A stretch of 64,000 nucleotides of DNA from Actinomycetota bacterium (lineage in GTDB: Bacteria > Actinomycetota > Actinomycetes > Actinomycetales > Microbacteriaceae), in the NCBI GenBank assembly GCA_030840335.1, contig JAUZFR010000188.1:1-64000 (forward strand). The letters run 5' to 3'. The notes below the pieces were generated by a model, which saw only the letters and a list, made by a program, of their open reading frames with translations, did not search any database and was not told the origin of the DNA. Below, one piece after another: positions 1-64,000 of this stretch. The first letter of the stretch is position 1; the number at the start of each line of letters is the position of its first letter. The position numbers were made by a program, and so were the translations under genes.

Positions 1-508
1 GGCCCACCACCGCGAGCTCTCCGCTCATGTGCAGACACTCGAGCATCTGGGTCACGTTGCGGTTATTGGTCCACCCGGTCGACGGCCAGGGCACGACCGA
101 CTCGTCGGGGATATCCCTCGACGTCTGCGGGCCTTCGTCGCCGATACGATCGAGAATGCTGCGGGCGAATCCCGCGTTGTCCTCCATCCAGCTACGAGCA
201 CCCGCGCGATCGGCCCACGTGCGCATGCCGGCGAGGTAGAGGCCCAGGTCCGACATCGGCCGCAGCATCCAGCCGCGCTCGAACAGCAGACCCTGGCTGA
301 GCGCGCGGGTCGTATCGCTCGGTCGATAGGACGACCCGAGGCGAGCCCAGGAGATGTGGTCAGCGGACGGCGCGACGGTAGTGGTGAGCTCGACCCGGAG
401 CATCGCGATTCCCCTGACCATGCTGACCACGTCACTCGGCCGGTCGGCATCCAACAGGGCCGCGCGCACCGCGATCTGCCTGGCCACCTCGCGAGTCACA
501 TTGTGCAC
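1..508 (-). CDS. winged-helix DNA-binding / YcaQ-like (HTH_42) family protein, C-terminus cut off by window edge
   Basis: Minus-strand open frame from GTG ~508: VHNVTREVARQIAVRAALLDADRPSDVVSMVRGIAMLRVELTTTVAPSADHISWARLGSSYRP...LSQGLLFERGWMLRPMSDLGLYLAGMRTWAD...VPWPSTGWTNNRNVTQMLECLHMSGELAVVG. Not in the ORF track because it runs off the window. Confidence 0.6.
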   Translation of the reverse strand, partial: MHNVTREVARQIAVRAALLDADRPSDVVSMVRGIAMLRVELTTTVAPSADHISWARLGSSYRPSDTTRALSQGLLFERGWMLRPMSDLGLYLAGMRTWADRAGARSWMEDNAGFARSILDRIGDEGPQTSRDIPDESVVPWPSTGWTNNRNVTQMLECLHMSGELAVVG

Positions 509-530
509 TGCCACGAGACCACCGTATTCG

Positions 531-1154
531 TCACCTCCGACCGATGCCGAGCCGACGGCGTTTGTCCGGGGTGGATTTCGACTGCGAAAGCAACGCGGGG
601 AGGTCGACGTCGATGAGGCGCCGCAGGCGCTCTATCTTCTGTTCGGCGTAGTCGGGTTCGGCTGCGAACTGGCGAGCAAGAAGCTGCAGCGAGACTTCGC
701 GATTGATTTCGTTGCTGGCATCATCCCGAGCGCGACGCACGAGTGCTTCGATGGCGGTCTCATCGCGGCTGGCGTCTCGGAGCGCAGAGGCGAGTCGCCG
801 ATGAACGAGTGGGCGACGCAGGTGCTCCTCCCGCCGCAGGGCTTTGTTCTCGTTGTCCCTGCCCGCGCGATTCGGAGGCGTCTCTTCCCGGGCGAACCCA
901 AGTCGATCGGCGGTTTCCTCGTTTTCGCGAGCAAGCCGAAGGAATTCCGTTCTCACAAGCTCAGACAGCGCGCGGATGTCGAAATCGAGTTGATCGCGAA
1001 GTGCCGCAACAATGATGCGATTCTTGACCGCCATCCGAACCGCGGCCGTCAGGATGACGACGCCGTCTTCCACGACTCGCTCGATCGGCGCCAGTGGTCT
1101 GACCGGCGGGTCCTTGTACGTGCCCACATTCGCACCAGGTCGCTGCGACTTCAC
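531..1154 (-). CDS. conserved actinobacterial hypothetical protein
   Basis: 207-aa ORF with good codon usage, same strand as the preceding gene. Confidence 0.6.
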   Translation of the reverse strand: MKSQRPGANVGTYKDPPVRPLAPIERVVEDGVVILTAAVRMAVKNRIIVAALRDQLDFDIRALSELVRTEFLRLARENEETADRLGFAREETPPNRAGRDNENKALRREEHLRRPLVHRRLASALRDASRDETAIEALVRRARDDASNEINREVSLQLLARQFAAEPDYAEQKIERLRRLIDVDLPALLSQSKSTPDKRRRLGIGRR

Positions 1155-1280
1155 GACTGCAATTCTCCTCCGTTCGCAGGTCAGTGAACAGGAGCGATGG
1201 GAGGCTACGCGCAGTGAGAGCGGACATGGAAATGCCCAGCGCGGAAGTTGGGGGAGAACCGCCGACGCTGGGCTATCCGA

Positions 1281-1448
1281 ATGCCGACGTTATTCGGGTT
1301 GTTCGTCGGCATGGGCACACCAAGTGGTGGGACCGTATGCGGCTGGGTAAGCGCCGCGATCTCACCGTTTGGTGTCCGGCCCCGCTGTTCGGGAAGTACT
1401 TTCGGGGCCACTACGAGACTAATGGTGTCCGCCATTTGGGGGACACCA
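1281..1448. repeat. cluster of four consecutive inverted repeats in a non-coding gap
   Basis: ATGCCGACG..CGTCGGCAT (1281-1312), CACCA-AG-TGGTG (1318-1329), GGCCCCG..CGGGGCC (1378-1409), TGGTGTCC..GGACACCA (1423-1448). Confidence 0.6.
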
Positions 1449-1686
1449 GATTGTGACCCCAGTTCGGGGGGAATTCTGCGGGTGAACGGTCTCACCGCTG
1501 CTGTAGACCGTGCGGACTCGACGAACTCCGTTCCTTTACAAACGCTCACCTAAGCAGGCTCGGTTTTTCAGTTTGAGCCCATCCCCGATTGCCAGCATGG
1601 TTCTGTACGGATGCACCGTCGCCTCCCGCCAGTTCGTTTATCGAACCGCCCATCACAGTCCAGACCACCGATCCGGAAGCAAGGCA

Positions 1687-2838
1687 GTGCAGGTCTCAGT
1701 CATAGTCCCCACGTTTAACGAGGCGCCCAACATTCAGGAACTCGTCGACCGCATCCAGCAATCGCTGCGCGGGCGACAGGCCGAAATCGTATTTGTCGAC
1801 GACTCGACCGACGACACCGCTGACGCGATCGAGAAGGCGGCGCTGACCGCAGAGCTGCCTGTGCGAGTCATCCAACGAACACAGCCAGTCGGCGGACTGT
1901 CGGGCGCAGTTCTCGAGGGCCTCAAGGCGAGCACCAGCGAGTGGTGCATCGTCATGGACGGAGACCTGCAGCACCCACCGGAGGTCATTCCCGCTCTCCT
2001 CACTTCCGGCATCGAGCAGGACGTCGACGTAGTCGTCGCTTCCCGTCACGTCGACGGTGGGTCCTCGGCCGGGTTGAGCGGTCGCGTTCGACACCTCGTT
2101 TCGAATTCCGCGACGATCCTGACGCGCGCGATGTTTCCCACACGGCTTCGCAACTGCAGCGATCCCATGACCGGATTTTTCGCCGTTCGCCGTGCGTCGA
2201 TTGATCTGAATTCGCTCAGACCCCGTGGGTTCAAGATCCTGCTCGAAGTGCTCGCGCGCAACCCGCTCAAGGTCGCCGAGGAGCCGTTCGTGTTCGGCGT
2301 GCGCCGAGCTGGCGAATCGAAAGCCGATTTCCGCCAGGGGCTGCGGTTTCTGATCCAACTGGCGACGTTGCGCTTCGGACGACTGTCTGGATTCGCCGTC
2401 ATCGGCGCTCTGGGGGCGCTCGCCAACCTGGCCATTATGGCCGCTCTCCAGGCCTTCGGCGTCTGGTACCTGTTGGCGGCCGTCATCGCCGCAGCCATCA
2501 CGATCGTGTCGAATTTCCTGCTCCAGGAGAGGTTCGTTTTCAACGACCTGCGCACCGAAGGTCGCAACGTGTGGATGAGATTCGCCCAATCGCTGGCGTT
2601 CAACGGCGGAGAGACGACGTTGCGCACAGTAGTACTCTGGGTCCTTGTGGAGTCGACGCCCATTCCGAGCGTCATCGCCCAGGGGGTACTCCTGGCTGTC
2701 GGATTCGTGCTTCGGTTCGTGTACCACTCTCGAGTTGTCTACCGACCGAAACTCACGACATCCGTCAGCTTCGATCTTGAAAATGTGCCCTACTCTTTCC
2801 AAGAGCAGCAGGCGCATGATGGGTCGCAGCCTCGCTGA
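1687..2838 (+). CDS. GT2 glycosyltransferase (dolichol-phosphate-mannosyltransferase-like) fused to GtrA-type membrane domain
   Basis: VSVIVPTFNEAPNIQELVDRI, VFVDDSTDDT, MDGDLQHPPE; C-terminal GtrA-like TM domain. Start GTG 1687 preferred over 1510. Confidence 0.85.
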   Translation: MQVSVIVPTFNEAPNIQELVDRIQQSLRGRQAEIVFVDDSTDDTADAIEKAALTAELPVRVIQRTQPVGGLSGAVLEGLKASTSEWCIVMDGDLQHPPEVIPALLTSGIEQDVDVVVASRHVDGGSSAGLSGRVRHLVSNSATILTRAMFPTRLRNCSDPMTGFFAVRRASIDLNSLRPRGFKILLEVLARNPLKVAEEPFVFGVRRAGESKADFRQGLRFLIQLATLRFGRLSGFAVIGALGALANLAIMAALQAFGVWYLLAAVIAAAITIVSNFLLQERFVFNDLRTEGRNVWMRFAQSLAFNGGETTLRTVVLWVLVESTPIPSVIAQGVLLAVGFVLRFVYHSRVVYRPKLTTSVSFDLENVPYSFQEQQAHDGSQPR

Positions 2839-2893
2839 GCAGCTGTCGGAATGCCCGATCGCTTTCAACCTCTGGCCCTGAAAGGACCACCGC

Positions 2894-3730
2894 GTGAACT
2901 TGTTGCAAGCGCTCATCCTCGGCATCGTCGAAGGCGTCACCGAATTTCTCCCCGTCTCGAGCACGGGCCACTTGACGATCGTCGAGAAGCTGTTCGGCCT
3001 GAAGATTGACAGCGCGGGCGTCACGGCGTTCACCGCGATCATTCAGGTCGGCGCAATCGTCGCGGTTCTCGTCTTCTTCAGATCCGATATCGCGCGGATC
3101 GTTGTCGCCTGGGTGCGGGGCATCCGTCACCGGGAGCTCCGTGTCGACCCGGACTACCGGCTCGCCTGGTTCATCATCATCGGCTCGATCCCCATCGGGC
3201 TGATCGGGTTTGCCGCGAAGGATTTCATCGCGGGGGGTCTTCGGAACCTGTGGGTAGTGGTCGTCGCACTGCTGGTGTGGAGCGTCGTCATGGTCGTGGC
3301 CGAACGCGTCGGACGTCGAACCCGACCCGAAGCCGAAATGACGATCAAAGATGCTCTCGTGATCGGCCTGGTGCAGTGCCTCGCCCTCGTCCCAGGCGTT
3401 TCGCGCTCGGGCGCAACCATCAGCGCGGGCCTCTTTCGAAACTTCAACCGGGTAGCCGCGACGAAGATCTCGTTCTTCCTCTCCATCCCGGCGCTCGTCG
3501 CCGCGGGCGGCTACGAGGCAGCGACCCAGGGCAGCGCGGTCGGCGGGTCAGTCGGGTGGATTCCGACGATCGTCGCCACCATCGTGAGTTTCGTCGTCGC
3601 GTATGTCGCTATCGCATGGCTCCTGCGGCTGGTCACAAAACACAGCATCTCGGTCTTCGTCGGCTATCGCGTCGGCCTTGCGGTCGTCGTAGCGGCCCTT
3701 CTGCTCGCCGGGGTCATCAGCGCGACGTAG
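2894..3730 (+). CDS. uppP: undecaprenyl-diphosphatase
   Basis: MNLLQALILGIVEGVTEFLPVSSTGHL ... VPGVSRSGATI. Confidence 0.95.
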   Translation: MNLLQALILGIVEGVTEFLPVSSTGHLTIVEKLFGLKIDSAGVTAFTAIIQVGAIVAVLVFFRSDIARIVVAWVRGIRHRELRVDPDYRLAWFIIIGSIPIGLIGFAAKDFIAGGLRNLWVVVVALLVWSVVMVVAERVGRRTRPEAEMTIKDALVIGLVQCLALVPGVSRSGATISAGLFRNFNRVAATKISFFLSIPALVAAGGYEAATQGSAVGGSVGWIPTIVATIVSFVVAYVAIAWLLRLVTKHSISVFVGYRVGLAVVVAALLLAGVISAT

Positions 3731-4994
3731 CGGATCGATTTCGATTGGCAAGGCGCAGGCGAACCCACCGGTACAGCGCCCCGACAACGAGGACACCCAG
3801 TCCCACGATGATGGATGTCGGCGGCAGTGTGGACACGAGCACAAGGCAGCCGAGCGCGCCGACGACCTGCAGCACTCGGGGATACCTGCGATGGTCTTTG
3901 TCCTGGGTGACCGCTGAGACGTTCGCGATGAAGTAGTACAACAGCACTCCGAATGAGGAAAAGCCGATCGCGCCGCGAAGATCGGTGGTGAGAACCAGGA
4001 TGCTCACGACAACGGCGAGCGCGATTTCGGCGTGATGCGGAACCCGGTATTTCGGATGCACTCCTGCGAGCCAGCTCGGCAGGTCGCGGTTTCGTGCCAT
4101 GGCCAGAGTCGTGCGGCCAACGCCCGCGACCAGGGCGAGGAGCGCCCCACTTGCCGCGACAGCCGCACCGATCCGCACCAGAGGCGCGGCCCACGACCAG
4201 GCGCCTTCTCGCACCAGGTCCACCAACGGCGCCGTAGAGGTCGCCAATCGATCGGGTCCGATGGCTACCAACGCCGTGACAGCGATGAGCGCATAGATCA
4301 CCAGCGTGACCCCGAGCGCGGTGAGGATGGCGCGAGGGATGGTCCGGGCCGGATCCTTCACCTCCTCGCCCATCGTGGCAATGCGTGCATACCCCGCGAA
4401 AGCGAAGAACAGCAGGCCCGCGGACTGCAGGATGCCGTACCAACCGTGCGCGAAGAGATTCCGTCCCAGATCGTTGTGACTGGATGTGCCGCCGATGAGC
4501 CCGGCGATCACGACCAGAACGAGGACAATCAGAACGATTGCAACGATGACGCGCGTGAGGCCGGCGGTGCGGGTCACCCCGAAATAATTCACGGTTGCGA
4601 GAACGAGAATCGCGGCAACCGCCACAGGTTTCTCCCAACCGACGGGCGCAGCATATGCGGCGAAAGTCAGAGCCATTGCGGCACAACTGGCGGTCTTGCC
4701 GATGACAAAGCTCCAGCCAGCCATGAATCCTGGCCATTCACCGAGCCGCTCGCGACCGTACACATAGGTTCCGCCCGAAGTTGGATATTGGGCGGCGAGC
4801 TGAGCCGACGATGACGCGTTGCAGTACGCGACGATTGCGGCGACTCCCAGACCGACGAGCAAGCCCGCGCCAGCGGCGGCCGCGGCGGGAGCAAACGATG
4901 CAAAGATCCCCGCGCCGATCATCGACCCAAGACCGACGACGACCGCGTCGAAGAGGCCGAGTCTGCGGGCGAGGGAGGGGTTAGAAATTGTCAC
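3717..4994 (-). CDS. APC-family amino acid permease
   Basis: VVVGLGSMIGAGIFASFAPAA ... YPTSGGTYVYGRERLGEWPGFMAGWSFV; 3' end overlaps uppP by 14 bp. Confidence 0.9.
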   Translation of the reverse strand: MTISNPSLARRLGLFDAVVVGLGSMIGAGIFASFAPAAAAAGAGLLVGLGVAAIVAYCNASSSAQLAAQYPTSGGTYVYGRERLGEWPGFMAGWSFVIGKTASCAAMALTFAAYAAPVGWEKPVAVAAILVLATVNYFGVTRTAGLTRVIVAIVLIVLVLVVIAGLIGGTSSHNDLGRNLFAHGWYGILQSAGLLFFAFAGYARIATMGEEVKDPARTIPRAILTALGVTLVIYALIAVTALVAIGPDRLATSTAPLVDLVREGAWSWAAPLVRIGAAVAASGALLALVAGVGRTTLAMARNRDLPSWLAGVHPKYRVPHHAEIALAVVVSILVLTTDLRGAIGFSSFGVLLYYFIANVSAVTQDKDHRRYPRVLQVVGALGCLVLVSTLPPTSIIVGLGVLVVGALYRWVRLRLANRNRSATSR

Positions 4995-5147
4995 GACGGC
5001 CCGTCTCTTTCGGACTGAGTATCAGAATGCAGCTCCCTCATCATCCTCTGGTGAAGTCGTAGGTCAACGTCAACGCCAACGCCCGTGGCCCCGTTTACCC
5101 AATGGTCACCTTGGCGCCACTACGCGTCCATCCTTGTTTCTTACCGT

Positions 5148-5165
5148 ATCTAACGACGGTTAGAT
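5148..5165. promoter_or_regulatory. inverted repeat ATCTAAC-GACG-GTTAGAT upstream of the iron ABC operon
   Basis: Perfect 7-bp arms, 4-bp spacer, 34 bp before the SBP start. Confidence 0.7.
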
Positions 5166-5198
5166 TCTGCTGTAACAAGAAACGCATGGGAGCACATC

Positions 5199-6272
5199 AT
5201 GATCCACAAGTCTCGAGTGGCGGCGGGGGCAGCGGCCCTCACAGCCATGGTTCTTCTTGCGGGCTGCACCAGCACGCAAGCAACATCCCTCACCGGGTCC
5301 ACGTCAACAGCCAAAGTCGAGCCCCTGGTGCTTTACGCGGCCGAGGCCTACGACGCGAACATGGGCAAGGCCTTCACTGCGAAAACCGGAATCCCGGTCA
5401 AAGTGGTCGATGACAGTACGGGGCCGCTCCTCACCAAGATCGCGGCTGAGAAGAACAACCCGCAGTGGTCGTTGTTCTGGGCAGATGGCGACACCGCCTT
5501 CTCCTCGCTGGATCAGCAGGGCGAACTGCTCTCCTACAAGCCGAATGCACCGTGGAACGCCGTCGGCAAGGCGATCGTGCCTTCCGACAACAGCTATATT
5601 CCGACCGGCACGACCGTCATGGCCGCCCTCATCTACAACTCGGCGAAGACAACCAGCGTGCCGACCACCTATGACGACCTCGCGACATCCGCCTACACGG
5701 GGAAGGTCGGAATGAATGACCCGTCGCAGTCGGGTCCGACGTACCCGTTCATCGCAGGTGTGATGAACCAACTCGGCGGCCAGAGCGCTGGTGTCAGTGA
5801 TGGGGAGGCGTACTTCACGAAACTCAAGTCGAACGGACTCAAGGTCTACCCGACGAACGGCGACACCCTGCACGCCCTCGAAACCGGCCAGATCAACTAC
5901 GGGCTGATCCAGAGTTCCGCAGCGACCGGCGAAGTCGTCAAGGTCAAGCCGACCTCTGGGTATGCGCCGAAAATCGTGTACCTGCCGAAGTCGACGCTCC
6001 TGCCCAGCGTGATCGGAATCGACAAGGCAATCGACAAGACCCAGCAGACGGAAGCCAAGCAATTCGTCGACTACGCGCTCTCTCCCGAGGGCCAAAAGGT
6101 CATGCAGGGCGCGGACCTTGCCGGCGATTCTCTGTTCTGGCCGATCGTCGACAATTCGACCGCGCTGACCCAGCTACCGGCCTTCCCGGCCGACTATCAG
6201 CGCATCGATCCGACCTTCTGGGGCCCGCTGCAGGCACAGGTCGTGACCTGGTTCGACTCGAATATCAAGTAG
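5199..6272 (+). CDS. Fe(III)-type ABC transporter substrate-binding lipoprotein
   Basis: Lipobox LLAGC; LVLYAAEAYDANMGKAFTAKTGIPVKVVDDSTGPLLTKI; followed by permease and ATPase genes. Confidence 0.85.
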   Translation: MIHKSRVAAGAAALTAMVLLAGCTSTQATSLTGSTSTAKVEPLVLYAAEAYDANMGKAFTAKTGIPVKVVDDSTGPLLTKIAAEKNNPQWSLFWADGDTAFSSLDQQGELLSYKPNAPWNAVGKAIVPSDNSYIPTGTTVMAALIYNSAKTTSVPTTYDDLATSAYTGKVGMNDPSQSGPTYPFIAGVMNQLGGQSAGVSDGEAYFTKLKSNGLKVYPTNGDTLHALETGQINYGLIQSSAATGEVVKVKPTSGYAPKIVYLPKSTLLPSVIGIDKAIDKTQQTEAKQFVDYALSPEGQKVMQGADLAGDSLFWPIVDNSTALTQLPAFPADYQRIDPTFWGPLQAQVVTWFDSNIK

Positions 6273-6296
6273 CTCAAAAAGACTGCAGGAGTCGAA

Positions 6297-8123
6297 ATGG
6301 TTGAACTTACGCGAGTGAGCGCAAACAGCGGCGCGTCCCGCTCGCGAGTTCGCAGCGCGGTGCCGACGACGGCAGGAGTGGTCGGCACCGCAGCACGCTC
6401 GTTGCTTAGCCGTTTCGGCGCGATTCTGATCAGGATCAACCCGTTCACGTTGTTCTGGCTCCTGATCGTCGCGATCCTGATCCTCCCAATTGTCCTGTTT
6501 CTTGCGGTCGCGTTCAGCCCGCGATTGTTGGATCAGGGCACGGAATGGTTCACCCTGTCGGCATTTGCTCAGGCCGTGAATGGGCAATTGCTGCTCGGCC
6601 TTCTGCACTCTCTGGTAATCGGCGTGACGACCGCCGTCGCATCCGCAGCGGTCGGCTTCCTGCTGTCCTGGGTCGTCCTGCGCACCAACGCCCCGGGGCG
6701 CCGCATCTGGACGGGGGTGGTGTTCGCCTTGTTGCTGACACCCTCGTACCTGATCGCGCTTGGCTGGGAGAGGCTCGTCGAACCCAATGGCGTCCTGCAG
6801 GTGCTCGGCTGGGATCCGATCTGGCTCAGAGACGTGATTTATGGGCCAGTTGGCATCGTCATCGTCCTCACGGTAAAGGGAATACCGTTTGCGTTCCTGG
6901 CGATCTCGAATGCGATGCGCGGACTCGGCCACGAGTTCGAGGATGCCGCGCGGGTTCACGGCGGTGGACGGATCGCGTCATTGCGGATCGTTCTCTCGTT
7001 GCTCGCGCCCGCCGTATGGTCCGCTCTCGCGATCGTCTTCGCGGAGTCGGTGAGCGATTTCGGAGTTGCCTCCACGCTGGCAAATGACGCCCACTTTCCC
7101 GTCGCGACCTACTCGCTTTACAACGCCGTGCAGGCGTTTCCCGTCAACTTTCCTGTTGCATCAGCTGTCAGCTGGGTGCTACTGATACTCGTCGTCCTCG
7201 CACTGCTTGCGCAAAGCCGCGCCCTGCGGGGCCGAAGCTTCCGCGTGCTCGGCGGCCGCAGCCGTCCGGTTCTCCGTGTTCAGCTCTCGCGCGGCGCGAA
7301 AGTGCTCTGCACGCTTGCGCTCTTCATCCTGCTGGTCATCTCGCTCGGCGTGCCCACCTTCGGTGCCATCTCGGCGTCTCTCATCGACGGGCTCGGCTCC
7401 CTCGCGGGCACCCACCAGTGGACGCTCGACAACTATCAGCGGGTCATCGTGAGCCCGGACCTCAGTCAGCCATTGCTGTTCTCGGCGGAGCTCGCCGCGA
7501 TCACGGCAACGGTCACACTCGTTCTCGCCGTCGTCTGCGCACGGCTACTCGCGAACAAGGGAGGGAGTTTTGGCGGCCGCATCCTTGACCTGGTGCTGCT
7601 CGCAGCCGTCGCGCTACCGGGGATCGTCTTCGCCGCCGGCTACATCTTCGCGTACAACCTTCCGTTGACGAACACGCTTGGCATTCACCTCTATGGCACC
7701 ACTGCGCTGCTCGTTCTCGCGTACCTGGCTACCGCGCTGCCGTCGACGTCGCGAGTGCTCGTCGGCACGATGAGCCAGATTCAGGAGTCGATGAGTCACG
7801 CTGCGCGCGTGCATGGAAACGGTGCCATCCGGTCGTGGCTCTCGATCGTTCTGCCGGTGACAGCGCGGCCGATGCTGTCGGCCTGGCTGCTGACCTACAC
7901 GGCGACACTCCTCGAGTTGCCCGTCTCACAGCTCCTGGCGCCGCCGGGTTCGCTGCCGATTTCAGTTGGCATCACCTCGACACTCGCTAAGTATGACTTC
8001 GGCGGTGGCACTGCGATGGAGGTGCTCGCGATCCTTTCTGCGCTCGCCGTCGTCGGCGTGGCCTACCTGCTGTTCAAACTCATTGCGCCGGCTGGATGGC
8101 GAAGGATCGGGAGATCGGCATGA
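6297..8123 (+). CDS. Fe(III)-type ABC transporter permease (fused double-length)
   Basis: 608 aa, two transmembrane/EAA-type modules (FEDAARVHGGGRIASLRIVLSLLAPA; MSHAARVHGNGAIRSWLSIVLP). Confidence 0.85.
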   Translation: MVELTRVSANSGASRSRVRSAVPTTAGVVGTAARSLLSRFGAILIRINPFTLFWLLIVAILILPIVLFLAVAFSPRLLDQGTEWFTLSAFAQAVNGQLLLGLLHSLVIGVTTAVASAAVGFLLSWVVLRTNAPGRRIWTGVVFALLLTPSYLIALGWERLVEPNGVLQVLGWDPIWLRDVIYGPVGIVIVLTVKGIPFAFLAISNAMRGLGHEFEDAARVHGGGRIASLRIVLSLLAPAVWSALAIVFAESVSDFGVASTLANDAHFPVATYSLYNAVQAFPVNFPVASAVSWVLLILVVLALLAQSRALRGRSFRVLGGRSRPVLRVQLSRGAKVLCTLALFILLVISLGVPTFGAISASLIDGLGSLAGTHQWTLDNYQRVIVSPDLSQPLLFSAELAAITATVTLVLAVVCARLLANKGGSFGGRILDLVLLAAVALPGIVFAAGYIFAYNLPLTNTLGIHLYGTTALLVLAYLATALPSTSRVLVGTMSQIQESMSHAARVHGNGAIRSWLSIVLPVTARPMLSAWLLTYTATLLELPVSQLLAPPGSLPISVGITSTLAKYDFGGGTAMEVLAILSALAVVGVAYLLFKLIAPAGWRRIGRSA

Positions 8124-9253
8124 CAACAATCGAGCGAGACGTGAATACCGAGGCTCACGCAGCCGAAGTGGCGCGGGGACACCGGGTTCGAGTACGCGGA
8201 GTGCGCAAGCGCTATGGGGCGGTCGAAGCGCTGGCCGGGATCGACCTCGACATCGAGGCCGGGAAGTTCATGGTGCTTCTCGGGCCTTCCGGGTCCGGTA
8301 AGTCGACCCTCATCCGCGGCATCGCCGGGATCGAGCGGTTCGATTCCGGAACAGTGCAGTTTGGCGAGGCCACGATGAGCGACCAACGCAAACACTCTCC
8401 CGCGGAACGCCGCGACCTGTCGATGGTGTTCCAGGACTACGCGCTCTGGCCCCACATGACGGTCGAACAGAACGTGGGGTACGCTCTCCGGCGTCGTCAC
8501 CTCGAACCCGTCGCGCGTCGGCAGCTTGTCAATGAGACGGTCGAGAGGGTGGGCCTCGAGGCGAAGCTGAAGAGCTATCCGGGTGAGTTGTCGGGCGGGC
8601 AGCAACAGCGTGTCGCACTGGCGCGCGCGCTGGTTGCCCGTCCGGCTCTACTGCTCTTCGACGAGCCGCTGTCGAATCTGGATGCGGACCTCCGTGAGAG
8701 GCTTCGCGTCGAGATCGCGACGCTCACACGGGAGTTCGGTGCAACGGCCTTGTACATCACCCACGACCAAAGCGAGGCGTTCGCGCTGGCGGATGAGATC
8801 GGCGTGCTGCGCGCCGGAGTGCTCGAACAGCGCGGCACGCCAGAGCAGATCTTCCGGAACCCCGCCACGCCGTTCGTCGCGCAGTTCACGGGCATCGCTG
8901 GTTCCTTTTCGGGACGCGCTGCGGGCGATCGTGACGGCTATTTCCGGGTGCGCGTGGGCGATCACGAATTGCCCTGCACGGCGGCGGCGGGAGTAAACCC
9001 GGGCGTTCTCGTCGACTTGCTAGTGCGGCCAACAGCCACTTCGCTCGCGGTGCGGTCCGCCACGGACGAGATGCTGATTCCCGGCATCGTGGTCGATGTC
9101 GCGTTCCGAGGGCGGGGCTACGAACACGTAGTCGAGACGGGCTATGGTCGCCTGACCTCGGTGTTCGACACCCGTCCATGGTCGCGCGGATCCGACTGCG
9201 CGATCCGGATAGATCCCGATGGATGCATCGCCTATCCGCACAAGCCAAGCTAA
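8120..9253 (+). CDS. ABC transporter ATP-binding protein (Fe(III)/spermidine type)
   Basis: Walker A GPSGSGKST, signature LSGGQQQRVALARAL, Walker B LLLFDEPLSNLD; ATGA overlap with the permease. Confidence 0.9.
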   Translation: MTTIERDVNTEAHAAEVARGHRVRVRGVRKRYGAVEALAGIDLDIEAGKFMVLLGPSGSGKSTLIRGIAGIERFDSGTVQFGEATMSDQRKHSPAERRDLSMVFQDYALWPHMTVEQNVGYALRRRHLEPVARRQLVNETVERVGLEAKLKSYPGELSGGQQQRVALARALVARPALLLFDEPLSNLDADLRERLRVEIATLTREFGATALYITHDQSEAFALADEIGVLRAGVLEQRGTPEQIFRNPATPFVAQFTGIAGSFSGRAAGDRDGYFRVRVGDHELPCTAAAGVNPGVLVDLLVRPTATSLAVRSATDEMLIPGIVVDVAFRGRGYEHVVETGYGRLTSVFDTRPWSRGSDCAIRIDPDGCIAYPHKPS

Positions 9254-9263
9254 CACCTGTTAG
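9250..9263. promoter_or_regulatory. CTAAC-ACCT-GTTAG inverted repeat overlapping the ATPase stop codon and upstream of the ExxE membrane protein
   Basis: Same CTAAC-N4-GTTAG core as 5148-5165; extra half-site TCTAACGG at 9282-9289. Confidence 0.6.
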
Positions 9264-9317
9264 ATTAGTAACTAAACGACTTCTAACGGAACAAAATGAC
9301 GACATGAAAGAGATTCG

Positions 9318-10346
9318 ATGAACGACGGAGCCCTTTTCCTCGCGGTCCTCCTGGCCTGCGCGGTCGAAGCAGTGGAAGCGACCACGATTGTCCTCGCAGC
9401 GGGAACCGCCCGAAGCTGGCGGTCGGCCCTGACTGGTGTCATCGCCGCACTCGTCGTGCTCGCCATCGCGGTCGGCGTTGCCGGCCCGGCGATCTCCCTG
9501 CTGCCGCTCGACGCACTGAGGCTCGTCGTGGGCGGCCTGCTGCTCGTGTTCGGCCTCCAGTGGATTCGCAAAGCTGTGCTTCGTGCGAGCGGGTACAAGC
9601 CTCTGCACGACGAAGAAATGATCTACAAGAAGCAGCTCGAAGAGGCGCGCAAGGCCAAGTCGACAGCCCGGCTGGGCGTTGACGACTGGTACGCCTTCAC
9701 CTTGTCGTTCAAGGGCGTCGTACTCGAAGGACTCGAGGTCGTCTTTATCGTCCTCACGTTCGGCACGAACCAGCACAACATCCCGCTCGCGGCGCTCGCT
9801 GCCGGGGTCGCAGTGGTAATCGTCGTCATCCTGGGGGTCGTCGTACGTGCGCCGCTCGCCCGGGTTCCCGAAAACACCCTGAAGTTCATTGTCGGAATCA
9901 TGCTCACCTCGTTCGGAATCTTCTGGGGTGCCGAAGGCGCGGGCGCGATCTGGCCGGGAGCGGACCTGGCCCTGCTGGTCATTGCACCGGCGATCGCCGT
10001 ATTCTCGCTCGCGATGGTTTGGGTGATGAGCGTTCGCCGCCGGTCTGCCGCATCGTCACCATCCGCCCCGGTGCGGCCGGCCGAGCCCGTCTCGACAGGC
10101 GGCGGAACGGCGACCATGACGCAGGTAGACACGAAGAAGCAGAACCTCGCTCTGGCTCGGCTCAAGGCGTTCGGCCTGTTCTGGTACGACTTCGTAATCG
10201 GTGACGACTGGCAGGTCGCGGCAGGTGTCGCGCTGGCGCTGGCCCTCACGTTCTGGATCAGCGCGGCCGCCGGGCTTAGCTGGATCCTGCTCCCGATTGC
10301 CGTCGTCATTCTGCTTCCGTACAGCGTTCGACGCGCGCTGCGCTAG
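9318..10346 (+). CDS. polytopic membrane protein with two ExxE repeats (COG4280-like; candidate metal permease)
   Basis: VEAVEATTIVLAAG and LEGLEVVFIVLTFG repeats, resembling the FTR1 REGLE/ExxE motif. Confidence 0.6.
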   Translation: MNDGALFLAVLLACAVEAVEATTIVLAAGTARSWRSALTGVIAALVVLAIAVGVAGPAISLLPLDALRLVVGGLLLVFGLQWIRKAVLRASGYKPLHDEEMIYKKQLEEARKAKSTARLGVDDWYAFTLSFKGVVLEGLEVVFIVLTFGTNQHNIPLAALAAGVAVVIVVILGVVVRAPLARVPENTLKFIVGIMLTSFGIFWGAEGAGAIWPGADLALLVIAPAIAVFSLAMVWVMSVRRRSAASSPSAPVRPAEPVSTGGGTATMTQVDTKKQNLALARLKAFGLFWYDFVIGDDWQVAAGVALALALTFWISAAAGLSWILLPIAVVILLPYSVRRALR

Positions 10347-10376
10347 TCGCTTCGCCGCGTGCGGCGCGGGTCGACG

Positions 10377-10949
10377 TCAGTGGCCTTCGGGCTCCTCGGC
10401 GTAGACCCGCGAGGCGTAAGCCTCGAGGGCCTGCTCGCACTTCTTCAGGGCGGCTTCGGCCACGGTTCGACCAGGGGCGCCAAACTGATCGCGGGCGCGG
10501 ACCTTGTCGAACCAGTTCGCGAGCTTCGTGTAGTCGACCTCGTTCTCCTCAAGCTCGGCGTACGTGAAGTGCGACTTGACGTACTCCTTCTCGATCTCAG
10601 CGAGGAATCCCCCACATCGGTCGATAATCTCCTCGTACTCCTCAGCGCGGGCCGCCTGGAAGGTGTCGCGGATGTTCGACTCGCCCATCAGCACCGCACT
10701 CGCCATTAGTACGGCCGTGCCGGACATCTCCAGGATCTCGTGGCGAAGCTTGCGAAGCGCCCGTTCCGATTCCTTGCCCGCAGGGAGCGCGGCGACCGAG
10801 TTCTGCAGATAGATCGCGCCAAGAGCCTTCAGGCGGCGCCACACTGTCGCCCGCAGCCGAGTCGGCTCGGAAGGGATGCGGTAAACGAGCACCAGCCAAC
10901 CTTCCGGGGCCGCCTCCTGTGGCATCTCCCCTGACTGCTCCTGGCTCAC
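10377..10949 (-). CDS. ChrB N-terminal-domain-like protein
   Basis: GWLVLVYRIPSEPTRLRATVWRRLKALGAIYLQNSVAALP... Confidence 0.75.
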   Translation of the reverse strand: MSQEQSGEMPQEAAPEGWLVLVYRIPSEPTRLRATVWRRLKALGAIYLQNSVAALPAGKESERALRKLRHEILEMSGTAVLMASAVLMGESNIRDTFQAARAEEYEEIIDRCGGFLAEIEKEYVKSHFTYAELEENEVDYTKLANWFDKVRARDQFGAPGRTVAEAALKKCEQALEAYASRVYAEEPEGH

Positions 10950-11153
10950 TCCTTGATCTTAGCGAGCGGTCCGCGGTCGACAGGGTTGCTCAAGACCGAA
11001 CATCGATGGGCGATCCCAACGACGAAATGTTTCGATAAATAGAATCGCGCTCCAGCTATTGACACAGCGCTAGGCTGGTCGAGCAGTCGATCAGAGCAAC
11101 TGGGAGCTCGCTTCCCGCAGCCCATACGCTTAACCAAACGCGAAGGAGCTGTC

Positions 11154-11627
11154 ATGCAGCAAGTCTGTCCATTCCTCTGGTTCGACGACAAAGCCGAGGA
11201 AGCCGTCAATCTTTACGTCTCGCTGTTCACAGACGCTCGGATTATCACGACCAATCGTTGGAACGCAGGAACGCCGTATCCGGAGGGCAGCATCATGTCG
11301 ATCGGATTCGAGCTCGACGGGCGGCCGTACCAGGCCTTCAACGGTGGGCCGGAGCATCCGTTCACCGACGCGATCTCGTTGTTCGTCAACGTCGAGACGC
11401 AGGCCGAGGTCGATGCGCTGTGGAACGGATTGACCGCCAACGGAGGCGAACCCGGACCGTGTGGTTGGTTGCGGGACCCATACGGCCTGTCGTGGCAAAT
11501 CATCCCGACCACGCTCGTTGAGCTCATGGCTGACCCGGATCCGGGGCGGTCGTCGCGAGCCGTCGAGGCAATGATGAGCATGGGAAAGATCGACATCGCG
11601 ACCCTGCATGCGGCCGCAGACGGATAG
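11154..11627 (+). CDS. VOC-family protein (PhnB / 3-demethylubiquinone methyltransferase-like fold)
   Basis: VCPFLWFDDKAEEAVNLYVSLFTDARI ... GGEPGPCGWLRDPYGLSWQIIP. Confidence 0.85.
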   Translation: MQQVCPFLWFDDKAEEAVNLYVSLFTDARIITTNRWNAGTPYPEGSIMSIGFELDGRPYQAFNGGPEHPFTDAISLFVNVETQAEVDALWNGLTANGGEPGPCGWLRDPYGLSWQIIPTTLVELMADPDPGRSSRAVEAMMSMGKIDIATLHAAADG

Positions 11628-11669
11628 CGCGCGGCGCACAAAACTAATAGCAACATTGAATGGAGAAAA

Positions 11670-12650
11670 GTGCTCAGAGTCGGAATCCTCGGCGCGGCGG
11701 GTATCGCTCCCGCCGCGATCATTCGCCCCGCGAACAGGCGATCGGATGTCGTCATTACCGCTGTCGCGTCACGAAGCGAATCGGCTGCGTCCCAGTACGC
11801 GTCGACGTGGTCGATCGAGCGAGCCTACGGCGACTACCGAGCGCTGTTGGCCGACCCGGAGGTCGACCTCGTGTACAACGCCCTTCCGCCGTCTGGGCAC
11901 GCCGAGTGGTCGATTGCGGCGCTCGAGGCCGGCAAAGACGTGCTGTGTGAGAAGCCTTTCGCGATGAACGCGAAGCAGGCGAGACGGATGCGTGCCTCGG
12001 CCGACGAGACCGGCAGGCGACTGATCGAGGCGTTCCACGACCGCTATCACCCGCTGAGCCACGAACTCGATGTCATCAAGGCGTCCGGTCGGCTCGGCGA
12101 CATCCTGTCGCTTGAGGCGAATTTCCTGGCGACCAATAGCTACGATCCGAAAAGCCTTCGCCATGACCCCGCGCTCGGCGGGGGCGCGCTAATGGACCTC
12201 GGCTGCTATCCGGTTCATTGGGTTCGCGCGTTCATGGGTGCCGAGCCGACCGTGACATCCGCGGAGGCAGTGCTTAACCCGAGCGGCGCGGACATGAACA
12301 TGGACGCATCCCTGCTTTTCCCGTCGGGGGCGACAGCACGCGTCCGGTGCGCCATGGATTACGAGGGCGCCATGGTCAACTCGCTGGACATCGTCGGCAC
12401 GCGCGGAACGCTGCATGTCGACAATCCGGTCTTCCCGTCGAGGGGGCACTACATTCGCGAGGAGGTCGACGGCATTGTTCGCGAGTTGACCGTCCGTGGC
12501 GCGACGTCCTACGACCACCAGCTGGATGCGATCGTTGCCGGGCTCGAAAGCGGCGCGCCGCTGCTCACCGAGGGAGAGGATTCGGTCGCGAACATGACCG
12601 TGATCGATGGGATCTATGCCGCGGCGGGGATGAGTCTCGACTTCGATTAA
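11670..12650 (+). CDS. Gfo/Idh/MocA-family oxidoreductase
   Basis: VGILGAAGIAPAAI ... AGKDVLCEKPFAMNAKQA. Confidence 0.9.
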   Translation: MLRVGILGAAGIAPAAIIRPANRRSDVVITAVASRSESAASQYASTWSIERAYGDYRALLADPEVDLVYNALPPSGHAEWSIAALEAGKDVLCEKPFAMNAKQARRMRASADETGRRLIEAFHDRYHPLSHELDVIKASGRLGDILSLEANFLATNSYDPKSLRHDPALGGGALMDLGCYPVHWVRAFMGAEPTVTSAEAVLNPSGADMNMDASLLFPSGATARVRCAMDYEGAMVNSLDIVGTRGTLHVDNPVFPSRGHYIREEVDGIVRELTVRGATSYDHQLDAIVAGLESGAPLLTEGEDSVANMTVIDGIYAAAGMSLDFD

Positions 12651-12709
12651 CCGAAGCTGAGGGGATCGTAGGATGTGACCACGCTGCAATCGATGGAGTT
12701 GGAGACGGT

Positions 12710-14800
12710 GTGACGCACGGCTTGAGCAGTTTCAGTGCGAGCGAAGTCGAGACGCTGCGCGCACTGGTCGACACGGTGATCCCCGCCGACGAGTGGCCGG
12801 GTGGCTGGGATGGCGGCGTGAAGCGCCTGCTGTCCGAACACGGAAACGACTTTCTCCAGAATGGGGTCGCAATTCTTGCGACCGCGATCGCTGCCGCCGA
12901 TTCGGCCTCATCACACCGGCACGGAGTCTCCTTCGTCGAGCTGTCGGATGCCGATCGCACCGCGCTGCTGGCGAGTCTCGTCGCCGGCGAGGCAGTACCG
13001 GGGGCGAGGATCTGGCCTGCGCAGGATGTGGATGCCGCCCGCCCGCTGTCGTCGCTGATCACGATCGCCTACCAGGGCTTCTACGCTGGCACCCGCGAAC
13101 CTTCTGGCTGGAAGATGATCGGCTATTCCGCAGTGCCCGAGGGCGTGACCCCCGTGGACTCCGCGCCGCCGTCGGGGATCGCTCCGTCGCAGCTGAAGGA
13201 GCACTATGACGTCATCGTGATCGGCGCCGGCGGAGGTGGCGGGGTCGCCGCCGCCGAGCTTGCGCGTCGTGGCCAGAGCGTACTGCTGGTCGAGCGATCC
13301 GTGCCGATGCGAGACAGCGAGCTGCGCGGTAACCACCTGCAAGACAAGCGCACCGCCAACTACGACATCGTCGCGGGTCCGCACGCGGGCAATCCGCGGG
13401 TGTTCGAGCACGAGGACGGCTCGACCGAGATCCTCCGCGGCGAAGACAACGCACTCAAGTACGGCGTGACCGCGATGACGCTGGGCGGTGGCACGCGCGT
13501 GTGGCAGGGCATGTCGTGGCGATTTTGGGAGCAGGACTTCAACATGGCCACGGTCTATGGCAAGCCCGAGGGAAGCACCCTCGCCGACTGGCCCATCGAC
13601 TACGCCGACCTCGCCGAGTACTACGACCGCGTCGAGTGGGAACTGGGCGTCTCGGGCGACGCTCACAGTCCGGTCGGGCTCGCGACGCCGCGCATCCGGG
13701 ACTACCCGATGCCCGCGTTGCCAACTGACATCACTCGCGAAGCGTTCAGCGCGGCCGCCGGTCGTCTCGGCTGGCAGACCTCGCCGATTCCGTTCTCCAT
13801 CAACAGCGTCCCGCGCGAAGGCCGTGCCGCCTGCGTGCGCTGCTCACAGTGCATCGGCGCCTCGTGCCCGGTGAACGCCAAGAACGGAACCCACAACACC
13901 TTCATTCCGCGGGCGATCGCGACCGGCAACTGTGACCTGCTCATGTCGACGCAGGTGCTCGCAATCGAACATGACGGTCGCGGTACGGCGAGCGGCGTGC
14001 GGTTGATGACGGACATCCTTGGTGAGCCCACGCCACGCCGGGTCGGCGCGGATCGCATAGTCGTGACCGCCGGCGCAGTCGAGACTCCCAGACTGCTGCT
14101 TGCTTCCGGGCTGGGCAACGACTGGGTGGGGCGCAATCACCACTCCCACGGTCTCGGTCTCGCTATCGCCACGAACGCTCCCGACGTGAAGACCTTCCAG
14201 GGCCCAGGTCATTCGGTCGCGACGATCGATCACATGCACCACAACGGCGAGGCGTACGGGGGTGGAGTGCTGTTCGATTTCTCGCCGCCATTCCCGGTCG
14301 AGAAGGCCGACATGGGGCGTTCGCTCGCTCCCGCGCCCTTCGGTGCAATCCACAAGAAGTGGATGCGCGACTCACCCACACTCCCTGGTGCGATGTCGAT
14401 GGTGCAGGAGGTGCCGCACGAGGCGACGCGCATCACCATCGACTCCCAGGTGAAGGACCGCTTCGGAATGCCGGCGGCGCGCCTCACCGGTCGGGTGCAC
14501 GCCGCCACCGTCGAATCGGTCACCTACATGACCGACGCCGCGACCGTTTGGATGAAGGAGATCGGCGGCACCGACATCATCCGTGTAGAGGGTTTCGGAA
14601 GCTTCCAGGGCTCCGAGCATTCCGCGGGCACGGCGCGCATGGGCGACGACCCGGCACTCGCGGCGACGGATGCGCGCGGACTGCTCTATGGCACATCGAA
14701 CGTCTATGTTGCCGACGCGTCACTGCATCCGACAAACGGCGGTTTCAACCCCGCGCTCACCGTCATGGCGAACGCGATGCGCATCGCCACCCTCATCTAA
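12710..14800 (+). CDS. GMC oxidoreductase with N-terminal gluconate-2-dehydrogenase-subunit-3-like region
   Basis: N-term SASEVETLRALVDTVIPADEWPGGWDGGV; FAD motif VIVIGAGGGGGVAAAELARRG; Cys motif CVRCSQCIGASCPVNAK; C-term GGFNPALTVMANAMRIA. GTG start 12710. Confidence 0.85.
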   Translation: MTHGLSSFSASEVETLRALVDTVIPADEWPGGWDGGVKRLLSEHGNDFLQNGVAILATAIAAADSASSHRHGVSFVELSDADRTALLASLVAGEAVPGARIWPAQDVDAARPLSSLITIAYQGFYAGTREPSGWKMIGYSAVPEGVTPVDSAPPSGIAPSQLKEHYDVIVIGAGGGGGVAAAELARRGQSVLLVERSVPMRDSELRGNHLQDKRTANYDIVAGPHAGNPRVFEHEDGSTEILRGEDNALKYGVTAMTLGGGTRVWQGMSWRFWEQDFNMATVYGKPEGSTLADWPIDYADLAEYYDRVEWELGVSGDAHSPVGLATPRIRDYPMPALPTDITREAFSAAAGRLGWQTSPIPFSINSVPREGRAACVRCSQCIGASCPVNAKNGTHNTFIPRAIATGNCDLLMSTQVLAIEHDGRGTASGVRLMTDILGEPTPRRVGADRIVVTAGAVETPRLLLASGLGNDWVGRNHHSHGLGLAIATNAPDVKTFQGPGHSVATIDHMHHNGEAYGGGVLFDFSPPFPVEKADMGRSLAPAPFGAIHKKWMRDSPTLPGAMSMVQEVPHEATRITIDSQVKDRFGMPAARLTGRVHAATVESVTYMTDAATVWMKEIGGTDIIRVEGFGSFQGSEHSAGTARMGDDPALAATDARGLLYGTSNVYVADASLHPTNGGFNPALTVMANAMRIATLI

Positions 14801-14809
14801 CATCCCGCG

Positions 14810-15484
14810 CTAGTAGGTCGCGCGGCCGCCGCTGATGTCGTAGACGGCACCCGTCGAGAAGCTGCACTCCTCGGAGGCCAGCCAGCTAACCAGGGCAGCG
14901 ACCTCGTGCGCCTGGCCCAGCCGGCCCATCGGGATCTTGCTGATCATGTAGCTGAGCATCTCGGGAGTGTTCGAGGCGTTCATCGGTGTCTCGATCACGG
15001 CCGGGGCAATCGCGTTGACCAGAATGCCGGTTTCGGCGAGTTCCTTGCCAAGCGACTTGGTGAGCCCGATCACCGCGGCCTTCGAAGCCGAATAGGCGCT
15101 CAGGTTCGGGTTGCCCTCTTTGCCGGCGATGCTCGCCATGTTGACGATTCGGCCCCAGCCCTTGTCCTTCATGCCCGGGATGACCGCGCGGCACAGGTTG
15201 AAGACGCCGTTCGCATTGACGCTGAACGTCTTCTGCCACTCCGCGTCGGTGATTTCCCAGAGCGGCTTGTTGGGTCCGACGATTCCGGCGCTGTTGATGA
15301 GGATGTCGACCGGTCCGATCGCGGCGACCGCTTCGTTGACCGATGCCGAGTCGCTCACATCGACGGTGTAGTCCGCGCCCGGCGCGAGATCGAGTGTGAC
15401 CACGGTGATGCCCTGGTCCCGAAGGCGAGAGACGCAGGCCTCGCCGAGACCGCTCTGGCCGCCCGTGACGATTGCTTTCTTCAT
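14810..15484 (-). CDS. SDR-family dehydrogenase (candidate 2-keto-3-deoxy-sugar-acid dehydrogenase)
   Basis: VTGGQSGLGEACV, NSAGIVGPN, YSASKAAVIGLTKSL. Confidence 0.9.
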   Translation of the reverse strand: MKKAIVTGGQSGLGEACVSRLRDQGITVVTLDLAPGADYTVDVSDSASVNEAVAAIGPVDILINSAGIVGPNKPLWEITDAEWQKTFSVNANGVFNLCRAVIPGMKDKGWGRIVNMASIAGKEGNPNLSAYSASKAAVIGLTKSLGKELAETGILVNAIAPAVIETPMNASNTPEMLSYMISKIPMGRLGQAHEVAALVSWLASEECSFSTGAVYDISGGRATY

Positions 15485-15499
15485 GTGTTGTTCGCCGTT

Positions 15500-18394
15500 C
15501 TATTGAAGGGGAGTCGCGTCGGGCGACCTGCGGGACGCGCCATCGAGCAACTCGAGGATGTGCTGGTAGTCGTGTCCGGTCGCGCGAGTCATCCCGATTT
15601 CGCAGGTGCGGTTGCAGGAGGCGTACGCGTCGAACGTCTGACCAGCAAGATTGTCTGCTTCGCCGTGGGTCGCGCTCGCCGTGAGCTCCGGATGCAGCAT
15701 CCCCCGATCGCCGGCGAATGCGCAGCAGCCCCAGTCATCCGGAATCGTGACGGACGAGGCGACCGCACCGGCGAGAAGGCTGAGGTTCTGATTGGAGCCG
15801 GCTCTTGTACTCGAGCAGGTCGGATGCAGCGCGAGCGTCTCGAGTTCGGCATCGACCACAATGCGCGGCAGGATGCGTTCCGCCGCGAAGTCGACCGCAT
15901 CCACGATTCGCATCGCCGAATACTCCCGCGGCCGTCGGGCGACCGCGTCCTCAAGGGCGTGCACGAGCCCCTCGGAGCATGATGAGTTGTCGCACACGAT
16001 CGGGAGCTCGCCGTGCCGTGATGCCTCCCAGAGCGAATCGACCGTCTTGTCGACCATCTCGTGGTAGCCGTCGACCATACCCTTGGACTTCCACGGTGTT
16101 CCGCAGCACAGGCTGCCAATGCCACTCGGCCGAACGATTTCGACGTCGGCTTTGCGAGCGAGCGATTCAAATGACGCGGCGACACCGGCGCTTCCGGCGG
16201 ACGTGCCGAACATCGTCCCAACGCACGCCTGGAAGTACACGATCTCGGCGTGCTCCGGAACCGTTTTGGAGGCCTTCTCGCGGCGCGCCCCGCCCTTCGG
16301 AAGGTCGGGTGACCACATCGGAACGGTGTCCTCGCCGAGCACACGTCGCGCGAGCTTGTTCGGCCCCTGCAACACCGCGGGCGGCACGACTGACGCGATC
16401 GTCAGAGCCACCGATGCTACTTCGGTCAAGGGCTGCCACGCTTTACCGGCGGCTTTCCACCCGGCGTTTGCAACGGCTCCGACCGACTCTCCGCGCAACC
16501 GGCGAACGAGGTCGCCCGTGTTGATGAACACCGGGCACGCGGTCTGGCACATTCCGTCGACCGCGCAGGTATCGACAACGTCGTATTCCTGCGCCTCGCT
16601 CAGCTCACGCACGAGTGCGGTGTCGCCAACCTGTTGGGCCGCCGCAATGGCGCGGCGCACCACGATTCGCTGGCGCGGAGTGGTGGTCAGATCCTTGCTC
16701 GGGCAGACGGGTTCGCAGTACCCGCACTCGACACAGCGATCCACTTCTTCCTCGACGGTCGGCGTCGACTTGAGATGGCGAAGGTGCAGCTCCGGGTCTG
16801 CGGTGAGCACCGCATCCGGATTGAGGATGCCCGCGGGGTCGAAGGCGGACTTGATCGCGAGCATGATCCCGTGCAGTTCGGTGCCGAACTGGCGCTGCAC
16901 GAACGGTGCCATGATGCGACCGGTACCGTGCTCGGCCTTAAGTGAGCCGCCCGCGCCGAGAACGACGTCGACCATGTCTTCGGTGAAGGCGCGGTAGCGT
17001 GCGACGTGGGTTGCGTCCTCGAAGTTCTCGTTGAGGAGGAAATGGATGTTGCCGTCCTTTGCGTGACCGAAGATGACCGCGTCGTCATAGCCGTGGATCG
17101 CGAACAGCCGCTGGAGTGCGGCGCAGGTCTCGGAGAGCTGCGCGACGGGAACGGCGATGTCTTCGAGCAGGGCGGTCGTTCCCGACGGACGCGCTCCGGC
17201 GATCGCGGCATAGAGTCCCTTGCGCAAGTGCCACAACGCAGCGCGGATGACCGGATCCGAAGTCAGCACTGACGGCGTCGACGTCACCATCCGCGCGAAC
17301 AGTGCCTCGGCGCCCTCGACGAGGGGAGCGAGTTCGTCGTCGGTGGCCGCCTGGTATTCGACCAGCAGTGCGGCATGGTTCACGAACTCCAGTTCGGGAA
17401 GACTGCCGATCGAGGTCGGATCCTGCTGCACGACGCGCAGGGACGCCGCATCCAGCAGTTCAATGGTCGCGGGACTCGTCGTGATGATGTCGGTCAGCGC
17501 ATCCGTCGCCTCGTGCAGCGTGTCGAAGACGAGGAAGGCAGTCGCGACCTTTCGGAGCAGCGGAACGGTTGCAAAGGTCGCCTCGGCAATGAAGCCGAGC
17601 GTGCCTTCGCTGCCGACGAGCAGATGGGTCAGAATCTCGACCGGTGAATCGTGATCGACAAGGGAGTTCAGCCCATAGCCCATCGTGTTCTTGATTTGGT
17701 ACTGGCGTACGACCTCATCACGCATCGCGGGCGACGCGCGCACCCGGTCGCGCAGGTCGCCGAGCGCTGTCCATAGCCGGGGCTCGGTTGCCCGCAGCTT
17801 TTCGTCAGAGTCGCTCTCGCTGGAGTCGACGATGGTGCCGCTGGGCAGCACGATCACCGCGCTCTCAAGAGTGCGGTAGGTGTTCTGGGTGATGCCGCAC
17901 GCCATCCCGCTCGAGTTGTTCGCGATGACACCGCCGATCGTGCAGGCGATCTCGCTGGCAGGATCGGGTCCGAGTTTGCGCCCGAATCTCAGCAGGCGGG
18001 CATTTACCTGTCGAACCGTCGCACCCGGCTGCACGCGCACCCGCAGTCCGTCGTCGAGAACCGTGATCCTGCGGAAGTTCTTGCGTGTGTCTACGAGGAT
18101 GTGGTCGGTGGACGCCTGCCCCGACAGGCTCGTGCCACCGGAGCGGAAGGTGAGCCGCTCGCCACCGCCCGTGGCGTAGGCGAACAGCTTCGCGATCTCC
18201 TCCGCGCTGCTCGGCGTGACGACGGCACTCGGCGTCAGCAGGTAGTGCGACGCGTCAACGGCCGCGGTGACCCGATCGAACGCGGCCGTGGTCACAGCGC
18301 CGTCACGCGGCAGGGCGGATCGGAGTAGCTCACCGAGCGATTTCGTATCGACCGAACCGAGATCGCTTCGCGAGCTGATGTCAGTGAGACTCAC
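15500..18394 (-). CDS. FAD-binding / Fe-S oxidoreductase (D-lactate dehydrogenase / GlcD-GlpC-like)
   Basis: FAD-binding (TFRSGGTSLSGQASTDHILVDT), CVECGYCEPVCPSKDL, CAVDGMCQTACPV, CCGTPWKSKG; GTG start 18394 fits the overlap with the dehydratase. Confidence 0.85.
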   Translation of the reverse strand: MSLTDISSRSDLGSVDTKSLGELLRSALPRDGAVTTAAFDRVTAAVDASHYLLTPSAVVTPSSAEEIAKLFAYATGGGERLTFRSGGTSLSGQASTDHILVDTRKNFRRITVLDDGLRVRVQPGATVRQVNARLLRFGRKLGPDPASEIACTIGGVIANNSSGMACGITQNTYRTLESAVIVLPSGTIVDSSESDSDEKLRATEPRLWTALGDLRDRVRASPAMRDEVVRQYQIKNTMGYGLNSLVDHDSPVEILTHLLVGSEGTLGFIAEATFATVPLLRKVATAFLVFDTLHEATDALTDIITTSPATIELLDAASLRVVQQDPTSIGSLPELEFVNHAALLVEYQAATDDELAPLVEGAEALFARMVTSTPSVLTSDPVIRAALWHLRKGLYAAIAGARPSGTTALLEDIAVPVAQLSETCAALQRLFAIHGYDDAVIFGHAKDGNIHFLLNENFEDATHVARYRAFTEDMVDVVLGAGGSLKAEHGTGRIMAPFVQRQFGTELHGIMLAIKSAFDPAGILNPDAVLTADPELHLRHLKSTPTVEEEVDRCVECGYCEPVCPSKDLTTTPRQRIVVRRAIAAAQQVGDTALVRELSEAQEYDVVDTCAVDGMCQTACPVFINTGDLVRRLRGESVGAVANAGWKAAGKAWQPLTEVASVALTIASVVPPAVLQGPNKLARRVLGEDTVPMWSPDLPKGGARREKASKTVPEHAEIVYFQACVGTMFGTSAGSAGVAASFESLARKADVEIVRPSGIGSLCCGTPWKSKGMVDGYHEMVDKTVDSLWEASRHGELPIVCDNSSCSEGLVHALEDAVARRPREYSAMRIVDAVDFAAERILPRIVVDAELETLALHPTCSSTRAGSNQNLSLLAGAVASSVTIPDDWGCCAFAGDRGMLHPELTASATHGEADNLAGQTFDAYASCNRTCEIGMTRATGHDYQHILELLDGASRRSPDATPLQ

Positions 18395-20120
18395 GCGAGA
18401 CCCTGTCCCCGCTCGAGCCGACCAGGAAGTCGAGGTCCGCGCCGGTGTCGGCCTGCATGACATGGTCGACGTAGAGCTTTGCCCACCCGCGGGTCGGCGC
18501 CGCGTATGCGGCTTCGCTGACGACGCTTTGCTTGCGGTTGGCGAGTTCTTCGGGAGAAACGTCAAAGCTCAGCGATCGACCCTCGACATCAACCGTGATG
18601 ATGTCGCCGGTCTGCACGTACGCGAGTGGTCCGCCGGCGGCGGCCTCGGGAGCGACGTGCAGGATCACCGTGCCGTAGGCGGTGCCGCTCATACGTGCGT
18701 CGCTGATGCGCACCATGTCGCGTACGCCCTGCTCGAGCAGCTTGCGGGGGAGCGGCATGTTTCCCACCTCGGGCATGCCGGGATATCCGCGCGGCCCGCA
18801 GCCACGCAACACGAGAACGGAGTCCTTCGTCACGTCGAGCTCGGGGTCATCCAGTCGTTCGCGCATGTCTTCAATGCTGTCGAATACGACCGCAGGGCCC
18901 GTGTGCTGAAGCAGTTCGGCCGTCGCCGCGGAGGGCTTGATGATGGCGCCGCGCGGCGCAAGGTTGCCCCGGAGTACGGCGATTCCGGCGTCTTCGAGAA
19001 GTGGTGCCTCACGCGGGAAGATGACCGTCTCGTCGTAGACGGGTTGGTCGTCGAGGTAGTGAACGAGCGGCTTGCCGGTGACGGTGATCGGTTCGGGATG
19101 CAGGAAGTCTCTGACCCGGGAGAGCGCGGCAAGCACTCCGCCCGCTCGATACAGATCGTCCATGAGGAATTCGCCGGATGGCTGCAGGTTGACCAGAAGC
19201 GGAACGCCCCTGCCCGCTTCGTCGAAGTCATCGAGCGTGAGATCAATGCCGAGTCGGCCCGCGACGGCGAGAAGGTGCACGACGGAGTTGGTCGATCCGC
19301 CGACAGCAGCCACCGCGACGATGGCGTTGAGGAACGACTCCTTCGTCATGATGTCGCTCGGGCGGCGGTTCTCGCGAATCAGGTCGACGATGAGCCGACC
19401 CGTCTCGTGGGACATCGCGAGGAGATTGGCGTCGGGCGCCGGAGTGCCGGCCAGACCGGGGATGGTCATGCCGAGTGCTTCGGCCACGACAGCCATGGTG
19501 GATGCAGTCCCCATCGTGTTGCAATGTCCCTTGCTGCGGATCATCGACGACTCAGACTTCAGGAACTGACCGTTCGTGATCTGGCCACCACGGACTTCTT
19601 CGCTCAGCCGCCAGACGTCGGTGCCGCAACCCAGGGCCTCGCCCCGGAAATGGCCCGTGAGCATCGGGCCGCCGGGCACAACGACGGCCGGAAGATTGAC
19701 GGATGCCGCGGCCATGAGCAACGCGGGGATGGTCTTGTCGCAGCCACCCAGCAGCACTACGCCGTCGATGGGGTTGGCGCGCAGCATCTCCTCGATCGCC
19801 ATGGCGGCCATGTTTCGCCACAGCATGGCGGTCGGTTTGACCACCGTCTCTCCGAGCGAGACAACGGGAAGGTTGTACGGCACGCCTCCCGCCTCCCAGA
19901 TCCCCTTCTGCACACTCTCGGAGACTTCGTCGAGGTGGATGTTGCAGGGCGTGAGGTCCGAGGCAGTGTTGGCGATCGCGATCTGCGGCTTGCTGGCATC
20001 GAGAGCATTCTCGGGAAGGCCGCGACGCATCCATGCCCGATGAATGTAGGAGTTGCGGTCCTGGCCGGCGTACCAGCCGGCGCTTCGCAGGTCATCCACC
20101 ATGATCCCTTTGCATTCCAT
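18381..20120 (-). CDS. IlvD/Edd-family dehydratase (aldonate dehydratase type)
   Basis: VVLLGGCDKTIPALLMAAASVNLPAVVVPGGPM; NTMGTASTM; DARMSGTAYG. Confidence 0.9.
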   Translation of the reverse strand: MECKGIMVDDLRSAGWYAGQDRNSYIHRAWMRRGLPENALDASKPQIAIANTASDLTPCNIHLDEVSESVQKGIWEAGGVPYNLPVVSLGETVVKPTAMLWRNMAAMAIEEMLRANPIDGVVLLGGCDKTIPALLMAAASVNLPAVVVPGGPMLTGHFRGEALGCGTDVWRLSEEVRGGQITNGQFLKSESSMIRSKGHCNTMGTASTMAVVAEALGMTIPGLAGTPAPDANLLAMSHETGRLIVDLIRENRRPSDIMTKESFLNAIVAVAAVGGSTNSVVHLLAVAGRLGIDLTLDDFDEAGRGVPLLVNLQPSGEFLMDDLYRAGGVLAALSRVRDFLHPEPITVTGKPLVHYLDDQPVYDETVIFPREAPLLEDAGIAVLRGNLAPRGAIIKPSAATAELLQHTGPAVVFDSIEDMRERLDDPELDVTKDSVLVLRGCGPRGYPGMPEVGNMPLPRKLLEQGVRDMVRISDARMSGTAYGTVILHVAPEAAAGGPLAYVQTGDIITVDVEGRSLSFDVSPEELANRKQSVVSEAAYAAPTRGWAKLYVDHVMQADTGADLDFLVGSSGDRVSRESH

Positions 20121-20149
20121 CTAATTGAATAGCGTATTACTATTCTGAA
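20115..20149. promoter_or_regulatory. bipartite operator-like site TTCCA-TCTAA-TTGAATA-N9-TATTCTGAA upstream of the dehydratase operon
   Basis: Shares architecture with 28711-28745; overlaps the dehydratase start codon. Confidence 0.6.
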
Positions 20150-20170
20150 TTATGACACACGTGGTCAGAA
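20143..20170. promoter_or_regulatory. TTCTGA-N16-TCAGAA inverted repeat in the divergent dehydratase/ADH intergenic region
   Basis: Perfect 6-bp arms. Confidence 0.4.
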
Positions 20171-20207
20171 CACAATTCTGGGCTAACAGCCGTCGGCTGC
20201 GGGCCTG

Positions 20208-21227
20208 ATGCGAGCCTTCGTCGTTACCGCACCGCGTCAGGCCAGCGTGCAGGAGGTCGACGACCTCGTGCCCGCCGCGGGAGAGCTCCTGGTCGACGTG
20301 GAACGTGTCGGCATCTGCGGCACGGACATCGAGTTGTACACGGGCGAGATGGCGTACATCGACCAGGGCCTGACGCATTTCCCGCTTCGCCTTGGGCACG
20401 AGTGGACTGGGCGAGTGATCGCTGTCGGCCCCGACACCGATGACGCGTGGATCGGCAGCCGTATCACCGGCGACACCATGCTCGGGTGCGGCGCCTGTAA
20501 GTTCTGCCTCGCGGGTAAGCACCACGTCTGTCCATTCCGGCACGAGGTCGGAATCACGGATGGCTGGCCCGGCGCGCTCGCAGAACAACTGGTTGTACCC
20601 GCTCGCTTCGCTCACGTCATCCCCGAACACGTCAGTGTGAGCGCAGCGGCGATGGTTGAGCCCGGCGGCAACTCACTGCGAGCGGTTGAGGCGTCCGGTG
20701 TCGGACCCGGCAGCCGACTGCTGATCCTCGGGCCGGGCACCATAGGCCTGCTGGCCGCACAGTTCGCACTGGCACGCGGCGCGGAGGTACATCTTGCCGG
20801 CACCCGCGAGAGCTCACTGCGGCTCGGTCGGGAACTCGGTGTTCCGTACACCTACGACATCCGACAAATCGGCGACACCGAAGATCGCTTCGATGCGGTC
20901 ATCGACGCAACCAGCGCAGACTCGAGTCCCGCGCTCGCGATCAAACTGGTCGAATCCGCCGGCAGGGTAGTGTTCATCGGATTGTCGTCGGGCCCCAGTC
21001 TGGTCGACTCCCGGGACATCGCGCTGGGGGATGTGACGGCCGTCGGCATCCTGTCGGCTTCGCCGGGTCTTGCCGGCACGATCGAACTCTTTGCATCGGG
21101 AGCGATTGTCCCGGACGCCCTGGTCGGCGAGACCATCGGGCTCGATGCAGTGGCGGATCGGCTCGAAGGCAATCGCGGACCTCATGCTGGTGCGGGTCCC
21201 AAAGTTCACGTCGATCCACGAATCTGA
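20208..21227 (+). CDS. zinc-dependent alcohol / sugar dehydrogenase (MDR family)
   Basis: ERVGICGTDIELYTG, RLGHEWTGRV, structural-Zn region CGACKFCLAGKHHVC. Confidence 0.9.
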   Translation: MRAFVVTAPRQASVQEVDDLVPAAGELLVDVERVGICGTDIELYTGEMAYIDQGLTHFPLRLGHEWTGRVIAVGPDTDDAWIGSRITGDTMLGCGACKFCLAGKHHVCPFRHEVGITDGWPGALAEQLVVPARFAHVIPEHVSVSAAAMVEPGGNSLRAVEASGVGPGSRLLILGPGTIGLLAAQFALARGAEVHLAGTRESSLRLGRELGVPYTYDIRQIGDTEDRFDAVIDATSADSSPALAIKLVESAGRVVFIGLSSGPSLVDSRDIALGDVTAVGILSASPGLAGTIELFASGAIVPDALVGETIGLDAVADRLEGNRGPHAGAGPKVHVDPRI

Positions 21228-21243
21228 GGGGGCCTCGATCGCT

Positions 21244-22050
21244 ATGGACTCTGCAACAAAGCCGCCCGACCCGACCGAGCCTGAACGGACCGAGCCGGAA
21301 CGGATCGTTGGATCGGATCGAGTTCTCGCGGTGCTGGTCGAGCTCGCGCAACATCCGTCCGGCACGACACTGGACGATCTGAGCCGCTATCTGAAGAGCT
21401 CGAAGCCCACCGTTCACCGCGCGCTGGCGTCGCTGCGGCGGGCGGGTCTCGCTAACCAGTCGGCGCGCGGAACCTACGAGCTGGGTGACGAGTTCCTCCG
21501 CCTCGCTTACGAGTACCAGGACCAGCGGCCGGAGTCCGCGCGTATTGAGCCGGTGCTTCGTGCGCTGGCGACGCAGTATGGGGAGACGGCGCATTACGCG
21601 GTGCTCGACGGTTCCGAGATCGTCTACCGCGCAAAGGTCGACCCGTCGCACGGCGCAGTGCGACTGACGTCGACGATCGGCGGTCGCAATCCGGCGTACC
21701 GTACCGCTGTCGGCAAGCTGCTGTTGAGCTCCGTCATCGAGTCCGAATCCGACCTCAACCACTGGCTCGGGTCCACCCGGCTCGAGCCCAGGACCAGCAA
21801 CACGATCGTCTCCGTGTCAGCGCTCTACCGTGAGCTGCAACTCACGGTTGAGCGGGGCTACGGCATCGACAACGAGGAGAACGAAATCGGAGTGAACTGC
21901 GTCGCTCTCGGTGTTCGTCTCGAGGCCGGCCCGAAGCAATCCGGTGCGGTGAGCATCAGCGGGTTGACGTATCGCTGCCCCTTGCCGACGCTGACAAACG
22001 CGGTTCCGGCGATCCGGGCAACCCTCGATGAGTATCTGGGATCGGCATGA
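21244..22050 (+). CDS. IclR-family transcriptional regulator (copy 1)
   Basis: SDRVLAVLVELAQHPSGTTLDDLSRYLKSSKPTVHRALASLRRAGL; paralogous to 27876-28682. Confidence 0.9.
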   Translation: MDSATKPPDPTEPERTEPERIVGSDRVLAVLVELAQHPSGTTLDDLSRYLKSSKPTVHRALASLRRAGLANQSARGTYELGDEFLRLAYEYQDQRPESARIEPVLRALATQYGETAHYAVLDGSEIVYRAKVDPSHGAVRLTSTIGGRNPAYRTAVGKLLLSSVIESESDLNHWLGSTRLEPRTSNTIVSVSALYRELQLTVERGYGIDNEENEIGVNCVALGVRLEAGPKQSGAVSISGLTYRCPLPTLTNAVPAIRATLDEYLGSA

Positions 22051-22955
22051 CCGAATACGTTGCGACTCCCGCGGGGACCGAGCATTTCGAGCTTGCGGAG
22101 GGGCCGGTCTGGGATGCGGCGCGCTCGCGGCTGCTCTGGGTCGACATCCTGCGCGGGCTGGTAGTTGAGGGCACACTACTTGAGAGCACACTTTCCGGCG
22201 CCGGCGCGGGCGTCGACGTCGTTCGGAGACACCAATTCGATGAGATGGTGACGGCCGTCGTTCCGGCGGAAGATGGCAGGCTGCTAGTCGCAGCGCAGGA
22301 GCGGCTTGTTGTCATCGGGGTCGACGGCGAGCGCGCCATTGGACCGCGGGTCGTCACGGCGGGCGAGTCCCGTCGAACCAACGACGGTGCGGTTGATCCT
22401 ACGGGCCGCTTCCTGATCGGCACGCTGGCCCTCGGCGGCCAGACCAATGAGGAGTCGCTGTACCGCGTCGAGCGGGACGGATCGCTTCTCACCCTCGATG
22501 ACGACCTCGGCCTGTCGAACGGCCTCGCCTGGTCGCCGGATGGGCGAACCCTGTACAGCGTCGACACGCTCGAGAGACGAATCTGGCGACGTTCGTATCC
22601 AAAATCCGGGGCACCGGGAGAGCGCGAACTCTACCTGCTCATCGAGGACGGCTATCCCGACGGGATGTGCATGGATACCGACGGGTACCTCTGGATCGCA
22701 ATGTGGGGTGCAGGCGAGGTGCGCAGGTACGCACCGGACGGGTCGGTGGCCGCGGTGGTTCGAACGACGGCGCCACACACGTCGAGTGTTGCCTTCGTCG
22801 GGCCTGACCTCGACCGACTTCTGATCACCACCGCACGCCAGAACCTCACACCCGAACAACTGGTCGACTATCCGGACTCCGGACTGCTGTTCCTGGCGGA
22901 CGTTGATGCGACCGGAGTGCCCGCGACTGCGTGGTCGGGCAACTTCGGCCGCTGA
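22047..22955 (+). CDS. SMP-30/gluconolactonase-family protein (candidate sugar lactonase)
   Basis: EGPVWDAARSRLLWVDILRG ... LSNGLAWSPDGRTLYSVDTLERRIWR ... PDGMCMDTDGYLWIAMWGAGEVRRYAPDG. Confidence 0.9.
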   Translation: MTEYVATPAGTEHFELAEGPVWDAARSRLLWVDILRGLVVEGTLLESTLSGAGAGVDVVRRHQFDEMVTAVVPAEDGRLLVAAQERLVVIGVDGERAIGPRVVTAGESRRTNDGAVDPTGRFLIGTLALGGQTNEESLYRVERDGSLLTLDDDLGLSNGLAWSPDGRTLYSVDTLERRIWRRSYPKSGAPGERELYLLIEDGYPDGMCMDTDGYLWIAMWGAGEVRRYAPDGSVAAVVRTTAPHTSSVAFVGPDLDRLLITTARQNLTPEQLVDYPDSGLLFLADVDATGVPATAWSGNFGR

Positions 22956-22968
22956 GGGCTGCGCGCCG

Positions 22969-24387
22969 CTACGGCGTGCGCTTGGTTTTCGCGACCTCGG
23001 CGTACCAGCGGGCGCTGTCCTTCGGAGTGCGCTCGAGGGTGTCGTAGTCGACTCGAACAATTCCGAATCGATCCTTGTAGCCCTCGTTCCACTCGTAGTT
23101 GTCCAGCAGGGACCAGGCGAAGTACCCGCGGAGATCAACGCCGCGTTCAATCGCGCGGTGAGCCGCGGTGAGGTGCCGGTTCAGGTAGTCGACGCGGTCC
23201 GCATCGTGAACACGTTTCTCGCCGTCCTCGACGGTGACCTCGTCGGGGAACGCGGCGCCATTCTCAGTCACGAGCAAGGGCTGGTCGGGGAACTCCGCGC
23301 TCACGGCCACCAGCAGGCTTTCGAGCCCCGACGGGTCGATGCTCCAGCCGTAGGTCGTGTACGGGCCGGGCTGTTGGATGACCTCGACGCGGTCCGCGCC
23401 CGGAAAGGGATTGCCACCGGTACTGGCTGGCGCGGTCATCGATCCCGGATCCCTGAGGGTGACGTGGGTCTGGAAGTAGTAGTTGATGCCCAGAAAATCG
23501 ACGGGCTGGTGGATCAGTTCCAGGTCACCCGGGAGCACGAACGACCAGTCGGTGATGCTGGCAGTGTCGCTCAACAGGTCCGCCGGATACTCGCCCTTCA
23601 ACATCGGATGCGTGAAGACTCGATTCGCGACGGCATCGATCTGCCGCACCGCCTCCGGACCCGACTCGCCCTCGGGCGCGAGCTGGTTCAGGTTGAGCGT
23701 GACCGAGACTTCGCCGTCGGGGTTTGTGATCGTCTCGCGCAGAGCAACGACACCGAGCCCGTGCGCAAGGTTGAGGTGGTGTGCGGCCGTGAGCGCCTCG
23801 AGGTGGCTCGTGTGTCCGGGCGCATGGACGCCCGCGCCGTAACCGAGGAACGCCGTGCACCAGGGCTCATTCAGCGTTCCCCAGACGGCGACCCGGTCGC
23901 CGAAGGCCGCACCCGCGATTCGCGCGTAGTCGGCGAAGGCATATGCGGTGGCGCGGTTGACCCAGCCGCCGACATCCTCAAGCGGTTGTGGCAGATCCCA
24001 GTGGTAGAGGGTCGCCACCGGCTTGATGCCCCGTGAGATGAGGCCATCGATCAGGCGGTTGTAGAAGTCGATTCCTGCCTGGTTGACGGGGCCGCTTCCG
24101 GTCGGCTGGATGCGCGGCCACGCGATCGAGAACCGGTACGCGTCGAGATTCAGGCTCTTGATCAGGTCGAGGTCTTCCTCGAGCCGGTGGTAATGGTCGT
24201 CGGCGACATCGCCCGTGTCACCATTCAGGACGTTTCCTGGGGTGTGGCTGAAGGTGTCCCAGATCGAAGGGCCGCGCCCATCCTCATTCCAGGCACCTTC
24301 GATTTGGTATGCAGCGGTCGCCGCGCCGAACAGAAAGGAGGGTGGAAACTCGACCGCAGATCCGCGGTAGTCGTCTGGTGATGACAT
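22969..24387 (-). CDS. GH1 beta-glucosidase-type glycoside hydrolase
   Basis: [50 protein letters not shown]. Confidence 0.95.
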
Positions 24388-24438
24388 AGGTATCTCCTGA
24401 ATCGAAAGAAGTGGGGAAACGCGAGTAAGAGGAACGGG

Positions 24439-25314
24439 CTAACGTCCGGCGAGAGCTCCGCCGATCCCCCCGACGCTGAAGTAGCGGTTGAGGAATGCGA
24501 ACAGGATGATTGGCGGCAGCATCATGACTACGGAGACAGCCATGATGGGTCCCCAGTCCGTGGTGTTCTGCTGGAAGAAGGACTGCAGCCCGACCGGGAG
24601 TGTGAAGTTCTGGCTCGACCGCAGGAAGATGACCGCCACGAGGTAGTCGTTCCAGGCCAGCAGGAACGTGAAGATCGCGGTCGACAGGATGCCGGGGAAG
24701 GAGTTGCGCAGAACCACTCGCACGAATCCGCCGAAAACCGAGGCGCCGTCCATCCAGGCCGCTTCTTCGAGGTTGATGGGGATCGTGTCGAAGTAGGCCG
24801 CCATCATCCAGATCGCGACCGACATCGCGCCGCCCACGTAGATGATCGCCACGCCAACGAGACTGTCCTGCAGTCCGAGATTCACGAAGAGGATGAACAA
24901 CGGGATGATCGCCGTGATGACCGGCAGCGACTGGATGACGAAGAGGCCCATCGCGTAGCTCGACACGAGCTTGTTCCGACCCCGCGACAGCACGTAACCC
25001 GCGGGTGCCGCGATGATGATCGCGACGACCATGGTGACGAGCGTCACGATCAGGCTGTTCGTTAGCCAGATGACTACATCGGTGGCGCCGAACACCTGAA
25101 CGAAGTTTTCGAAGCCAAACTGGGCCGCGCCCGGAGGGGCGTTGAGCAGACGAACGGACAGCACGAAAGTCGCGAGCACCGGGATCAGGATGACGCCGGT
25201 CACGACGACCATCACCGTGAACAGCCACCAGGACTTTCGCTCCCCCCGCCGCGGCGACGTTTTGCGAGCGGATTCGGCAGCTACGGTCGTGGTGCGATGC
25301 AGCGCGACGCTCAT
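24439..25314 (-). CDS. carbohydrate ABC transporter permease (MalG type)
   Basis: Six-TM permease with EAA-like loop (NLEEAAWMDGASVFGGFVRVVLRNSFPG). Confidence 0.9.
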   Translation of the reverse strand: MSVALHRTTTVAAESARKTSPRRGERKSWWLFTVMVVVTGVILIPVLATFVLSVRLLNAPPGAAQFGFENFVQVFGATDVVIWLTNSLIVTLVTMVVAIIIAAPAGYVLSRGRNKLVSSYAMGLFVIQSLPVITAIIPLFILFVNLGLQDSLVGVAIIYVGGAMSVAIWMMAAYFDTIPINLEEAAWMDGASVFGGFVRVVLRNSFPGILSTAIFTFLLAWNDYLVAVIFLRSSQNFTLPVGLQSFFQQNTTDWGPIMAVSVVMMLPPIILFAFLNRYFSVGGIGGALAGR

Positions 25315-26288
25315 TCGATGTCCACCTTTCTGATCTGGCGGTACAGCACGGTTGAAATGACGACGAGCACAAGCGTCATCATGAAGGCGATCGCAACACC
25401 CGGTCCGGGCTGGAAGCTCTGGAAGGTCGTGGTGTAAGCCATGACGACGAGAGACATCGTTGCGTTGGCCGGCCCGCCGCCGGTGAGCAGGAAGATCGTC
25501 GGGAAGTCATTCACACAGAAGATCGTCATAAGGATCCAGCTGATGTACGTGGACCGGGCAATGATCGGCATGCTGATGTGGCGGAAGGTCTGCCAGCGGT
25601 TGGCGCCGTCGACGCGGGCCGCTTCATAGACGTTGGTATCGACCGCGGCGAGCGCCGAACTCGACATCATCATCATGAATGGGAAACTGACCCACACTTT
25701 GAAGAGGCAGACGAGGATGATCGCGAGGGTCGGATCGGCGAGAAACAGCACGTCTCCGAAGCCGAGTGCCTTCGCGAGAACGGGAAGCGGACTCTGTGGC
25801 GTTGCCACGAGCCAGTTCCACGCCGTCGCAGTGACGACGACCGGCACGACCCATGGCAGAAGGAGGAGCACCTTGAACACGCCCGACGCGGGGAGACGCG
25901 CCTTGAGCACGAGGGCAAAGACGAGTCCGACTATCCAGCTCCCGAAAACACCGACGACGGTGAAGAGCAATGTGAATCCGGCCGCGTGCCAAAATGCGGC
26001 GGACGACAGCTGGTTGGCGTAGTTCTTGAAACCAACGAACGGTCCGTCGCTGATAAGGGTTCCCTGATGGAGCGACTGGTAAGCCGCATAAACCAGAGGG
26101 TAGGCGGTGAGCAGCAGCACCAGGATGACGGACGGAAGCGCGAGGAAGAGAAACGTGAGACCCCCGCGACGAGCGTGCGGCCGCCGACCCGCGGGGCCGG
26201 GTCCGCTGCCGGCGTTGCCCACCCCGCGCCGCGCGCGTCGGAGCCCGCCACCGGCGGACCCCGTTGCGCGCTCTTCGGTTACTGTCAC
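25311..26288 (-). CDS. carbohydrate ABC transporter permease (MalF type)
   Basis: FLALPSVILVLLLTAYPLVYAAYQSLHQG; VYEAARVDGANRWQTFRHISMPII; GTG start 26288 overlapping the SBP stop. Confidence 0.9.
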   Translation of the reverse strand: MTVTEERATGSAGGGLRRARRGVGNAGSGPGPAGRRPHARRGGLTFLFLALPSVILVLLLTAYPLVYAAYQSLHQGTLISDGPFVGFKNYANQLSSAAFWHAAGFTLLFTVVGVFGSWIVGLVFALVLKARLPASGVFKVLLLLPWVVPVVVTATAWNWLVATPQSPLPVLAKALGFGDVLFLADPTLAIILVCLFKVWVSFPFMMMMSSSALAAVDTNVYEAARVDGANRWQTFRHISMPIIARSTYISWILMTIFCVNDFPTIFLLTGGGPANATMSLVVMAYTTTFQSFQPGPGVAIAFMMTLVLVVISTVLYRQIRKVDIE

Positions 26289-27592
26289 GCTGATTCGACC
26301 GCCGTCTTCCAGTCCTGCAGCGCCTTCTTCGAGTCGGTCTTTCCCGCAAGCATGACCTGGCCGAATGCGAGCGAGGGTGCGGTTCCGTCCATCGTGGCGA
26401 TGGCGGGGAACACGGCCTGTCCGCCGGGCGATGCGAGTGTCTTCGCCACCGGCAGGTAGTACTTTGCCGCGCCGAGGCCGTCCTTGTTCTTCTTGAACGG
26501 CTCCGAGTTCACGATCGACTTGAGAACGGGTACCGACGAGAATACCTGCGAATCCCACAGCTGATGCATGTTCTTCACGTAGTACGAGAGGAACGCCTCC
26601 GAGCCCTCCTGCGACGGAGTCTCCTTGTACATCATCAGGTTGTTCGGGAAGTACAGGGCGCCGGATTCGCCACTACGGCTCTTGAGCGGAGGCATGACCT
26701 CGATGTCGCTGAGACCGGTGTTGACGCTGAGGCCGGGGGACCAGAATCCAATTACGAACTTGTTCGCTTTCCATTGCGCGTACACGTTGTCGGGCGTGTA
26801 CGTAACACTCGACGGATCAACGGCCCCCGCGGAGATCAACTCGCGGACGAAGTCCATCGCCTCGATGTTCTTATCGGTGACGGGGTTGAATTTCTTGTCT
26901 GCGTCGAACACGCCGCCGCCGTTGTTGATCATCAGGCTGATCAGCGACTGCACCCCGACATTGTTGCCGGCGCCCCCGCCGACGCCGTAGGCGTACATGC
27001 CGACCTTCTTGAGATCCTTCGCGACCGCAAGCCACTCATCCCACGTGGTCGGAAGAGTGATGTTGTTCTTCTCGATCAGCGACTTGCGGTAATACATGAC
27101 GCGCATGTCGTAGGCGTAGGGCACAGCTGCGTAGCCCTTGTCGGTCTTCATTGCGTCCCACGCACCATCGACGAAATCGTCGTACGTGCCGTCCTTCTTG
27201 AACGTTGCAATGAGGTTGTCCGCATAGGCGATCTTGCCCTGCGCTGCGTACTGGAACGCCTGGAGCCCACCACCGGAGCTCACCGCCGGGCCGGTGTTGG
27301 ATGCGATCGCCGAGCCGAATGTCTGGGTGAACGTGGCCCACTGGACAATTTGGTATGTCGCGGCGCCGAGCCCCTTCGGCGGCTTGTAAGCCAGGGTGAT
27401 CTGCTTGTCCTTCACGTTGAATGCGGGTGAAGCCCACGGCATGTTCCAGAACTTGATGATGCCGCCCTTGCCGCCTGAGCTACCGCCGCCACCGCCCGAG
27501 CACGCTGCGAGAAGCGGCAGGGCTGCTGCCGCGCCCGCGAAACCGAGAAAGCCTCGCCGGGAGAATCCTTTGGATTGCAGTTGATCGGTCAT
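26285..27592 (-). CDS. carbohydrate ABC transporter substrate-binding lipoprotein
   Basis: Twin-Arg-like/lipoprotein signal FSRRGFLGFAGAAAALPLLAACSGGGGG; family-1 SBP-like body. Confidence 0.9.
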   Translation of the reverse strand: MTDQLQSKGFSRRGFLGFAGAAAALPLLAACSGGGGGSSGGKGGIIKFWNMPWASPAFNVKDKQITLAYKPPKGLGAATYQIVQWATFTQTFGSAIASNTGPAVSSGGGLQAFQYAAQGKIAYADNLIATFKKDGTYDDFVDGAWDAMKTDKGYAAVPYAYDMRVMYYRKSLIEKNNITLPTTWDEWLAVAKDLKKVGMYAYGVGGGAGNNVGVQSLISLMINNGGGVFDADKKFNPVTDKNIEAMDFVRELISAGAVDPSSVTYTPDNVYAQWKANKFVIGFWSPGLSVNTGLSDIEVMPPLKSRSGESGALYFPNNLMMYKETPSQEGSEAFLSYYVKNMHQLWDSQVFSSVPVLKSIVNSEPFKKNKDGLGAAKYYLPVAKTLASPGGQAVFPAIATMDGTAPSLAFGQVMLAGKTDSKKALQDWKTAVESA

Positions 27593-27704
27593 GCGAATCT
27601 CCTTTACTCACTTCGTTTGCTGTCGCGCTGTCGAAATGAACTCGTCGTTGAATGGAAAGGCTTGGTTGGTGCAACTGTGTTCGCCGACCCGAGGGCCGAA
27701 GGTC

Positions 27705-27719
27705 TTTCATTTATTGAAA
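27705..27719. promoter_or_regulatory. TTTCA-TTTAT-TGAAA inverted repeat upstream of the sugar SBP operon
   Basis: Perfect 5-bp arms; same TTYMA-N5-TKRAA form as sites at 20115, 27837 and 28711. Confidence 0.6.
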
Positions 27720-27836
27720 TGACGTTCTGAATGATCGATATAAGCCTATTCCATCGTCACCCCCGCGAAAAGGAAAGTGTGTCGCAAGTGTGACCTTGTC
27801 GTGCTGCGTCAGGCGGTCGACGGCTTTAGTGCTAAG

Positions 27837-27851
27837 TTCCAGTTATTGGAA
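27837..27851. promoter_or_regulatory. TTCCA-GTTAT-TGGAA inverted repeat upstream of IclR copy 2
   Basis: Perfect 5-bp arms, 24 bp before ATG 27876. Confidence 0.65.
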
Positions 27852-27875
27852 TCAGGACCTAGCAGACGGACGGCC

Positions 27876-28682
27876 ATGACTGTCGATTCGAAACTCGAAA
27901 CACCCGACGTTGAACTCCCGGACCGGCTCGTCGGAGCCGATCGCGTGCTGAGCATTCTCGTGGAGCTCTCGAGGCACGCGAACGGCATTGGACTGGACGA
28001 TCTGGCACGGGTGGTCGACAGTCCAAAGCCGACGGTCCATCGTGCTCTGGCCGCACTCCGCCGCGCGGGCCTCGCCGCACAGGATGGTCCGGGTCACTAC
28101 GTGCTCGGGGACGAATTCGTACGGATGGCGTTTGCACACCACGAGGCGCGCCCCGATCACATTCGAGTCCGTTCGATCCTCAGTGAACTTGCGACCAGAT
28201 ATCTCGAGACCGCCCACTTTGCCGTGCTGGAAGGCAAGTCCATCGTCTACCGCGCCAAGGTCGACCCGCCTCACGGCGCGGTCAAACTGACCTCGACGGT
28301 CGGCGGGCGCAATCCCGCCCACGCAACGGCAGTGGGAAAGATGCTGCTCTCGTACACACTTCTGGACGAGGCCTCCGTGCGTGCGTGGATCGGCAACGAA
28401 CCCCTCCTGCGGCGAACCCCCAAAACGATCGTGACGGCGAGGGAACTGCACGACGAACTCACGAAGATCCGTAACCAGGGATTCAGCGTGGACGACCAGG
28501 AGAACGAGCTGCAGATCAACTGCGTCGCGCTGCCGGTTTTTCTCACCTCACCGACCGTGCCGAGTGGCGCGATCAGCATCAGCGCGATGGCGTATCGCAC
28601 GCCGCTTCAGACCCTGATCGACGATGTGCCGCGGATCCGCGCGATTGCCGCGGAGCACGGTCTCGAGACGGCCGTCCGCTAG
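27876..28682 (+). CDS. IclR-family transcriptional regulator (copy 2)
   Basis: ADRVLSILVELSRHANGIGLDDLARVVDSPKPTVHRALAALRRAGL; IVYRAKVDPPHGAVKLTSTVGGRNPAHATAVGKMLLS. Confidence 0.9.
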   Translation: MTVDSKLETPDVELPDRLVGADRVLSILVELSRHANGIGLDDLARVVDSPKPTVHRALAALRRAGLAAQDGPGHYVLGDEFVRMAFAHHEARPDHIRVRSILSELATRYLETAHFAVLEGKSIVYRAKVDPPHGAVKLTSTVGGRNPAHATAVGKMLLSYTLLDEASVRAWIGNEPLLRRTPKTIVTARELHDELTKIRNQGFSVDDQENELQINCVALPVFLTSPTVPSGAISISAMAYRTPLQTLIDDVPRIRAIAAEHGLETAVR

Positions 28683-28710
28683 CTGTCACCTGAATTGGCA
28701 TCTCCCGGTG

Positions 28711-28745
28711 TTCAACATACTGGAATAGGTATCTATTATTCGGAA
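28711..28745. promoter_or_regulatory. bipartite operator-like site TTCAA-CATAC-TGGAATA-N9-TATTCGGAA upstream of the FAH hydrolase gene
   Basis: Same architecture as 20115-20149 (23/35 identical positions by hand alignment). Confidence 0.6.
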
Positions 28746-28786
28746 CACTAGGCTCGTGGATGATTGACTAATCCGGGAGTACGAAC

Positions 28787-29647
28787 ATGCACCTCATGCG
28801 CATCGGAGCCGCGGGCTCCGAAAGACCCATCGCCAGGATCGATGACGACTCGTACATCGACGTGTCAGACGTCGTGAGTGACTTCAACGAGGCCTTTTTC
28901 GCGAGCGGCGACATTGCGCGACTGGCCGACACCGTCGCCCATCGACTCGAGCGTGGGCAGGTCGAACAGTTCGCCGGCGAGCGCATCGGCTCGCCCATTG
29001 CCAGGCCGCACCAGATCCTGTGCATCGGACTGAACTACAGCGATCATGCCGCCGAGACCGGACAGGCCGTTCCCGATGAACCCATCCTGTTCACCAAGTC
29101 GCCGAACACGATGATCGGGCCCAACGACGATGTGCGCATCCCGCGCGGAGCAACGAAACCTGACTGGGAAGTCGAACTCGGCATCGTGATCGGCAAGCGC
29201 ACCAGCTATCTCGACAGCGTCGAGGATGCGAAGGATGCGATCGCGGGATTCGTGCTCGTGAACGACGTGAGCGAGCGAGAATTCCAACTGGAGCGAAACG
29301 GCCAGTGGTCGAAGGGGAAGTCAGCGGAAACCTTCAACCCGACCGGCCCATGGCTCGCGACACCCGACGAGATCCCGGATGTTCTCGACCTCGGCATGTG
29401 GCTGGACATCAACGGCCAGCGCAGGCAGACCGGTTCGACCTCGACGATGATCTTCGACCCGTACTTCATCGTGCACTACCTGAGCCAGTTCCTCGTTCTC
29501 GAGCCAGGCGACCTGATCGACACGGGGACGCCGCCCGGAGTGGGCATGGGGTTGAAGCCGCAAGTCTGGCTCCAGCCAGGCGACGTCATGACGCTCGGGA
29601 TCGACGGTCTCGGCTCACAGCGGCAGGATGTCCTCGCGCCTCGATGA
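28787..29647 (+). CDS. fumarylacetoacetate-hydrolase-family protein (2,4-diketo-3-deoxy-sugar-acid hydrolase-like)
   Basis: ILCIGLNYSDHAAETGQAVPDEPILFTKSPNTMIGPNDDVRIP...DWEVELGIVIGK...DLIDTGTPPGVGMGLKP. Confidence 0.9.
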   Translation: MHLMRIGAAGSERPIARIDDDSYIDVSDVVSDFNEAFFASGDIARLADTVAHRLERGQVEQFAGERIGSPIARPHQILCIGLNYSDHAAETGQAVPDEPILFTKSPNTMIGPNDDVRIPRGATKPDWEVELGIVIGKRTSYLDSVEDAKDAIAGFVLVNDVSEREFQLERNGQWSKGKSAETFNPTGPWLATPDEIPDVLDLGMWLDINGQRRQTGSTSTMIFDPYFIVHYLSQFLVLEPGDLIDTGTPPGVGMGLKPQVWLQPGDVMTLGIDGLGSQRQDVLAPR

Positions 29648-29651
29648 TCGG

Positions 29652-29948
29652 TCAGACGACTTCGAAGTCGGCTTCCAGCGCGTCCTCGACTTCCGGGACC
29701 CAGCGATCCGCGACGAAAGCGACGTGGGCGGGGTGCGAGTTGTATCCGTCGTAGGCCTGTTGATCGGCAAACTCCATCGAGAAGGAGAAGCGGAAATCGT
29801 TCTTCGGGCTGACCTGGATCAGCCGTTCAAATCGTTCGACTCCGGGGATTGTCGCAAGGACTGTCGCGTCGGCGAGAAAGCTGGCTTCCTCTGCTGAACC
29901 GCTCGCGTGGCGAAGTCGAAACATGACGGTGTGGCGAATAGTTGGCAT
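29652..29948 (-). CDS. Dabb (stress-responsive alpha/beta barrel) family protein
   Basis: MPTIRHTVMFRLRHASGSAEEASF...FSFSMEFADQQAYDGYNSHPAHVAFVADRWVPEVEDALEADFEV. Confidence 0.85.
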   Translation of the reverse strand: MPTIRHTVMFRLRHASGSAEEASFLADATVLATIPGVERFERLIQVSPKNDFRFSFSMEFADQQAYDGYNSHPAHVAFVADRWVPEVEDALEADFEVV

Positions 29949-29974
29949 CACTAACGAGTCAACCACATCGGCGA

Positions 29975-30454
29975 CTAGCCCTTCACCTTTGGGGTCCCCG
30001 GCTTGACGACCTCGCCGTGGATCTCGGTGGTGAGACGTTCGATCTGCTGCGTGAGTGCTTCGATCCTTTGGGTCATCTGAGTGTTCGTGTGGAGCTCGTG
30101 TTCCGTCGAAGCGAAGTCGCGGTCGGCCTTCGCCTGTTGGAACGCCGCCTGACGGTTTTGGCCGATCATCACGAACGCCGAGAGGAAAATCGCCTCGAGC
30201 GAGACGATGAGGGTGAGCGTCGGCCACGGGTTCTTCTCAAACCACAGCATCCACGCCGCGAATACGAGAATGTGCAGATAGACGAAGCGCATCGATCCGG
30301 CAAATGCAGTGATCGAATCCGCGATCCGGAACTGAACGCTTGATGCCCTCTTCTTCGCTTCGGCCATGACCGCCGGATGGTGTGTGAGACCACTGGAAAT
30401 GATCTTGCTGGGCAGAGTGTTCGTTGGTCGAATGTCGACGTCGCTTCGTGTCAT
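29975..30454 (-). CDS. DUF1003-type membrane protein
   Basis: RIADSITAFAGSMRFVYLHILVFAAWMLWF...PWPTLTLIVSLEAIFLSAFVMIGQNRQA. Confidence 0.85.
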   Translation of the reverse strand: MTRSDVDIRPTNTLPSKIISSGLTHHPAVMAEAKKRASSVQFRIADSITAFAGSMRFVYLHILVFAAWMLWFEKNPWPTLTLIVSLEAIFLSAFVMIGQNRQAAFQQAKADRDFASTEHELHTNTQMTQRIEALTQQIERLTTEIHGEVVKPGTPKVKG

Positions 30455-30457
30455 GTA

Positions 30458-31369
30458 CTACATCTTCCCTCGCACGCCCGGAGCAACCACGTCGTGCACC
30501 AGATCCACGAAAGCCGTGGCGGCGGCGGAGAGCCTGCGTCCCGAGGGCACGGCGAGAGAAATCTCCCACGAGAGTTCGGGTGTCATGCGCGCCAGGTGCA
30601 CTCGCTCGACACTGTCCGCAAGTGAGCTGGGAATGAATCCAAGGCCGAGTCCGGCCCGAACGAGTTCGATGAGCGTGGAAAGGTCGCCGACCTCGACGCT
30701 GATGGTTCGCTCCACCCGCTCCTCCGCGAGCGCTCGGTCGGTGCGTCGGCGTGTGCCCCAGCCCTCCGGCGCTTCGACGAAAGTCTCTCCGGCGAGTTCG
30801 CTCACCCTGAGCGACTCGCGAGTTTCGAAGCGATGCCCCGGCGGAATCGCGAGAAGGATCGGTTCGGTGGCGAGCGGGTAGAGAGTGACCCCCGCATGCT
30901 TCTGCATCGCAACCGAAACGAAGGCGAGATCGAGCGCCCCCGAAGCGACGTCCCTCACCAACTCGGCAGAACCCCCGCGCGTGGGCCGAGGTCGAAGTTC
31001 GACATCGGGTCGCTCCTGGCGAAACCGAGTCAGGATCGACGCCAGGTCGATGACCGTCAGCGATTGCATGATCCCGATATTCAGGGTGCCGCGCATGCCT
31101 CCAATGACCGCATCCACGGCATCGGCCGCGGCCCGAGCAGCGGCAATCGTCGCTCGCGCTTCGGGCAGCAAAGCCGCGCCCGCGTCGGTCAACTCCACCG
31201 AATGTGTCGTCCGATCGAAAAGTGCACTGCCAAGCTCCTGCTCGAGTGCCTTTATCGATACGGACAGCGCCGACTGCACGAGATGAACGCGGTGCGAAGC
31301 ACGGGTGAAGCTCAGTTCTTCCGCGACAGCGATGAAGTGTTCCAACCGGCGTAGTTCCACGATGGACAC
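30458..31369 (-). CDS. LysR-family transcriptional regulator
   Basis: VELRRLEHFIAVAEELSFTRASHRVHLVQSALSVSIKALEQELGSALFDR; start GTG 31369 rather than the long ORF start. Confidence 0.9.
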   Translation of the reverse strand: MSIVELRRLEHFIAVAEELSFTRASHRVHLVQSALSVSIKALEQELGSALFDRTTHSVELTDAGAALLPEARATIAAARAAADAVDAVIGGMRGTLNIGIMQSLTVIDLASILTRFRQERPDVELRPRPTRGGSAELVRDVASGALDLAFVSVAMQKHAGVTLYPLATEPILLAIPPGHRFETRESLRVSELAGETFVEAPEGWGTRRRTDRALAEERVERTISVEVGDLSTLIELVRAGLGLGFIPSSLADSVERVHLARMTPELSWEISLAVPSGRRLSAAATAFVDLVHDVVAPGVRGKM

Positions 31370-31450
31370 TCCTCGGTCATGTATGAATTCGATAACAGTA
31401 GTTGATTCTGCTCGTTGGACAGAATACCGTTCGTTGCGCAGGCTTGGAAC

Positions 31451-32695
31451 ATGGATTCTCACCACCGTCCCAGTGGACGAAGTATTGGCGCACACAGTTG
31501 GGGCTTTTGGGTCGCCGCGGTCGCGTTCCTGCTGAACATGGCATTCTCGGCAGTGCCGACTCCGCTCTACGCGATCTATGCCACCCGAGATGGTTTGAGC
31601 AGTGTCACGATCACTCTCATCTACGCGGTGTACGCGGTGGGTGTAATCGCGAGCCTGTTCTTCGGCGGCCACGCATCCGACTGGATCGGGCGTAAGGCGG
31701 TATTCGTGCCCGCCCTGCTCCTCAATGTGGTGAGCGCCGTGATTTTCATCCTGTGGCCGAGTCTCACAGGACTGCTCGTCGCACGCGTCGTCTCCGGAGT
31801 TTCGGTCGGCCTCACGACCGCCACCGCAACGGCGTACCTTTCCGAACTGCATCTTGGCGCTCGACCGGGCGCCGTGGGCAGACGGGCGCAGATCATTGCT
31901 ACCGCCGCCAACCTCGGCGGCATCGGCGTTGGACCGCTGATCTCTGGAGTACTGGCGCAATTCGCGCCGGCTCCCTTGCTTCTGCCTTACCTGGTGTTCG
32001 CAATCGCGATTACGGTGCTCGCGATCCTCGTCGCGCTGTCACCCGAAACCGCAATCATCCCAACCCCGGTTCCGCGCTATCGGCCGCAGCGGATCGCAGT
32101 TCCGAGCAGTGCCCGTCGCACCTTCCTCGGGGCGACGGCGGCGGGAGTCGCGTCCTTCGCGGTGTTCGGAGTCTTCAACTCACTCGTTCCGTCGTTCCTT
32201 GTCGTGAGCATGCACGAGACCTCGCACGCGGTCGCCGGAGCAGTGGCGTTCGCCGCCTTCGCGGCTGGCGCAGCGGCGCAGATCATTCTGGCGCGTTGGG
32301 ACACTCGGGCGATGCTCCGCCGCAGTATCCCGATTCTGGCCGTGGGCCTTGCGCTGTTCAGTGTGGGCATGTGGATGCCCAACGTGGTCGTGTTCGTGCT
32401 CGGCGGCATCCTCACCGGGGCCGGCGCGGGCTTGATCTTTCGCGCGGCAATGTCGACCGCAGGCGGGGTCGCGGGGCCAGAAGCCCGTGCCGAAGTACTC
32501 GCCGGATTCTTCCTCGGTGCGTATGTGGGGCTGTCGGTGCCGGTCATCGGGCTGGGAATCGCCACGCTCTATTGGCCGGCGCGCGACGTCATGATCGTGT
32601 TCATCGTCCTGGTTCTCGCGGCGATGATCGTTGCCGTCGGCAGCATTACGAACCGAACTTCTCGCATGCCCGCAGTGGCAGTATCGATTGAATAA
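31451..32695 (+). CDS. MFS transporter
   Basis: 12-TM pattern with FFGGHASDWIGRKAVF motif; divergent from the LysR gene. Confidence 0.9.
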   Translation: MDSHHRPSGRSIGAHSWGFWVAAVAFLLNMAFSAVPTPLYAIYATRDGLSSVTITLIYAVYAVGVIASLFFGGHASDWIGRKAVFVPALLLNVVSAVIFILWPSLTGLLVARVVSGVSVGLTTATATAYLSELHLGARPGAVGRRAQIIATAANLGGIGVGPLISGVLAQFAPAPLLLPYLVFAIAITVLAILVALSPETAIIPTPVPRYRPQRIAVPSSARRTFLGATAAGVASFAVFGVFNSLVPSFLVVSMHETSHAVAGAVAFAAFAAGAAAQIILARWDTRAMLRRSIPILAVGLALFSVGMWMPNVVVFVLGGILTGAGAGLIFRAAMSTAGGVAGPEARAEVLAGFFLGAYVGLSVPVIGLGIATLYWPARDVMIVFIVLVLAAMIVAVGSITNRTSRMPAVAVSIE

Positions 32696-32754
32696 GCGCG
32701 GCGGGCACGCCGAACGCGGGGTCAATACCCCAACGACAGATAAGGATTTCGAAA

Positions 32755-33603
32755 ATGAAAGTCGCAGTTCTCGGAACGGGAACCATGGGAAGCGGCATGG
32801 CACGCTCGTTACTTCGTGACGGGCATGACGTGACGGTGTGGAACCGCACACCAGGCAGGGCCGCTGCGCTCGCATCCGACGGTGCGATCGTCGCCGACTC
32901 GGCCAGCGGTGCGGTACGCGGAGCAGACGTGGTGATCACCATGGTGTTCGATCTGGACGCCGTAGTGACTGTCGCCCGCGAGTTTGTTCCGGCACTAAAG
33001 CCGGATGCCGTCTGGCTGCAGTCCGCGACCGTCGGCCCCGAGGGCATCCGGAGCATCGCGGAGCTCGCGGCGGCTTCGGGAGCCCAGCTCGTCGACGCGC
33101 CGGTTGTCGGCACGAAGCGGCCCGCCGAAGAGGGCAAGTTGGTCGTGTTGGTCGCGGGACCGCAACCCTTGATCGACCGCGCACAGCCGGTGCTCGAGTC
33201 GATCGGCAGCAAGACGGTCGTCGCGGGCGCGACTCTTGGACAAGCTAGTTCTCTCAAGCTGGCCTGCAATGCCTGGGTCGCCACCATCACTGCCGGAATC
33301 GCGCAGTCTCTCGCGATGTGCGTGACCCTTGGGGTCGAGCCCGCCCTCTTCCTTCAGGCGATCGACGGGGGTCCGTCGGACACCCCGTACGCGCACATCA
33401 AGGGTGCGCTGATGCTCGCTGCAGACTATGAGCCGCAATTTGCCGTCGACGCTCTGGCGAAAGACCTTCGGCTCATGATCGATGTGGTGGGTCCCGGGTT
33501 CGGCACATTGCTTCCCGCTCTCAGCCATGTGTTCGAGTCGGCCAGCGATTCGGGCCGTGGCGGGCAGGATGTCGCCGCGATCTACGGAGAATTCGGCAAG
33601 TAG
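32755..33603 (+). CDS. NAD(P)-dependent beta-hydroxyacid dehydrogenase (GLYR/HIBADH family)
   Basis: VAVLGTGTMGSGMARSLLRDGHDVTVWNRTPG ... QLVDAPVVGTKRPAEEG. Confidence 0.9.
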   Translation: MKVAVLGTGTMGSGMARSLLRDGHDVTVWNRTPGRAAALASDGAIVADSASGAVRGADVVITMVFDLDAVVTVAREFVPALKPDAVWLQSATVGPEGIRSIAELAAASGAQLVDAPVVGTKRPAEEGKLVVLVAGPQPLIDRAQPVLESIGSKTVVAGATLGQASSLKLACNAWVATITAGIAQSLAMCVTLGVEPALFLQAIDGGPSDTPYAHIKGALMLAADYEPQFAVDALAKDLRLMIDVVGPGFGTLLPALSHVFESASDSGRGGQDVAAIYGEFGK

Positions 33604-33607
33604 TCCG

Positions 33608-34303
33608 ATGAACTTTTTTCGGCACCCCAGGCACGGACCGCTTCCGGCGATCCTGCTTCTCCTCACGTTCGGCACGGGAGTTGTCGACGCGATCAGCATC
33701 CTCGGCCTTGGGCGAGTGTTTGTCGCAAACATGACGGGCAACATCGTGTTCATTGGATTCGCCCTCGCCGGGGCTCCCGGGTACAGCGTCTGGGGATCAC
33801 TCGTGGCATTGGCGGCCTTCCTCGTCGGGGCGACCATCGGCGGAGTCGTCATCGCGCGCATGACGTCCAATCGCGGTGGGCTGCTGAGAAACTCGCTGGC
33901 TCTGCAATTGGGCCTTATCGTCGCGGCGTTGGCGATCAGCGCCATTTCGGGGAACCGCCTCGGCGCGGCGATGCAAGTGGTCGTGCTTGCGCTCGCAGCT
34001 TTGGGACTCGGCCTCCAGAACGCGGTGGTGCGCCGCCTGGCTGTTCCCGACATGACCACGACGGTTCTGACGATGACACTCACCGGTATCGCTTCTGACC
34101 TTCGTAACAGAGACACAGCGACCGCCCTGCGGCGAAGCCTTGCGGTTCTCGCCATGCTTGTCGGTGCCACGCTCGGAGGGCTTATCGTTCTCGATGTTGG
34201 TACGACGGCGGGTCTCGCCGTGGTCGTAGGCGTCCTGGCAATTGCCCTGGTCGGGGCGATGGTGGTAACCAGGAAGGTCGCCGACTGGCAGCGCTTCGCG
34301 TGA
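33608..34303 (+). CDS. YoaK/DUF1275-family membrane protein
   Basis: LLTFGTGVVDAISILGLGRVFVANMTGNIVFIGFAL. Confidence 0.85.
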   Translation: MNFFRHPRHGPLPAILLLLTFGTGVVDAISILGLGRVFVANMTGNIVFIGFALAGAPGYSVWGSLVALAAFLVGATIGGVVIARMTSNRGGLLRNSLALQLGLIVAALAISAISGNRLGAAMQVVVLALAALGLGLQNAVVRRLAVPDMTTTVLTMTLTGIASDLRNRDTATALRRSLAVLAMLVGATLGGLIVLDVGTTAGLAVVVGVLAIALVGAMVVTRKVADWQRFA

Positions 34304-34341
34304 TTGGTCGAGGCAGCGGGCGACCGCCGCGAGGGCGTTGA

Positions 34342-35292
34342 ATGGAAACCATGGAAAGAATGTGGGTCGCAACAGACTTCGGCGGTTTGGATGTTTTCAA
34401 GGAGGTCCCGACTGAAATCGGGTCTCCGGGCGCGGGAGAGGTGACGATCGAGATACGGGCGGCCGGGATGAACCCGGCCGACTACAAGCACGTCGCGATC
34501 GAGGGGGACCGGAGCAGGCTGCCGATCCCGATCGGCTACGAGGTTTCCGGAGTGATTCTGGCGTTGGGCCCCGATACGCAGATCGCCTCAGGAGCGGGAG
34601 CCGTTGGTGATGAGGTTCTGGCGTTCCGGGTGTCGGGCGGCTACGCCTCGGCGATCACGGTGCCTGCGAAGAATGTGTTCGCAAAGCCAGCGAGTCTCTC
34701 GTTTCCAGAGGCGGCGAACCTGTTGCTTGCGGCCGCGACGGCGGCCGAGATGCTGCACGTGACTGGCGTGACAGAGGGCGACACGATTCTGGTGCACGCC
34801 GCTTCGGGGGCGGTGGGGGTGAGCCTCCTGCAGCAGGCCAGGCTCCTTGGGGCGCACGTGATCGGCACGGCAAGTGAGCGCAGCTTCGACACGGTGACCC
34901 GTTTCGGGGGAACGCCAGTCGCCTATGGAAGTGGCCTCGAGCAGCGTGTTCGGGAGGCGGCACCGAACGGAGTGGTCGCCGCGCTTGACGCCATCGGTAC
35001 CGACGAAGCAATCGACGTCTCGCTCGCCCTCGTCGCGGATCGCCAGCGCATCGTGTCGATCGTCGCGCATCCTCGTGCAAAAGCCGATGGTTTCAAGTCC
35101 ATCGGTGGAGCAATGCCCGGGAGCGCGGAATTTCGGGACAAGGCACGCGCCGGCCTCATCGAGTTGGCTTCACAGGGCAAGCTGGTCGTCCCGATTGCAC
35201 GTACCTATCCGCTGTCTGAGGCAAAGGATGCGCTCGCCTTCCTCAGTACCAAGCACCCGGGCGGAAAGCTGGCGCTCATTCCGGAACGGTGA
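34342..35292 (+). CDS. quinone oxidoreductase / MDR-family NADP-dependent oxidoreductase
   Basis: EVTIEIRAAGMNPADYKHVAIEGD; ILVHAASGAVGVSLLQQARLLGAHVIGTAS. Confidence 0.9.
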   Translation: METMERMWVATDFGGLDVFKEVPTEIGSPGAGEVTIEIRAAGMNPADYKHVAIEGDRSRLPIPIGYEVSGVILALGPDTQIASGAGAVGDEVLAFRVSGGYASAITVPAKNVFAKPASLSFPEAANLLLAAATAAEMLHVTGVTEGDTILVHAASGAVGVSLLQQARLLGAHVIGTASERSFDTVTRFGGTPVAYGSGLEQRVREAAPNGVVAALDAIGTDEAIDVSLALVADRQRIVSIVAHPRAKADGFKSIGGAMPGSAEFRDKARAGLIELASQGKLVVPIARTYPLSEAKDALAFLSTKHPGGKLALIPER

Positions 35293-35343
35293 GGGGCGAC
35301 GGTGTGGTTGGCTGGATAGACGACATCAAGGGAGCACTGCGTC

Positions 35344-36393
35344 ATGGAATATCGGCAACTCGGCAATTCGGGACTCAAGGTTCCGGTGCTGTCCTTCGGC
35401 ACCGCCACGTTCTCCGGCGGAACGGGCGAAGGATCATGGGGTAACACGCAGGTCGAGGAGGCCAGTCGCCTCATCGATATCGCACTGGAGGCCGGAGTCA
35501 ACTTCTTCGACACGGCGGACGTCTATTCGAACGGTCGCTCCGAGGAGGTTCTCGGGCAGGCTCTCGCAGGCCGCCGCGACAAGGTTCTTATTGGCACCAA
35601 GGCGACCTTCCGGTCGGAAGGAACGGACGTCAACGATGTCGGCAGTTCCCGCTTTCACCTGATTCGCGCGCTCGAGGGCAGTCTGCGTCGGCTTGAAACG
35701 GATCACGTCGACGTCTACTACCTGCACGGTTTCGATGCGGTCACACCGCAGGAAGAAGTGCTGAGCACGCTGGACGAGTTCGTGCGCAGCGGCAAGGTGC
35801 GGTACATCGGATGCTCGAACTTCTCGGGGTGGCAGCTCATGAAGTCGCTCTCGGTCTCTGAGCGATATGGCTGGTCCCGCCACATCGCGCACCAGGCGTA
35901 CTACTCGCTCGCGGCGCGAGAGTTCGAATGGGAGCTCATGCCGCTCGGCCTCGATCAGAAGGTCGGGACGGTTGTGTGGAGTCCGCTCTCGCAGGGCAGG
36001 CTCACCGGCAAGATCCGTCGTGGCAAGCCCGTGCCTGGCGACAGCCGCTTGCGGGTGGGCTCCGAGACGGACCAGTCGGGAGACGAGGAGACTCTGTTCC
36101 GTACCGTCGACGTGCTCGACGAGCTCGCGGAGGAGACCGGCAAGACAATCCCGCAGGTCGCGCTCAACTGGGTGCTTCAGCGTCCGACCGTATCCAGCAT
36201 CATCTTCGGCGCACGCAACGAGGAGCAGTTGCGGGAGAACTTCGGCGCGGTTGGCTGGGACCTCACGACAGAACAGGTCGCGCGACTGGATGCTGCGAGT
36301 GCGACCACTCCCAACTATCCCTACTGGCATCAGCGCAGTTTCACCGAGCGCAACCCGTTCCCGACCGCAGTCAGGGCGCGCACCGAGGGATAG
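35344..36393 (+). CDS. aldo/keto reductase
   Basis: MEYRQLGNSGLKVPVLSFGTATFSGG ... GVNFFDTADVYSNGRSEEVLGQAL. Confidence 0.95.
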   Translation: MEYRQLGNSGLKVPVLSFGTATFSGGTGEGSWGNTQVEEASRLIDIALEAGVNFFDTADVYSNGRSEEVLGQALAGRRDKVLIGTKATFRSEGTDVNDVGSSRFHLIRALEGSLRRLETDHVDVYYLHGFDAVTPQEEVLSTLDEFVRSGKVRYIGCSNFSGWQLMKSLSVSERYGWSRHIAHQAYYSLAAREFEWELMPLGLDQKVGTVVWSPLSQGRLTGKIRRGKPVPGDSRLRVGSETDQSGDEETLFRTVDVLDELAEETGKTIPQVALNWVLQRPTVSSIIFGARNEEQLRENFGAVGWDLTTEQVARLDAASATTPNYPYWHQRSFTERNPFPTAVRARTEG

Positions 36394-36414
36394 CCGCGCT
36401 GGTTGGTCAGTCGC

Positions 36415-36432
36415 GGGACCTTTGGCACTAAC
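36415..36432 (+). promoter_or_regulatory. DevR-like dyad GGGACCTTTGGCACTAAC
   Basis: Site 1 of 5; upstream of the DoxX gene. Confidence 0.6.
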
Positions 36433-36518
36433 CCGGGAAGCAGTGGTCCGTCAGAGTGGAGTTCCGGCCACAGATGTGGCGGGCGACAACTGTCGATCAG
36501 AACGGGATAGAGGATTTC

Positions 36519-37109
36519 ATGACTCACATGACCGCCACCACGGGACTCGCAACGCCGATCGTTGGGGCGAAGGTGAAGGCAGCAGTCACCGAGTCCACCA
36601 TTGTCACCACAGCGGCGGGACGTCGCACTCTCGCTGTCTTGCGATTCGCCACTGGGTTCATTTTTCTGTGGGCGTTTCTCGACAAGACCTTCGGCCTCGG
36701 CTTCTCAACCGTGACGAAGTCCGCCTGGATCAATGGTGGCGCACCGAGCCAGGGGTTCCTGAACAGCCCGGCGGTCGTCGGACCGCTCAAGCCGTTCTTC
36801 GCGGCGATCGCCAGCCCAACCTCGGACATCCTCTTCATGCTCGGCATGATCGCGGTGGGAGCCGCTGTAATGCTGGGCATCGGACTTCGGGTCAGCGCTG
36901 TCGCTGGCAGCATCATCCTGGTCTTCATGTACCTCGCCGAATGGCCGTTCGCCGCGAATGCGGGATCCACCAATCCGCTGGTCGATTACCACATCATCTA
37001 CGCGCTCGCCCTCGTCGCGATCGCAGTTCTTTCTGCAGGCGATACCTGGGGTCTGGGTCGCGCGTGGAAGAGTGTGCCGTTTGTTCGAGCACACACGTGG
37101 CTGATCTAG
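36519..37109 (+). CDS. DoxX / thiosulfate:quinone oxidoreductase large-subunit-like membrane protein
   Basis: RFATGFIFLWAFLDKTFGLGFSTVTKSAWINGGAPSQGFL ... AEWPFA. Confidence 0.8.
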   Translation: MTHMTATTGLATPIVGAKVKAAVTESTIVTTAAGRRTLAVLRFATGFIFLWAFLDKTFGLGFSTVTKSAWINGGAPSQGFLNSPAVVGPLKPFFAAIASPTSDILFMLGMIAVGAAVMLGIGLRVSAVAGSIILVFMYLAEWPFAANAGSTNPLVDYHIIYALALVAIAVLSAGDTWGLGRAWKSVPFVRAHTWLI

Positions 37110-37125
37110 TCGGGTAGACAGCTCC

Positions 37126-37158
37126 AGGGGAAGTCGACGTAAGTCGTCTTCCCCTTTG
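37126..37158 (+). terminator. hairpin terminator after the DoxX gene
   Basis: AGGGGAAG...CTTCCCCT followed by TTG. Confidence 0.6.
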
Positions 37159-37179
37159 TCGTGCCCGGGCGAAGGGTTC

Positions 37180-38004
37180 TCACACGACTGCGGCAAGTGG
37201 CGGAGGGTCCTCGAAAACGACAATGGTCGGGCTCGCGATATTGAGGAGAACGTCGTGGGCAACCCGGCTCAGCGAGGTAACGCCCGGCGGGCGGGTACGC
37301 GGCTGGCCAACGACCAGCAGTGCGGCGGCCGCGGATGCATCGATGAGGGCCTCCGCCATACCGCGGGCAGACAGCCGGGCTCGCACTCGCAGCGAGTCAT
37401 CCGCCGATCGAGCAAGCTCCAGAACGTCCGACAGGCGGCGATCGATTGTGGCGTTCGTTGGCGGCGCGGCCAGGACGAGCGTTAGTTGCTGCGAACTCAT
37501 GCCGGCTTCGGCCGCGGCGAAACGCACGGTGGTCTGGCCGGTCGGAGTGTCTTCTGCGCTCGCCACTACCCCGTGACGTGCGTTTCCCGCGAGATTGGGG
37601 ATAAACGCGACCGGGCAGTTCGCGATCGACGCGAGCGCGAGTAATTTCGACCCGAACACTGTGCCGTGGATGAATCCGGTCTTGTGCGTCCCCACGACAA
37701 GCATCTCGGCGTTGGCGGACGCGTCCGCGAGCTCGGTGAGGGGGTCGCCTTCGAGTAGCAGGGTTGTCACGGGGATCGAGTCGTCGATCGAAGTCGCGTA
37801 GGCAACCTGGGCGACGAGGAGCGCCACCGCGGCCTCGCGGTTCTCGAGCATGACGAGCTTGTCCGTCGCGTCCCATTCGTCCTCGAGGGCGTGCGCGAGG
37901 ACGACCCGCATATCGGCGACGCGTGCTCGCTCGAGGGCCCACCGGATGGCCGCGCGGCTGGGAACTGAATCGTCGACGCCGACGAGAATGCTGCCGCTGG
38001 TCAT
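37180..38004 (-). CDS. tandem universal stress protein (two UspA domains)
   Basis: [35 protein letters not shown] ... [10 protein letters not shown]...; second Usp domain to the C-terminus. Confidence 0.9.
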
Positions 38005-38069
38005 CGTGTGCTTCCTTCTTGGTTGCAAGAGATGGGTATCTTCAAGCTTCGTCGGGTCACCCGATTGCA

Positions 38070-38087
38070 GATAGGGGCTTTGGTCCT
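38070..38087 (-). promoter_or_regulatory. DevR-like dyad (minus) AGGACCAAAGCCCCTATC
   Basis: Site 2 of 5; 66 bp upstream of the tandem USP start. Confidence 0.5.
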
Positions 38088-38107
38088 CCGCCGCCAATCG
38101 ATCGCGC

Positions 38108-38125
38108 GGGACCTATGGCCCTGTC
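38108..38125 (+). promoter_or_regulatory. DevR-like dyad GGGACCTATGGCCCTGTC
   Basis: Site 3 of 5; upstream of phosphoketolase. Confidence 0.65.
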
Positions 38126-38184
38126 ACGTCGGGGCGTCGCCCCGTTCACTGGAGAGACATCACAAACCCAGGGAGACCTCCGGC

Positions 38185-40629
38185 ATGTCAATCACACAAC
38201 TGTCTTCGAGCCCAGTCGCTGACGAGGCCGTAACGCCCTGGCCATTCAGCGAGCCACGCCCCGTCTCCGACGAGGCGCTGCTGCAACTGAACACGTGGTG
38301 GCGCGCCGCGAACTACCTGTCGCTGGGACAGATCTACCTGCTCGACAACCCACTGCTTCGAGAGCCGCTCCGTCGCGAACACATCAAGCCCCGCCTGCTC
38401 GGACACTGGGGCACGACGCCCGGACTCAACTTTATTTACGCTCACTTGAATCGAGTGATCCAGCAGCGGTCGCTCAACACGATCTACATTGCCGGTCCGG
38501 GCCACGGCGGCCCCGGCATGGTCGCGAACGCCTACCTCGACGGCACCTACAGCGAGGTGTACAACGGCATCAGCCAGTCTGAGGACGGTCTGCGCGCACT
38601 TTTCCGCCAGTTCTCGTTCCCGGGCGGCATCCCGAGCCACGTGTCACCGGAAACTCCCGGATCGATTCACGAGGGCGGCGAGCTTGGGTACTCGCTGTCG
38701 CATGCCTACGGCGCGGTCTTCGACAATCCTGACTTGCTCGTCGCAGCCGTTGTCGGCGACGGGGAAGCTGAAACGGGACCACTCGCGACGAGCTGGCACT
38801 CGAACAAGTTCATCGACCCGCGGCAGGACGGCGTCGTTTTGCCGATCCTGCACCTCAACGGCTACAAGATTGCGAATCCGACCATCCTCGCTCGCATCCC
38901 CGAGCACGAACTCCTCGAGCTCATGCGCGGGTACGGCCACACTCCCTACCTCGTTTCGGGAGGTTTCGATGGCGAGAATCCGATCGAGGTACACAGGCGC
39001 TTCGCGATCACGCTGGATGCAGTCCTCAATCAGATTGCGGAGATCAAGGCGGCCGCCGTAGCGGGAACGCTGGTCGGCAGACCGGCGTGGCCCATGATCA
39101 TCCTGCGCACGCCAAAGGGCTGGACCTGTCCAGCCGAGATCGACGGGCATCCCGCCGAGAACAACTGGCGCTCGCACCAGGTGCCGCTGGTGGACGCACG
39201 CGACACCGAGGCGCACACTCGTGTACTCGAGGCGTGGATGCGGTCGTATAAGCCCGAAGAGCTGTTCGATGCAACCGGAGCGCCCGTGCCGCTCGCAACG
39301 TCGCTTGCTCCGGTGGGCAATCTGAGGATGAGCGCGAACCCGGTGGCGAACGGCGGACTGTTGCGTCAGGAACTCAGGCTTCCGGACTTCCGCCGCTATG
39401 CGGAGGGCGTTTCGGCCCCTGGCAGCTCGATCAGCGAACCAACCCGTGTGCTTGGCGCGTGGTTGCGGGATGTCATCGCGAACAATCCGCACAACTTCCG
39501 GATCTTTGGCCCCGACGAAACCGCGTCCAATCGCCTGACCTCGGTCTTCGATGTGACCGACAAGCAGTGGAACGGCGAGTACCTGCCCATCGACTCCGAC
39601 AACCATCTCGCTCGGGCGGGTCGAGTCGTCGAGATGCTGAGCGAGCACCAGTGTGAAGGATGGCTCGAAGGCTACCTTCTGACCGGGCGGCACGGGATCC
39701 TGAACTCCTACGAGGCGTTCATCCACATCGTGGATTCGATGTTCAACCAGCATGCGAAGTGGCTGAAGACCACCCGCCGCATCCCGTGGCGCCGACCGAT
39801 CGCCTCGCTCAACTACCTGCTGAGTTCGCATGTGTGGAGGCAGGACAACAACGGACTGTCGCATCAGGATCCCGGCTTCATCGATCATGTCGTCAACAAG
39901 AAGGCCGACGTCGTGCGCGTCTACCTGCCGTTCGACGCGAACACACTCCTTTCAACGTACGACCACTGCCTGCGCTCGGTGGACTACGTCAACGTCGTGG
40001 TCGCGGGCAAGCAGCCTTCCTTCAACTGGCTCACCCTGGACCAGGCGATCGAGCACTGTACCCGCGGCCTCGGCCTGCTCGAGTGGGCAGGCACAGAGGT
40101 CGAAGGCGAAGAACCGGATGTCGTGCTCGCGTCCGCTGGGGACGTGCCGACTCTCGAGATGCTCGCGGCCGTTTCCATCCTTCGTGACCGGATCCCGACT
40201 CTGAAAATCCGGGTGGTCAATGTCGTCGACCTGATGCGGCTCGAGAGCGACACCGAGCATCCGCATGGTCTCAGTGACCTCGAGTACGACGCGATCTTCA
40301 CCTCGGACAAGCCGGTCATCTTCGCGTACCACGGCTACCCGTGGCTCATCCATCGCCTGACCTACCGCCGTGCGGGACATGATCACCTTCACGTTCGCGG
40401 GTACAAAGAAGAGGGCACAACGACGACGCCGTTCGACATGGTCATGTTGAACGATCTCGACCGGTACCGGCTGGTCATGGACGTGCTCGACAGGGTCCCT
40501 GGGCTCGATGCGCGGCAGGGGATTCTTCGTCAGGACATGCAGGATGCACGTATCCGCGCCCGCGAATACACCCGCGAGCACGGGGAAGACATCCCCGAGG
40601 TAGCGAACTGGGTGTGGACTGCGGAGTAA
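38185..40629 (+). CDS. xfp: phosphoketolase
   Basis: [25 protein letters not shown] ... [22 protein letters not shown] ... [17 protein letters not shown]. Confidence 0.97.
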
Positions 40630-40695
40630 ACTCCAGCAACGAAGACCTGTCGCAGGGGACGCCCTGGGCACGCCGCAGGCGGGATGAGAACAGTC

Positions 40696-42411
40696 ATGAC
40701 TGACGCGCACTCCTTCACTTTTCCCGACGAGCCGCGTGGAGAGTTGGACCTCGCCATTGACGAGCTGGTCGCTCGGGCGCGTGACGTGCTCAAGATCCAG
40801 GGCAGGCTCCGTTCCCTGCTCAAAGCGAATCAGGCCGTCATCGAGAATCTCGATCTACCGGCGGTGCTGCGACGGATTGTCGTCGCCGCCATCGACCTGG
40901 TCGGGGCCGAATACGGCGCGCTCGGGGTCGTCGCCCCGGATGGCACGCTCGAACAGTTCATCAATGTCGGAATGTCCGAACACCAGATCGAGATGATCGG
41001 GCACCTTCCGGAGGGTCACGGCCTTCTCGGAGCACTGATCGACGACCCGCGTCCCATCCGAATCGAGCAGATCTCCGAGGATCCGCGATCCGCGGGATTT
41101 CCGGACCACCACCCGCCGATGGGCAGCTTTCTCGGCGTCCCGATCCGCGTGCGCGACGAGGTGTACGGAAACCTCTATCTCAGCAACCAGTCTTCGGGGC
41201 GCTTCAGCTCCGAGGACGAGCAGCTGGTAGTCGCCCTCGCCGCCACGGCCGGCGTCGCCATCGAGAACGCCCGGCTCTTCGAAGAGACCCATCGGAGGCA
41301 GGCGTGGTCTGCTGCGTCCGCCGAGTTTACGGCCGCGCTGCTTTCGGCCGAGCAGGGATCGGCGATTTCCACGCTTGCCGGCCGAGTTCTGCAACTTGCC
41401 GAGGCCGACGTCGTCTGGGTTCTGCTGCCGACCTCCGATCCCGCCGTTCTCGTCGCCGACACCGCACGAGGAATCGACGAGGACGAGATCCAGGGCAGCG
41501 CGGTACCAATTTCGGGGTCGATCGTCGCCGACGTCCTCGAGGGCAAACAACCGCGACAGATCGACGATGGGTCGCAGAGCGAAATCCCGCTGAGCGACGG
41601 ACGAGTACTCGGCTCGGTCATGGCGGTGCCGATGATCGTCTCGGGAATGACGCAGGGGGTGCTGCTCGTGGGACGGCTCAAGGGCCGTGCGAGGTTCGCG
41701 CTCGTCGATCTCGAGATGGCAGCGGATTTCGCGGGTCAGGCGAGTGTGGCAATGGAGCTGTCCGCCGCACGTGCCGACCGCCAGCGCATGGCTCTCCTCG
41801 AGGATCGCGGACGCATCGCGCGCGATCTTCACGATCACGTCATCCAGCAACTCTTCGGCACGGGCCTCGAGCTGCAGAGTATCGCCGGGGGACTTCCGGC
41901 GGGCCCGCTGTCGAACCGAATCATCCAGTCCATCGCGAATCTGGATGCCAGCATCTCGCAGATTCGCACCGTCATCTTCGCGCTGTCCGCCCAGACGGAT
42001 GACTCGCGCAACACGGTGCGACACTTGCTGATCGACCTCGCCAACGAACTGGCGGCCGGGCTGTCCAGCACTCCGAACGTCAACTTCTCGGGTCCGGTTG
42101 ACCTCGTCGTCATGGACGACCTTGCTGACGACGTTGTCGCGGTGACGCGTGAGGCTCTCGTGAATGTGATCAAGCACGCCGAGGCCACGAGAACGTCCGT
42201 GTCGCTGACCGTCGTCGACAATTCGGTGATCCTCGAGATCGTCGACGACGGCAAAGGGTCATCCGGCTCGCAGCGTCGAAGCGGGATCTCCAATCTCGAG
42301 CACCGTGCCCTGAGCCGCGGAGGCGAGTTTGCGTTCGATTCGACGGCGGGCGGCACACGCGTGACCTGGCGAGTGCCATACGGTGTCGAACAATCAGTCG
42401 AAAGTGCGTGA
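40696..42411 (+). CDS. GAF-domain sensor histidine kinase (DevS/DosS-like)
   Basis: Two GAF regions; GFPDHHPPMGSFLGVPIRVRDEVYGNLYLSNQ resembles the heme-ligand segment of DosS; DHVIQQLFGTGLELQS H-box; ATPase domain. 40684 is an alternative start. Confidence 0.9.
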   Translation: MTDAHSFTFPDEPRGELDLAIDELVARARDVLKIQGRLRSLLKANQAVIENLDLPAVLRRIVVAAIDLVGAEYGALGVVAPDGTLEQFINVGMSEHQIEMIGHLPEGHGLLGALIDDPRPIRIEQISEDPRSAGFPDHHPPMGSFLGVPIRVRDEVYGNLYLSNQSSGRFSSEDEQLVVALAATAGVAIENARLFEETHRRQAWSAASAEFTAALLSAEQGSAISTLAGRVLQLAEADVVWVLLPTSDPAVLVADTARGIDEDEIQGSAVPISGSIVADVLEGKQPRQIDDGSQSEIPLSDGRVLGSVMAVPMIVSGMTQGVLLVGRLKGRARFALVDLEMAADFAGQASVAMELSAARADRQRMALLEDRGRIARDLHDHVIQQLFGTGLELQSIAGGLPAGPLSNRIIQSIANLDASISQIRTVIFALSAQTDDSRNTVRHLLIDLANELAAGLSSTPNVNFSGPVDLVVMDDLADDVVAVTREALVNVIKHAEATRTSVSLTVVDNSVILEIVDDGKGSSGSQRRSGISNLEHRALSRGGEFAFDSTAGGTRVTWRVPYGVEQSVESA

Positions 42412-42415
42412 CGCG

Positions 42416-43057
42416 ATGATCAGGATCTTTCTGGTGGATGACCACGAACTGGTGCGCCGCGGCATTGCAGGCCTGCTCGCCGCCGAACCCGATATGGAAA
42501 TAGTCGGCGAGGCGGGAACCGCTGCACAGGCGCGCGCACGCATCGCTGCAACGCAGCCCGACGTCGCCTTGCTGGATGTGCGGCTCCCCGATGGCAGTGG
42601 AATCGACGTGTGCAGGGACGTGCGATCGCAGAGCCCCGCTACCGGCTGCCTCATCCTCACCGCGTACGACGATGATGAGGCGATCTATGCCGCCGTCCTC
42701 GCTGGCGCTGCGGGATACGTTCTCAAAGACATCCGCGGCACCAACCTCGTCGAATCGGTGCGCAAGGTAGCGGCGGGCCGCTCGCTCCTCGATCCAGGGC
42801 TGACGAAACGCGTCGTCGAGCGGATGAAGGGGCGCGACGCGCGCGATCCGCGACTGGAGTCGCTGAGCCTGCGCGAGAAGCAGATCATCTCCCTCATCGC
42901 GGATGGCCTCACCAACCGCGAGATCGGCGCGAAACTCTCCCTCGCCGAGAAGACGGTGAAGAACTACGTGTCGGGGCTCCTGAGCAAACTGGGACTCCAG
43001 CGCCGCACTCAAGCGGCGATCCTGCATCTCGAGACTCAGGCAAGATCGCCCGAGTAG
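42416..43057 (+). CDS. LuxR/NarL-family response regulator (DevR/DosR-like)
   Basis: IRIFLVDDHELVRRGIAGLLAAEPDMEIVGEAG ... LSLREKQIISLIADGLTNREIGAKLSLAEKTVKNYVSGLLSKLGLQRRTQAA. Confidence 0.95.
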   Translation: MIRIFLVDDHELVRRGIAGLLAAEPDMEIVGEAGTAAQARARIAATQPDVALLDVRLPDGSGIDVCRDVRSQSPATGCLILTAYDDDEAIYAAVLAGAAGYVLKDIRGTNLVESVRKVAAGRSLLDPGLTKRVVERMKGRDARDPRLESLSLREKQIISLIADGLTNREIGAKLSLAEKTVKNYVSGLLSKLGLQRRTQAAILHLETQARSPE

Positions 43058-43068
43058 GCAGCCGACGA

Positions 43069-43086
43069 GGGTCCTTTGGCCCTATC
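43069..43086 (+). promoter_or_regulatory. DevR-like dyad GGGTCCTTTGGCCCTATC
   Basis: Site 4 of 5; followed by N20-GTACT-N6-ATG(43118). Confidence 0.7.
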
Positions 43087-43117
43087 GCGCGCGTTCGCGG
43101 CGGTATGTACTGGCGGC

Positions 43118-43681
43118 ATGAAGAAATCGAGCGAGACGCCGTCTCCCACCCGAACGCATTTCGTTGCGGATCCGAGCGGTGCGCGATATCAGGCCGACAG
43201 TGACGGCACGGGCGTTGCCAGGATTCGCCGGTACCTCTCACTGCGACGACCTGCGGCAACCGCGCCCGAGCGGGTCGGCCGAGTCGTCGTTGGCGTTGAC
43301 GGCTCGCCGTCGTCGATCGCTGCCCTCCAGCGGGCCGCAGCGATCGCCGAGGCTACGGGGGCCGCGATCCGGGCCGTGGCCGTGTGGCAGTACCCCACTG
43401 GCGCCATGGATGTCGGTGACCTCCTCGAGTCCGCCGAGTCCGACGCTTCCGAGGCACTCGCGTCGACGGTGCAACTCGCTTTCGACGAGCGACCGCCCGA
43501 ATGGCTGTCACTCGTCACGCGAGAGGGGAGCGCCGCGCATGTTCTCATCGAAGAGAGTTGGGGCGCCGAGATGCTGATCGTGGGCAGCCGTGGACACAGC
43601 GTCATTGCCGGGCTGTTTCTCGGCTCGGTGAGTGCGCAGTGCGCCGAGCGCGCCCACTGCCCGGTGCTGGTGATGCACTGA
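43118..43681 (+). CDS. universal stress protein
   Basis: VVVGVDGSPSSIAALQRAAAIAEATGAAIRAVAVWQ ... MLIVGSRGHSVIAGLFLGSVSAQCAERAHCPVLVM. Confidence 0.9.
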   Translation: MKKSSETPSPTRTHFVADPSGARYQADSDGTGVARIRRYLSLRRPAATAPERVGRVVVGVDGSPSSIAALQRAAAIAEATGAAIRAVAVWQYPTGAMDVGDLLESAESDASEALASTVQLAFDERPPEWLSLVTREGSAAHVLIEESWGAEMLIVGSRGHSVIAGLFLGSVSAQCAERAHCPVLVMH

Positions 43682-43725
43682 GTGTTCGTGATGCGGTGAG
43701 GTTGCGATGCGGTGAGCGCGCGGCT

Positions 43726-43986
43726 TCAGCGACGCGGCAGGTCCAGCAGGCTGTTGCGGGCGGTACCATCTCGGTTCGTGCGCAGGTATTTGAGATCGCC
43801 GTCCATCGCATCCGTGATCTGAGTTGTTCCCTCAGGCCAGTTGACGCAATAGGAATGGATGCCGAGCTCCATGTCCATGACGGCATCGGCGACGGCGATC
43901 GGCGACCAGTCGGCCCCGTCATGACAGAGGCGAACGACTTCGCCCTGCCTGTCGACGCTGATTGAGGTCACGCTTCTGATTGACAT
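43726..43986 (-). CDS. DUF3892-like small protein
   Basis: ISVDRQGEVVRLCHDGADWSPIAVADAVMDMELGIHSYCVNWPEGTTQITDAMDGDLKYLRTNRDGTARNSLLDLP. Confidence 0.7.
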   Translation of the reverse strand: MSIRSVTSISVDRQGEVVRLCHDGADWSPIAVADAVMDMELGIHSYCVNWPEGTTQITDAMDGDLKYLRTNRDGTARNSLLDLPRR

Positions 43987-44017
43987 TGTTCTAGTACAGC
44001 GGGTTCGACGGGAGATG

Positions 44018-44035
44018 CTTAGGGTCGAAGGTCCC
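44018..44035 (-). promoter_or_regulatory. DevR-like dyad (minus) GGGACCTTCGACCCTAAG
   Basis: Site 5 of 5; followed on minus by N20-GTACT-N6-ATG(43986). Confidence 0.7.
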
Positions 44036-44063
44036 GCGTCGGGTCACACACTGTGGCCCGCTG

Positions 44064-44807
44064 CTATTTCCACACGTATTCGGTGGCCGCGTAACCAGCC
44101 TCGGCGGGAATCGTGATTACGCGCGCCCCATCGTCGCGCACGTCGATTCGTGGTTCAACCGTGTACGGCGTGCGCGATTGCGCCGCCGCGATGGCGCCGC
44201 CGGTGTCGGAACTCTCGGCCAGTCGCGCGAGGTTCATGAGGGTCGGGAACAGGATGGATTGCTCTCCATCCGTCGCACGCGAAACGGCATCGGATGGGCC
44301 AACCCACTCCACACCCACTGTTTCGGCGCCGTCCGACCACGCGACCTGACCAGGAGGCATGGCGGCGAGATAGAACCGCGTGTCGAACCGCCGGGGTTCC
44401 GCCACAGGGGTGATCCAGTGGCCGAACGGCTGGAGAGCACCGAGGTCGAGCATCGCGCCAGTTGCTTCGACGACCTCGCGGAACGCCGCGCCACGCATCC
44501 GCTCGGTCACCTGTAATGGCGCGCCGTCCGCTGCGAACCCGAGCAGGATTGAGGTCTCTTCCCAGGTTTCGCGCAGAGCGCCGATTCGTAACGCACGCTC
44601 GTCAGCGCCGAGCAGTACGTCGCCTCGCGTCAGCTGCGCCCAGGTCGGGTCGTGATCGTTCGGCTCGATCGCACCGCCGGGGAACACCAGCGCAGACCCG
44701 AATACCGCCCGCGAGTGCCGGCGCACCATGAGCACCTCGAACGGATCATCACGGGCGAGCAGAATAGTCGCCGACAGGCGAGGAGGTGGTGGATCGTTGG
44801 CAATCAC
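44064..44807 (-). CDS. NUDIX hydrolase
   Basis: VFPGGAIEPND ... ALRETWEETSILLG. Confidence 0.85.
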   Translation of the reverse strand: MIANDPPPPRLSATILLARDDPFEVLMVRRHSRAVFGSALVFPGGAIEPNDHDPTWAQLTRGDVLLGADERALRIGALRETWEETSILLGFAADGAPLQVTERMRGAAFREVVEATGAMLDLGALQPFGHWITPVAEPRRFDTRFYLAAMPPGQVAWSDGAETVGVEWVGPSDAVSRATDGEQSILFPTLMNLARLAESSDTGGAIAAAQSRTPYTVEPRIDVRDDGARVITIPAEAGYAATEYVWK

Positions 44808-44878
44808 TGAAAGGGACCCTACCCGTTCCGAGGCTCATCGACATCAGTATTGTGGGACCGAAAGCGGGAGGCCCGAGG

Positions 44879-45808
44879 ATGAGCAGCGCGACACCACGCC
44901 ATGGCTCGCGCCACCGGTGGTTCGCGCTCTTCTGGATGATCCCCGCAGCTCTCGTCGTGCTGTTTCTTGTCGTTCTCGCGGCCCGGGGTCTCCGCTCGAA
45001 TCCGTCGATTCAGTCGTTCATGCGCACCTACGACGGCCAGTCCGCGCTGCCCGCGGGCGCCCCAACGGGATTTCCGGCGTGGGTCGCTTGGCAGCATTTT
45101 CTCAGCGCATTCTTCGTGCTGTTGATCATCCGTACGGGCTGGCAGATTCGCACGACACGACGGCCGCCCGCGTACTGGACCAGAAACAACTCGGGGCGCA
45201 TTCGCACGCGTAACCCGCCGGTGCGCATCGGGCTTAACCTGTGGTTTCACCTCTGCGTGGACGTGCTGTGGGTGCTCAATGGGATTATCTTCTACATTCT
45301 GATTTTCGCGACTGGTCAGTGGGTGCGGCTCATCCCGGTGCACTGGGACGTCTTTCCCAACGCAATCACTGTGGCCATCCAGTACGCCTCGCTGTCGTGG
45401 CCGACCGAAGATGGCTGGGTCAACTACAACGCGCTGCAACTGCTCACCTACTTCGTCACCGTCTTCATAGCGGCGCCACTTGCGATTGTGACCGGCATCC
45501 GCATCGTGCCCGGGCTCGCCCACCGGCTGGCCTGGCTCGATCGGGTCTATCCGGTCTCGGTTGCCCGAGCGATCCATTTCCCGGTGATGATCTGGTTCGT
45601 CGCCTTCACCGTCGTGCACGTGACTCTCGTGCTTGCGACCGGTGCGCTGCGCAATCTGAACCACATGTATGCGCTTCGCGACGACCAGAGCTGGATCGGG
45701 TTCTGGATCTTCGCTGCGTCGGTCGTTCTGATGGTCGTCGCGTGGGTCGCGGTTCGGCCGTCGATAGTCGCGACACTCGCATCCCTCAGCGGCTCCGTGC
45801 GCCGCTAG
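44879..45808 (+). CDS. cytochrome b/b6-type membrane protein
   Basis: Multi-TM protein with LWFHLCVDVLWVLNGIIFYILIFATGQW and IHFPVMIWFVAFTVVHVTLVLATGALRNLNHMYA. Confidence 0.75.
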   Translation: MSSATPRHGSRHRWFALFWMIPAALVVLFLVVLAARGLRSNPSIQSFMRTYDGQSALPAGAPTGFPAWVAWQHFLSAFFVLLIIRTGWQIRTTRRPPAYWTRNNSGRIRTRNPPVRIGLNLWFHLCVDVLWVLNGIIFYILIFATGQWVRLIPVHWDVFPNAITVAIQYASLSWPTEDGWVNYNALQLLTYFVTVFIAAPLAIVTGIRIVPGLAHRLAWLDRVYPVSVARAIHFPVMIWFVAFTVVHVTLVLATGALRNLNHMYALRDDQSWIGFWIFAASVVLMVVAWVAVRPSIVATLASLSGSVRR

Positions 45809-45892
45809 TTGTCCTCGGAGGCGACGTAGGTCGCACTCGGCGACCGGTATTTCGCCCGACGCCGCCACTCAGATGGATGGCCGCTTCTGCCC

Positions 45893-45947
45893 GAGTTGAC
45901 TCCAATGGTTGTTATGCCCGTGTCAAGGCAGCCATTTGCGTCAACTC
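45893..45947. repeat. 55-bp imperfect inverted repeat (hairpin copy 1)
   Basis: GAGTTGACTCCAATGG...CCATTTGCGTCAACTC; second copy at 57261-57315. Confidence 0.75.
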
Positions 45948-45969
45948 ACCTGGGTTGGGAGGGCCGCCG

Positions 45970-46950
45970 CTAGCTCGGCGTCTGCCGCCGTCGTGCTTCG
46001 ATCGCGCTAATCAGCTGGGGCACAACCGAGAAGACATCCCCGACGACCCCGAAATCGGCGATCTCGAAAATCGGAGCGCGCGCATCCTTGTTGATCGCCA
46101 CAATCGTTCGCGCGCTCTGCATTCCTGCCCGGTGCTGGATAGCGCCCGAGATCCCGAGCGCGATGTAGAGGCCGGGCGATACCGTGACGCCGGTCTGGCC
46201 CACCTGCAGGTTGTGCTCGCAGTATCCTGCGTCGACCGCAGCTCTGGATGCGCCGATGGCCGCCCCGAACACGTCGGCAAGTTGCTCGACGAGGGCGAAA
46301 TTCTCCTTCGAGCCGAGTCCGCGCCCGCCCGAGACGACGACCTCTGCCGACTGCAGGTCAGGGCGCGCCGTGACCTCGGGGTCGTCGTGGCGGGCCGTGA
46401 TGACCGTGGTCGGAGCCGAGTCACCGGCGATGTCGAGCGACCGAACCGTGCCCGCCGCGGGCGGCGCAACCCCGTCGACAGAGAGCGGACGCAGGGAGAT
46501 CACGGGGATTCCCTTTGCGGCGATCGCTGTCACCCTGTATGCCCCGCCGAACGCCTCTTGCGTGACGACCGGCCCCGCGTTCCCGAGTACGAGTCCCGTG
46601 ACATCGCTGTGGTAGCCACCGCCAACCCGTATGGCAAGTCTCGCGGCGGCTTCCCGGCTGTCGACCGAGTTGCCCACAATCACCGCCGACACAGTGCCGG
46701 ATGCGAGGATCGCGGCCTGAAGCGCGGCAACCTGCGGCGTCACCACGAGCGAACCGGCGTTCGCGACGGTGGCGACGAACACGGTCGTCGCGCCGAGGCT
46801 CGCAAGAGACGCCTCGAGGTCGTCGCTTCCCGGCTCGACCACGAGAACCGCTGCCGGGTCGCCGAGCAGCGCCGCGGCCGCGAGAAGCTCGGCCGTCGTG
46901 GTGGCGAGAATCCCCTCGGCATGTTCCACGAGAACGAGTACGTCAGACAC
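45970..46950 (-). CDS. etfA: electron transfer flavoprotein alpha subunit
   Basis: [72 protein letters not shown]. Confidence 0.95.
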
Positions 46951-46964
46951 CGGAACCTCCAGTT

Positions 46965-47744
46965 CTAGAGGAGTTTCGCGGAGGCGAGATAGTCGGCGAG
47001 CTGGGTCGCGGCCGTGCCATCGTCCCTGATGATCGTTCCGGCGGCGCGCGGCGGGCGAACGGTAACGCTTGTCACGACCGACCCCGAGTTCTCCGCGCCC
47101 GCAAAGTCGTCGGGCGAGCCGAGCTCGTTCAGATCGACCGTTTCGAGCGGCTTCTTCTTCGCGGCCATGATGCCCTTGAAGCTCGGGAACCTCGCCTCGG
47201 CGATTTGTTCGGTGACCGAGACGACGGCGGGGAGTTTCGCGCTCACCTCCAGGTAGCCGGTGCCGGTCATCCGCTCGCCGGTGACGGTGTCGCCCTCGAC
47301 CGCGAGCGTTCGCAGGAAGGTGAGCTGCGATAGCCCGAGCCGCTCGGCGAGCATGGCGGGAACGGCTGCCGTGCGACCATCGGTCGATTCGTTGCCCGCG
47401 ATCACGAGATCAAAACTCCCGAGAGCGAGCGCAGCCGCGATCGCCGCCGAGGTCTGTACCGCGTCGGAACCGACCAGGCGGTCATCCAGGATGTGAATTC
47501 CGTTGTCAGCCCCCATCGCGAGGGATCTGCGAACCGCTTCGCGGGCGCTCTTCGGCCCCATAGTTACCGTGGTCACGGTCGACCCGGGCACTGATTCCCT
47601 GAGGAGGAGGGCCGCCTCGACCGCCTTCTCGTTGATTTCATCCGTAACGTTGTCACCGGCCCGCACGACCCGCTTGGTTTGCGGATCGAGTTGGCGATCC
47701 CCCCAGGTGTCGGGGACTTCCTTCACGAGTACCGCGATTTTCAT
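46965..47744 (-). CDS. etfB: electron transfer flavoprotein beta subunit
   Basis: [48 protein letters not shown]. Confidence 0.95.
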
Positions 47745-47762
47745 CGTCGATCACAGCCTCTC

Positions 47763-47807
47763 CATCCAACAATTTACTAGGAATTAGTTGGATGTCCTAG
47801 TAAATTG
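47763..47807. promoter_or_regulatory. two interlocked perfect inverted repeats in the etfB/ACAD divergent promoter
   Basis: CATCCAAC (47763-47770)/GTTGGATG (47787-47794); CAATTTACTAGGA (47770-47782)/TCCTAGTAAATTG (47795-47807). Confidence 0.8.
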
Positions 47808-47835
47808 TCGCTCAGGGCAATCGAGAGAAGCCGAG

Positions 47836-48972
47836 ATGTTCGAATACACCGACGAGCAGCGGTCCATCGTTCATATGGTTCGGCAATTTGCCGCCGAATC
47901 GCTCGCGCCGCACGCGGCCGAGTGGGACGAGAGCCACTACTTTCCCGTCGAGGTTCTCCGCCAGGCCGGCGAACTCGGCATGGGAGCTATCTACTCGAAG
48001 GAGCAGTTCGGCGGATCAGGGCTGAGCCGGCAGGACTCGGTGCTGATCTTCGAAGAACTGGCCAAAGGCGACACCACGATCGCGGCCTACATCTCGATCC
48101 ACAACATGGTGGTCTGGATGATCGACACGTTTGGCAACGAGAGCCAGTGCGCCGAATGGGTGCCGCAGCTCGCCTCGATGGAGACGCTCGGAAGCTACTG
48201 TCTGACCGAACCGGGTGCGGGCTCCGACGCCGCGGCGCTGACGACACGAGCTGTTCGCGACGGAGGCGACTACCTGCTCAACGGGGTGAAGCAGTTCACT
48301 TCCGGCGCGGGCTCCTCGGGCATCTACGTGGTCATGGCGCGCACGGCAGATTCCGGCAGCCATGGCATCAGCGCCATCGTTGTTCCTGACGGGACACCCG
48401 GGCTCTCGTTTGGACCTCTCGAGAAGAAGATGGGCTGGCACGCACAGCCCACGCGCCAGGTGATCTTCGAAGACGCCCGCGTGCCCGCAATCAATCTGCT
48501 CGGTGCGGAGGGCGACGGCTTCGGAATCGCCCTTAGCGCCCTGGATGGCGGGCGAATCAACATGGGTGCGTGTTCACTCGGCGGCGGACAGGCCGCCCTC
48601 GACCAAGCGGTTCGATACCTCAAGGATCGTGTCGCCTTCGGCAAACCGCTCATCGAACAGGAAGCTCTGCTCTTCCAGCTGGCCGACATGGATACTGAAC
48701 TCGAGTCCGCGCGTACGCTGCTGTGGCGGGCGGCGGAGGCGATAGATCGTGGCTCCGGCGACGTGGTCAGATTGTGTGCCATGGCCAAGCGCGTCGCAAC
48801 GGATGCGGGCTTCGCGGTTGCAAATGCCGCGCTGCAGTTGCACGGTGGGTACGGGTACCTTTCGGAATATGGACTCGAACGGATCGTGCGGGACCTCCGC
48901 GTTCACCAGATCCTTGAAGGAACGAACGAAATCATGCGCTTGATCGTTGGTCGCTCACTGGCCGAGGCCTAG
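47836..48972 (+). CDS. acyl-CoA dehydrogenase (isobutyryl-CoA dehydrogenase-like)
   Basis: FEYTDEQRSIVHMVRQFAAESLAPHAAEWDE ... LTEPGAGSDAAAL ... HGGYGYLSEYGLERIVRDLRVHQILEGTNEIMRLIVGR. Confidence 0.95.
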   Translation: MFEYTDEQRSIVHMVRQFAAESLAPHAAEWDESHYFPVEVLRQAGELGMGAIYSKEQFGGSGLSRQDSVLIFEELAKGDTTIAAYISIHNMVVWMIDTFGNESQCAEWVPQLASMETLGSYCLTEPGAGSDAAALTTRAVRDGGDYLLNGVKQFTSGAGSSGIYVVMARTADSGSHGISAIVVPDGTPGLSFGPLEKKMGWHAQPTRQVIFEDARVPAINLLGAEGDGFGIALSALDGGRINMGACSLGGGQAALDQAVRYLKDRVAFGKPLIEQEALLFQLADMDTELESARTLLWRAAEAIDRGSGDVVRLCAMAKRVATDAGFAVANAALQLHGGYGYLSEYGLERIVRDLRVHQILEGTNEIMRLIVGRSLAEA

Positions 48973-48973
48973 C

Positions 48974-50035
48974 GTGAGCGAAGACACCGGCACCGAAGTA
49001 CTGTTCTCGCGGGATCGACGGGTCGGGCACATCCTTCTGAATCGCCCGCGGGTCATGAACGCACTCACTCTCCGCATGGTCGACGAGATCGCGGCGAAGC
49101 TGGACGAGTGGGCGATCGACGACACTGTCGAAACCGTGGTCGTGTCCGGTGCGGGTGACCGCGGACTCTGCGCCGGGGGCGACATCGTCGCGCTCTATCG
49201 CCAGGTGCTCGCTGGCGGCGAGGACGCGGCTCTCTTCTGGGCGCACGAGTACGCACTCAACGCTCAAATCGCGAGATACCCGAAACCGTACGTCGCCCTG
49301 ATGGACGGCACCGTGTTCGGCGGCGGGGTCGGCGTCTCCGCCCACGGGTCGGTTCGCGTCGTGACCGAGCGCACGAAGATCGGGATGCCCGAGGTCGGCA
49401 TCGGGTTCGTGCCCGACGTTGGCGGCACCTGGCTGTTGTCTCGCGCCCCGGGTGAACTGGGCACCCACGTCGGCCTTACAGGCGGCACTTTTTCCGCTGC
49501 CGACGCCATCGAGCTTCGGCTCGCGGACTTTTTTGTTCCGAGCAACCGATTGGGAGATCTGGTTGAGGCGCTTGCCTCGATGCCAGTGTCGGATGCGCTC
49601 GCCGGATTCGCGACGGACGTGCCCGCATCCGCCCTCGCAGGCGCAAGGTCGTGGATCGACGACTGCTACGGGCTGGAGGACGCCTTCGAGATCGTGGCCA
49701 GCCTCGACGCGTCCGATGTCGCCGAGGCGCGCTACGCGGCAGACGTCATTCGGTCGAAATCCCCGACAGCCGTAGCAGTGACCCTCGAGTCATTGCGTCG
49801 CGCGCGAGCGCTCCACACACTCGAGCAAGTGCTCGACCAGGAATATCGGGTGTCGGTGCGACTAGCGGCAGGCACCGAGATGGTGGAGGGCATCCGAGCA
49901 CAGGTCATCGACAAGGATCGGCAACCGCGATGGTCACCTGCGACGCTCGCGGGCGTTGCTCGCTCCGCTGTCGAGGCGTATTTCGCCCCCGTAGGGCGCG
50001 ACGAACTCGGGCTGTTATCGCCAACAGCTCGCTGA
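48974..50035 (+). CDS. enoyl-CoA hydratase/isomerase family; 3-hydroxyisobutyryl-CoA hydrolase-like
   Basis: HILLNRPRVMNALTLRMV ... GAGDRGLCAGGDIVALY ... DGTVFGGGVGVSAHGSVRVVTERTKIGMPEVGIGFVPDVGGTWLLSR. Confidence 0.9.
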   Translation: MSEDTGTEVLFSRDRRVGHILLNRPRVMNALTLRMVDEIAAKLDEWAIDDTVETVVVSGAGDRGLCAGGDIVALYRQVLAGGEDAALFWAHEYALNAQIARYPKPYVALMDGTVFGGGVGVSAHGSVRVVTERTKIGMPEVGIGFVPDVGGTWLLSRAPGELGTHVGLTGGTFSAADAIELRLADFFVPSNRLGDLVEALASMPVSDALAGFATDVPASALAGARSWIDDCYGLEDAFEIVASLDASDVAEARYAADVIRSKSPTAVAVTLESLRRARALHTLEQVLDQEYRVSVRLAAGTEMVEGIRAQVIDKDRQPRWSPATLAGVARSAVEAYFAPVGRDELGLLSPTAR

Positions 50036-50055
50036 CAGAATGGCGGGACCGCACC

Positions 50056-50949
50056 ATGAGAATTGCATTCATCGGGCTCGGGAACATGGGCGCACCCATG
50101 GCGATCAACCTGGTCAGGGCGGGCCACGATGTCGCGGGATTCGACCTTGTGCCGGCTGCGCTCGAGCACGCCCGGTCGGGCGGCGTTCCGATCACCGCTG
50201 ACGCCGCTGCCGCCGTCGCAGGTGCCGATGTGGTGCTGACGATGCTCCCGAGCGGCGAGCATGTACTCGACGCCTACCGGAACGGACTGATCGCTGCCGC
50301 GGCGCCGCATACCCTGTTCATCGACTCCTCGACGATCGATGTGGCGGACGCCCGCGCCGCTCGCGACCTCGTTGTTGCGGCGGGGCATCGGGCAATCGAT
50401 GCTCCCGTCTCCGGCGGCGTGGTCGGCGCAGAGGCGGGCACGCTCACGTTCATGGTCGGCGCAGAAGGCGATGACTTCGCGACGGCCGAACCGATCCTTA
50501 CCGTCATGGGCGGCCGTGTGGTCCACTGCGGCGGGTCCGGCGCGGGTCAGGCCGCGAAGGTCTGCAACAACATGATCCTCGGAGTCTCAATGATCGCCGT
50601 ATGCGAGGCATTCGTGCTCGGTGAGAAACTCGGGCTCACGCACGAGGCCCTGTTCGACGTGGCCTCAGCGGCCTCCGGCCAGTGCTGGGCGCTGACGACG
50701 AATTGCCCGGTGCCGGGTCCGGTACCAGCGAGTCCGGCCAACCGCGACTACCAACCCGGCTTCGCGGGAGCACTCATGGCCAAAGACCTCGGACTCGCGC
50801 TGAAGGCGGTCGAGGCGACCGGTGTCGCCGCCGAACTCGGACCGCTCGCGGCATCCATCTATCAACGATTCGCGGATGAGGGCGGCGCGGGCAAAGACTT
50901 CTCGGCAATCATCAACATCATTCGTCAAAATTCGGAGAAAGCCGCATGA
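50056..50949 (+). CDS. mmsB: 3-hydroxyisobutyrate dehydrogenase
   Basis: [30 protein letters not shown] ... [22 protein letters not shown]. Confidence 0.92.
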
Positions 50950-51722
50950 CTGACTACGACAACATCCTGCTCGAGCGGCACGGCAGGGTTGCGCTGATCA
51001 CGCTCAACCGCCCCGAGGCGCTCAATGCCCTGAACTTCGCGATGATGACCGACGTCGTTTCTGCGGCGACCGAGCTCGATCTCGACCCCGAGATCGGAGC
51101 CATCATCCTGACCGGCTCGGCGCGAGCGTTCGCTGCGGGTGCGGATATCAAGGAGATGGCGACCAGGGATTTCATGGACATGTACCTGTCCGACTGGTTT
51201 GCGGGCTGGGATCGTCTGGCGGCAGTGCGCACCCCGGTCATCGCGGCGGTGGCCGGACACGCTCTGGGTGGCGGCTGCGAGCTGGCGATGATGTGCGATT
51301 TCATCCTTGCCGCCGACACCGCCAAATTCGGCCAGCCCGAGATCAAACTCGGAGTCGTACCAGGGATTGGCGGATCACAGCGGCTCACGCGCGCCGTCGG
51401 CAAGGCCAAGGCGATGGAGATGATCCTGACCGGACGCGCGATCGACGCGGTGGAGGCGGAACGCGCGGGGCTGGTTGCACGAATTGTTCCCGCGGCCGAC
51501 CTGCTCGACGACGCGCTCGAGACCGCGACGGCGATCGCCTCCATGTCTCTTCCGGTCGCGATGATGGCCAAGGAACTCGTCAATGAGGCGTTCGAGACCC
51601 AGCTCAGGGCCGGCATCCGGTTCGAGCGCAGGGTGTTTCACTCCGCGTTCGGTCTCGATGACCAGAAGGAAGGGATGCGCGCCTTCATCGAGAAGCGCGA
51701 GCCGCGCTTCAGAAATCGATAG
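50946..51722 (+). CDS. enoyl-CoA hydratase
   Basis: [20 protein letters not shown] ... [14 protein letters not shown] ... [21 protein letters not shown]. Confidence 0.95.
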
Positions 51723-52233
51723 GACCGTCGAAGTCGCCCGCGTCTCGACGGAACCGCGCGAGCATCCTCTCGAGGTCGGTCAGTTCGTCGTCGCTGAAGC
51801 CGGAACTCGTGAAGACGGCAGAATTCAGTTCGCGGGTTGCCACGAGCACCCGGGCTCGTCCCTCCGGGGTAATCTCGATCAGCGTTGCCCGGCCATCCGT
51901 CGGATGCGGCACTCGGCGAACGAGACCGGCACGTTCGAGCCGATCGACGGCATTCGTCACGCTGGTCGGATGAACCTGGAGCCGCGCACTCGCCTTCGTC
52001 ATCGGAAGTGCGCCAGTGCGCGCAAAGCTCAGCAGGGCGAGTAACTCGAACCGCGCAAAGGTGAGGTCGAAGTTCTTGAGCACGCTCTCGATGCGCGCAA
52101 GCAGGATCTGCTGCGTTCGCATGATCGCCGTCACGGCAGCCATGCCGTCGGCTGCTTCGGCCCAGCCCCGGTCCTGCCACTGGCGCTTCGCATCGGCGAT
52201 CGGGTCGTGAGGAAGTGGAGGCGGTTGCGCCAA
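51709..52233 (-). CDS. MarR-family transcriptional regulator
   Basis: [67 protein letters not shown]. Confidence 0.9.
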
Positions 52234-52330
52234 GTTCGCCCCCGTTCGATGCTCAATCTCCGTCGATTGTCATCTTTGCACGCCCGGATGCTTCCGGGCG
52301 AACGTCGGTCGGCAGGAGCAAACTGGGAGG

Positions 52331-53191
52331 GTGCCAGAGCTTCCGGAAGTGCACGCACTCGTCACCGACCTGCGTGGACGACTCATTGGACGCGTCGTCG
52401 AACGCCTCGAAGTCATCTCGTTCGCTGCCCTCAAGACCTTCGAGGTACCTGTCACGTCGCTCGCTGGCCAAGTTGTCGGCGACGTTGCCCGACACGGCAA
52501 GTTCCTCGACATCAGCGTCGGAGAAGTCCACCTCGTCATGCATCTCGCCAGGGCTGGATGGCTGCGCTGGCGAGACATTGCGCCGCAGGCACCGACCAAG
52601 CCCAATCGCGGACCCCTGGCCGCCAGGTTGGTGCTCGACGATGGGTCCGGCTTCGATCTCACCGAGGCTGGCACCAAGAAGAGCCTCGCGATCTATCTGG
52701 TGCGCTACCCCCTCGAGGTGCCGGGGATCGCCCGTCTCGGTCCTGACCCGCTGGATGAGGCCTTCACCGAGGACACGCTCGCGGGCATCCTGAGCCGCGC
52801 CGGCCGTGCGCAGGTCAAGGGAGTCCTGCGCAACCAGTCGATTCTCGCCGGAATCGGTAACGCCTACTCCGATGAGATCCTGCACACGGCAAAAATGTCG
52901 CCGTTCAAACCGGCGGCGATGGCGCCGGCCGACGTCTCTCGGCTGTTCCAGGCCATGCAGGCGACGCTGCGAGGGGCCATCGAGCGGGCAGATGGCCTGG
53001 CCGCATCCGAACTGAAGCGCGAGAAGAAGTCCGGGTTGCAGGTTCACGGCCGAACCGGTGAAGACTGCCCGGTTTGTGGCGACTCCGTGCGACAGGTGAT
53101 CTTTGCCGATTCGACGCTGCAGTACTGTCCGACCTGCCAGACCGGCGGCAAACCGCTCGCCGATCGAGTGCTGTCGCGACTACTGAAGTGA
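52331..53191 (+). CDS. Fpg/Nei-family DNA glycosylase
   Basis: MPELPEVHALVTDLRGRLIG ... C-terminal zinc finger CPVCGDSVRQVIFADSTLQYCPTCQTGG. Confidence 0.93.
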   Translation: MPELPEVHALVTDLRGRLIGRVVERLEVISFAALKTFEVPVTSLAGQVVGDVARHGKFLDISVGEVHLVMHLARAGWLRWRDIAPQAPTKPNRGPLAARLVLDDGSGFDLTEAGTKKSLAIYLVRYPLEVPGIARLGPDPLDEAFTEDTLAGILSRAGRAQVKGVLRNQSILAGIGNAYSDEILHTAKMSPFKPAAMAPADVSRLFQAMQATLRGAIERADGLAASELKREKKSGLQVHGRTGEDCPVCGDSVRQVIFADSTLQYCPTCQTGGKPLADRVLSRLLK

Positions 53192-53295
53192 GCTGGGCGG
53201 GCAGCCTCTCACGGGCGTTTTACGCCGTCGATCAAGTCTTATCGCTACTGAAGCCGCGAGCACAACCCCTTTCTCGTGTCTCTCACCGTTGCTAC

Positions 53296-53323
53296 GTTTC
53301 TAGACGCATGATCTAGTAGAAAC
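53296..53323. promoter_or_regulatory. GTTTCTA-N14-TAGAAAC inverted repeat upstream of a small ORF
   Basis: Perfect 7-bp arms, 13 bp before the ATG. Confidence 0.5.
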
Positions 53324-53336
53324 GGAAGGTAAGAGA

Positions 53337-53501
53337 ATGAATATTCTGTTTATCGTCATCGCCATCGTCGCCATCATTTTGGCCATCACTGGCGGCTTGG
53401 TGCAGTCTGTGAATTTCCTCCTCTGGGTGGGAATCGTGCTGTTGATCCTGGCGATCATCGCGTTTCTGTTGCGCTCGATCTCGGGACGCAGGCGCGTCTA
53501 A
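53337..53501 (+). CDS. 54-aa hydrophobic membrane protein (absent from the ORF track)
   Basis: Hand translation MNILFIVIAIVAIILAITGGLVQSVNFLLWVGIVLLILAIIAFLLRSISGRRRV*; AAGGTAAG upstream as SD; strong hairpin downstream. Confidence 0.7.
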   Translation: MNILFIVIAIVAIILAITGGLVQSVNFLLWVGIVLLILAIIAFLLRSISGRRRV

Positions 53502-53528
53502 CCACGCAGCTGCGACCCGACAACCGCA

Positions 53529-53561
53529 CGAGCCCGCTCCCGGCATCCGGGAGCGGGCTCG
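53529..53561 (+). terminator. strong hairpin terminator after the 54-aa ORF
   Basis: CGAGCCCGCTCCCGG-CAT-CCGGGAGCGGGCTCG, perfect 15-bp arms. Confidence 0.75.
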
Positions 53562-53640
53562 TTCGCGTTTCCGCGAAACTGGCCGAGCGCATCCGGAGGC
53601 GAGTTCGCGGCTCTTCCCGGCCCGGTAGGTTAGGCGGAGT

Positions 53641-54555
53641 ATGCCAAATTCATTTCACGTCGCGGACACGGTGGTTGCGGCGCTCGCCGAAAATCGCCCG
53701 GTTGTCGCGCTCGAATCCACGATCATCAGCCACGGGCTTCCGCGGCCTCGCAACTACCAGGCAGCGCTCGAATTTGAGTCGATGCTCCTTGATGCAGGCG
53801 TGACGCCCGCAACGATTGCCGTGCTGGACGGCGTGCCGCAGATCGGCCTCACCGCAGAGGGCGTTCGCCGCATCGCCGAAGACGACATGGCCAAGGCGAG
53901 CGTGCGAGACCTGCCGATCCTCGCCGCCCGCGGAGGCAGTGGTGCGACGACCGTCGCCGCGACCGCGCACCTGGCCGCGCTCGCTGGGATTCGCGTCTTC
54001 GCGACGGGCGGGCTTGGAGGAGTCCATCGCGGAGCATCCGAGACGTTTGACGAATCTGCCGACCTCTCAACGCTGGCCGTCACTCCCATCACGGTTGTCA
54101 GCGCTGGCGTGAAATCCGTGCTCGACATTGCTGCGACGCTGGAGCGTCTCGAATCCCTCAGCGTGCCCGTGATCGGCTACGGAACGTCCGTTTTCCCGAG
54201 CTTCTGGCTGCGTGAATCGGTCCACACGCTCGATTGGTCGGTCGGTTCCGCGGCAGAGGTCGCCGCGATAATGAAGGCGCAGGATGCCCTCGGTCACGGA
54301 CAGGGAATCGTCGTTGCGAATCCGATTCCCCTCCAGCAGCAGTGGGATCCGGCAGAGCACGACCGCGTGCTGAGCGAAGCCTTCGAGGCGGCTGCGGCAG
54401 CGGGAGTTCGCGGAAAAGCTGTGACGCCATTCCTGCTCGGGTTCATTGTTCAGGCATCCGGCGGGCGTAGCCTCGAAGTAAACCTCGATTTGGCTCGCAA
54501 CAACGTGCGCGTCGCGGCCGACATTGCAAAGGAGTGGTCGAAGCTCAATGGCTGA
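53641..54555 (+). CDS. psuG: pseudouridine-5'-phosphate glycosidase
   Basis: PVVALESTIISHGLPRPRNYQAALEFE ... RGGSGATTVAAT ... FATGGLGGVHRGA. Confidence 0.95.
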   Translation: MPNSFHVADTVVAALAENRPVVALESTIISHGLPRPRNYQAALEFESMLLDAGVTPATIAVLDGVPQIGLTAEGVRRIAEDDMAKASVRDLPILAARGGSGATTVAATAHLAALAGIRVFATGGLGGVHRGASETFDESADLSTLAVTPITVVSAGVKSVLDIAATLERLESLSVPVIGYGTSVFPSFWLRESVHTLDWSVGSAAEVAAIMKAQDALGHGQGIVVANPIPLQQQWDPAEHDRVLSEAFEAAAAAGVRGKAVTPFLLGFIVQASGGRSLEVNLDLARNNVRVAADIAKEWSKLNG

Positions 54556-55444
54556 CACTGCCGATCGCATCGTCGTCTTCGGCGACGTGATCGACGACGT
54601 CATCGCCACCCCGTCGGGCTCCATCCGCTCCGACACCGACACGCCGGCAAGGATCGAACGCCGCGCGGGCGGGTCGGCCGCCAACATGGCGACCTGGCTC
54701 GCAGAGGTGGGCGGTGTCGTCGACTTCGTGGGCAGGGTCGGAGTGATGGACCTCGAACGCCACAGTCGGCTGCTCTCCGATGCCGGTGTTCGGCCGATGC
54801 TCGCGGGCGACCACATGCTTCCGACCGGCACAATCGTGATCATCGTCGAAGGTGACCGTCGCTCGATGCTGACGGAGCGTGGCGCCAACGCGGCTCTCGA
54901 TCCGGAGGCCGTGTCCAACTCGATTCTGAACGGCGCGCGAGTGCTGCACTTCACCGGATACAGCCTGTTCGGTCGAAGGAACGGCGCCGGTTTTCGAAAG
55001 CTCATCAAGCGCGCGCGAGCACGAGGCGTTCAGGTTTCGGTCGACCCCGGCTCGGCCGGATTCATCGATGACTTCGGACCCAAGGCGTTTCTCAAGGCGA
55101 TCGCCGGCGCATCCATGCTCTTTCCGAACCTGGATGAAGGTATCGCGCTGACCGGTATCGAGGATCCGATTCGTATCGTCGTTGAGCTCGTAAAGAGTTT
55201 TCCGGTCGTGGCTCTCACGCTCGGGACGGCGGGAGTCATCGTTGCCGGACCGGGTCAGGCGCCGGTATTCATCGAAGCGAACGGTGTGGCCGCGCTGGAT
55301 CCGACAGGGGCCGGGGATGCCTTCTGCGCCGGCTTCCTGCGCGCATGGATCGACACGTCGGATGCTCAGGAATCCGCGAGAGCGGGAGCGCAGCTGGCCG
55401 CGCGTGCGGTCGAATCCATCGGCGGCCGACCGACGATCGCCTGA
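54548..55444 (+). CDS. psuK: PfkB-family carbohydrate kinase (likely pseudouridine kinase)
   Basis: RRAGGSAANMATWLAEVGG ... DPTGAGDAFCAGFL; overlaps psuG by 8 bp. Confidence 0.85.
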   Translation: MADTADRIVVFGDVIDDVIATPSGSIRSDTDTPARIERRAGGSAANMATWLAEVGGVVDFVGRVGVMDLERHSRLLSDAGVRPMLAGDHMLPTGTIVIIVEGDRRSMLTERGANAALDPEAVSNSILNGARVLHFTGYSLFGRRNGAGFRKLIKRARARGVQVSVDPGSAGFIDDFGPKAFLKAIAGASMLFPNLDEGIALTGIEDPIRIVVELVKSFPVVALTLGTAGVIVAGPGQAPVFIEANGVAALDPTGAGDAFCAGFLRAWIDTSDAQESARAGAQLAARAVESIGGRPTIA

Positions 55445-55555
55445 CGATCGCGCAGGCGAGTGCTCTGCGCCCCATGCGAAACTAGCTGCGTAACAAGGCG
55501 CTCGACTATGAGTCGCGGGTGGTTGCGTCGATACAGTTGGCTGCAAGGAGGCGCC

Positions 55556-56455
55556 GTGGACGCATCAGCGGGGGAGAGTGCAACAAATCGCGTCGCCCTT
55601 CTGCGCGAGCAGAAAGACCAGATGGCCATCGTAGTGATGCACGTCTGCCGGGAGCGGCGCATCCGGGCGCTGGCTGGTGGAGGTTCGGTTCTCACGGCTC
55701 AGGGACTTATTTCGCCGAATGTCTCCCGCACCCTGTCGCTGGTCGTCGATCCGGCATCCAACCGCCACCTCGTCACAGCTTTGCGTGAGGCCGGCTGGCG
55801 CCGCGAACGCGGGTCTCGACGGTTCAGCATCCTTCCGCCTGTGAAGCAGGCCTTCGTGAATGACGCCTGGATCGCGGCCCTCAACGTCTTCTCGGTCATT
55901 CCCGGTTTCTTCGCAGACCCCGAGGAGACGTTCGACCTGCTCTGGGAGCGGCGGCGGGAGGTTCCGGTGCGGGGGGAGACCATTCCTGGCCTCGACCGGC
56001 TGGCGTCGGCCGTGCTCGCCAGCCATAACAGTCTGGATGGTCGTGGCCCGCACGCCGCGAGTCACTCCGAGTTCTTCGCCGAGCAGTTTCGCCAGGTGCT
56101 GAGTGATGCCGAGCGGTCTGAGCTCGCAGAGCTCGTGCGACGCGTTGGGGGTGGTGGGGAGATGAGCTCGTTCCTTGAGTCGCTGGGTGTCGAGCCCGTA
56201 CCCTTCACTCTTCCATCGCAGGCATATGTGAGTTGGCGACTGAAGATCGACTCGGCGACCGACCAGATTCGGCGGGCGGTCGCGCTGCTCGAACTGCCGC
56301 GTCGCGGGCGCCAGCAACTCTACGAAAGCCGGTCTGGTCGCCCGAGACGTCTCAAGGATGTCTGGATCATGATCGTCTCGCTGCCCAACACTTTCCGGGC
56401 GATCGTTGGTGCCAAGCGGCGGTGGGCCGCCGACTCCCGACGCGCCGACTCCTGA
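55556..56455 (+). CDS. hypothetical protein
   Basis: GTG 55556 preceded by AAGGAGG; long coding-quality ORF; no family named. Confidence 0.65.
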   Translation: MDASAGESATNRVALLREQKDQMAIVVMHVCRERRIRALAGGGSVLTAQGLISPNVSRTLSLVVDPASNRHLVTALREAGWRRERGSRRFSILPPVKQAFVNDAWIAALNVFSVIPGFFADPEETFDLLWERRREVPVRGETIPGLDRLASAVLASHNSLDGRGPHAASHSEFFAEQFRQVLSDAERSELAELVRRVGGGGEMSSFLESLGVEPVPFTLPSQAYVSWRLKIDSATDQIRRAVALLELPRRGRQQLYESRSGRPRRLKDVWIMIVSLPNTFRAIVGAKRRWAADSRRADS

Positions 56456-56475
56456 CGCGCCGACTCCTGACGCGC
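56431..56475. repeat. 15-bp tandem repeat, 3 copies
   Basis: CGACTCCCGACGCGC, CGACTCCTGACGCGC, CGACTCCTGACGCGC, spanning the stop of the preceding gene. Confidence 0.85.
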
Positions 56476-56480
56476 GCGAA

Positions 56481-56933
56481 CTAGCCGCGTTCGCCGGCGA
56501 CGCTCGCGCGCAGCTTCGCGGTGAGCTTGGCGAGCTGCGTCAACTCTTCCTGCGACAGGGCACCGCCAACATGGCGGGCGATCGAATCGGCGTGCGCAAC
56601 GGCCACCTTGCGAAAGAGCGAGAACCCTTCGTCCGTCAGGCAGACAAAGGTTCCGCGCCCGTCGCCCGGGTCGCTCTCCTTACTGACGAGGCCGCGACTG
56701 ACAAGCCGGTCGACCATCCGGCTGACGCTCGGCTGCGTAAGCAGCAGGTGACGGTTGAGGTCTCGGATGCGCAGCTTGCGGCCATCCTGCTTGGTCAGGT
56801 TGAAGAGAACGTCGTATTCGTTGAACGACAGTTCGTCATTGGGAAATTCACGATTGAGCTCGCGAAGAACGGTCACCTGGGCGCGGAACAGTGACTCCCA
56901 GGCGTTGATCGCTGCGGTGGATCGGTTGGTCAC
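56481..56933 (-). CDS. MarR-family transcriptional regulator
   Basis: FNEYDVLFNLTKQDGRKLRIRDLNRHLLLTQPSVSRMVDRLVSRGLVSKESDPGDGRGTFVCLTDEG. Confidence 0.9.
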   Translation of the reverse strand: MTNRSTAAINAWESLFRAQVTVLRELNREFPNDELSFNEYDVLFNLTKQDGRKLRIRDLNRHLLLTQPSVSRMVDRLVSRGLVSKESDPGDGRGTFVCLTDEGFSLFRKVAVAHADSIARHVGGALSQEELTQLAKLTAKLRASVAGERG

Positions 56934-57025
56934 ACGCCAACTCTATTGAGAGCAGGGGACTGAGAAAGAATCGGGTTACGAAGGCGCATGACGCCAGAGA
57001 GCAAAAAGGGCGGTTAAACAGGATT

Positions 57026-57059
57026 GAGGGTCGGTTTCAGAGGCTAGAAACCGACCCTC
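57026..57059. terminator. perfect 13-bp hairpin, terminator-like
   Basis: GAGGGTCGGTTTC-AGAGGCTA-GAAACCGACCCTC. Confidence 0.6.
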
Positions 57060-57258
57060 TCCCTTGCACCAAGAGTGTCCTGCAATCACATTCCGCAGAG
57101 GCTGCCACAGCAAACAACTTCTGCTTCAAGAAATATATAACGAGAAGGTAACGGCGTCTAGTTATCTAAACGTTATTTTTCTGCGAGTTTCATATGAGCC
57201 GAATTCCGGGCCTCTCATCCCCGGTCGTGGGGCGTCGATCGTCGCCTCTGTGCTTCAT

Positions 57259-57317
57259 CCGACTTGACTCAAATGGTGGTTACGGCGCGGCGATCGCAAC
57301 CATTTGCGTCAAGTCGG
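57259..57317. repeat. inverted repeat (hairpin copy 2) overlapping the 3' end of a minus-strand gene
   Basis: CCGACTTGACTCAAATGGT...ACCATTTGCGTCAAGTCGG (18/19 arm complementarity); 55-bp core 57261-57315 matches 45893-45947. Confidence 0.8.
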
Positions 57318-57665
57318 CTGGGCTTCCACGGGCTTACGTGTTCTCCACTGGAGCGCACCGACGATGAGTTGGGCGACGATGGCCAGACACGCGGCATTGA
57401 GTAGCGACACGGCCCAGATGATCTCCGCCACCCCGTTGTCAGCAAACGGGTCGTTGGCGTGTTCGCTGAAGTTCGTGCTGCCGAGAACTGCGAGGATGCC
57501 CCCGAGTATGACCGTCGTGGTTGTGATAGTCACGAGCGCGGCTTTGTATGGGTTGACCGGCCCCGGTGCCTGGGGCACGTCGCTGGCGTCGCTCTCTTCG
57601 ATTGGTTCGGATTGCGCAGGACTCACAGTGGTGCTCGCTTTCGTCTTCGCGTGTTGGCGCAGCAA
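57309..57665 (-). CDS. small two-TM membrane protein
   Basis: NPYKAALVTITTTTVILGGILAVLGSTNFSEHANDPFADNGVAEIIWAVSLLNAACLAIVAQLIVGAL. Confidence 0.7.
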   Translation of the reverse strand: MLRQHAKTKASTTVSPAQSEPIEESDASDVPQAPGPVNPYKAALVTITTTTVILGGILAVLGSTNFSEHANDPFADNGVAEIIWAVSLLNAACLAIVAQLIVGALQWRTRKPVEAQPT

Positions 57666-57788
57666 TGGTGGAGACCCACCCTTCCCGTGCGCGCAAGGCT
57701 ATCGCCAACCCGAGTTGTGAACTATGTGTCCGAAAACCGCGTGATGCGAGAGTCGGAACGCGGGAGGATTTTCCTGAAGGGAATCACC

Positions 57789-58301
57789 ATGTACTTACGT
57801 CACGCCACCATCGACACAAGAGTCGGCCAGGTCACCATCGTTGCTTCCGACGACACCATCGTCGGGATCTACTATCCGCACCACTGGACGAGGCCATCGG
57901 CGAGCATCTTCGGCGTCGCAGGGGATTCCTCTAACGACACCGTCCTCACCGCCGCGCGGGAGCAGCTTGCCGAGTATCTGGATGGCGCGCGCACATCCTT
58001 CGATCTTCCGGTCGTCACGCATGGCAACCCGTTCCAGGAGCGCGTCTGGGCTCTCCTGAACCAGATTCCCTATGGCGAGACCACGACATACGGCGAACTC
58101 GCTGAGAAGCTCGGCGGCAAATCGCTCGCACGGATGGTCGGCCAGGCGGTCGGCCACAACCCGCTCAGCGTCATCGTGCCCTGCCATCGTGTCGTCGGGA
58201 AAGACGGCAAGCTCACCGGATACGCGGGCGGCCTCGAGCGAAAGAAGATGCTCCTCAGCCTCGAAGGATCGATGCCCGCGACCTCGGTGACGCTGTTCTG
58301 A
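57789..58301 (+). CDS. ogt: methylated-DNA--[protein]-cysteine S-methyltransferase
   Basis: GNPFQERVWALLNQIPYGETTTYGELAEKLGG ... IVPCHRVVGKDGKLTGYAGGLERKKMLL. Confidence 0.95.
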   Translation: MYLRHATIDTRVGQVTIVASDDTIVGIYYPHHWTRPSASIFGVAGDSSNDTVLTAAREQLAEYLDGARTSFDLPVVTHGNPFQERVWALLNQIPYGETTTYGELAEKLGGKSLARMVGQAVGHNPLSVIVPCHRVVGKDGKLTGYAGGLERKKMLLSLEGSMPATSVTLF

Positions 58302-58303
58302 GC

Positions 58304-59227
58304 TCAGTTCTCGTCGAGCTCGCGAGGCACCACGATGGCATCAACGAGCGCGCCGTTGCGCCACACGGTCATCTCGATCGGGCGATCGATGGCACCCTCC
58401 ACCATGAGTTTCTGCACGGCTGTCGTCGAGACGACGCGCGCGTGATCCAGCTCGACGACGATATCGCCCCGATGGATGCCTGCCAGCTCGGCGGGACTGT
58501 TGGGCGAGACTCCGGCGACCTGCAGCCCGGTTGGTGAACCGATGCGGGCAGCGAGTTCGGGCGCGAGAGTAATCTTCGCGCCTGCGATGCCGAGCCAGGC
58601 GCGGCGCACGCGACCCTTCGTCATGAGGGTAGTGATGATCTCGCGGGTCGTCGCATTGATGGGAACAGCGAGTCCGAGACCAATTCCCGCGACCGCGGTG
58701 TTGACTCCGACCATGCGGCCGGAACTGTCGGCGAGCACACCGCCACTGTTGCCGGGATTGAGCGCGGCATCCGTCTGGATCACCTCGTCGATGACGCGGC
58801 CGGTCTGCGTGGGCAGCGACCGTCCGAGAGCTGACACGATGCCGGCCGTCACGCTCCCGGCGAGGCCGAGCGGATTGCCGAGCGCGACGACCAGCTGACC
58901 AACTCGCAGCCGGGCGGCATCGCCGAACTGCAGTGGCGCAGGCACACTACCGCGAGCGTGCAGCACGGCGAGATCCGACAGGGAGTCGCGCCCCACGACA
59001 TCCAGCGCGACGGTCGTGCCATCGGAAAAGGATGCCTCGGCGGTGCGCGCCGCGTCCACGACGTGGGCACTGGTCAGCAGGAATCCATCGTCGGTGATCA
59101 CGCTCGCACTTCCTGATCCGCCGCCTCGCGCACTGCGCACCGTAATGCTCGCGACCGCGGGGAGTACCGTCTCAGCCACCGCCACGACCGTGCGGGAGTA
59201 TGCGTCGAGAATGTCGTCACCGCTCAT
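58304..59227 (-). CDS. HtrA-like trypsin/PDZ serine protease
   Basis: LLTSAHVVDA, DLAVL, LNPGNSGGVL catalytic motifs; C-terminal PDZ. Confidence 0.9.
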   Translation of the reverse strand: MSGDDILDAYSRTVVAVAETVLPAVASITVRSARGGGSGSASVITDDGFLLTSAHVVDAARTAEASFSDGTTVALDVVGRDSLSDLAVLHARGSVPAPLQFGDAARLRVGQLVVALGNPLGLAGSVTAGIVSALGRSLPTQTGRVIDEVIQTDAALNPGNSGGVLADSSGRMVGVNTAVAGIGLGLAVPINATTREIITTLMTKGRVRRAWLGIAGAKITLAPELAARIGSPTGLQVAGVSPNSPAELAGIHRGDIVVELDHARVVSTTAVQKLMVEGAIDRPIEMTVWRNGALVDAIVVPRELDEN

Positions 59228-59272
59228 AGGGTCAAGCGTGACGGTGTCACCGCACCAAATGGTGCGCGTTCG

Positions 59273-59746
59273 CTATCGGCTGACGGGGATGCTCGCGGCG
59301 CGCGCCCGTGGTCTGCCGGTCGTCACAAGCAGCGCGAGGAGCGCACCGAGGATTGCTCCGGTCGTGTTAGCGATGAGGTCGCGCACGTCGGGCACGCGCG
59401 TCGGCAGGAAAGTCTGGGTTCCCTCGATGACAAGCGTCAGTACGACTCCAGCGAGGATCGCCAGCCACCACCTGCGTCGGCCGAAGAGGACAACGAACAG
59501 CAAGCCGAGCGGCACAAAGACGGCGATGTTCGACACGAACTCGAGATCGGCAAACGTGAAGTTGTGGATCGGTCCGAAACGGTTCACCGCGTCGACCACC
59601 ACCATCGCGAGGGACTTCGTTTCGGTGTTTGTCGGCTGCGGACCGAGGGTGAGCCAACCGATGAAGGCGAGGTAGCCAAGCGTCAGGATCAACGCGGCGC
59701 GCGGCCTCGAGCGATTGCCGGGTGCGGAAGAAGTTCGGGTAGTCAC
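59273..59746 (-). CDS. VanZ-family membrane protein
   Basis: NFTFADLEFVSNIAVFVPLGLLFVVLFGRRRWWLAILAGVVLTLVIEGTQTFLPTRVPDVRDLIANTTGAILGALLA. Confidence 0.9.
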   Translation of the reverse strand: MTTRTSSAPGNRSRPRAALILTLGYLAFIGWLTLGPQPTNTETKSLAMVVVDAVNRFGPIHNFTFADLEFVSNIAVFVPLGLLFVVLFGRRRWWLAILAGVVLTLVIEGTQTFLPTRVPDVRDLIANTTGAILGALLALLVTTGRPRARAASIPVSR

Positions 59747-59815
59747 GGTCTCACGCTACGAAGTCTCGCTGGGGGTCTCATCCGCCGCTGGTCGCAATCA
59801 GGTAGTCCTTGCGAA

Positions 59816-60214
59816 CTAAACCGGGGAATCAACGATGGTCTCGATCAGGATGCCTGCAGCCGTGAACGTGCTGCTCAAGACATCCGCTGTGTCGAGAAAG
59901 AGCCGGTCGGATGGGTTTTCGCCAGCCAGCTTGCCGGTGATGACCCCGCGCGGCGAACTGCTGTTCCAGCGGACGAGCTGCTGGGAGTTGCCTGTGTTTG
60001 CGCGTTCGGTGATCTCGACGACGAAACTGGTGCGGGGTCTGCTGCTGCCGAACAGCCCGCCGAGAAATCCGCCAGCGGTGTTGCTCGACGTTGCGATGAA
60101 TCCGCCTGCCGGCGTCGTCAGCACGTCGAAGCCGTGCGCGTGCAGCGTCTGCTCTACCAGGAGTTTCGCGGCGTCGCCGTCGAGCGCGACGACGTAGGCG
60201 AAACTCGAAGCCAA
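59816..60214 (-). CDS. hypothetical protein
   Basis: 132-aa ORF of coding quality upstream of the VanZ gene. Confidence 0.55.
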   Translation of the reverse strand: MASSFAYVVALDGDAAKLLVEQTLHAHGFDVLTTPAGGFIATSSNTAGGFLGGLFGSSRPRTSFVVEITERANTGNSQQLVRWNSSSPRGVITGKLAGENPSDRLFLDTADVLSSTFTAAGILIETIVDSPV

Positions 60215-60223
60215 GAAGCGCGC

Positions 60224-60919
60224 CTAGAAGAAGTCGGGGCTCGGAGTGGATGCGTGACGAATCGACACGTCGGCGTGACGGTCGAATCGATACCCGACTC
60301 CGCGAACCGTGCGCACGATGTCTTCGTAGGCACCGAGCTTCGAGCGGAGGCGACGGACGTGCACGTCGATCGTGCGCTCGTTGGGAATCTCGTCGTCGCC
60401 ATCGGCCCAGAGCGAACTGATCAGTTCAGCGCGGTCGATCGTACGACCTTCGCGCAGCACGAGGTACTGCAACAACTCAAATTCCTTGTAAGTCAGTGCG
60501 GCAGACTCACCGTCGAGCACGAGGCGCTTGCGCGAGATGTCGATGATGACACCCCCGCGCACCTTTGCGGCGGGCTCCTCGGCCTGGCGGTGCTTCGCGA
60601 GAGCGGCCGGATCCTGCAGGGCGAGACGCACGACATCCACGTCACGCCCGCCCGCGCCGCGCGGGGCGAGAGCGACGGCGGCATAGGTCTCAGCGGATGG
60701 TGCGAGCTGAGCGGCAAGCTGCTTCAGCTGCTCGACGAGTGCGCCGAGGTCGGTGCCGGACTCTGCGGCCTTGGCCTCATCGAGTCCGACGTAGAGCACG
60801 AAACCGCGGGCTTCGGTTCCGGACGGCACCGCGCGCAGGCGGGGAGCCGGTTCGGGCGCGGGCGCCGGCGCGGCAGAGATGGTGCGAGTGGCTGGCAGAT
60901 CAAGAGTTGCGAGAGACAT
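60224..60919 (-). CDS. winged-helix (OmpR-type effector domain) transcriptional regulator
   Basis: C-terminal LTYKEFELLQYLVLREGRTIDRAELISSLWADGDDEIPNERTIDVHVRRLRSKLGAYEDIVRTVRGVGYRFD; no receiver domain recognised. Confidence 0.85.
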   Translation of the reverse strand: MSLATLDLPATRTISAAPAPAPEPAPRLRAVPSGTEARGFVLYVGLDEAKAAESGTDLGALVEQLKQLAAQLAPSAETYAAVALAPRGAGGRDVDVVRLALQDPAALAKHRQAEEPAAKVRGGVIIDISRKRLVLDGESAALTYKEFELLQYLVLREGRTIDRAELISSLWADGDDEIPNERTIDVHVRRLRSKLGAYEDIVRTVRGVGYRFDRHADVSIRHASTPSPDFF

Positions 60920-61270
60920 GGGGTCTATTCCTTTGGTGCTGCGAAGGGCCTCGTGATCGAGGGGTGATCCTTCGGAAATGAAGTCGTGAAGTGTGGTTCG
61001 GGATGCGTCCGCAACTGGCGGAGAGTCATCCGGGAGTCCTGGCTGCGTCTCGGAGGAATTCATAATCTCAGAGGTTCCGCTCAAGCCGGACTCGGCGAGG
61101 TTGGCCGATTAGGCACACATTCGACAACACATGACAACGCGTACCGGCATCATCATGCCGGCAGTCCCACGGGCCTCAAGGGAGGTCAGGGCGTGCGCGT
61201 TCACAGTCATGGCACAACTATCTTGCACAGACGCGCAATATGTCAAGTCGCGTGGGGCGAATACGCAGGA

Positions 61271-61903
61271 TTAGACCGTTCCGTAGAGACGATCGCCCGC
61301 GTCACCAAGTCCGGGCACGATGTAGCCGACCTCGTTGAGCTTCTCGTCCCTTGCGCCGACGACGATGGTGACCTCTCGCCCCTTCGTCGCCTCTTCGACG
61401 GCCGCGAGGCCCTCCGGGGCGGCGATCAGGCAGACGCATGTGACGTCAACCGCGCCTCGGTCGAACAGGTAGTTGATCGCAGCAATGAGCGAGCCGCCGG
61501 TCGCGAGCATCGGGTCGAGCACGAAGCACTGGCGGTTCGACAGGTCATCCGGGAGACGCTCGGCATAGATGTCGGGCTGCAGGGTTTCCTCGTTGCGCAC
61601 CATGCCGAGGAAGCCGACCTCCGCTGTCGGAATGAGCTTGACCATGCCCTCGAGCATGCCGAGTCCGGCGCGGAGGATGGGAACCACGAGCGGCCGGGGA
61701 AGGCTGATCGCCAGGCCCTTTGCCTCCGCAACAGGGGTCTGAACGGTCACTTCTTCGACGCGCACATTGCGCGTGGCTTCGTACGCGAGAAGGGTGACGA
61801 GCTCTTCGGCGAGCGCCCGGAACGTCGGCGACGGCGTCGTCGCATCCCTCAAGACCGTGAGCTTGTGTGTGATCAGGGGGTGGTCGGCTACGTGCACTCG
61901 CAT
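61271..61903 (-). CDS. upp: uracil phosphoribosyltransferase
   Basis: [20 protein letters not shown] ... [15 protein letters not shown] ... [10 protein letters not shown]. Confidence 0.97.
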
Positions 61904-61936
61904 AGGCTCAATCTAGCGAACGGAGGACCGATTCGG

Positions 61937-62398
61937 ATGGGCACACCAGAGCAGTACGAGAACTGGATGCGCGTTGCCGCGAGCGACGCCCGCCTCGCGA
62001 TCGCGACCGGAGACGTCCCCGTTGCGGCCATCCTGCTGGATGGCGAAGGCCGGCCTATCGCGGCCGGGCGCAACGAACGCGAGAAGTACGACGACCCGAC
62101 AGCTCACGCGGAAATTGTCGCGATTCGCGCGGCCGCGGCAGTCACCGGGGACTGGCGCCTCAGCGACACGACCCTCATCGTCACCCTCGAACCGTGCGCA
62201 ATGTGTGCCGGCGCAATCGTGAACGCGCGCATCCCTCGCGTCGTCTTCGGGGCGTGGGACGAGAAGGCGGGCGCCGCGGGAAGTGTGAACGACCTGCTTC
62301 GGGATCGGCGTATGAACCACCGCGTCGAGGTCATCGCCGGTGTCGAGGCCGACGTCTGCTCGGCGCTGCTGCGCGAGTTCTTCGAGGCGCGCCGCTAG
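61937..62398 (+). CDS. tadA: tRNA adenosine(34) deaminase
   Basis: TAHAEIVAIRAAA ... LEPCAMCAGAIVNARIPRVVFGAWDEKAGAAGS. Confidence 0.95.
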   Translation: MGTPEQYENWMRVAASDARLAIATGDVPVAAILLDGEGRPIAAGRNEREKYDDPTAHAEIVAIRAAAAVTGDWRLSDTTLIVTLEPCAMCAGAIVNARIPRVVFGAWDEKAGAAGSVNDLLRDRRMNHRVEVIAGVEADVCSALLREFFEARR

Positions 62399-62429
62399 TT
62401 CGCCACCGCGAGTCATCCCCGCACTGGTG

Positions 62430-62495
62430 TGCGGGCGGAGATGTTGCGCCCGGGCGGAGTTATTACTCCGCCCCGCGGCGAGGTCTCCGCCCGCA
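62430..62495. repeat. nested double hairpin in the tadA/CDF convergent intergenic region
   Basis: Outer TGCGGGCGGAGA/TCTCCGCCCGCA (12 bp perfect), inner GGGCGGAGT-TATT-ACTCCGCCC (9 bp perfect). Confidence 0.85.
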
Positions 62496-62529
62496 GCGGC
62501 GTTGAGGGGGGCGGAGAGGTGTGGTGGGG

Positions 62530-63492
62530 CTAGTCCGCCGCACGAATGATGATCGACTCCGTGGACGGGTTGCCCTTGCCTTTGGCGACGAAGACGTCCG
62601 GCTCGATATAGATCACTCGGGCGATGGGCACGGCCTCGCGGATGCTCGCCTCGACCGCATCGATTGCGGAGGCGACATCCGCGAGCTTCTGCTTGCTCGC
62701 GAAGGCGACTTTTGCGCCGACGAGCAGTTCGTCCGGCCCGAGGTACAGCGTCTTGATATGGATGAGCGCCTCGACGTCAGGATGCGCGTTGATCGCGTCG
62801 CGGATCGCGGTCACGTCGGTGGCATTTGCGCCCTCGCCGACGAGAAGGCTCTTGGTTTCCATGCCGAGCACCAGCGCCACGAGCACGAGCAGAACGCCGA
62901 TGGCGAGTGTTCCGATGCCGTCGAAAACGCCATTGCCAGTGATGATCGTCAGTCCAACGCCGAGCAGCGCCAGCGCGAGGCCGACCAGCGCCGCGAAGTC
63001 CTCAAGCAGCACCACTGGCAGCTCTGGCGCCTTCGCGTGCCGAATGAACTGGATCCACGATTGCGATCCGCGAGTGTGATTCGATTCGCGAATCGCGGTT
63101 CGGAACGAGAGGGACTCGAACACGATGGCGACGACGAGCACGCCAATCGGCCACAACGGATTCTCAAGCGCGTGCGGCTCACCGATCTTCTGGATTCCCT
63201 CGTAGACCGAGAACACTCCACCAATCGAGAAGAGGATGATCGACACGACGAACGCGTAGACAAATCGCTCGCGTCCGTAACCGAAGGGGTGCGCGGCATC
63301 CGCTGTTCGACGGGAGCGTCGGCCGCCGAGGAGCAGGAGCCCCTGATTGCCGGTGTCGGCCAGGGAATGCACGCTCTCTGCAAGCAACGAGCTCGATCCC
63401 GAAAGCAGGAATGCGATGAACTTGACGATCGCGATGCCCAGGTTTGCGCCGCCCGCCGCCAGGATCGCTTTCGTGCTGCCCTCAGTGCTCAT
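62530..63492 (-). CDS. cation diffusion facilitator family transporter
   Basis: AILAAGGANLGIAIVKFIAFLLSGSSSLLAESVHSLADTGNQGLLLLG. Confidence 0.93.
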   Translation of the reverse strand: MSTEGSTKAILAAGGANLGIAIVKFIAFLLSGSSSLLAESVHSLADTGNQGLLLLGGRRSRRTADAAHPFGYGRERFVYAFVVSIILFSIGGVFSVYEGIQKIGEPHALENPLWPIGVLVVAIVFESLSFRTAIRESNHTRGSQSWIQFIRHAKAPELPVVLLEDFAALVGLALALLGVGLTIITGNGVFDGIGTLAIGVLLVLVALVLGMETKSLLVGEGANATDVTAIRDAINAHPDVEALIHIKTLYLGPDELLVGAKVAFASKQKLADVASAIDAVEASIREAVPIARVIYIEPDVFVAKGKGNPSTESIIIRAAD

Positions 63493-63515
63493 GCCCCAAT
63501 CCTAGGATGGGGCTC

Positions 63516-64000
63516 ATGATCACCCTCCCGTCAATCGCAATCCTCGGCACCGGCTCGATGGGCGGTGCGATCCTCAGCGGTCTGCTCTCCCCGGACGTGA
63601 CGGTGGACGGCGGCATCCGAGTCACCAACCGGACTATCGCCAAGGCACGGCCGCTCGCGTCGGATCGCGTGCAGTCGTTCGCGCTCGAGGAGACTCCGGA
63701 TGCGAATGAGCAGGCACTCGCGGGCGCGCGGCTGGTGCTGATCGGCGTCAAGCCGGCAATGGTTACGGACCTGCTGCGCGCGGTTTCCGCTTCGCTCGAG
63801 CCGGATGCGGTCGTGGTCAGCGTTGCGGCCGGCGTGACGACGGCGACGATGGAGGCGCTCGTTCCGGGCTCGGTGCTGCGCGCGATGCCGAATACGCCGG
63901 CAGTCGTCGGCAAGGCAGTGACCGGGCTCTCGGCGGGATCGCGCGCGACCCCGCAGCAGCTCGCACTTGCCCGCACCCTTTTCGAGACCGTCGGCACAGT
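63516..64000 (+). CDS. proC: pyrroline-5-carboxylate reductase, 3' end beyond window
   Basis: Hand translation MITLPSIAILGTGSMGGAILSGLL...LIGVKPAMVTDLLRAV...RAMPNTPAVVGKAVTGLS; open at window end, so absent from the ORF track. Confidence 0.9.
   Translation, partial: MITLPSIAILGTGSMGGAILSGLLSPDVTVDGGIRVTNRTIAKARPLASDRVQSFALEETPDANEQALAGARLVLIGVKPAMVTDLLRAVSASLEPDAVVVSVAAGVTTATMEALVPGSVLRAMPNTPAVVGKAVTGLSAGSRATPQQLALARTLFETVGT

Follow-up and report, generated by a model that had tools for sequence, protein, structure and literature searches.

A probable 18-bp operator between divergent etfBA and acyl-CoA dehydrogenase operons points to a class-wide regulon of a structurally known MarR regulator

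Introduction

Two interlocked perfect inverted repeats occupy the gap between the divergently transcribed etfB and acyl-CoA dehydrogenase genes of a Microbacteriaceae bacterium, raising the question of which element in this gap is the working unit and which regulator acts on it. A first-pass annotation of the window (the 64-kb stretch of DNA analyzed here, to which positions refer unless another locus is named) had suggested two mutually exclusive cruciforms or operators, or a two-dimer site serving both directions, and had named the MarR-family gene at 51709-52233 as the nearest candidate regulator.

Results

The repeats and the operons that flank them

Both repeats are present and exceed chance expectation. 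The longer has 14-bp arms, not the 13-bp arms first described, and the divergent starts at 47744 (etfB) and 47836 (dehydrogenase) were confirmed, leaving a gap of 91 bp (Table 1). Perfect inverted repeats with arms of at least 13 bp never arose in 5,000 dinucleotide shuffles of this gap, and shuffled 64-kb windows yielded 0–1 repeats with arms of at least 12 and loops of 3–30, versus three loci in the real window. The repeat stretch is single-copy, with one match in its own 3.09-Mb assembly (an actinobacterial MAG, 88% complete), and the lack of further copies there ruled out a dispersed REP- or MITE-like repeat. An intrinsic terminator or attenuator was rejected because the repeats show no GC-rich stem with a T run, and an RNA element because no Rfam family matched. 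Elsewhere in the window, two strong perfect hairpins (53528-53562 and 57026-57059; GAGCCCGCTCCCGG.../GAGGGTCGGTTTC...) are probably terminators.

To the right of the gap, genes for an acyl-CoA dehydrogenase, a 3-hydroxyisobutyryl-CoA hydrolase, a 3-hydroxyisobutyrate dehydrogenase, and an enoyl-CoA hydratase stand together, the combination expected of a valine-catabolism operon. Judged by this gene content, the operon starting at 47836 is one for valine breakdown; the mmsB name was assigned from gene order and general knowledge. An mmsA-like aldehyde dehydrogenase gene, absent from this place in the window, comes next in G142, G080, G079, G133, G070, and G141. As ETF accepts electrons from acyl-CoA dehydrogenases, it is reasonable for both divergent units to be controlled jointly.

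Beyond etfA, positions 44786-45808 encode a 340-residue membrane protein with weak cytochrome b561 likeness (Pfam 0.0027, below cut-off). In almost every Microbacteriaceae ETF locus read, its homolog is encoded beside etfBA, making it a candidate membrane acceptor for ETF electrons. In the window, the gene and etfBA (45970-47744) lie on opposite strands; among the relatives read, its counterpart comes after etfA in the same orientation. The difference may reflect either a local inversion or an assembly matter.

Table 1. Features of the etfB–dehydrogenase gap and neighboring genes (window coordinates; half-site and operator scores in bits).
Feature	Sequence	Position	Strand	Basis or remark
8-bp perfect inverted repeat	CATCCAAC / GTTGGATG	47763-47770 / 47787-47794		81% over 16-nt arms
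14-bp perfect inverted repeat	ACAATTTACTAGGA / TCCTAGTAAATTGT	47769-47782 / 47795-47808		arms 12 nt apart
Operator core, proposed MarR dimer site	TAGTTGGATGTCCTAGTA	47785..47802		half-sites H2+H3; 28.9 bits
Extra half-site H0	TTGTTGGA	47765..47772	-	weaker, 7.5 bits; 10 bp from H1
Extra half-site H1	TACTAGGA	47775..47782	+	perfect consensus, 15.0 bits; direct orientation, 10 bp from H2
Half-site H2	TAGTTGGA	47785..47792	+	13.2 bits
Half-site H3	TACTAGGA	47795..47802	-	15.0 bits
Proposed -10 box, acyl-CoA dehydrogenase promoter	TAAATT	47801..47806	+	inferred from conservation
Proposed -10 box, etfB promoter, inverted copy	TAAATT	47771..47776	-	inferred from 14-bp arm identity
etfA, electron transfer flavoprotein alpha subunit		45970..46950	-	
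etfB, electron transfer flavoprotein beta subunit		46965..47744	-	Pfam ETF 6.4e-34; NCBIfam
Acyl-CoA dehydrogenase, probably isobutyryl-CoA dehydrogenase		47836..48972	+	substrate from operon context
3-Hydroxyisobutyryl-CoA hydrolase		48974..50035	+	NF004127 432 bits, above cut-off
3-Hydroxyisobutyrate dehydrogenase-like (mmsB)		50056..50949	+	ORF reading; orthologs same place in relatives
Enoyl-CoA hydratase		50946..51722	+	NF004517 435 bits, above cut-off
MarR-family regulator, proposed cognate repressor		51709..52233	-	Pfam, PDB match, operator co-occurrence

An 18-bp operator within an array of four half-sites

Within the repeats lies an 18-bp imperfect palindrome, TAGTTGGATGTCCTAGTA, that neither repeat isolates; the first-pass annotation had missed both this palindrome and the 10-bp spacing around it. 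The half-site is an 8-bp motif, TAsTnGGA, and the whole operator reads TAsTnGGAnnTCCnAsTA. A scan of the 91-bp gap with the half-site matrix picked out four half-sites (H0 to H3) scoring above 4 bits and no others, in the orientation <- -> -> <- and in exact 10-bp phase with 2-bp linkers. H2 and H3 face each other and compose the operator; its 28.9-bit score comes from a matrix built from 13 orthologous and tandem sites, the window's own among them. The H1 8-mer is found only twice in the window, counting both strands. This array by itself accounts for the interlocked repeats: inverted, H3 is identical to H1, and GTTGGA is common to H0 and H2.

The operator, not the repeat pair, is conserved

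The strict pattern TASTHGGANNTCCDASTA, searched with 0 mismatches, was found in 14 of 400 Microbacteriaceae genomes. Twelve of the 14 sites lie at the promoter of an isobutyryl-CoA-dehydrogenase-like operon, with etfB divergent in 10; in the other two (G080 and G142), etfB is located elsewhere. Of the remaining sites, the one in G286 separates etfB from an operon led by aldehyde dehydrogenase, and the one in G263 separates a MarR gene from a gene of the methylmalonyl-CoA mutase family. Some of these promoters supplied the pattern, and their matches are present by construction; what is informative is the near-absence of the operator elsewhere, its presence at five further dehydrogenase promoters (G193, G278, G311, G341, and G367), and its occurrence in G263 and G286. 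The closest named EtfB is that of Cryobacterium psychrotolerans (73%), whose orthologous promoter holds TACTAGGACATCCGACGC. A relaxed search of the window's own genome returned only the window site and one site with a single mismatch, TACTCGGATGTCCGAGGA, at G000:C189:16960-16977 (L133).

Five other genomes of the window's genus (G001-G005) carry neither the MarR nor the strict operator. G001 and G004, the two within the dehydrogenase sample, also lack a close dehydrogenase ortholog, and G002 and G005 keep EtfB at 71-73%. The cluster may have been lost patchily or gained horizontally.

What orthologous promoters conserve is a single 18-bp operator, at times doubled in tandem, rather than the repeat pair. 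The interlocked pair recurs in none of the other orthologous promoters read, an outcome that the first-pass annotation had itself named as counting against its reading; this weakens the proposal that the two repeats work as a mutually exclusive pair and leaves the operator reading standing. Direct switching of expression by competing cruciforms or hairpins is accordingly hard to credit: both pairs are perfect and overlapping, and the 14-bp stem is strong as single-stranded DNA (-11.5 kcal/mol, z -4.9), but what relatives keep is the operator, and transcription is predicted to start downstream of the repeats.

In other genera, the operator occurs once at the orthologous dehydrogenase promoters of G079, G141, G193, G278, G311, G341, and G367. 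Tandem copies at this promoter are spaced 20 bp apart in G070 and G133, in the same phase as the window's array, and 22 bp apart in G080 and G142; further tandem pairs have spacings of 20 bp (G196, near that promoter), 22 bp (G743), and 26 bp (G477). H0 and H1 occupy the second-operator place of G070 and G133, in the same register and in the opposite orientation. These arrangements bring up a compound operator in which a second MarR dimer, contacting the half-sites at 47765 and 47775 or sitting next to them, would bind cooperatively 20 bp away and give tighter or ordered control of both directions. H1 matches the consensus perfectly, H0 matches it fairly, and both keep the exact 10-bp phase. 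However, the two point away from each other and so form no standard dimer site, an 18-mer that includes H1 reaches at best 7.7 bits (47775-47792) vs 28.9 for the operator, and single operators seem enough in G079, G141, G193, G341, G311, and G367. We regard binding by two dimers as an unlikely, if credible, reading.

The left 20 bp (CATCCAAC and AATTTACTAGGA) match two blocks on the right exactly as reverse complements, with the order of the blocks swapped; this hints at a local duplication accompanied by inversion. The left copy is absent from L014 and most relatives. The left arm may be a mere by-product of this event with no function of its own, a reading we find somewhat doubtful: its strict 10-bp phasing and the second, still intact -10 copy on the etfB side seem to have been maintained, and a similar TACTAGGA-AC-TAGTTGTA-type stretch stands between etfB and marR in G080, with a near-copy in G142. 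The extra half-sites could serve as accessory contacts, form part of a private etfB promoter, or be a relic.

In G080 and G142, TACAACTAGTTCCTA[GC]TA is also conserved between etfB and marR (L166 around 2062; L168 around 1388). It resembles window positions 47775-47792 in the inverted sense and is a possible variant operator for marR itself.

The linked MarR is the likely cognate regulator

The protein encoded at 51709-52233 contains a MarR winged-helix domain (PF12802, MarR_2, 45.5 bits, cut-off 27; PF01047, MarR, 41.7 bits, cut-off 24.6). At E <= 1e-35, its orthologs were called in 46 of the 400 Microbacteriaceae genomes, including all 14 with the operator (P about 1e-14, a value that ignores kinship of the genomes). 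The MarR gene adjoins the dehydrogenase cluster, etfBA, or both in many genomes. No regulator gene shared across the 20-kb operator loci was found, a result that first counted against MarR until whole-genome searches reversed it. The window's own MarR gene has no operator site upstream, so autoregulation was not seen in the window. At the thresholds used, no site was detected in G012, G078, G122, G053, G396, and G272, which have the MarR and the dehydrogenase cluster; several "operator-negative" MarR genomes hold a lower-scoring, degenerate site at the expected position.

The association extends across the class. A member of the MarR family was found in 266 of 395 Actinomycetia genomes. The strict operator turned up in 155 of 390, and the reversed pattern used as a control gave hardly any matches. 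MarR was found in 154/155 class genomes with the operator vs 108/235 without the strict operator, again ignoring kinship. Class operators usually lie beside mutase, valine-cluster, or ETF genes, and outside Microbacteriaceae their center is mostly CG. Nocardia, Mycobacterium, and others gave no site of at least 16 bits at their EtfB loci, so the ETF link is specific to Microbacteriaceae. In family f11, the operator lies at most 20 kb from MarR on the same contig in all 21 genomes for which the operator's place was listed, and where examined it precedes an operon of aldehyde dehydrogenase, dehydrogenase, and mmsB genes. Many other genomes show the order MarR–operator–acyl-CoA mutase (for example, L283-L286), including ones whose MarR is nearly identical to the structurally characterized protein 4b8x. 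Loci L287-L292 contain MarR, mmsB, dehydrogenase, aldehyde dehydrogenase, and the operator. That the arrangement varies between unrelated families speaks against mere linkage.

The choice of MarR as candidate regulator is therefore well supported by its orthologs in the operator-bearing genomes of family and class and by its frequent adjacency, and these sequence patterns make the site very probably the operator of the linked MarR. We consider it quite improbable that the operator serves some other regulator encoded outside the neighborhood, with MarR merely co-occurring. MarR is distant from the operator in G079, G141, G193, and G341, and co-occurrence alone is no proof of binding; against this stand the near-perfect class-wide co-occurrence, the repeated adjacency in different arrangements, and the lack of any other regulator common to operator-bearing loci.

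Promoters and a proposed mechanism

A sigma-70 consensus scan of the region returned no promoter, so the proposed -10 boxes rest on conservation. Directly after the operator, 9 of 13 orthologous promoters read TA-AATT and 2 read TA-TTCT; the candidate box overlaps the operator's edge in 11 of 13, its first two bases being the operator's last two. The box precedes the ATG by 6-8 nt in G080 and G142, a spacing typical of leaderless transcripts.

The best explanation of the whole, in which we have good confidence, is a MarR operator region that shuts both promoters and is released by a pathway intermediate. A MarR dimer would bind the palindrome at 47785-47802 between the divergent etfBA and dehydrogenase/hydrolase/mmsB/hydratase operons. 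There it would overlap the beginning of the -10 box for the dehydrogenase (47801-47806) and, on the etfB side, the -35/spacer region (-10 at 47776-47771), shutting both promoters together. The earlier suggestion of a region controlling both directions is supported. MarR probably acts as a repressor. Its release would be triggered by a pathway intermediate, presumably a branched-chain acyl-CoA; assigning the ligand to the acyl-CoAs is tentative, and the branched-chain guess comes from the pathway and from mutase targets elsewhere. The half-sites at 47765 and 47775 would provide accessory contacts or be a by-product of copying a half-operator and -10 box for etfB. It is also conceivable, though improbable, that the four-half-site array lets MarR dimers take alternative registers, such that occupancy of 47785-47802 shuts the dehydrogenase promoter and partial occupancy of 47765-47782 tunes etfB.

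Discussion

The best PDB match of the window MarR is 4b8x (6.5e-40 over 141 residues, 29-169). The two proteins are ~50-53% identical and likely orthologous. Their recognition-helix segment, VHPTSVTN, is nearly invariant, which fits an operator shared by the window MarR and 4b8x-type MarR proteins. Genomes with a 4b8x-like MarR have the order MarR–operator–mutase and the same 18-bp operator as the window. The window differs in that its MarR gene is found where a valine-type acyl-CoA operon ends, with the operator at the etfB/dehydrogenase promoter. We take 4b8x to be Sco5413, encoded near icmA/SCO5415.

MarR repressors of catabolic genes that are released by small ligands include PcaV, HcaR, and CouR. 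The system proposed here resembles them as a one-component repressor beside its presumed catabolic target operon, with a palindromic operator over the promoter and expected release by a metabolite. It differs in that their ligands are aromatic acids or aromatic acyl-CoAs, whereas the window pathway handles branched-chain acyl-CoAs and its ligand is a guess. Another streptomycete MarR, SCO3205 of S. coelicolor, is similar in having two nearby pseudopalindromic operators (consensus and SPR), with recognition helices in consecutive major grooves (PMC3737563). Its consensus, TTnAAnnnTCAA, differs from the window type.

The title of the 2013 Sco5413 paper, as cited in PMC3737563 and PMC9739823, describes a widespread actinomycete MarR of unknown function. 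SCO5413 is among the regions bound by NdgR in ChIP-seq (PMC4340878). NdgR is a regulator of branched-chain amino-acid metabolism, and its binding there is a possible link to branched-chain amino-acid control. Our literature search, made mostly among papers available without subscription, found no report of the operator motif or of a MarR for a valine-type pathway.

The operator at this locus appears real, specific, and ordinary in kind, and it points to a class-wide regulon of a structurally known MarR. Were the alternative-register reading true, one regulator would produce two outputs at different thresholds, a local refinement of an undescribed class-wide branched-chain acyl-CoA regulon under a Sco5413-type MarR. 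In streptomycetes, the supply of isobutyryl-CoA and methylmalonyl-CoA also feeds polyketide and branched fatty-acid synthesis. For a MarR whose 4b8x/Sco5413 representative was published as being of unknown function, our analysis offers a concrete 18-bp operator and a candidate pathway comprising branched-chain acyl-CoA oxidation, acyl-CoA mutases, and electron transfer flavoprotein, and the role of this structurally known regulator is now open to testing.
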